From: a virus
Virus record (IMG/VR): IMGVR_UViG_3300008448_008518
Location: 1 to 28,011 of that record
Direction: 5' to 3' (one strand)
Length of the DNA stretch: 28,011 bases
Shown: in pieces, positions 1 through 28,011 of the stretch
Numbering within the stretch: the first letter of the stretch is position 1
How the letters are laid out: the number at the start of each line of letters is the position of its first letter
Position numbers and translations under genes: made by a program
The notes under the pieces: model-generated
What the model was told of the DNA's origin: nothing
Databases searched by the model: none
Seen by the model: the letters and a program-made list of their open reading frames with translations, nothing else

Positions 1-44
1 GTTTCGTAAATCTTACGATGATCCGTGGTTGAATAAATACTCAT
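1..44 (-). CDS. HNH homing endonuclease, N-terminal fragment (runs off window)
   Basis: Only the first 14 codons are inside the window, read on the minus strand from an ATG at 44-42. The peptide starts MSIYSTTDHRKIYE, which resembles the opening of phage HNH endonucleases (a TTADYRKIYEKHYG-like beginning). The catalytic HNH part would lie to the left of the window. A purine-rich ribosome binding site (AAGGAGC on the minus strand, about 50-58) precedes the ATG. The gene opposes all its neighbours, as the GIY-YIG gene at 6840-7463 does, and shares that gene's leader. The family call rests on a short match plus the shared leader, so it is moderate. Confidence 0.55.
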   Translation of the reverse strand, partial: MSIYSTTDHRKIYE

Positions 45-110
45 GCTGGTGCTCCTTTTTAGCATTAGAGTAGTTGGGCCTGCCAGCCGCGAACTACACT
101 TTTATTTATC
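45..110 (-). promoter_or_regulatory. Late promoter and 5' hairpin leader of the HNH gene (copy 1 of shared leader)
   Basis: On the minus strand a T4-late-like box GATAAATA lies at 110-103. Six bases downstream is the arm GTAGTT (97-92), which pairs with AACTAC (75-70). The predicted mRNA would therefore begin exactly with a stem-loop, followed by a ribosome binding site and the ATG. The segment aligns closely with 7464-7532 upstream of the GIY-YIG endonuclease, differing mainly in the loop. The promoter assignment is inferred from the T4 late consensus. Confidence 0.6.
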
Positions 111-115
111 ATAAT

Positions 116-123
116 AATAAATA
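116..123 (+). promoter_or_regulatory. Candidate T4-type late promoter (AATAAATA) for the Dps genes
   Basis: AATAAATA matches the T4/cyanophage late consensus NATAAATA. Counting as in T4, transcription would start near 129, leaving a short leader with AAGGA at 131-135 before the ATG at 141. The match is short in AT-rich DNA, so the support is position as much as sequence. Confidence 0.5.
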
Positions 124-140
124 TATGAATAAGGATTAAT

Positions 141-581
141 ATGTTAGTAGAAAACTTAAAAGTGTTATTGGCTAGTACTCAAGTGTTTGCGATTAAAACG
201 CAACAATTCCATTGGTGTGTAGAGGGGACCAACTTTCCGCAGTACCATGAATTCTTTGACACATTGTATGGAGATGTGAGTGGAACAATTGATCGTATTG
301 CTGAGTATATTCGTATACTCGGTGCTTATACACCCGGTAGCTTAACTCGATATAGTGAGTTGTCTATAATTCAGGATCAGACAAAAATTCCACGTGCTGA
401 ACTTATGTTCTCTGAATCATTACAAGATTGCGAAACAATGCTTCAATTAGTATCATCAATGTTTGATGAGGCGGCAAATGAAAAGCAACATGGCATAGAA
501 AACTATATGGCTGAACTACACGACTTGTATGCTAAGAAAGCATGGTTCATTCGTTCTGTGTTGAGGAAAGAACGTGAGTGA
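141..581 (+). CDS. Dps-like ferritin (DNA-protection protein)
   Basis: The 146-residue product resembles Dps (DNA-binding protein from starved cells), which oxidises and stores iron and shields DNA from peroxide. The ferroxidase pattern of the family is visible: H24 in the HW pair, H36 and D40 in the PQYHEFFD stretch, and D51 and E55 in DRIAE. It is slightly shorter than bacterial Dps (about 160-170 aa) and lacks the long basic N-terminal tail. The start is supported by AAGGA 6 bases upstream and by a late-type promoter at 116-123. It overlaps the next gene, a truncated paralog, by 8 bases. Phage Dps could protect incoming or replicating DNA, or be packaged; nothing here decides which. Confidence 0.82.
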   Translation: MLVENLKVLLASTQVFAIKTQQFHWCVEGTNFPQYHEFFDTLYGDVSGTIDRIAEYIRILGAYTPGSLTRYSELSIIQDQTKIPRAELMFSESLQDCETMLQLVSSMFDEAANEKQHGIENYMAELHDLYAKKAWFIRSVLRKERE

Positions 582-942
582 GGGCCCCGATTTTCCGCAG
601 TATCATGCATTCTTAGGTGATCTATATAATGAAGTATACGGTAACGCTATAGATCAAACAGCAGAATTAATTCGTCAACTAGACTGTTATACACCCGGAA
701 GTATTACTAGATTCGCTGAACTCAGTCAAATACCAGACCAAACAAAAATACCACGTGCAGAATTGATGATAACAGAATTAGAACAAGATAATGCAAAACT
801 TTTGTCAATGTGGAAAGAGGCTTTTCCTATAGCAGAACAAGAGAATGAACAAGGTGTTGCTGATTTTATTGCCGGTCGAATAGATGCCCATGGTAAACAT
901 GGATGGATGTTACGTAGCATTCTAAAAAAACAGAGAGCATGA
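574..942 (+). CDS. N-terminally truncated Dps paralog
   Basis: The 122-residue product is a tandem paralog of the preceding Dps; the shared pieces include FPQYH, YTPGS, the QTKIPRAEL stretch and a closing LRS segment. It begins at what is residue 29-31 of the first copy, so the first helix and its HW ferroxidase histidine are gone. The position equal to D40 of copy 1 is Gly. The paired D and E (DQTAE) remain. Translation probably starts at GTG 574, behind GAGGAAAG at 563-570 and overlapping the stop of the first gene. It looks like an internal deletion that fused the copies end to end. It may be a partner subunit or a decaying copy. It ends in an ATGA overlap with the polyvalent gene. Confidence 0.7.
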   Translation: MSEGPDFPQYHAFLGDLYNEVYGNAIDQTAELIRQLDCYTPGSITRFAELSQIPDQTKIPRAELMITELEQDNAKLLSMWKEAFPIAEQENEQGVADFIAGRIDAHGKHGWMLRSILKKQRA

Positions 943-3900
943 GAGCACTTGAATTCATTAACGAAGGAATAAATGACCCTGCTATTTTTAAAGTAGTATT
1001 TGTTATTGGGGGTCCGGGAAGTGGTAAGAGTTTTGTAACTCGTCAATTAGGGCTGCAAGCCCTAGGATACGTCAATATTAACAGTGATATTGCATTTGAA
1101 TATCTTATGAAGAAACACAATATTGACCCAAAAATGCCACCTGAAGAAAAAGAAAGGCGAGATACAGTTAGACAACGAGCCAAAGATATAACCGGCGACA
1201 AATCTACGTTAGCAATTGATGGTAGATTGGGTATAGTTATAGATGGAACAGGTGATGATTTTGAAAAGGTAAGTAAATTAAAATCTAACTTTGATATATT
1301 GGGATATAATAATTTTTTAGTAGTTGTCAACACACAACTCGATGTAGCAAGAGAACGTAATCAAAAAAGACAACGAACTGTGCCAGACAATATAGTAGTA
1401 GACAGTTGGTATGCCGTTCAAAATAATATTGGAAAATTCTCTCAAATTTTTGAACATATATCTGTAATCGACAATAGTGGTGACGTAGGCGAAACATCTG
1501 GGCAAATACAAAATGCTTATAAAAAACTTTTAAAATTTACAAAACAGGAGCCTAATAAACCTGCTGCAAAAAAATGGATGCAGCAGCAATTAAAAGAGCA
1601 GGAAGAATTTGATAGTAACAGTACCACATTATCTAAGTTATATAACGGAGACTACCCAGATCGTGATGAGATATTTTGGGATTACGTTGGGCGCAGTGAC
1701 TTGGATAAACCGTTGACCGTTGGGTCTATGCCACACTATAAATTAAAAATATTACTACTGAGCCAATACCGTGCAGAACACCCAGATGAACTAGTAGACC
1801 TATTAGACAGCGATCAAAAGAGGGCATTAAGGCGCCACCTGCGTGATGTTGATTTAAGTAATAATATAATTGTTATATCTGGTGATCGGGTAGTAGATGG
1901 TAACCACCGTGCATTAGCAGCAGTATTATCTGGCAAACCTATAAAATATGTAGATTTGGCTGATCTTGACGATGTGTCAGCAAAAGAATTAGAAGAAGCC
2001 TGTTGGAGTGGTTATCACAAAGAGGGCATGAAAACCATGTTTGGTAAAAGGTACCCCAACTGTGTTAAGAATAAAAAGAAAAAAGCAAACGAAGGACAAG
2101 AGGGTACACTATGGCGTGTTGAGGGCAGTGTAGCAACCAGCAGATTTTTTGTAGTCAAAGGGTACAATAAATCACGTAAGGTTTGGAAAAACAAGTACGG
2201 TGCTGGCGATTTTAATGATAGGAAGTCTGCACAAGCGCAAGCAGATAAGTTAAACAGTGTCGGTGGTGTAAGAGAAAGTGGATCCAAACTTAGGGAAAGT
2301 AAATTAATTACTGATGTGCCCAATGAATCTTGGTTGAAAGGTAAAATAGATTACGCAAAATCTAAAGGTCGTGATAGTTACGGTGTTCCTTATATGAACG
2401 CTACAACTGCATATGTCAGACCTGATGTGCGAATTCCCGTTGACATATTAAAGGGTTTACCGGGCATGCGCGGTGAGCAAAAAAATGTCAGGCAAGGTGA
2501 TCTAAAAGCCATTATGAAAATAATGCGTGACACTGGTAAACTACCATTGGGGCGTGACGGTGAAGAATATGCACCCTTTGTGTTAGTAGCCCATAACGGT
2601 GAAGCCTGGGTTAGCGAGGGCAACCACCGCATTATGGCAGCGGCCGCATTAGGCTGGGACTCATTACCCGTAGAACTAAAGTATTTTGATGGTGGAGAAC
2701 GTATTGAGTCAGGAGCCCTATATCCAGGAAAGATCGGGCTTGGTGGCGCACAAGGTGTGGCGGAGGAGACAACCGCATTAAAATTATCACCAACTAGTGA
2801 AAAAGCCAAAGCATGGATAGAAAAAGTATATGCCCTGTTTCCTGGCACGTGGCAGAATAATCATGTAATGTTATGGGGCGAGGGAGAAGAGCAGCAAATG
2901 GCAATGTTTGAACTTGTACCTAGTATGAGCAAGCGTGGCGCAGTTGATGTTAAATGGTTTCAAGCATATCCATTACGCCAGGGTGTGGGCAGCAGAGGAA
3001 TGAAAATTCTACAGGGTCTGGCACAGGAAGATGGCATCACATTAACACTTTATCCTTGGGATAAAGGACAAATAAGTCAAGCCAAATTAATCAAGTTTTA
3101 TAAGAGCCACGGCTTTAAGCCCTTATTGAAGGGCACAAAGACAGGCAACATGATATGGGAACCACAAAGTGTTTCGGAAGGTACAGTTGATGAAACCACA
3201 GAACAATTTTACAACTTGGTTGAATGGAAGAAAGCAGCAAGAAAACTCAAGATGCATATTAGAGTTGGCTACATGGCGGGAACAAAAGGTGTTAAAATAT
3301 ATGAGGCTGAGACAGAGGATCAATTGTCTGGCGGTAGGTTTTTTGCTGGTCCCGGTTGGAATTATGGCCACATGACTGTAGTAAAAAATAATGTTGACGA
3401 AATGGCACTGTCAACCTATAAGACTATGGGTGACTTTAGTAAGCCAGGACCATTTACAGGTGCAGATAAGAAATTAGTACCACACCAAAAAAATATAGAA
3501 AAAGCAACAAAGTTTTTTGAACGTACTCCGTATGACTTCCGACTATTCTTTAGCCATCTTAAAGGTACAGGTAAATATAGTGAACATGGACCTATGAGTC
3601 CTGATCAAATTAAACAAGTGTTTGGTCAAGATGCTGAAGAAATTATTAACGGTAGCGAAGATGCTATCACTGTAGTATATGTTGGTAACAAAGGCGATAG
3701 TAAAGTAATGCTAACACCATGGATGATGGCACATCGTTTTGGTCATGCTATACAAGCAGGTTCTAGAAATAAAAACTGGACTGCCTGGGGCGAAGCAGAA
3801 AAGTATTTCTTTCAAACTGTAAACAATTTACTTGACGAACATTACGGCAAAGTTCCTGCAACTAAACCAGCCGGTAGAAATATATTATATCAACTTGAAC

Positions 3901-4217
3901 CCGAGTACAACGCACTATTCAATGCTATGGGCACACAACGAAGTAGTACAAGTGGTCAGATTCGCCGTCCATATGAATTCTTATATGAATTGTTTGCTCA
4001 ATATTTAGGTACAGGTAAGGTAACACTAAATCCACTACCCACTAACTTAATATATGGTAGAAAAGTATTCGGTAATCCTACTAAGTACATGAATATTAAA
4101 CCTGAATATCGTGATGAAGGTGAAAGAAAACAAGCAGCAGATAGTCTAGCATATACAATGGAATTATTGTTCAATGATGTGTTAGGTGATAGTGTTGGTA
4201 AAATATTTGTAATGTGA
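939..4217 (+). CDS. Large modular polyvalent protein: P-loop kinase, two ParB-like domains, GNAT, zincin-like domain
   Basis: The product is 1092 residues. Order of modules: a possible capsid-targeting peptide at 1-9 (MRALEFINE); a zeta-toxin-like P-loop kinase with Walker A GGPGSGKS at 24-31; a ParB/sulfiredoxin-like domain with GNHR at 321-324; a short CWSGY...GKRYPNC module at 355-375; a second ParB-like domain with GNHR at 561-564; a GNAT acetyltransferase-like domain at about 615-740; and a C-terminal domain with HRFGH at 932-936, which looks like a zincin whose catalytic Glu is replaced by Arg. Such mosaics match 'polyvalent proteins' of phages and plasmids, which are delivered with DNA to counter host defences. 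It is the third gene of the Dps operon, starting with an ATGA overlap. Domain assignments are from motifs only. Confidence 0.75.
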   Translation: MRALEFINEGINDPAIFKVVFVIGGPGSGKSFVTRQLGLQALGYVNINSDIAFEYLMKKHNIDPKMPPEEKERRDTVRQRAKDITGDKSTLAIDGRLGIVIDGTGDDFEKVSKLKSNFDILGYNNFLVVVNTQLDVARERNQKRQRTVPDNIVVDSWYAVQNNIGKFSQIFEHISVIDNSGDVGETSGQIQNAYKKLLKFTKQEPNKPAAKKWMQQQLKEQEEFDSNSTTLSKLYNGDYPDRDEIFWDYVGRSDLDKPLTVGSMPHYKLKILLLSQYRAEHPDELVDLLDSDQKRALRRHLRDVDLSNNIIVISGDRVVDGNHRALAAVLSGKPIKYVDLADLDDVSAKELEEACWSGYHKEGMKTMFGKRYPNCVKNKKKKANEGQEGTLWRVEGSVATSRFFVVKGYNKSRKVWKNKYGAGDFNDRKSAQAQADKLNSVGGVRESGSKLRESKLITDVPNESWLKGKIDYAKSKGRDSYGVPYMNATTAYVRPDVRIPVDILKGLPGMRGEQKNVRQGDLKAIMKIMRDTGKLPLGRDGEEYAPFVLVAHNGEAWVSEGNHRIMAAAALGWDSLPVELKYFDGGERIESGALYPGKIGLGGAQGVAEETTALKLSPTSEKAKAWIEKVYALFPGTWQNNHVMLWGEGEEQQMAMFELVPSMSKRGAVDVKWFQAYPLRQGVGSRGMKILQGLAQEDGITLTLYPWDKGQISQAKLIKFYKSHGFKPLLKGTKTGNMIWEPQSVSEGTVDETTEQFYNLVEWKKAARKLKMHIRVGYMAGTKGVKIYEAETEDQLSGGRFFAGPGWNYGHMTVVKNNVDEMALSTYKTMGDFSKPGPFTGADKKLVPHQKNIEKATKFFERTPYDFRLFFSHLKGTGKYSEHGPMSPDQIKQVFGQDAEEIINGSEDAITVVYVGNKGDSKVMLTPWMMAHRFGHAIQAGSRNKNWTAWGEAEKYFFQTVNNLLDEHYGKVPATKPAGRNILYQLEPEYNALFNAMGTQRSSTSGQIRRPYEFLYELFAQYLGTGKVTLNPLPTNLIYGRKVFGNPTKYMNIKPEYRDEGERKQAADSLAYTMELLFNDVLGDSVGKIFVM

Positions 4218-4238
4218 ACATTTGGACTATTATTACTA

Positions 4239-4246
4239 GATAAATA
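4239..4246 (+). promoter_or_regulatory. Candidate late promoter (GATAAATA) giving a near-leaderless mRNA
   Basis: GATAAATA ends 6 bases before the ATG at 4253. With T4 late spacing the transcript would start at about 4252, one base before the ATG. No Shine-Dalgarno sequence is visible in front of that gene, which fits a leaderless message. Confidence 0.5.
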
Positions 4247-4252
4247 TTAGAC

Positions 4253-5314
4253 ATGAGCGAAGAAAATACATTAAACTTAAAAAATGACAGGCTGGCCAAG
4301 GCCAAAGCCTTTATTAAAAAAGTTTATAGTCAATTTCAGAGTAACCCAATGAACCCTAAACAATGTATCATGACCTGGGGACAAGGTGATGATATGGAGT
4401 TTGTGATATTTGAACTAGCCACCAGCATATTCAAAGCTGATACTGTAGAAATAAATTGGATACAGGCCTACCCACAGGGAACAGGAGTAGGCACTCGTGC
4501 GATTAAACTGTTGCAGGATCTAGCCAAACAAGACGGCATATCTCTTTCACTGTATCCCTGGGACAAGGGCAGGATAAGTCAGGCAAAACTGTCTAAATTT
4601 TATAAAAACCGTGGATTTAAGCCCATAATGAAAGGGCGCAAAGATTTAATTTGGCACCCTGAACTAGAAGAGGCTGAAAGTTATACTAAGGCTAGTAAAG
4701 AAATTAGAACGACGTTGCGTAGTGCAGGATACAAACTGTTAGGAAGTGGTGCAGATGCTACAGTTTGGGCTAAAAGAACCGGCTCTGTTATAAAAATAAT
4801 AATGCCTGATGATCAACAAGGTGCAGGATTAGCAGGTGATACTTTTATAAAATTTTATGAATTTTGTAAACAACATCAAAATTATGAAAACTTACCTAAA
4901 TTTTCAGATGATGAGGTAAAAATATTTAATGTAGACGGTAAAGACTATATAATGGTTTCAATGGAAAGATTAAACCCTATTCCGTCTGGCAGTTTCACAG
5001 AGGCTATGGTTTGGATATTAAGCGAATTAGCAACTAGAAAAATTACATGGAAAACAGTCATTAACACTATAAAAAATCCAAACACATGGAAAAATTATGG
5101 AGATGATTTAAATCATGAAGAAATAAAATATAATTTATTGAATCTTACTAGTAAAGAAATGCTAGAATATGAAATATTATTTAAGTTAATGACAGTATTG
5201 TATCACACCGGTAACATTAATAAACAAGGATGGGACCTGCATACTGAGAATGCAATGATGAGGGGAGATACAATTGTTATTACTGATCCATGGTTTAACT
5301 TAACAGCAAAATGA
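4253..5314 (+). CDS. GNAT-like domain fused to a protein-kinase-fold domain
   Basis: The product is 353 residues. Residues 10-137 are a close paralog of residues 612-742 of the polyvalent protein, sharing the QAYP...GVG acetyl-CoA loop, LYPWDKG and the ISQAKL...FYK stretches. From about 150 a kinase-like fold follows: a glycine loop GSGADATVW at 164-172, a candidate ATP lysine K181 in VIKII, a catalytic-loop-like DLHTEN at 328-333 and a DFG-like DPW at 345-347. This suggests a phosphotransferase of the protein/aminoglycoside kinase type; the substrate is unknown. A LEEA tetrapeptide (138-141) sits between the two modules. The gene has its own late-type promoter and overlaps the next by ATGA. 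The GNAT call is good and the kinase call is moderate. Confidence 0.65.
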   Translation: MSEENTLNLKNDRLAKAKAFIKKVYSQFQSNPMNPKQCIMTWGQGDDMEFVIFELATSIFKADTVEINWIQAYPQGTGVGTRAIKLLQDLAKQDGISLSLYPWDKGRISQAKLSKFYKNRGFKPIMKGRKDLIWHPELEEAESYTKASKEIRTTLRSAGYKLLGSGADATVWAKRTGSVIKIIMPDDQQGAGLAGDTFIKFYEFCKQHQNYENLPKFSDDEVKIFNVDGKDYIMVSMERLNPIPSGSFTEAMVWILSELATRKITWKTVINTIKNPNTWKNYGDDLNHEEIKYNLLNLTSKEMLEYEILFKLMTVLYHTGNINKQGWDLHTENAMMRGDTIVITDPWFNLTAK

Positions 5315-5739
5315 AACATTTTTTGACGTATGTGAAGCATAGTTACGATGTTATTGTAGAGACAGAAGCAAGAATTTCTATCAACTTAGAACATGAAATT
5401 GAAGCATTTGTAGTACATACGTTTGCAAAATATATGGAGCAACCTAATATACCCACTGATGCTATTGCATTGAAAATGATGGCTGCTGTAAATGAAACTA
5501 GAGATATTAGAAAACAACAATTTCAGCAGATTGCAGAAGAATGCTTATTGATAGATGGCTTTCGATTGAATAATAGACGCTGGCCATCTAATAGTTATTT
5601 TAAAGATATGGGAATCATTGCATTGGAACACAGGGCGTACAGTGAACGACCACCTGAACTGATGTATGAAAAAATTGCTAACCATTTTCATGAAATGAGT
5701 TATGTATTGAATAATATAAGAATACCCTTAGGACCGTAA
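5311..5739 (+). CDS. Hypothetical protein
   Basis: The 142-residue product is not recognised. It overlaps the stop of the GNAT-kinase gene by ATGA, so it is probably translated by coupling in the same late operon. It is predicted mostly helical and soluble, with no membrane segment and no obvious metal or nucleotide motif. The opening MKHFLTYV is only loosely like the capsid-targeting peptides of its neighbours and lacks the Glu of a prohead-protease site. Its stop codon lies inside a hairpin (5735-5750). Confidence 0.65.
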   Translation: MKHFLTYVKHSYDVIVETEARISINLEHEIEAFVVHTFAKYMEQPNIPTDAIALKMMAAVNETRDIRKQQFQQIAEECLLIDGFRLNNRRWPSNSYFKDMGIIALEHRAYSERPPELMYEKIANHFHEMSYVLNNIRIPLGP

Positions 5740-5855
5740 CTTGCGTTACGAGGGTAGGCGGCTGCTGCCTTGAGTAATTCGATTCGCTACCGAACTCTCA
5801 AAAGTGAGCCTTCGAATTTTGATAATATTGTTAAATATTATTAAGGAATTAAATT
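5735..5855 (+). other. Structured intergenic segment with three inverted repeats
   Basis: Three hairpins can be drawn. CGTAAC pairs with GTTACG (5735-5750, 4-base loop, containing the stop codon of the gene before). AGGC pairs with GCCT (5756-5770). AATTCGA pairs with TCGAATT (5776-5818) and is followed by a short T run. The last two could act as a weak terminator or a leader for the nuclease gene downstream. A GTTAAATA box at 5830-5837 is a poor late-promoter match. No tRNA fold could be built. Confidence 0.4.
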
Positions 5856-6296
5856 ATGAAAAAAATAATGGTATTAATATTCTGCTCTATGTTCTTTCAA
5901 TTGGCACACGCACAAAAAATGCCAAATGGTGTGATGTACGACGCAAAGATTTTAAGAGTTTCAGACGGAGATACTGTTGTTATATCCGCTCCATTTTTAC
6001 CACCTCCGCTTAAACCTGAATTAGCAGTAAGAATATATGGTGTAGATACTCCTGAAAAAGGATTTAGAGCCAAATGTGTCGAAGAAGATGCCAAAGGTAA
6101 AGCAGCAAGTGAGTTTACTAAAAATGCAGTTAAAAAAACTAACAAACATCAAGTAATAATCTATGCATGGGATAAATTTGGCGGTAGAGTGTTAGGTGAT
6201 GTTATATTAGATGGTAATAGTTTGCGAACAGCATTAATAGTAAATAATCTCGCTAGAGAATATTACGGTGATGCAAAGAAAAGTTGGTGCAATTAA
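5856..6296 (+). CDS. Secreted staphylococcal-nuclease-like (thermonuclease) protein
   Basis: The 146-residue product has a classic signal peptide (residues 1-19, basic start, hydrophobic core, AHA before Q20). The mature part is a short SNase/OB-fold nuclease: VSDGDTVVI at 35-43, VRIYGVDTPE at 58-67 and GGRVLGDVIL at 109-118. R59, D64, E67 and R111 match the usual catalytic and calcium-binding residues (R35, D40, E43, R87 of the S. aureus enzyme). It would cut DNA or RNA in the periplasm or outside the cell. The start at 5856 is chosen over an upstream one for AAGGA at 5843-5847 and the intact signal peptide. Its 3' end overlaps the late promoter of the next gene. Confidence 0.88.
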   Translation: MKKIMVLIFCSMFFQLAHAQKMPNGVMYDAKILRVSDGDTVVISAPFLPPPLKPELAVRIYGVDTPEKGFRAKCVEEDAKGKAASEFTKNAVKKTNKHQVIIYAWDKFGGRVLGDVILDGNSLRTALIVNNLAREYYGDAKKSWCN

Positions 6297-6302
6297 TAAA
6301 TA
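6295..6302 (+). promoter_or_regulatory. Candidate late promoter (AATAAATA), leaderless start of the metallopeptidase gene
   Basis: AATAAATA ends 5 bases before the ATG at 6308. T4 late spacing puts the first transcribed base on the A of that ATG. No ribosome binding site precedes this ATG. The box lies across the stop codon of the nuclease gene. Confidence 0.5.
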
Positions 6303-6307
6303 TCTAT

Positions 6308-6880
6308 ATGAAACCTTTAAATTACATATCTGAATCCGCCGTAGATGAATTAGTAAAAAAATTACCTACCTTAGAAAAACATGATTATGACTCTATTGAT
6401 GTGTTGATGAAGAATATTGCTGTAAGACATAAGATCAGTGATGATTTATTACATAGATTATTTGTTAAAAAATATAAAGAAACTCCTGATGATTGGATAA
6501 AACATAAATTAGATGAAACAACTACTTGTGATTTACAAGAAGAGGTAGATAATTTTGTTAAATGGGCAACTAATATTTTAAAATTAAAAACAACTCCTGA
6601 TATAGAATTAAGTCAGGATACAGAAGATGCACAAGATAACCATCATACGGGATCACATCAATCCGGCTCTAGTAAAATATGGGTATATGTAAAAAACAGA
6701 AATTTGGTAGACATATTAAGAACAGTATTTCATGAACTGGTACACTTACGTCAAACTGAATTAAATATGATACAACCAGGAGATAGTTATCCCGGAAGTC
6801 CCATAGAAGCAATGGCCGACATGCTGGCCGGAAAGTATATTAAGATATACGGTGAGCAGAATCATCATATCTTTCAATAA
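6308..6880 (+). CDS. HExxH metallopeptidase-like protein with capsid-targeting-like N-terminus
   Basis: The 190-residue product has an intact zincin motif FHELVH (HELVH at 142-146), with a candidate third ligand E167 in the SPIEAMAD segment. It is a likely zinc peptidase, substrate unknown. Its start [10 protein letters not shown] resembles the T4 internal-protein capsid targeting sequence (MKTYQEFIAE), with an I-S-E/S prohead-protease-like site after residue 9, the same position as in the polyvalent protein. The start at 6308 is preferred to an in-frame ATG at 6284 because 6284 lies inside the preceding gene and the late promoter at 6295-6302 would exclude it. It ends just before a terminator and overlaps the 3' end of the opposing GIY-YIG gene by 41 bases. 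Confidence 0.7.
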
Positions 6881-7463
6881 TCCACCCCCGGTGGGTTTTT
6901 CTTCTACCCAACACAACCGCACTTAGATTTGGTTGATTTAATCCGTATTTCTCCCTTAATTCAAACATAGTACATACTTCAACCGTGCCATCGTTGTGTT
7001 TAAATGTATGAATATCATTATTGCGTTTATCTTTTCTAGCAACGCCGGATATCCCTTTGTTCCACGGGATATTTCCTTTTAGTGATTTAGATAGATTTTC
7101 TTTATGTTTTTCTGATTTAGGCTTATTTTTATTTGAGTTACTTATCTTAGTTTTCCACTCAACAGTCCTCACTACCCCATCAAGCCCTTCGCCGCCATCT
7201 GTTTTGTTTCGCAATATACCAGTATTATTGTCTTTTCTACCATACCATCGTATCATTCTTCTTTCTAATGCAAAAGCACCAATCGCAGTTAGCCCGTCCT
7301 CTAATATAATGATGCGATTAGTTGACGGTGTAGGTATGCCCTTAGAGTAGTTATTGTCTGATTTTGTGCGATGACTTGCCCAAGCTCTATTGCCAGTGCC
7401 TTTACCAATATAGTAAGGTGTGCCATCTTTTCGTAGATAGGCATAAACGTAATAAATAGTCAT
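6840..7463 (-). CDS. GIY-YIG homing endonuclease with NUMOD3 motif
   Basis: The 207-residue product starts [22 protein letters not shown]-like, giving the GIY-YIG pair in the variant YVY...YIG. R-rich helix residues follow, with the catalytic-type E in the [11 protein letters not shown] segment. Residues about 110-140 carry a NUMOD3 DNA-binding motif ([16 protein letters not shown]...NKG), and the C-terminal HRGW is common in such enzymes. It nicks or cuts a target to spread by homing. It is encoded against the direction of transcription, between the late block and the TilS-like gene, behind a leader shared with the HNH fragment at the left edge. Its 3' end overlaps the metallopeptidase gene and contains that gene's terminator. 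Confidence 0.88.
6882..6900 (+). terminator. Rho-independent terminator after the late block
   Basis: CCACC (6882-6886) pairs with GGTGG (6890-6894) across a 3-base loop, followed by a T run to 6900. It starts 2 bases after the metallopeptidase stop. The same bases encode the HRGW end of the opposing GIY-YIG protein. Confidence 0.7.
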
Positions 7464-7532
7464 GCTGATTGCTCCTTGTAAGCGTTAGAGTAGTTGGGAA
7501 TTCCCGTTCCGCGAACTACACTTATATTTAGT
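7464..7532 (-). promoter_or_regulatory. Late-type promoter and 5' hairpin leader of the GIY-YIG gene (copy 2 of shared leader)
   Basis: On the minus strand a late-like box ACTAAATA lies at 7532-7525. Six bases on, GTAGTT (7519-7514) pairs with AACTAC (7495-7490), so the mRNA would begin with the stem. AAGGAGC (7477-7471) then precedes the ATG at 7463. The copy at 45-110 has the same layout and near-identical bases outside the loop. Confidence 0.62.
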
Positions 7533-7541
7533 CCAAATCTA

Positions 7542-7571
7542 TTGAAAAACATAGTTAATCTATGCTATACT
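7542..7571 (+). promoter_or_regulatory. Sigma70-type promoter of the TilS-like gene (leaderless)
   Basis: TTGAAA (7542-7547), an 18-base spacer and TATACT (7566-7571). The expected start of transcription, 7 bases past the -10 box, is 7578, the A of the start codon. No ribosome binding site is present, so the message is predicted to be leaderless. Confidence 0.65.
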
Positions 7572-7579
7572 GCATAGAT
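7550..7579 (+). promoter_or_regulatory. Inverted repeats around the -10 box: candidate operator
   Basis: ATCTATGC (7558-7565) and GCATAGAT (7572-7579) are perfect 8-base arms on either side of the TATACT box. A further CATAG at 7550-7554 forms a second inverted repeat with CTATG at 7560-7564. Three half-sites over a promoter suggest binding by a dimeric regulator; none is identified here. Confidence 0.5.
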
Positions 7580-8168
7580 GATTAAAATTCTAGTTCCGTT
7601 GCCAAAACATATCACTGTAGCGTTCAGTGGTGGAGTGGATAGTGTTGCTATCGTAGATTTTTTATCCAAAAAACATGAAGTTACTTGTGCATTCTATCAT
7701 CATGGAACTGAAAACAGTGATAAAGCATTAGATTTTGTAGGTAAATTCTGCACTGATAGAAATCTCCCATTGTTTTTGGGAATCTTGAATAAAGAAAAAC
7801 CAAAAGATATGAGTTATGAAGAGTTTTGGAGAGAAGAGAGGTATAATTTCTTGTCTACTTTGGGCCCGGTGATTACTGCACATCATTTGGATGATTGTGT
7901 AGAGACTTATCTTTGGTCAGCAATGCATGGTAAACCTAAAGTTCCTAAGTTGACACGAGGTAATGTATTACGTCCTTTCTTAACTACACCCAAAGCAGAA
8001 TTAGTAGATTGGTGTAAAAGAAAAAATATTGATTGGTGCGAAGATCAGAGTAATCAAAACGAAAAGTATACTCGAAATTATGTCCGTAAAAATCTTGTAC
8101 CACACGCATTGCATGTGAATCCGGGATTGTACAAGACGGTGAAAAAATTTGTTGAAAAACAACTATAA
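7578..8168 (+). CDS. TilS-like PP-loop ATPase (tRNA(Ile)-lysidine synthase catalytic domain)
   Basis: The 196-residue product has the PP-loop SGGVDS at 17-22 and AHHLDD at 101-106. It also has LRPFL at 131-135, D156 with SN at 158-159, and a YTRNYVRKNLVP segment at 164-175. These are the hallmarks of the N-terminal domain of TilS, which adenylates and lysinylates C34 of tRNA(Ile) so that it reads AUA. It is far shorter than bacterial TilS (over 300 aa); the C-terminal tRNA-binding domains are absent. QueC, another PP-loop enzyme that this pathway would use, has different signatures (no RNxxR motif), so I prefer TilS-like. A modified substrate specificity is possible. The promoter for the next operon lies in its last codons. 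Confidence 0.72.
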   Translation: MIKILVPLPKHITVAFSGGVDSVAIVDFLSKKHEVTCAFYHHGTENSDKALDFVGKFCTDRNLPLFLGILNKEKPKDMSYEEFWREERYNFLSTLGPVITAHHLDDCVETYLWSAMHGKPKVPKLTRGNVLRPFLTTPKAELVDWCKRKNIDWCEDQSNQNEKYTRNYVRKNLVPHALHVNPGLYKTVKKFVEKQL

Positions 8169-8180
8169 GTGTTATATAAT
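8152..8180 (+). promoter_or_regulatory. Strong sigma70-type promoter for the DsbA-like / DNA polymerase operon
   Basis: TTGAAA (8152-8157), a 17-base spacer and a consensus TATAAT (8175-8180). Expected start near 8187, with AAGGAGAAA (8191-8200) before the ATG at 8203. GTTG and CAAC (8151-8163) form a small inverted repeat over the -35 box. Confidence 0.75.
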
Positions 8181-8202
8181 TGAAATCTATTAAGGAGAAA
8201 TA

Positions 8203-8466
8203 ATGTCCACAACTAAAACATTTAGCGGTGATCAAAAGATTAAACTTACTCAACTTATCAATGAAGGCATGGCAGTAATGCATGAAATTGACACACTGCA
8301 AGGTGGATTGACTGATACTATCAAAGCAGTTGCTGAAGAACTAGAGGTTAAGCCTAGTGTTTTGAAAAAGGCAATTCGTATCGCACATAAGGCTAGCCTA
8401 ACACAAGCCAATCAAGAACATGAAGATTTGAATACTATCCTCGAGGCAGTCGGTAAGACGGTATGA
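8203..8466 (+). CDS. dsbA: DsbA-like double-stranded DNA binding protein (late transcription)
   Basis: The 87-residue product resembles the DsbA proteins of T4-like phages, which bind double-stranded DNA near late promoters. The recognisable parts are a helix ending in GGLTDT (residues 34-39), an AVAEELEVKPSVLKKAIR-like helix-turn-helix stretch at about 43-60, and a C-terminal LEAVGKT. It is close in length to T4 DsbA (89 aa). The assignment also rests on context: directly upstream of, and overlapping, the DNA polymerase gene, with late-type promoters elsewhere in the window. It has an excellent ribosome binding site and its own promoter. The phage name dsbA is unrelated to the bacterial disulfide oxidoreductase. 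Confidence 0.68.
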   Translation: MSTTKTFSGDQKIKLTQLINEGMAVMHEIDTLQGGLTDTIKAVAEELEVKPSVLKKAIRIAHKASLTQANQEHEDLNTILEAVGKTV

Positions 8467-11177
8467 GTTATGTGGATGCTATTCATGACCGAGACGGTGA
8501 TCGTATCTACGTAGTAGAACGAACCCCTGACGGTAAGCGCACATATAAAGAATATCCTTGCAACTATACTTTTTATTATAGTGATCCTAAAGGTAAATAT
8601 CGCAACCTTTATAATGATCCTGTAAGTAAGTTTAGTACCCGAAAACGAGCAGAGTTCGAAAAAGAACGACGAATTCACGCAAACAAGAAATTGTTTGAAA
8701 GTGATATCAATGTAGTTTTCCGTTGCCTTTCAGAAAACTATCTGAAGGTTGATGCTCCTAAATTACATACATGTTTCTTTGACATTGAAGTAGATTTTGA
8801 TCCGGATAAAGGATTCAGCCCAACCAGCGATCCCTTCAATCCAGTAACCGCAATCAGTATGTATCTAGATTGGATGGATCAACTAGTAACATTATGCATT
8901 CCCCCTCGAGGAATGACGGATGAGACTGCTCAGGATCTTGTCAATGATATGCCAAACACTATGTTGTTTCGTAGTGAGATTGAGATGTTTGAAACATTTT
9001 TTGAACTCATTGATGATGCAGACATATTAACTGGCTGGAACTCAGAAGGATACGATATACCATATATGGTTAATCGTGTTACTAGGGTAATGAGCAAGGA
9101 TGACACTCGCAAGTTCTGTTTGCTTGGTCAACTTCCTAAGCCACGCACATATGAACGATTCGGTAAAGAAGAAACTACCTATGATCTAGTAGGTCGTGTT
9201 CATATGGACTATCTACAACTTTATAAGAAATATAACTATGAAAGTCGGCATAGTTACAAACTTGACTTCATTGGTGAAATGGAAGTTGGAGAAAATAAAA
9301 CGCAATACGAAGGTACACTTGATCAATTGTATAACAAAGACTTTAAAAAGTTTATTGAATACAATCGACAAGACACAATGCTATTAGTTAAGATTCACAA
9401 TAAACTTAAGTTCTTAGATTTGGCAAATGCACTTGCACATGAAAACACAGTGCTATTGCCCACAGTCATGGGGTCTGTTGCAATGATTGAAATGGCAATC
9501 ATGAACGAGGCTCATGAAAGAGGTTTAGTAGTTCCAGACAAAAAACGAAAGGAAAATCATAGTGATGAACAACAAGCGGCAGGTGCCTATGTTGCTACGC
9601 CCAAAAGGGGCATCCACGAATGGGTGGGAGCAGTCGATATCAACAGTCTCTACCCGTCAGCAATCCGCGCTCTTAACATGGCCCCAGAGACAATTGTCGG
9701 GCAAGTCAGACAAACACTTACTAACCAGTACATGCAAGACAAAGGTAGGAAGTTAGCCAGCGAAAAGAAACGATATAAAGAGGGTGATGAAGATGTAACC
9801 GGTAGTATTCTATGGGAAGGATTATTTGGTGCATTAGAATACTCTGCGATCATGAACCAAGAGCGTGGTACTATGCTTACGCTTGACTATGAAGATGGTC
9901 GCAGTGTAGAAATGAGCGCAGCAGAAATATGGAAACTTATCTTTGATAGTCATAAACCCTATATTTTAAGTGCTAACGGAACAATCTTTAGATATGACCA
10001 AGAAGGTGTTATTCCAGGTCTACTTACACGCTGGTATACTGAACGAAAGAGCATTCAAAAGCAAGCAAAAGAAAGTTATGGTACTGATATGTTTGAGTAT
10101 TATGACAAACGACAACTTGTCCGTAAGATTTTGCTCAACAGTGCATATGGCGCACTATTGAATGAACATTGCCGATTCTATGACAAGCGCATTGGTCAGA
10201 GCGTAACATTGTCGGGCCGACAGATTGTTAAGCACATGATGAGCACCATCAACGAAGTTGTCACCGGCGAATATAATCACGAAGGCCCTACTATTGTATA
10301 TGGTGATACTGACAGTTGTTACTTCAGTGCGTATTCTATGCTTAAGCCACAGATTGAAAGTGGCGAATTAGAATGGAGTAAAGAAAATTGTATTGGCTTA
10401 TATGATGGCATTGCTGAACAAGCAAACGAAAGTTTTCCTGCTTTCATGGAAAGAGCATTTCATTGTCCACGCAAGAATGGTGCTATCATTAAAGCAGGGC
10501 GCGAATTAATCGGTGATCGTGCCATCTTTATCACTAAAAAACGCTATGCTATCAATATCTTTGATAAAGAAGGTAAGCGTAAGGATACAGATGGTAAGTT
10601 TGGTGATATCAAGGCTATGGGTCTTGATTTGAAGCGAGCAGACACACCCAAGTATGTTCAAGAATTCTTGATGAATGTATTGAGTATGGTTATACAGCAG
10701 GGAAAAACTCGCGAGGATGTTATTGAATCTATTAAAGACTTTAAGAGAATTCTATCGTCACAGGATAGTTGGACTAAAGGCAGCCCCAAATCAGTTAATA
10801 AACTAACACATTACTATGATTTAGAAAAGAATAGTGCAGTTGGTAGAGCAAATATGCCCGGGCATGTACGTGGAGCATTGAACTACAACTATTTACGGCG
10901 CGTGAATAGTGACAACTATTCTATGAAGATTGTCGATGGTATGAAAGTTATTGTATGTAAATTAAAACCAAATCCATTAAACTTTACTAGTATTGCATAT
11001 CCTACTGATGAACTTAGATTACCTAAATGGTTTGTAGAACTCCCATTCGATGATAGTGAAATGGAACGTACACTGGTTGATGAAAAAATAGAAAACTTGT
11101 TAGGCGTACTGAATTGGGACTTGCGTAGTTATACCGACACTAAAAGCACATTTGATGAGTTATTTTCGTTCGGATAA
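8463..11177 (+). CDS. 43: DNA polymerase, family B (T4 gp43-like)
   Basis: The 904-residue product is near the length of T4 gp43 (898). The 3'-5' exonuclease has Exo I FFDIE at 105-109, Exo II GWNSEGYDIPY at 191-201 and Exo III YNRQD at 300-304. The polymerase has motif A DINSLYPS at 392-399, motif B RKILLNSAYG at 554-563 and motif C YGDTDS at 613-618, with a KKRYA segment after it. All catalytic aspartates appear intact, so it should be an active proofreading replicase. It overlaps the DsbA-like gene by 4 bases (ATGA) and is followed by a promoter and the sliding clamp. No intron or intein insertion is visible. Confidence 0.97.
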   Translation: MSYVDAIHDRDGDRIYVVERTPDGKRTYKEYPCNYTFYYSDPKGKYRNLYNDPVSKFSTRKRAEFEKERRIHANKKLFESDINVVFRCLSENYLKVDAPKLHTCFFDIEVDFDPDKGFSPTSDPFNPVTAISMYLDWMDQLVTLCIPPRGMTDETAQDLVNDMPNTMLFRSEIEMFETFFELIDDADILTGWNSEGYDIPYMVNRVTRVMSKDDTRKFCLLGQLPKPRTYERFGKEETTYDLVGRVHMDYLQLYKKYNYESRHSYKLDFIGEMEVGENKTQYEGTLDQLYNKDFKKFIEYNRQDTMLLVKIHNKLKFLDLANALAHENTVLLPTVMGSVAMIEMAIMNEAHERGLVVPDKKRKENHSDEQQAAGAYVATPKRGIHEWVGAVDINSLYPSAIRALNMAPETIVGQVRQTLTNQYMQDKGRKLASEKKRYKEGDEDVTGSILWEGLFGALEYSAIMNQERGTMLTLDYEDGRSVEMSAAEIWKLIFDSHKPYILSANGTIFRYDQEGVIPGLLTRWYTERKSIQKQAKESYGTDMFEYYDKRQLVRKILLNSAYGALLNEHCRFYDKRIGQSVTLSGRQIVKHMMSTINEVVTGEYNHEGPTIVYGDTDSCYFSAYSMLKPQIESGELEWSKENCIGLYDGIAEQANESFPAFMERAFHCPRKNGAIIKAGRELIGDRAIFITKKRYAINIFDKEGKRKDTDGKFGDIKAMGLDLKRADTPKYVQEFLMNVLSMVIQQGKTREDVIESIKDFKRILSSQDSWTKGSPKSVNKLTHYYDLEKNSAVGRANMPGHVRGALNYNYLRRVNSDNYSMKIVDGMKVIVCKLKPNPLNFTSIAYPTDELRLPKWFVELPFDDSEMERTLVDEKIENLLGVLNWDLRSYTDTKSTFDELFSFG

Positions 11178-11185
11178 GTTGCTAT

Positions 11186-11214
11186 TGACTTCTGTAATAA
11201 ATTCCATTATATTA
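11186..11214 (+). promoter_or_regulatory. Sigma70-type promoter of the sliding clamp gene
   Basis: TTGACT (11186-11191), a 17-base spacer and TATATT (11209-11214). Transcription would start near 11221, leaving a 35-base leader with AAAGGA before the ATG at 11256. Confidence 0.7.
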
Positions 11215-11255
11215 CACATTGACGTAATTTAAATATTTAACACAAAGGATATAAA

Positions 11256-11987
11256 ATGAAAGATTATCTGTTAGACTTGATCCAGCACACACATGGATTG
11301 GGAGTTATTGAACTGATTAAAGTTGTAGGAACTGATAAAGAGACTCAAATTTCTGCCATGGCAGAAAACAAAAGTGTAGTAGTGACTGGTACATTTAACA
11401 ATCCAGTAAGCGATTTTATCGGTACCTTTGGTATGCCCAACTTAGGCAAACTAAAAACTATCATAGGCTTCGAGGAATATGATGAAAACTCAAAAATTAC
11501 AGTAACTAGAACTACTAGGGACAATGAAGATGTTCCTACTACTATCCATTTCGAAACTAAAAATGGAGACTTTATCAATGATTATCGGTTGATGGTTAAA
11601 GCAATCGTAGAAGAAAAAATTCGCACTCTTACCTTTAAGGGCGCTAATTGGAACGTTGAATTTGAACCTAGTGTTGCTGGTGTCTTGCGACTAAAGAAAC
11701 AAGCAAGCGCGAATAGTGAAGAAGAGCATTTTACGATGACTACTGTGGGAACAGACTTAAAAATTAACTTTGGAGATCCAAGTACTCACAGTGGTAACTT
11801 TGTTTTTCAAGCAGATGTTAAAGGCAAGCTTGCTCAACCGTGGAAGTGGCCAGTTAAAGTCTTTACTGCTATTATGGATCTTCCCGGAGACAAAACAATT
11901 AAAATTTCTGATCAAGGTGCTGTAGAAATTACAGTAAATAGTGGATTAGCCTCGTATCGTTATCTGTTACCAGCGCAATCGAAATGA
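11256..11987 (+). CDS. 45: Sliding clamp, T4 gp45-like
   Basis: The 243-residue product looks like the phage DNA clamp: about the size of T4 gp45 (228), rich in beta-strand, with a FNNPVSDFIGTFGMPNL-like segment at 47-63 typical of the clamp N-terminal domain and no nucleotide motif. Clamps tether the polymerase and, in T4, also activate late transcription together with gp55 and gp33. Its place right after the polymerase gene under its own promoter supports the call. It overlaps the next gene by 4 bases. Clamp loader genes (44/62) are not in the window. Confidence 0.78.
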   Translation: MKDYLLDLIQHTHGLGVIELIKVVGTDKETQISAMAENKSVVVTGTFNNPVSDFIGTFGMPNLGKLKTIIGFEEYDENSKITVTRTTRDNEDVPTTIHFETKNGDFINDYRLMVKAIVEEKIRTLTFKGANWNVEFEPSVAGVLRLKKQASANSEEEHFTMTTVGTDLKINFGDPSTHSGNFVFQADVKGKLAQPWKWPVKVFTAIMDLPGDKTIKISDQGAVEITVNSGLASYRYLLPAQSK

Positions 11988-12316
11988 TTAAAACAATTGT
12001 TAATACCGGGTATCCAATATTATATCAAATTGACAACACACATTCATTGCCTAGTTATACCGGGGCAGTTCAATGGAATGGAGTTACAAAAAAATTTGAA
12101 GTGAGCAATGGATCAGGATGGTCTCCCATTGATAATTATATAACGTTTAATATCGATAACAATCTTAGCCAAATTATTATTTGGGCAGAACAAAAAATGC
12201 GCGAAGAAAAAGAACTAGAAGAAAAAGCAAAAAATAATATGACACTTTCTGATTTGCTAAAACAGCGTAAAAAAATAGAAGAGCAAATTCTAACTGTAGA
12301 TTTGCTAAGTAAATAA
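11984..12316 (+). CDS. Hypothetical protein with coiled-coil tail
   Basis: The 110-residue product overlaps the clamp stop by ATGA. The first half (TGAVQWNGVTKKFEV, NGSGWSPID) resembles the short beta-rich repeat often found in phage fibre or appendage proteins ('...WNGxTxKxEVxNGxxW...'). The second half, from about 60, is a charged helix (REEKELEEKAKNN and onward), likely a coiled coil. No enzymatic motif is seen. It lies between clamp and DpdA without a gap, which suggests co-expression but not a function. Confidence 0.62.
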   Translation: MIKTIVNTGYPILYQIDNTHSLPSYTGAVQWNGVTKKFEVSNGSGWSPIDNYITFNIDNNLSQIIIWAEQKMREEKELEEKAKNNMTLSDLLKQRKKIEEQILTVDLLSK

Positions 12317-13792
12317 ATGGAACAAGTCAATCTCTCAGGCTCACATAATTCAGACTGGGCACTGTTCTTACCGGCAGTGTCTAGTTTTTTTATTAGTGGT
12401 TTAGGTAAACAAAGAGAAGGTGAAAATTATTTTGATGCCGCCAGAATACCTAAAGGGTTTAACGGTGACGTTGAATGTTTGAATTTTCTTAATAGTAAGC
12501 AAGGTCTATACACTTATAAGTGGGGGCTGTATAGCGCAGGACATGCTAATTTAGATACTACAATTATAGATAATGCTGAAAGTATTATACGAAAGCGAGA
12601 AGCTGGTACATTCATGCTAGGTGATAGTGGTGGATTTCAGATTCTTAAGGGGCAATGGCCTGCTGATTGGAAGGATATTAACTGTCCTAAAGCAATGGCA
12701 AAGCGCAAAGAAGTACTGAATTGGATGGACACATACATGGATTATGGTATGTGTCTTGATGTTCCTAGTGAAAGTTATCGAAATACAAAAGCATTTGATC
12801 AACATAAAATTCGTAATCTTGCTGATGCTGTACAAGCCACACACATTAATAATGAATATTTCATTAATAATAGAAATGGAAATTGTAAATTCCTTAATGT
12901 AATGCAAGGACTGACACATACTGACAGTGATCATTGGTATGATGAGATGAAAAAGTATTGTGATCCTAAAATTTATCCTGACAATCATTTTAATGGTTGG
13001 GCATTCGGTGGGCAAAATAAGATTGATGTCGAGTTGATGCTACGACGTATTGTAGGCATAATTCATGATGGTCTACTAGTAGAAGGTAAACACGATCTAT
13101 TGCATTGTCTAGGTGTAAGTATTATGGAATATGCCGTATTGTTTACCGATATACAAAAGGCAGTTAGAAAATATCATAATCCTAACTTTAAAATCACATT
13201 TGATTGTGCTAGTCCCTTTTTCAGTGCGGCAAAAGGATTAGCGTATTTTAATACAAATATACAGCATAATAAAAAATGGTCTTATAGTATGGAAAAGACC
13301 GCGGAAAATAAGAATTATGCAGGCGATACTCGAAAATTTAGAGATGCAGTTCTAGCCGATAATATTCATAATTTATTTGCGGATAGCCCAGTTTCTAATA
13401 GAATGACTATAGGTGATCTCTGTTACCGAGGACATGGATTTTTAGGCGCACATAATAAAGAAACTAAAACTAGTTGGGATACATTGAGTTATACAATGCT
13501 ACAAGCACATAACGTGTATCAACATATTTCTGCGGTGCAAGAAGCTAACCGTAAATATGAACAAGGTATTATGCCTAAGATGATTATGAACAAGTTTGAT
13601 GATACCCATTTTGGTAATATTATTGATAAAATCTTTAGTCTAAAAGATAGACAACAGAGTTTGGATTTGATAAAAGCGCATAGTAAGCTATGGATGCAAA
13701 TGCAGTCGGGCAGTCAGGGTATTAGTGGTAAAAAAACTATAAACGCTATAACTATGTTTGATCGATTATTTCAAATAGAAAACAATGACTAA
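12317..13792 (+). CDS. dpdA: DpdA-like DNA-guanine transglycosylase (7-deazaguanine DNA modification)
   Basis: The 491-residue product belongs to the tRNA-guanine transglycosylase superfamily: LGDSGGFQ at 101-108, CLDVPSE at 146-152, NVMQG at 194-198, GWAFGGQ at 227-233, HCLGVS at 263-268 and ITFDCASPF at 293-301, where D296 aligns with the nucleophile region. A late AHNVYQH stretch matches the HNL segment near the TGT C-terminus, but the CxCxxC zinc site of tRNA enzymes is not seen. Together with FolE, QueD and QueE in the same window this supports DpdA, which swaps guanine in DNA for a 7-deazaguanine. It starts directly after the previous stop, with no clear ribosome binding site, so coupling is likely. 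Confidence 0.82.
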   Translation: MEQVNLSGSHNSDWALFLPAVSSFFISGLGKQREGENYFDAARIPKGFNGDVECLNFLNSKQGLYTYKWGLYSAGHANLDTTIIDNAESIIRKREAGTFMLGDSGGFQILKGQWPADWKDINCPKAMAKRKEVLNWMDTYMDYGMCLDVPSESYRNTKAFDQHKIRNLADAVQATHINNEYFINNRNGNCKFLNVMQGLTHTDSDHWYDEMKKYCDPKIYPDNHFNGWAFGGQNKIDVELMLRRIVGIIHDGLLVEGKHDLLHCLGVSIMEYAVLFTDIQKAVRKYHNPNFKITFDCASPFFSAAKGLAYFNTNIQHNKKWSYSMEKTAENKNYAGDTRKFRDAVLADNIHNLFADSPVSNRMTIGDLCYRGHGFLGAHNKETKTSWDTLSYTMLQAHNVYQHISAVQEANRKYEQGIMPKMIMNKFDDTHFGNIIDKIFSLKDRQQSLDLIKAHSKLWMQMQSGSQGISGKKTINAITMFDRLFQIENND

Positions 13793-13804
13793 TAAGTTGA
13801 GGAA

Positions 13805-13972
13805 ATGCTTGCGGAAGATTATATTCTAATACAAAAAGTATTGGGAGAATAATATGTTACCTACATTCATAATAAAACATTAGAAGAATCGCAAAATTCA
13901 GTTCACAACTAATTTTTTAAATTAGAAAAGAAAGGTAGTATCGATTTTGGTAAAATACAAAAAATTGCATGA
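13805..13972 (+). pseudogene. Small reading frame broken by two in-frame TAA codons
   Basis: From ATG 13805 (with GAGGA just upstream) one frame runs to TGA 13970-13972 but is interrupted by TAA at 13850 and again at 13910. The three pieces read MLAEDYILIQKVLGE, YVTYIHNKTLEESQNSVHN and FFKLEKKGSIDFGKIQKIA. The composition is protein-like in all three parts, suggesting a decayed gene of about 55 residues. Alternatives are a real 15-residue peptide or chance. No family is recognised. Confidence 0.4.
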
Positions 13973-13993
13973 CTTTAAGTATAAGTATATACT
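13965..13993 (+). promoter_or_regulatory. Candidate sigma70-type promoter for the oxygenase operon
   Basis: TTGCAT (13965-13970), a 17-base spacer and TATACT (13988-13993). Start expected near 14000, with a roughly 69-base leader ending in GGGGAG before the ATG at 14069. Confidence 0.55.
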
Positions 13994-14068
13994 ATAACTA
14001 CATTTGATATATAGAACATAGTGAGTTCATGCCGACTATCACACTGTAGATTTTGGGGAGTATAGATA

Positions 14069-14626
14069 ATGAAAATCATTCGAAAGCCTGATATAACTTG
14101 GAACTTAAAAGACAAAATTCTTATTAAAGAAAATTTTCTTTCAGATAATGTATGCAATGAATTAATCGAATATGGTGTCCAACACGTTAAACCTGGTATA
14201 CCAAAATATAGTTCAGTAACGGACCGCTTAAAATATGATGATTGTACCTTGCCTGAAAACCATTATGTAAAAGATATCTTTGAAAAAGATTGGAAAGAGA
14301 TCGTAGATTTTCATGGTTTTGACATTGATTTTGTCGAACCTTATATTGTAAAACGTTACAAAACTCAGGACTTTTTTAATCCCCATGCTGATTATTTCGG
14401 TGCATCGCGTGGACAAAAAATAGATAGAAAATTTACTATTATAGTGCAACTTAGTGATGAATATGATTACGAAGGTGGGGTTTTTACTATTTTAGGTAAC
14501 CCTATGCCTAAGAAAAGAGGAACATTGATATCATTTCCTAGTTTTTATTCTCATGCAGTTAGTTTAATAACGTTCGGAACAAGATGGTCATTGATAAATT
14601 TTGTTTGGGGTCCTTACTGGAAATAA
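14069..14626 (+). CDS. 2-oxoglutarate/Fe(II)-dependent oxygenase (prolyl-4-hydroxylase type)
   Basis: The 185-residue product carries the iron-binding facial triad of the family: H106-x-D108 in NPHADYF and H162 in FYSHAV. R172 in FGTRWS would bind 2-oxoglutarate. The surrounding strands (RKFTIIVQLSDEYDYEGG, GTLISFPS) match the P4Hc fold. Such enzymes hydroxylate proteins, nucleic acid bases or small molecules; the substrate is unknown. Proximity to dpdA allows, but does not show, a role in base modification. A good GGGGAG ribosome binding site and an upstream promoter support the start. The small coiled-coil gene follows after 18 bases. Confidence 0.85.
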   Translation: MKIIRKPDITWNLKDKILIKENFLSDNVCNELIEYGVQHVKPGIPKYSSVTDRLKYDDCTLPENHYVKDIFEKDWKEIVDFHGFDIDFVEPYIVKRYKTQDFFNPHADYFGASRGQKIDRKFTIIVQLSDEYDYEGGVFTILGNPMPKKRGTLISFPSFYSHAVSLITFGTRWSLINFVWGPYWK

Positions 14627-14644
14627 TACATTACGGAGAGATAT

Positions 14645-14839
14645 ATGCACACTGATAAAATTCGTAGACTTGAGATTTTAATAGAAGAACAAAATAAAAA
14701 AATTAATAATCTTACTAAAGAATCACTGAACTATAAAGAATTACTTGAGCAAAAATTGATTAACCAACAAGAATTGGCTAGATTGAGGAAACTGCAATGG
14801 GAAGAAGATCATGAAAGAATTAATTTAGATGATAGGTAA
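14645..14839 (+). CDS. Small coiled-coil hypothetical protein
   Basis: The 64-residue, highly charged product (many K, E, R, Q and regularly spaced L/I) is very likely one long helix or coiled coil. It has a good ribosome binding site (GGAGAG at 14635-14640) and sits 3 bases before the next gene. No family is recognised. Confidence 0.65.
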   Translation: MHTDKIRRLEILIEEQNKKINNLTKESLNYKELLEQKLINQQELARLRKLQWEEDHERINLDDR

Positions 14840-14842
14840 ATA

Positions 14843-15685
14843 ATGCAGTATAAAAAAATCATAACTGGTGGTTGTGGCTTCAGTGACATTATAGTTCCAT
14901 ACGTATGGCCTAACCAATTAGAAAATTACATAAAACGTACTAGTTCTGATATTACATTTGACCATCGCGGTCTTACTAGTCAAGGTCAAAAATTAATACA
15001 AAAAAAGATAATTAATGCTATTTGTAGTTCATTAGATCAGGGATATAAACCAAATCAAATTTGTGTTTTTGTAATGTGGTCAGACCCTACTACTAAAACG
15101 TTTTACATAAAAAATAAAGAATTAATTGACAAATTAATAGATAATTGGAAAAATTCTACCCAGTCATGGCACTTGCAATTCGGTGATTTGGAAAACAAAG
15201 CACAAGAAAAAAATATAATCTATTCATTGGCTACCGATATAAATTCAGTTCAATATAATAAAAATGGTGGTTGGTTTATAACCTCACCTTATATTAATGA
15301 TAATATTAATTTAATTACCGAACTACATCAAATGGGATCCGAAAATAAAGAGACTATGACCGCGTTCGATGCACATGATAGTCTTGAAAATATGATATTA
15401 TTGCAATCTTTTTGTAAAGAAAAAGGTATAAAATTATATCAACAATTCGCATTAGATTCTTTGATTCAGTCTTTCACTTTATTTAAAAAATATGATATTG
15501 TTGGATATTTGTATTCTCAACTAGATTTCGGTACCTTTATATCACCCAATAATTCAATGGTTGGTTATCTTAAGGATAATACTGAATGCTTTAGAGAAAA
15601 TCAAACATTAAATGGTTTGGGTCATAGAAAATGGATTACTGAAGTAATGTTACCTCATTTAGTTGACGATTCTTTTTTTGAATGA
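14843..15685 (+). CDS. SGNH-hydrolase-like protein with altered catalytic positions
   Basis: The 280-residue product resembles a family of phage SGNH/GDSL-type proteins: a first-strand motif ITGGCGFSD at 7-15 where relatives usually have GCSFTD, a GLTSQGQ block-II-like segment at 43-49, VMWSDP at 77-82, and a C-terminal LGHRKW...LPHL like the end of block V. The usual nucleophile Ser is Gly12 (S14 is nearby), and the expected Asp-x-His before LGHRKW is not seen. It may be an inactive or reshaped relative, perhaps a sugar- or acyl-binding protein. It is in a tight operon with the two genes before it. The next promoter lies in its last codons. Confidence 0.5.
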   Translation: MQYKKIITGGCGFSDIIVPYVWPNQLENYIKRTSSDITFDHRGLTSQGQKLIQKKIINAICSSLDQGYKPNQICVFVMWSDPTTKTFYIKNKELIDKLIDNWKNSTQSWHLQFGDLENKAQEKNIIYSLATDINSVQYNKNGGWFITSPYINDNINLITELHQMGSENKETMTAFDAHDSLENMILLQSFCKEKGIKLYQQFALDSLIQSFTLFKKYDIVGYLYSQLDFGTFISPNNSMVGYLKDNTECFRENQTLNGLGHRKWITEVMLPHLVDDSFFE

Positions 15686-15691
15686 TATAAT
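15663..15691 (+). promoter_or_regulatory. Strong sigma70-type promoter, leaderless start at 15698
   Basis: TTGACG (15663-15668), a 17-base spacer and a consensus TATAAT (15686-15691). The predicted first transcribed base, 15698, is the A of the ATG of the next gene, which has no ribosome binding site. Confidence 0.72.
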
Positions 15692-15697
15692 ACTACT

Positions 15698-16126
15698 ATG
15701 TTAACTCAACGAGAACAAGCAATGTTAGAAGTTAGGAACAAAATTAAAGACGCTGCAAAGCGTACTATCTTTGTACGCTTTCAAAAAGAGGGTATTCATA
15801 TGTACCCGGCTGCGGCAACTGATCTCTCCCTAAAAACGGGAGATGAGTATGACGTTAGTTTTTTAGGAACTCCACATCGGCACATCTTTCATTTTGAAGT
15901 GTCGATTGAAGTATTTCACAATGACCGAGATATTGAATTTATTCAATTTAAACGTTGGCTAGAGAATCTTTATTCTACAAAAACACTTGAGCTAAACTTC
16001 AAATCTTGTGAAATGATTAGTGATGATCTTTATGAGATAATTGCTACTCGGTATCCCAATCGTAATATCATTATCACTGTCTCAGAAGATAATGAAAATG
16101 GTGCAACGATTTATTACTCTAAATAA
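15698..16126 (+). CDS. Conserved phage hypothetical protein
   Basis: The 142-residue product contains the segment FLGTPHRHIFHFEV followed by HNDRDIEFIQF (residues about 55-88), a histidine-rich signature I associate with a conserved protein of large T4-like phages whose function is unknown to me. No membrane segment or signal peptide is present. It has its own near-consensus promoter whose start point coincides with the ATG, so it is probably expressed early from a leaderless message. The histidines could bind metal; this is speculation. Confidence 0.7.
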   Translation: MLTQREQAMLEVRNKIKDAAKRTIFVRFQKEGIHMYPAAATDLSLKTGDEYDVSFLGTPHRHIFHFEVSIEVFHNDRDIEFIQFKRWLENLYSTKTLELNFKSCEMISDDLYEIIATRYPNRNIIITVSEDNENGATIYYSK

Positions 16127-16165
16127 TTTAAACTTAATTTAACTAGCCATCTAAGGAGAATACCA

Positions 16166-16375
16166 ATGGCAAAACCTGAAATCAAAGTAAATCCCCGTGT
16201 CCGTGAAATTTTTAATGATCTAGAACAATATCTAGATTTTTGCAAGGACTATGGATATGTTTATGATGAAAAGGATTTGTATAACAATAAAAGTTATACA
16301 TATCGTCAGTTTACTAAATACCTTCAAGGGAAAACCGTGAGGGATAGTTGGGAAACTGATGCAAAAACCGAATAA
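16166..16375 (+). CDS. Small hypothetical protein
   Basis: The 69-residue, charged and aromatic-rich product (many Y and D) is predicted soluble. A good ribosome binding site, AAGGAGAA at 16153-16160, precedes the ATG. Its last 17 bases overlap the start of the nucleotidyltransferase-cupin gene, suggesting coupling. No family is recognised. Confidence 0.62.
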   Translation: MAKPEIKVNPRVREIFNDLEQYLDFCKDYGYVYDEKDLYNNKSYTYRQFTKYLQGKTVRDSWETDAKTE

Positions 16376-17129
16376 AGTTGTAGTATTGACCGGGGGCTTT
16401 GATCCACTGCACTCCGGTCATATTGATTATTTTAAATCTGCAAAAGAATTAGGTGATATTTTAATAATAGGACTTAATTCTGATGCATGGTTGACTCGTA
16501 AAAAAGGTCAACCTTTTATGCCATTTGTAGAACGAAAATCTATAGTAGAAAATTTAAAAATGGTAGACCACTGTTTATCATTTAATGATGATGATAATTC
16601 TAGTATAGAGGCTATAAAAAGTGTTAGACACATGTATCCTGATTCAGAAATTATTTTCGCCAACGGCGGAGATAGAACAGATACAAATATACCCGAAATA
16701 AATTTTGTAGACGCTAATCTAACATTTAAATTTGGGGTAGGTGGTTATATAAAAAAGAATAGTTCTAGTTGGATTCTAGAAGAATGGAAAAATCCAAAAT
16801 ATAAAAGACCATGGGGTTGGTATAGAGTTTTAGATGATAAACCAAATTATAAAGTTAAAGAACTGGTAATTGAACCGAATAAAAGTTTATCAATGCAAAA
16901 ACATAATTTTAGAGGCGAGCATTGGTACGTATTAAAGGGTAAAGTAGACATTGTAACTATCTATGAAAATGATATAATCACTGTGTCGAAATGTGCAAAT
17001 GAAACCTATTTTATAGAAACTGGTATTTGGCATCAGGGTCAGAATAATTCTGAAGAATATTGTCATATATTAGAAGTACAATATGGTGAAAAATGCGTTG
17101 AAGAAGATATAGAGAGGCGTGATGCGTAA
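16359..17129 (+). CDS. Sugar nucleotidyltransferase fused to a mannose-6-phosphate-isomerase-type cupin
   Basis: The 256-residue product has two domains. Residues 5-140 are an RfaE/TagD-type nucleotidyltransferase, with GGFDPLHSGH (12-21, HSGH at 18-21) binding the nucleotide and a KNSSSWIL segment near 133-140 in place of the ISST-like motif. Residues about 149-250 are a cupin of the type II phosphomannose isomerase kind: KRPWGWY at 149-155, then LSMQKHNFRGEHW at 177-189 with the metal-binding histidines. The pair suggests activation and isomerisation of a sugar phosphate to feed the glycosyltransferase encoded next. The start at 16359 has GGGAAA upstream. The coding end overlaps the glycosyltransferase start by 8 bases. 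Confidence 0.82.
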   Translation: MQKPNKVVVLTGGFDPLHSGHIDYFKSAKELGDILIIGLNSDAWLTRKKGQPFMPFVERKSIVENLKMVDHCLSFNDDDNSSIEAIKSVRHMYPDSEIIFANGGDRTDTNIPEINFVDANLTFKFGVGGYIKKNSSSWILEEWKNPKYKRPWGWYRVLDDKPNYKVKELVIEPNKSLSMQKHNFRGEHWYVLKGKVDIVTIYENDIITVSKCANETYFIETGIWHQGQNNSEEYCHILEVQYGEKCVEEDIERRDA

Positions 17130-18303
17130 ATTATATTACATGAGTCTTGAGCCGTATGTCGCTCGGTATACTCTACAATTACAAGATTGGAACGAAAAAG
17201 TTTTCAAGCGTAGAGGCATTAATTATGTTATTGTACCAGGTGAAACACTAAGTAATGATAAAGCAATTGTTACTGGTCAAGTACTAGATGCTCATGGTAG
17301 GTCATATTTCGGTATGAGCCAAATTATGAATTTAGTTAAGATGATGAAAGCAGGAGAAGTTACAAGTGAAGATGTTGTATTCTTTGAGGACATGTTTCAA
17401 CCCGGTATCGAAAGTCTACCTTATATACTTGATCAGGTCCCTAGTAATTTACGTCCCCGTATTTTTGTTAGGTGTCTTGCTCAATCCATTGATCCTGATG
17501 ACTTTGTTCATGTATGGGGTATGGCAAAATGGATGGGACTCTACGAAAAAATGGTTAATGAGTTTGTGGACGGTATCCTCGCTACAAATGAAGAAATGGT
17601 TGCTCATATGCGTATTGCTGGATGGACTGCTCCTATCTATAATATTAGTGGTTTAGCATTCGGTAAAGATGAAGTAATTGGTAGAGTTAACGGTAAAATA
17701 AAATCATTCAATGACCGTAGAATGCGTGTAGTATTCTCTGCCCGCTGGGACCAAGAAAAGCAACCTGATTTTTATATGGATCTTATTGAGGAGTATAAGA
17801 AATCTAATCCAAAATCTAATACTGAATTTGTAATATGTAGCGGCGGTAAATTAAAATCGAATAATCAAAGTTACATGAAAAGAACTCATCAATTAGTTGA
17901 AAAGGGTTTTTTAACTGTATATGAAGATTTGGATAAAAATGAATACTATGATATCGTAAATAATAGCAGAGTAGTTTTCAACTGTGCATTACAAGATTGG
18001 GTAAGTAATACGGTTAGTGAAGCAGATGCATTGGGATGTAATGTGTTATATCCAGCATATCGCAGTTTTCCGGAAACGTTTGCTAACGATCATGACCGTA
18101 TGTATATTCCATGGTCTTTGGAAGACGCACTGTCAAAGTTAGAAATCTTATTGAAAAAACCTCATGTTAATATGGGTAAGATTAGTAGTTACAATGATAA
18201 AACTATTGATCGCATATGTGACATATTAGAGGATAACGGGGAGCAATATTTACGTATGTCATCTGATTATAGGAAATTTGTTAAAGACTCAAAATATGAA
18301 TAA
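17122..18303 (+). CDS. Glycosyltransferase, GT-B fold (group 1 like)
   Basis: The 393-residue product has a two-Rossmann GT-B layout. The C-terminal half holds VVFSARWDQEKQPDFY (around 205-220) and a donor-site-like VSNTVSEADALGCNVLYP segment (about 295-312), with the E of SEA in the usual place. The start is taken as ATG 17122 rather than GTG 17119 for spacing to GAGAGG (17112-17117). It partly overlaps the nucleotidyltransferase-cupin gene and the phosphoribosyltransferase gene, so the three are co-translated. The acceptor (capsid, host surface or DNA) cannot be told. A related partial gene closes the window. Confidence 0.75.
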   Translation: MRKLYYMSLEPYVARYTLQLQDWNEKVFKRRGINYVIVPGETLSNDKAIVTGQVLDAHGRSYFGMSQIMNLVKMMKAGEVTSEDVVFFEDMFQPGIESLPYILDQVPSNLRPRIFVRCLAQSIDPDDFVHVWGMAKWMGLYEKMVNEFVDGILATNEEMVAHMRIAGWTAPIYNISGLAFGKDEVIGRVNGKIKSFNDRRMRVVFSARWDQEKQPDFYMDLIEEYKKSNPKSNTEFVICSGGKLKSNNQSYMKRTHQLVEKGFLTVYEDLDKNEYYDIVNNSRVVFNCALQDWVSNTVSEADALGCNVLYPAYRSFPETFANDHDRMYIPWSLEDALSKLEILLKKPHVNMGKISSYNDKTIDRICDILEDNGEQYLRMSSDYRKFVKDSKYE

Positions 18304-18850
18304 GTTAACTATTAGTCAATCTGATTTAAAAAAATTAGTAAGTGATTTGTGCAGGCAGATAACTTTGTCGAAGTGGAAACCTGACTATATCGTAGGCATA
18401 ACTAGGGGAGGATTGATTCCTGCAGTAATGATCAGCCAATATTTCGATATACCGATGTATGCTTTACAAGTATCTTTGCGAGACAATGGAAAAAACAATG
18501 AATCTAATATTTGGATGGCAGAAGATGCATTCGGCTTGGTCCCGTTAGGACAGCCAGATGAGACTTTTCAAAATTTTGATTCTGTGTTTACTAAAAATAT
18601 CTTAATCATCGATGATATAAATGATACTGGTGCTACTATAAATTGGTTGGTAGATGATTGGGTTTCTAACTGCTTACCTAAAGATCCTCATTGGAATGAG
18701 GTATGGAATAATAATGTAAAATTTCTAACAATTGTAGATAATCTTTCAAGTAAATGTAAAATTAAAATAGACTATTCTGCTATTGAGATTAATAAAGCAG
18801 AAAATGATGTATGGGTCGATTTTCCTTATGAACAATGGTGGAAAATATGA
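18296..18850 (+). CDS. Purine-type phosphoribosyltransferase
   Basis: The 184-residue product has the type I PRTase signature: [13 protein letters not shown] (33-45) and the PRPP loop [13 protein letters not shown] at 102-114. The C-terminal [11 protein letters not shown] resembles the closing W..FPWE of xanthine/guanine phosphoribosyltransferases. It would join a purine base to PRPP, giving a nucleotide. The ATG at 18296 is chosen over an upstream TTG; it overlaps the glycosyltransferase stop by 8 bases. It is directly followed, with an ATGA overlap, by GMP reductase, which argues for guanine or hypoxanthine as substrate. Exact base specificity is inferred. Confidence 0.75.
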
Positions 18851-19950
18851 GAATAGAATCAGGTGTAAAACTAGACTTTAAAGATGTACTTATCCAACCT
18901 AAGCGCAGTACACTTTCGAGTCGCAAAGAAGTTGATCTAAATCGTACATATAAGTTTAAGCATAGTGGATCAGAGTGGACCGGAGTCCCTATCATGGCTG
19001 CTAATATGGATGGTGTTGGGACGTTTAATGTAGCAGCATCGTTGTACGAACATCGTATGTTTACTTGTCTAGTTAAAAGTTATGAACTAGACGACTTTGT
19101 TAATAATCAAAAAATTACTTTTGATAATTATTGTGCTGTAAGTACTGGTATAGGCGACAAAGATTGGACTAAACTACAACAAATTCTAAACACTTACTCA
19201 GAACTACATTTTATCTGCATCGATGTGGCTAATGGGTATAGCGAACATTTTGGTAAATTTGTTGCTAAGGTACGCGAACGTTATCCCAAACATATTATCA
19301 TTGCGGGCAACGTTGTTACCGCAGACATGACACAGGAGTTAATTCTACGTGGAGCAGATATTGTTAAAATTGGAATCGGTCCAGGCAGTGTTTGTACTAC
19401 TCGTATCCAAACCGGAGTCGGGTATCCCCAACTATCAGCCATTATCGAATGTGCTGATGCTGCACACGGTCTTGGCGGACATATTATCGCTGACGGTGGT
19501 TGCACTTGTCCTGGCGACGTTGCTAAAGCCTTTGGCGCAGGTGCAGACTTTGTAATGCTAGGTGGCATGTTGGCCGGTCATGATGAAGGCGGAGGTAAAA
19601 TAATTAGTAAATGGATACCCACTGGTGACTATATATTTGACTTAAATCTGCCTGTAGCAATCCCTCCTATACCTAATTTAATAGAAAAAAAGTTTGTAGA
19701 ATTCTATGGTATGAGTTCTGATACTGCTATGAATAAACATCAAGGTGGAGTTGCAGAATATCGTAGTTCTGAGGGCCGCACGGTAAAAGTTCCCTATAAA
19801 GGACCTATAGAAAAAACCGTACTAGACATATTAGGTGGCTTACGTAGCGCATGTACCTATGTGGGGGCACCTACATTAAAGCAATTAAGTAAATGCACCA
19901 CGTTTGTTAGAGTTAATACTCAGTATAATTCAGTATATGAAAAAAATTAA
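18847..19950 (+). CDS. guaC: GMP reductase
   Basis: The 367-residue product matches GuaC rather than IMP dehydrogenase. It has an N-terminal [18 protein letters not shown] segment, the catalytic loop [11 protein letters not shown] with C183, then [38 protein letters not shown] and the FYGMSS...GGVAEYR...EG region. No CBS domains are present. It reduces GMP to IMP with NADPH, releasing ammonia. ATG 18847 is taken over an in-frame ATG at 18835 for the ATGA overlap and the match to known N-termini. It is about 20 residues longer than the E. coli enzyme, mostly in an insert after [11 protein letters not shown]. Coupling to the phosphoribosyltransferase suggests guanine recycling. Confidence 0.93.
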
Positions 19951-19962
19951 TAGGATAATATA

Positions 19963-21144
19963 ATGTATTGTGCATTGGTACATAACGGGGCATATATTAA
20001 TAATAATTCTGAATTTAAACCATGCTGTAACGTTGTAAATTTTAAATCAACTGATACTACTCCTATAATAAATGAAGAATGTTTGTCTAAGCGACTAAAT
20101 GATCCTAAAATAGTTAAAATAAGAGAACAGTTATCACAAGATGTGTGGCCTTCAGAATGTAAATCGTGTAGCGATAATGAATTGCAAGGTATACCATCAC
20201 TAAGACAAATACATAGTAGTAGAGTTCATGCTCCTGAATCCATAAAATCAGTATTGACATTTGATGATATATACTTATTGCATTTAGGAACTGGTAATAA
20301 ATGCAATAGCAAATGCATGACATGCCATCCTCATTCTAGTAATTTATGGAAAGATGAATTTGAATATATTCATGATATTAAAGTTACTAAAAAATATGTA
20401 TCTGTAATGTCAGATATCAATTATACAATGTATTTGGCTACTAGCATAAAAAATATACAACAAATAACTTTTATCGGTGGCGAACCGACCATAGAAGAAA
20501 ATTATGAAATATTATTAGACTATTTTGTTAAGAACAATCTAAGTAAAAATATGCATATAGAGTTTGTAACTAATCTTACAAATATAGAAAATATTGCAAA
20601 ATATTTAGCAAGTTTTAGAGAAGTTACTGTTATAGTGTCTATAGATGGTGTTGGACCTATAAATGATTATATAAGATATCCAATTAAATGGGAAAAAGTA
20701 AAATTAAATCTATCTAAATTATTAGAAATTTCTAATGTCAACACATGTTTAAGTCTAACTCCTAGTGCATTTAATTGTATTCATCTAGACCAAATTCTTA
20801 AATTTTGGAAAGAAATTACTAATAGTGAGTATCCGTCGATTTCTTTTAATAATATTGATTTTCCAAAATATGCACGTATGGATGTTCTCCCGCTAACATA
20901 TAGAAAAGTGGGGATTGAAAAATTAGAATTATTAAAATCACAGATAACTAGTCAGCACTTAAGTGTACTAATAGACAAATTAATAATTGAATTATCAGTT
21001 CCGCAAACTTCAGATATACAACAACTAGAAATTTTAAGAAAATTTATAAAAAAGTCTGATATTTTTAGAAATAGAAATATTAAATTTTTTATTCCGGAAT
21101 TATATGAGGAATTGTTTCCTTCTGAAAACATTATTAATGAATAA
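19963..21144 (+). CDS. Radical SAM protein with extra cysteine pairs
   Basis: The 393-residue product has the radical SAM cluster motif CNSKCMTC (C114, C118, C121), a TFIGGEPT SAM-binding GGE segment near 156-163, and VSIDGVG further on. Additional cysteines sit upstream (C21-C22 and C66-x2-C69, in CCNV and ECKSCSD) and may bind a second iron-sulfur cluster, as in 'twitch/SPASM'-type enzymes, although here they are N-terminal. The type is common in large marine phages with unknown substrate. AGGATA precedes the ATG. It ends 13 bases before the late promoter of dnaK. Confidence 0.82.
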   Translation: MYCALVHNGAYINNNSEFKPCCNVVNFKSTDTTPIINEECLSKRLNDPKIVKIREQLSQDVWPSECKSCSDNELQGIPSLRQIHSSRVHAPESIKSVLTFDDIYLLHLGTGNKCNSKCMTCHPHSSNLWKDEFEYIHDIKVTKKYVSVMSDINYTMYLATSIKNIQQITFIGGEPTIEENYEILLDYFVKNNLSKNMHIEFVTNLTNIENIAKYLASFREVTVIVSIDGVGPINDYIRYPIKWEKVKLNLSKLLEISNVNTCLSLTPSAFNCIHLDQILKFWKEITNSEYPSISFNNIDFPKYARMDVLPLTYRKVGIEKLELLKSQITSQHLSVLIDKLIIELSVPQTSDIQQLEILRKFIKKSDIFRNRNIKFFIPELYEELFPSENIINE

Positions 21145-21157
21145 TAATTTATCATGG

Positions 21158-21165
21158 TATAAATA
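21158..21165 (+). promoter_or_regulatory. Perfect T4-type late promoter (TATAAATA) upstream of dnaK
   Basis: This is an exact TATAAATA. Transcription would begin near 21171, giving a leader of about 55 bases with AAAGGAG (21214-21220) ahead of the dnaK ATG at 21226. It is the best late box in the window and lies between genes. Confidence 0.65.
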
Positions 21166-21225
21166 TACATGAACGCTGAACTTTCAGGTTCTACAATAAA
21201 TTCTTGCTTTTTGAAAGGAGAAAAC

Positions 21226-23094
21226 ATGAGCAAAGTAATTGGTATCGATTTAGGCACAACAAATAGTTGTGTTGCAGTGTTTGAGAATGGTTCAACTAAA
21301 GTAATTGAAAATAGTGAAGGCGCTAGAACTACGCCTAGTATTGTAGCATATACGAATGATGAAATCTTAGTAGGTGCTAGTGCAAAAAGACAATCGATTA
21401 CTAATCCCCAAAACACAATTTATGCTGCTAAACGGTTGATTGGTCGTAAGTTCAAAGAACAAGCGGTGCAAAAAGATATTGACTTGATGCCTTATAAAAT
21501 TGTTGAGGCGACTAACGGTGATGCATGGATCAACGCAAATGATAAAGAATTAGCACCACCCCAAGTTAGTGCAGAAGTACTACGAAAGATGAAAAAAACT
21601 GCTGAAGATTACTTAGGTAGTGAAGTTACACAAGCAGTTATCACGGTACCTGCATATTTTAATGATAGTCAACGTCAGGCAACTAAGGATGCAGGCAAAA
21701 TTGCCGGTCTTGAAGTTCTTCGTATTATCAATGAACCCACAGCAGCGGCACTTGCATATGGTGTTGATAAAGAAGATAAGCGAGATCGTAAGATTGCCGT
21801 ATATGATTTGGGTGGCGGTACATTTGATATTTCGATTATTGAAATTGCAAACGTTGATGGAGAAAAACAAATCGAAGTATTATCTACTAACGGAGATACG
21901 TTTTTAGGCGGAGAAGATTTTGATCAACGAGTTATGGATTATCTTATCGATGAATTCAAGCGCGAACAAGGGGTTGATCTTACCAAAGACGTACTAGCAT
22001 TACAGAGACTGAAGGATGCAGCAGAAAAAGCCAAAATAGAGTTGAGCAGTTCATCTCAAACTGATGTTAATTTACCCTATATCACTGCTGATAGTAGTGG
22101 GCCTAAGCATCTGAATGTAAAACTTAGTCGAGCGAAACTTGAAAGTTTGGTAGAAGAATTAATTCAGCGTAGTATCGAACCTTGCAAGATTGCAATGAAA
22201 GATGCAAAAGTATCACCTAGTGATATTGACGAAGTAATTCTAGTGGGTGGTATGACCCGTATGCCTAAAGTACAAGAGGCAGTAGAAAAACTTTTTGGTA
22301 AATCTCCTCGTAAAGACGTTAATCCAGACGAAGCAGTAGCCGCAGGTGCTGCAATTCAAGGAAGTGTGTTAAGCGGTGATCGCAAAGATGTATTGCTACT
22401 AGACGTTACTCCATTGAGTTTGGGAATAGAGACAATGGGCGGTGTATTTACAAAACTGATTAATAAAAATACAACTATACCTACCAAGCATAGTCAAGTG
22501 TTTAGTACAGCCGAAGATAATCAACCAGCCGTCACTATTAAAATTGGTCAGGGCGAACGTGAATTATTTCAATACAACAAGTTATTGGGAGAATTTAACC
22601 TAGAAGGAATCGCTGCTGCACGTAGAGGAACTCCGCAAATTGAAGTTACTCTTGATATAGATGCGAACGGTATAATGCATGTTAGTGCAAAAGATAAAGG
22701 CACCGGTAAAGAAAACAAGATTACTATAAAATCTAGTTCAGGTCTAAGTGAAGAAGAAATCGAACGCATGGTTAAGGATGCAGAAGTAAATGCTGAATCA
22801 GACAAAAAACAGCGTGAATTGATCGAAGCGAGAAATATGGCTGAAGGTCAATTGCATACATTAAAATCTGATTATTCCGAAGTTGAAAATGAATTGTCCG
22901 AAGAAGATAAAACACTGTTCAATGAACAAGTTAAAAATGTAGAAGAACTTTTAAAATCAGATGACAAGGATAAGATAACCGAATCTGTCACTGAACTTTT
23001 TACTAAGGCTAAGCCAATTTTTGATATAAAGCAAAAGAAAACTGCTGACGCAAAAGATGACATAGTTGATGCTGAAGTAAAAGAAACTGTGTGA
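21226..23094 (+). CDS. dnaK: Hsp70 chaperone DnaK
   Basis: The 622-residue product is full length. The ATPase domain starts [17 protein letters not shown], with [11 protein letters not shown] (phosphate loop) and an [18 protein letters not shown]-like segment. The substrate domain begins [17 protein letters not shown]. The C-terminal lid ends [10 protein letters not shown], a weak form of the acidic tail of bacterial DnaK. It is slightly shorter than E. coli DnaK (638) because of a shorter linker before the tail. The start at 21226 is set by the AAAGGAG site; an upstream in-frame ATG at 21169 only adds a non-homologous leader. DnaK refolds proteins with DnaJ and GrpE, neither found here, so it presumably uses host partners. 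A strong terminator follows. Confidence 0.96.
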
Positions 23095-23096
23095 TT

Positions 23097-23120
23097 AAAA
23101 GGGGACTTAAGTCCCCTTTT
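23097..23120 (+). terminator. Strong rho-independent terminator after dnaK
   Basis: AAAAGGGGAC (23097-23106) pairs fully with GTCCCCTTTT (23111-23120) around TTAA, a 24-base perfect palindrome with a T tail. The symmetry means it could work on both strands. It starts 2 bases after the dnaK stop. Confidence 0.9.
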
Positions 23121-23142
23121 ATCTTGCAATATTGTCTGTTTT

Positions 23143-23150
23143 GATAAATA
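23143..23150 (+). promoter_or_regulatory. Candidate late promoter (GATAAATA) for folE
   Basis: GATAAATA lies between the dnaK terminator and folE. The start would be near 23156, with a 61-base leader holding AAGGAAGG (23201-23208) before the ATG at 23217. Late timing for a modification enzyme would be unusual, so other promoters may also serve it. Confidence 0.45.
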
Positions 23151-23216
23151 ATAACATAATCGCACAACGGTGATTATATTTCAAATTTCATATCCGTTTA
23201 AGGAAGGATTCAATAA

Positions 23217-23900
23217 ATGTCATTCAACAAACAAAAAATAGATCCTATTTTGGGTCAAAAAGTACACGAACACCTATTAAAAATGGGTGTAGAAACTCCT
23301 AAGACTGACACCAACACTGATCGTAAACTAAAGATTTCTAAGATTGAAGAACACTTTACTCATATTATGAATATATTGGGTCTTGATCTTAGTGATGATA
23401 GTTTGTCTGAAACTCCAAAGCGTTGGGCAAAAATGGTAGTAAATGAAACAATGTGGGGGCTTGATTATGAGGCTTTTCCTAAATGTACTACTGTAGAAAA
23501 TAAGATGAAATATGATGAAATGGTTGTAGAAAGGAACATTACAGTTCAATCATTATGCGAACATCATATTTTACCTATTGTAGGGAAGGCTACTATAGCA
23601 TATGTTCCTAAAAATAAAGTACTAGGACTTAGCAAGATGCCTAGAATTGTGGAATATTTTAGTAGACGACCTCAAATTCAGGAACGACTTACTGAACAAA
23701 TTTTTCATGCATTGCAATATATTTTAGAGACGGATGATATCGCAGTAGTTATTAATGCTACACATTTATGCGTATCCTCCAGGGGAGTAGAAGATACTTC
23801 AGCATCTACTATAACTTCTAAGTTAGGTGGCGGATTCAAAACAGACCATGCAGCAAGAGCAGAATTTATGCGTATGGTCACATTAAATGATTTAGATTAA
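23217..23900 (+). CDS. folE: GTP cyclohydrolase I
   Basis: The 227-residue product is a full-length FolE. The zinc ligands C114 and H117 (in CEHHILP) and C185 (in HLCVSSRG) are present, together with GLSKMPRIV (137-145), RPQIQERLTEQI (151-162) and the closing TSKLGGGFK. It converts GTP to dihydroneopterin triphosphate, the first step toward folate and toward 7-deazaguanines. With QueD, QueE and DpdA in the window, the second role is the likely one for the phage. It has a strong ribosome binding site and lies between the dnaK terminator and a small membrane protein gene. Confidence 0.96.
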   Translation: MSFNKQKIDPILGQKVHEHLLKMGVETPKTDTNTDRKLKISKIEEHFTHIMNILGLDLSDDSLSETPKRWAKMVVNETMWGLDYEAFPKCTTVENKMKYDEMVVERNITVQSLCEHHILPIVGKATIAYVPKNKVLGLSKMPRIVEYFSRRPQIQERLTEQIFHALQYILETDDIAVVINATHLCVSSRGVEDTSASTITSKLGGGFKTDHAARAEFMRMVTLNDLD

Positions 23901-23912
23901 GGGGATTTCTTT

Positions 23913-24077
23913 ATGTTAGAAGTTTCAATCTTTTTTACAGTTCTTATTATTATAATAATAACTGCTATCGTTATTTTAGTACAATGGGTAACTAAAGATA
24001 TGCCCGAGTGTAAAGGTGAATGTAATCAAGGAAGAACTCCTTGCAATTGTTCTAAAGGGAATAAAAATGGGATTTAG
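23913..24077 (+). CDS. Small single-pass membrane protein with cysteine-rich tail
   Basis: The 54-residue product has residues 5-25 as one hydrophobic helix (VSIFFTVLIIIIITAIVILV), followed by a short soluble tail with the pattern C-x3-C-x-Q-G-R-x-x-C-x-C (CKGECNQGRTPCNC). Similar small CxQGRxxCxC-type peptides occur in phages of several hosts. A GGGG segment 8-11 bases upstream may serve as the ribosome binding site. It lies 12 bases after folE, and its end overlaps the next gene by 11 bases. The function is unknown; metal binding at the membrane surface is possible. Confidence 0.6.
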   Translation: MLEVSIFFTVLIIIIITAIVILVQWVTKDMPECKGECNQGRTPCNCSKGNKNGI

Positions 24078-24303
24078 AAAACCGCTAGATTATAATAGTG
24101 TCAACCATCAAATTTATATGGCTGGTGTAGAATTAAATAATTCATATAATGATGGTTACAATCAATGGGAAATTAAGAAAGATTTACATAGACTAAAATG
24201 GCTTCTTAATTCAATTTTAGAAGACAGTCCTGTTTTCAGTGGTGAAGAAGAATTTATAAAAGAACATGAACAAAAGATGATGTGGAGAACGTTGTCAAAA
24301 TGA
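24067..24303 (+). CDS. Conserved hypothetical protein
   Basis: The 78-residue product starts at ATG 24067 (MGFRKPLDYNS), chosen for the AAAGGGA site at 24054-24060; an upstream in-frame start at 24016 would add 17 residues lying in the membrane-protein gene. It contains a YNDGYNQWEIKKDLHRLKWLL-like helix (roughly 35-55), a pattern I have seen in phage proteins of unknown function. It overlaps both neighbours, which points to a coupled operon with the nucleotidyltransferases. Confidence 0.65.
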   Translation: MGFRKPLDYNSVNHQIYMAGVELNNSYNDGYNQWEIKKDLHRLKWLLNSILEDSPVFSGEEEFIKEHEQKMMWRTLSK

Positions 24304-24767
24304 TTTTTAATAAAATTCGTGAACTAAAAGAAAAAGGATTAAAAATAGGAATCACTTTTAGTCAATTTGATTTACTACACGCAGGTCATGTTGCAATGTT
24401 AGCGGAGGCAAAAAATCATTGTGATTATTTGATTGCAGCATTACAAAATAATGCTAGTTGGGATAGACCTGAAAAAAACGCACCGATTCAAAGTATTGTA
24501 GAACGACAAATTCAACTATCAGCGGTGCGATTCGTTGATGAAATTGTGGTATATAATACGGAAAAAGATTTGGAAGATATTTTACTAACACTACCTGTTG
24601 ACGTTCGTATATTGGGAGTAGAATATATGGAAAAAGATTTTACTGGAAGGGCTATATGTGAACGCCGAAATATAGAGTTAATATTTAACGGAAGAGATCA
24701 CAGTTTTAGTTCAAGCAGCCTGAGAAAACGTGTAGCAGATGCAGAAGGGCATAATAAAGGAAAATAA
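24300..24767 (+). CDS. Cytidylyltransferase-like nucleotidyltransferase
   Basis: The 155-residue product is a single-domain nucleotidyltransferase of the TagD/RfaE C-terminal type: FSQFDLLHAGH (20-30, HAGH at 27-30), a central GVEYMEKDFTGR (about 110-121), and a C-terminal FSSSSLRKRV that takes the place of the ISST-R motif. It would link a phosphorylated alcohol or sugar to a nucleotide; the substrate is unknown. ATG 24300 (ATGA overlap with the gene before) is preferred to a GTG at 24282. It is followed by another nucleotidyltransferase with a TAATG overlap. Confidence 0.78.
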   Translation: MIFNKIRELKEKGLKIGITFSQFDLLHAGHVAMLAEAKNHCDYLIAALQNNASWDRPEKNAPIQSIVERQIQLSAVRFVDEIVVYNTEKDLEDILLTLPVDVRILGVEYMEKDFTGRAICERRNIELIFNGRDHSFSSSSLRKRVADAEGHNKGK

Positions 24768-25630
24768 TGGCTAAGAGAATTCTAATAATGGGTATTCCTG
24801 GATCCGGCAAAACATATTTTGCAGAACACCTAAAAAAATATTTAGAAGATAACAGTAACATTCATAATGCTTCAAGTGATAAATGGATAAGTTCTGAGAT
24901 AGTGCCAACTCAGTTTAAAGCAAAAGTAGACTGGTTTAATGCAGACGATGTTCGTAAAAAATTTAACGATTGGGATTTTAGTAAAGAAGGAAGAATTCGG
25001 CAAAGTCTACGAATGTTAGAATTTGCACTGAAATGCACTGGTGACTTTGTTATTTGCGACTTCGTGGCGCCTCTTCCCGAAATGCGTCACAATTTTAAGG
25101 CTGACTGGACTATTTGGATTGATACTATTGATGCAGGTAGATATGAAGATACTAATAAAATTTTTACTCCACCCGATACTTATGATTTTCGTATAACCGA
25201 ACAAAATGCTGAAAAATGGGTAAAGATAGTAGGAGATCATGTATTAAATGATCGTCGGCGTCCTATCTTTGATTGGAAAAAAGAAACAGTACAAATGCTG
25301 GGACGCTGGCAACCATGGCATCAAGGGCATCGTGCATTATTTGAACAAGCGATTATGAAAACTGGACAAGTGTGTATTATGATTCGTGACTGTAACGGTT
25401 GGCAAGGTTCTAACCCATTTGCAATAGAACAAGTAAAAGGATTTATTAAACGAGATTTAGATCCTTTATATCAAGGGCAATATGAAATAGTAGTTGTTCC
25501 TAATATTGTAGAAATAGTTTATGGTAGAGATGTGGGTTACAAAATAAACAAAATAGAATTATCTGATGAAGTACATAAAATATCCGGTACTGCAATACGA
25601 GAGGATATGAAAAACAAAGGTTTATTATGA
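24767..25630 (+). CDS. APS-kinase-like P-loop domain fused to a nucleotidyltransferase
   Basis: The 287-residue product is bifunctional in layout. N-terminal half: Walker A GIPGSGKT at 9-16, then WFNADDVRKKFNDWDFSKEGR-like residues 56-76 matching the D..R....D..FS..DR pattern of adenylylsulfate kinase. C-terminal half, from about 173: a nucleotidyltransferase with GRWQPWHQGH (179-188, HQGH at 185-188) and ISGTAIRE at 272-279, as in NMN adenylyltransferases and ATP sulfurylase. It may phosphorylate and then adenylylate one substrate (compare NadR, with the order reversed). Sulfate activation is another option. No ATP-sulfurylase-sized domain is present. Confidence 0.72.
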   Translation: MAKRILIMGIPGSGKTYFAEHLKKYLEDNSNIHNASSDKWISSEIVPTQFKAKVDWFNADDVRKKFNDWDFSKEGRIRQSLRMLEFALKCTGDFVICDFVAPLPEMRHNFKADWTIWIDTIDAGRYEDTNKIFTPPDTYDFRITEQNAEKWVKIVGDHVLNDRRRPIFDWKKETVQMLGRWQPWHQGHRALFEQAIMKTGQVCIMIRDCNGWQGSNPFAIEQVKGFIKRDLDPLYQGQYEIVVVPNIVEIVYGRDVGYKINKIELSDEVHKISGTAIREDMKNKGLL

Positions 25631-25653
25631 AATAACGTTGGGTATTATTGTTT

Positions 25654-25682
25654 TTGATAAATTGAATTACCTGTGTTATACT
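25654..25682 (+). promoter_or_regulatory. Sigma70-type promoter of the queD-queE operon
   Basis: TTGATA (25654-25659), a 17-base spacer and TATACT (25677-25682). Start near 25689, giving a 13-base leader with AAAGGA (25691-25696) before the ATG at 25702. Confidence 0.72.
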
Positions 25683-25701
25683 TATTTCGTAAAGGACTAC
25701 T

Positions 25702-26205
25702 ATGCTTTATCAACCTGTAAATTATAAATATACTTCTACTAAAGAATATCACGACTCTTTCCCGTGTGCATATCGGCAATGGAGAGCAAATAGCCACTGT
25801 AAATTCATACATGGATATAGTTTTAGTATGAAATTTTATTTCGGCACTAATGAATTAGATGTTCGCAATTGGGCAATGGATTACGGTGGTTTAAAAGAAT
25901 TAAAGAAAATCCTCGAGGATCAGTTCGACCATACGGTATTAGTTGCACTTGATGACCCTGAATTAGAAACTTTTAAATTATTACAAGAAAAGAACTTAGC
26001 AAAGTTAACAATTCTGCCTAGACTAGGATGTGAAGGCTTAGCAGATATGCTCTATAAATATGTAAATGGTGTTTATATTCCGGATATGTTAGGCAAGATT
26101 GAGAGTGAAAGATTATGGTGCTATCGAGTAGAAGTTAGGGAAACACAAAGTAATATGGCTTTTAGAGAAGGTCATAGGGAATGGAACGAGGATTTATATG
26201 AATAA
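25702..26205 (+). CDS. queD: QueD-like 6-carboxytetrahydropterin synthase
   Basis: The 167-residue product belongs to the 6-pyruvoyl-tetrahydropterin synthase fold, in the long variant seen in marine bacteria and phages: FPCAYRQW at 20-27, then H32, C33 and H37 in SHCKFIHGYS, MDYGGLKELK at 59-68 and DQFDHTVLV at 73-81. The usual HGH zinc pair reads HGY here, and the upstream aHrL histidine is Tyr, so the zinc set must be rearranged (H32 and H37 are candidates). It should turn dihydroneopterin triphosphate from FolE into CPH4. It has its own promoter and overlaps queE by 8 bases, so the two steps are expressed together. Confidence 0.88.
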   Translation: MLYQPVNYKYTSTKEYHDSFPCAYRQWRANSHCKFIHGYSFSMKFYFGTNELDVRNWAMDYGGLKELKKILEDQFDHTVLVALDDPELETFKLLQEKNLAKLTILPRLGCEGLADMLYKYVNGVYIPDMLGKIESERLWCYRVEVRETQSNMAFREGHREWNEDLYE

Positions 26206-27046
26206 ATTAAAAATCTCTGAATTATTTTATTCAATTCAGGGCGAAGGCAAATATCAGGGTGTGCCTAGTGTGTTTCTTAGAACATTTGGTTGCAACTTTA
26301 AATGTGCAGGATTTGGTATGCCTAAAGGACAATTAAGTGAAGAGAGAATCAAAGTTGCTCAATTTATCAACAATTATAAAGATTATAAATCCTTACCGCT
26401 TGTCAGCACAGGATGTGATAGTTATGCATCTTGGGACCCTAGTTTCAAACATCTTAGTGATTATTACACTACCGATGATATTGTTAGTCGCATTATGGAT
26501 ATATTGCCATATAATCATTGGGTGGATGAGCACTTGGTTATCACGGGTGGTGAACCGTTATTAGGTTGGCAACAGTTATATCCTGAACTATTAAGCCATT
26601 CTAAAATGGCAAATCTTAAAGAATTGACATTTGAAACTAATGGAACACAGTACTTAAGTTCTGATTTTGTTGATTTTTTAAAAACTTGGAAAAATAGTAG
26701 AAACGAAAGTTCATTAACTTTTAGTGTTAGTCCTAAACTTAGTGTTAGTGGCGAGAAATGGGAAGATGCAATATGCCCAGATGTTATTCATCAGTACGAA
26801 ACAGTAGGCGTAGTATATTTAAAATTTGTCGTAGCATCTGAAGATGATGTATTAGAAGCAGAAAAAGCAGTAAAAGAATATCGTAATAAAGGATTTACTG
26901 GATCGGTATATCTAATGCCAGTTGGCGGCACCTTTGAGAAATATCAAATGAATACCAAGTCTGTGGCTAGCCATGCTATGGCACTAGGCTGGAGATACAG
27001 TGCCCGCCTCCAATGTGACCTATTCAAAAATGAGTGGGGAACCTAA
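26198..27046 (+). CDS. queE: QueE-like 7-carboxy-7-deazaguanine synthase (radical SAM)
   Basis: The 282-residue product starts with the QueE signature SIQGEGKYQGVPSVFLRTFGCN. Cluster cysteines are C32 and C36 (CNFKC). The third is probably C73 in TGCDS, placed after a 36-residue insert where typical QueE has CxxxCxxC. VITGGEPLLGW (the GGE SAM motif) and LTFETNGT follow, and YLMPVG lies near the end. It converts CPH4 to 7-carboxy-7-deazaguanine (CDG). Similar inserted forms exist in phage genomes as far as I recall. It overlaps queD at its start and a small gene at its end (TAATG). Confidence 0.9.
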   Translation: MNKLKISELFYSIQGEGKYQGVPSVFLRTFGCNFKCAGFGMPKGQLSEERIKVAQFINNYKDYKSLPLVSTGCDSYASWDPSFKHLSDYYTTDDIVSRIMDILPYNHWVDEHLVITGGEPLLGWQQLYPELLSHSKMANLKELTFETNGTQYLSSDFVDFLKTWKNSRNESSLTFSVSPKLSVSGEKWEDAICPDVIHQYETVGVVYLKFVVASEDDVLEAEKAVKEYRNKGFTGSVYLMPVGGTFEKYQMNTKSVASHAMALGWRYSARLQCDLFKNEWGT

Positions 27047-27297
27047 TGTTCATAGATGATGACTATGATACTGGGTACAGAGGATACCCTTATCCATTTA
27101 TACAGGCCTTTTATGAAAGAGCATCATGGAATCTTAAGTTTGCTTTTATACCTAGAAAATGTTTCTATTCAGGTAAAAGAATTTGGTTTAAATTTGCATA
27201 TAAAGGTATTGCTTTTTGGAGAGACGGTGATTACTTTTCACCTGAAGTGCGTTGGCACGACAAAGATGAACACTTAATTTGGTTATTAAAACGATGA
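27046..27297 (+). CDS. Conserved small hypothetical protein
   Basis: The 83-residue product is rich in Y, F and W and contains FIPRKCFYSGKRIWFKFAYKG (residues about 34-54), a pattern shared by small phage proteins of unknown role. ATG 27046 shares a base with the queE stop; an in-frame GTG at 27034 would lie inside queE. It overlaps the next gene by ATGA. Confidence 0.62.
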   Translation: MFIDDDYDTGYRGYPYPFIQAFYERASWNLKFAFIPRKCFYSGKRIWFKFAYKGIAFWRDGDYFSPEVRWHDKDEHLIWLLKR

Positions 27298-28011
27298 GAA
27301 CTTACGATAAACGAATTGGATTTTTAGTTAGTTATCAAACACTCATACCACATGGAGGAATAGGTCAATTCGCAAAAAGTTTTTGTGAATTAATGGATGA
27401 GCATAACATCAAGGTTGATATCATTACTGATAAAGAACCCAAAGATAATGAATTTGTAAAATCATTGAAAGCAAATATTATTGCCCCATTAGATTCACTA
27501 CCATATACGACACATAGCAATATCTTTATGTATGGCGATACATTCTGTTATGAGCGTATGGCTAACTTTCGTAATGCAGTTATTAAGGCTTTGTCCAGCA
27601 ATCTATATGATGCGTTCATTTGTAACACCTATGAAACTATACAGGTTGCATTAACTATGGGTCTTGAAGATTGTATTCAAATTATTGGATACACTCATTT
27701 AGAGAGTCAAATCTTTAAAGACACAAAGAATCCATTCTTAAATTCTACAAATGGTATGATGCGTAAGCAACTTGAATGTGACAGTCTTTGGATTGGAACA
27801 CAAAGCAAGTTCAACCAACTTAATATGAGTAACGGAGCATGGCATCTTCCCATTCCAATTACTGAACGTGATTTATTAAAAGAATATCATAAGCCAAGAG
27901 AAGGTGTACTATTTGTAGGACGTTGGGAAGAAGGTAAGAATCCTGAATTGTACTTGGATTTGATTGAACAGACTAAATTGCCTGCTAGGGTAATGACTAG
28001 TCCCAATGGTG
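27294..28011 (+). CDS. Glycosyltransferase, group 1 type, N-terminal part (runs off window)
   Basis: At least 239 codons are open to the window end. The protein starts MRTYDKRIGFLVSYQTLIPHGG, with a donor-fold-type GGIGQFAKSF loop at 21-30 that marks the N-terminal domain of GT-B glycosyltransferases. EGVLFVGRWEEGKNPELYLDLIE near 200-222 begins the C-terminal Rossmann domain, as in the enzyme at 17122-18303. The E and the rest of the donor site would lie beyond 28011. It overlaps the previous small gene by ATGA, at the tail of the queD-queE operon, which hints at (but does not prove) a link between base modification and sugar transfer. Confidence 0.78.
   Translation, partial: MRTYDKRIGFLVSYQTLIPHGGIGQFAKSFCELMDEHNIKVDIITDKEPKDNEFVKSLKANIIAPLDSLPYTTHSNIFMYGDTFCYERMANFRNAVIKALSSNLYDAFICNTYETIQVALTMGLEDCIQIIGYTHLESQIFKDTKNPFLNSTNGMMRKQLECDSLWIGTQSKFNQLNMSNGAWHLPIPITERDLLKEYHKPREGVLFVGRWEEGKNPELYLDLIEQTKLPARVMTSPNG

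Follow-up and report, generated by a model that had tools for sequence, protein, structure and literature searches.

The transposase of IS10 is limited by a short antisense RNA, RNA-OUT. In T4-type phages, the PeSL cassettes that Arbiol and colleagues are said to have described in 2010 reportedly combine a portable early promoter with a stem-loop and are associated with the exchange of modules. The homing endonucleases of T4 itself are controlled gene by gene, several of them through mRNA hairpins that mask the ribosome-binding site before late transcription sets in (PMC2988022), and in cyanophage S-PM2 a homing endonuclease gene is opposed by CfrI, an antisense RNA of ~225 nt that links the endonuclease to psbA (PMC2984593). 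To the problem of tolerating many self-spreading nucleases, T4 thus offers gene-by-gene solutions.

Here we describe a two-hairpin element found at the starts of nuclease genes in environmental T4-type phages, whose selected structure lies antisense to those genes. We read it, at a probability of roughly 0.58, as a bidirectional control cassette of T4-type phage homing endonuclease genes in which an antisense RNA would block translation. So read, the element would resemble IS10/Tn10 (RNA-OUT/RNA-IN) in directing an inward-facing promoter and a short antisense RNA against the 5' leader, with its ribosome-binding site, of a DNA enzyme that a mobile element encodes; it differs in that one two-hairpin RNA family with conserved sequence serves several unrelated phage nuclease families, late-phage promoter boxes stand on both sides and repression is a prediction. 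With the PeSL cassettes it shares a portable promoter and stem-loop linked to module exchange, but whereas their promoters are early, the box here is of the late type (NATAAATA), the stem-loop is one half of an antisense structure with two hairpins, and the whole is linked to the starts of nuclease genes. The structured leaders of I-TevI, I-TevII, I-TevIII, segB and Aeh1 mobE likewise set a late promoter beside a structured homing endonuclease leader; their hairpins, however, are gene-specific and form on the gene strand in early read-through mRNA, while here the structure is on the opposite strand and belongs to one shared family. The likeness to CfrI lies in a phage antisense RNA (here a predicted one) running against a homing endonuclease gene; our covariance model (R2) gave no match, and so no recognisable relative, in S-PM2 (NC_006820). 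Among open-access papers we found no report of a family of structured antisense RNAs that phage nucleases have in common.

The window, a stretch of 28,011 nt, is a 28-kb IMG/VR fragment, and the search for copies within this genome covers the window alone. Two leaders were recovered on its minus strand (~42-115 and 7461-7530); they are 83% identical along 67 nt, with an E of 1e-14 for a comparison inside the window. Both contain TAAATA, GTAGTT/AACTAC, AGGAGC and ATG, and their loops are unlike yet pairable, as the initial annotation had described. The stem opens 5 nt past TAAATA, which by the general spacing of start to box is where a T4-type late promoter would be expected to begin transcription, again in agreement with that annotation. 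A chance origin of the two leaders is excluded, since R2 detects them at E 4e-20 (copy B) and 3e-19 (copy A), both copies resembling its training set; the RNA structure of both scores on the plus strand, opposite the nuclease genes. The extents first proposed (45-110 and 7464-7532) captured real leaders but stopped short of the whole unit, which measured from box to box occupies 32-109 and 7451-7531 (Table 1). Of the first gene the window contains just 14 codons (MSIYSTTDHRKIYE), and its earlier designation as HNH is likely, if short of proof, 29 of 34 relatives with the same leader and a [HY]RKIY start being HNH. The gene starting at 7463 encodes a GIY-YIG/NUMOD3 protein that matches a PHROG annotated as 'homing endonuclease', NUMOD3 itself falling slightly under the cut-off. 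For the predicted antisense RNA of copy A, the 5' end was placed 5 nt past box 2 and the 3' end in the U-rich tract. The predicted RNAs fold at -18.2 kcal/mol (copy A; shuffles -14.0) and -14.9 kcal/mol (copy B; shuffles -11.6).

Table 1. The two element copies of the window, with their predicted signals and adjoining genes.
Feature	Position	Strand	Basis or remark
Element copy A, antisense RNA strand	32..109	+	model R2, 86.3 bits, E 2.9e-19
Box 2 of copy A, TAAATA, predicted antisense late promoter over nuclease first codons	34..39	+	sequence
Predicted antisense small RNA, copy A	45..105	+	inferred from box spacing
Hairpin P3 of copy A, 8 bp, loop with CCUU complementary to Shine-Dalgarno	46..68	+	
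Hairpin P2 of copy A, 6 bp outer plus inner stem, two bulged G	70..97	+	
Box 1 of copy A, TAAATA, putative late promoter box of truncated nuclease gene	103..108	-	predicted start G at 97
Shine-Dalgarno AAGGAG, copy A	52..57	-	sequence
Probable HNH homing endonuclease, first 14 codons, cut by contig end	1..44	-	
Element copy B, antisense RNA strand	7451..7531	+	model R2, 89.7 bits, E 4.3e-20
Box 2 of copy B	7453..7458	+	sequence
Predicted antisense small RNA, copy B	7464..7527	+	inferred
Hairpin P3 of copy B	7465..7488	+	
Hairpin P2 of copy B	7490..7519	+	
Box 1 of copy B, putative late promoter box of GIY-YIG gene	7525..7530	-	predicted start G at 7519
Shine-Dalgarno AAGGAG, copy B	7472..7477	-	sequence
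GIY-YIG / NUMOD3 homing endonuclease, 207 aa	6840..7463	-	PHROG 314, E 1.8e-11

The stem pattern matches at least 120 stretches of IMG/VR. Other patterns were anchored elsewhere in the leader, so that the stem was not required and, in two scans, neither were the boxes; their match counts are likewise lower bounds. After removal of near-duplicates the element is represented by at least 336 distinct copies in environmental T4-type phages, which bears out the suggestion that the leader be sought in relatives; the T4-type capsid protein Gp23 was found in 9 of 12 records tested. Single phage records of 361, 360, 333, 244 and 139 kb hold 13, 16, 13, 7 and 5 R2 copies, respectively, 16 being the highest number per genome. 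Among isolates, R2 finds one copy each in Rhizobium phage RHph_I1_18, Variovorax phage V45v66 (E 7e-12) and Pseudoalteromonas phage vB_Psh_XG4 (E 6e-7), all three directly preceding a GIY-YIG-type gene; that of RHph_I1_18 was the sole true copy returned when a phage collection was searched for DNA similar to consensus queries. The model finds no copy in T4, Aeh1, S-PM2 or several cyanophages, a weak T4 match inside gene 18 being due to chance. Comparison of the window and four loci with Rfam gave no gathering-level match except tRNAs, the best score at 7400-7600 lying far under the cut-off, and inspection of the element by eye for known ribozyme cores revealed nothing convincing. The element constitutes a large undescribed family; the finding is real and probably new. 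The first pattern also matches seven bacterial genome stretches, and the one inspected is a different, perfect hairpin. That stretch belongs to a gammaproteobacterial MAG with two matches of the same short pattern (L123:39-73 and L125:6596-6630), and in L123 a perfect GTAGTTCCCGTCA hairpin is followed by ATG, probably an unrelated repeat.

Two hairpins make up the element: P2, with six outer and about five inner pairs and two bulged bases, and P3, with up to eight pairs. In a set chosen for diversity, 98.5% of cells are paired compared with 78.5% in shuffles, and double compensatory changes occupy 401 cells against 109 in shuffles, 15 of the 19 pairs showing such changes. Sliding the pairing partners abolishes the signal. 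The outer stem of P2, which was fixed in the first pattern, takes 61 distinct forms once the search leaves P2 unconstrained, so the covariation between copies that the initial annotation proposed to look for is present in the stem. As to orthogonality of the copies within a genome, 51 of 54 P2 sequences are distinct, but copies taken from different genomes show the same diversity. Three P3 pairs are invariant, one of them G.U, and these exceed the needs of simple antisense pairing. P2 carries conserved bulged G's, which would be unexpected in a plain terminator, and a simple terminator scan did not call P2 of copy B.

Either end of the element carries an inward-facing late-type box, NATAAATA. 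Box 1 (TAAATA) is present in 182 of ~202 copies, and in 119 of these it stands 5 nt before P2, the commonest spacing. The motif corresponds to the published late promoter of the T4-like cyanophage S-PM2 (PMC2984593). Upstream of other genes, NATAAATA is enriched approximately three- to sixfold at 10-50 nt relative to the opposite strand of the same contigs (in one example, 115 vs 24), and similar boxes precede gp23 in only some of the genomes checked. Box 1, its spacing and this enrichment point to a putative late promoter before the nuclease gene, a feature of the T4-type leaders. Box 2, which reads TATTTA on the gene strand and TAAATA on its complement, was absent from the search criteria and is retained in 179 of ~202 copies, most commonly 5 nt past CAGC. 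The opening codons of the nuclease run through it in three reading frames (ATGACTATTTAT, ATGATATTTAT and ATGTATTTA), indicating that it is conserved as nucleic acid; a protein-level cause of the MxIY start is ruled out by the retention of TATTTA in all three. Judged from its sequence, box 2 would be a promoter as well, and since the copies of V45v66 and XG4 keep both hairpins without box 2, that role would not be universal. Copies without a TAAATA box 1 have 62% A beside P2 on the gene strand compared with ~40% further out, and the antisense strand is therefore U-rich after P2. Pairing of the two boxes as a closing helix was considered and rejected: there is no covariation and no extension beyond six bases, and copies without box 1 retain box 2.

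Mismatches within the hairpins reveal which strand folds. The scans admitted A.C and G.T mismatches equally, yet on the gene strand the outer stem contains 29 A.C and 2 G.T cells, and all P2 pairs together contain 120 and 7, or 94 and 4 when counted as distinct P2 sequences. The copies are not independent and the set found with R2 leans towards the model, but none of these counts was derived from R2, nor was the 19 to 0 given below. On the antisense strand the non-canonical pairs comprise 113 GU and 11 AC. In P3, read on the gene strand, one pair is C.A in approximately half of all copies and another is A.C throughout the alignments used. Mean minimum free energies are -20.1 kcal/mol for the antisense and -15.8 kcal/mol for the sense strand. 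Because an A.C on the gene strand is a G.U on the other, the selected fold belongs to the antisense strand, which is complementary to the nuclease leader, AAGGAG included; both the structure and its strand are well supported.

An antisense structure could also serve neighbouring transcripts or act in trans, as a terminator or insulator, the leader of the next gene, or an RNA with a conserved partner. Both neighbours are antisense to the nuclease in 142 of the 261 copies for which both were called, so that their mRNAs could contain the structure, and the invariant CUG/UAG pairs and bulged G's suggest recognition. In the 57 copies whose two neighbours are co-oriented with the nuclease, however, the polarity is equally strong (19 to 0), as is the conservation of box 2. 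Read-through from neighbours therefore cannot be the only origin of the antisense strand, and nearly all copies of the structure sit beside a nuclease start. We consider a role for neighbours or in trans unlikely; a long antisense transcript from elsewhere is also possible.

A role for the hairpins in the nuclease mRNA, through protection of its 5' end or hiding of the ribosome-binding site as in I-TevI, segB and mobE, appears improbable. It is encouraged by the control of T4 homing endonucleases (PMC2988022), by a late-type box whose start falls at the stem and by the position of the Shine-Dalgarno sequence within P3. The gene-strand excess of A.C over G.T (120 to 7) contradicts it, P3 is broken by one or two A.C in the mRNA while forming an 8-bp helix on the other strand, and box 2 is left unexplained. 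A Shine-Dalgarno hairpin on the sense strand is thus ruled out by the polarity as the main selected structure, and the earlier proposal that stem-first mRNAs are selected loses ground both to the placement of the fold by non-canonical pairs and to the oppositely facing second box, which had gone unnoted and is conserved as strongly as the first. The T4-type arrangement, in which the site is sequestered in read-through but not in late mRNA, was also rejected, because the predicted late transcript takes in both hairpins and, on the mRNA strand, A.C mismatches interrupt the one that contains the Shine-Dalgarno sequence.

In 54 of the 55 copies found with the model in six genomes, an ORF begins at the leader start codon, and nearly all of these ORFs are recognisable nucleases. 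Among them are GIY-YIG proteins, HNH proteins of several types, endonuclease-VII-like proteins, an EDxHD-like/DUF7487 type annotated as 'homing endonuclease', and TnsA-like/PD-(D/E)xK proteins with kinship to a phage head-closure nuclease; the EDxHD and PD-(D/E)xK fold names are our interpretation of matches that were weak or partial. One leader is therefore common to at least four unrelated types of nuclease, so the view that different nuclease families use one expression cartridge (GIY-YIG, HNH, EDxHD-like, PD-(D/E)xK-like) holds well beyond the pair from which it was drawn. Leader-borne nucleases at three loci (L255, L252 and L268) are related to the PHROG 218 head-closure family, one of them with an N-terminal zinc-finger-like part, and here a structural-protein nuclease fold is apparently used as a mobile endonuclease. 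Elsewhere, one element copy is followed by an ORF unlike a nuclease (L445; G002:C1:102330-104420) and another, L465, by none. Close to where a terminase large-subunit gene begins, a leader copy (L031:140-176) has no more than a short ORF at its start codon and is possibly a remnant.

Within genomes, similarity in the stem region tracks the genome and not the nuclease family. At two loci (L132/L215 and L016/L073), a common flank and leader extend to box 2, unrelated nuclease genes follow and homology then resumes; at another (L134) the nuclease gene is gone behind an intact leader that is still in use in L172. A matching 3' element was sought behind the nuclease genes and none was found, nor any common sequence there. 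Homology that runs through the leader while the nuclease is replaced means that the leader is retained as the gene changes, and this suggests that the leader is less an exchanged unit than a landing platform that stays in place as nuclease genes are exchanged, although other histories would also be possible; of the earlier idea of an exchanged leader, the cassette survives, while the direction of exchange was probably the reverse. That the element acts purely at the DNA level, as a single-stranded hairpin or a platform for nuclease exchange with no RNA function, is very unlikely, for while the arrest of homology at box 2 in both locus pairs and the deletion in L134 would suit it, the nuclease 3' end has no matching element, and the orientation-independent polarity, the promoter-like boxes at set spacing and the conservation of the Shine-Dalgarno sequence suit RNA better.

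Control of the nuclease by an antisense RNA is our best inference for the mechanism. On the gene strand, the late-type box NATAAATA would start the nuclease mRNA at the foot of P2, with the leader supplying the Shine-Dalgarno sequence and start codon. On the opposite strand, inward-facing box 2, lying over the first codons, would start an RNA of ~65 nt with a G, which would comprise P3 (8 bp, its loop complementary to the Shine-Dalgarno sequence), then P2, and a U-rich end at box 1. Fully complementary to the nuclease 5' leader, this predicted RNA could pair along its whole length and block translation, thereby keeping a potentially harmful selfish nuclease low. G.U pairs would let the antisense RNA fold, while A.C at the same positions of the mRNA would leave the Shine-Dalgarno sequence open. 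The existence of the RNA, its ends and its repression of the nuclease are thus predicted. If antisense control is correct, these phages would have a common solution to the tolerance of selfish nucleases, with nucleases of at least four unrelated types served by one family of structured antisense RNAs. An abundant class of phage RNA, as yet unannotated, would then be expected, and should be detectable in strand-specific lake metatranscriptomes; the element also gives a sequence tag by which homing endonucleases can be located and their exchange traced. More tentatively, the copies could form a genome-wide selfish-nuclease regulon of a new small RNA class, with the leader serving as a recombination platform for incoming nucleases. 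A phage would then carry up to 16 antisense RNA genes with a shared core and hypervariable hairpins against many unrelated homing endonucleases, and incoming nucleases would acquire the resident control RNA.

Several other genes in the window merit mention. Directly downstream of copy A on the plus strand lie two tandem Dps/ferritin-like genes (141-942), the second of which is without its N-terminal part. A long TGT-like protein without a PHROG match is encoded together with FolE-, QueD- and QueE-like genes (12317-13792, 23217-23900 and 25702-27046), possibly constituting a 7-deazaguanine DNA modification set. A full-length gene at 21169-23094 (PHROG 22485, E 1e-268) probably encodes a DnaK/Hsp70-like protein, a function assigned from its sequence.
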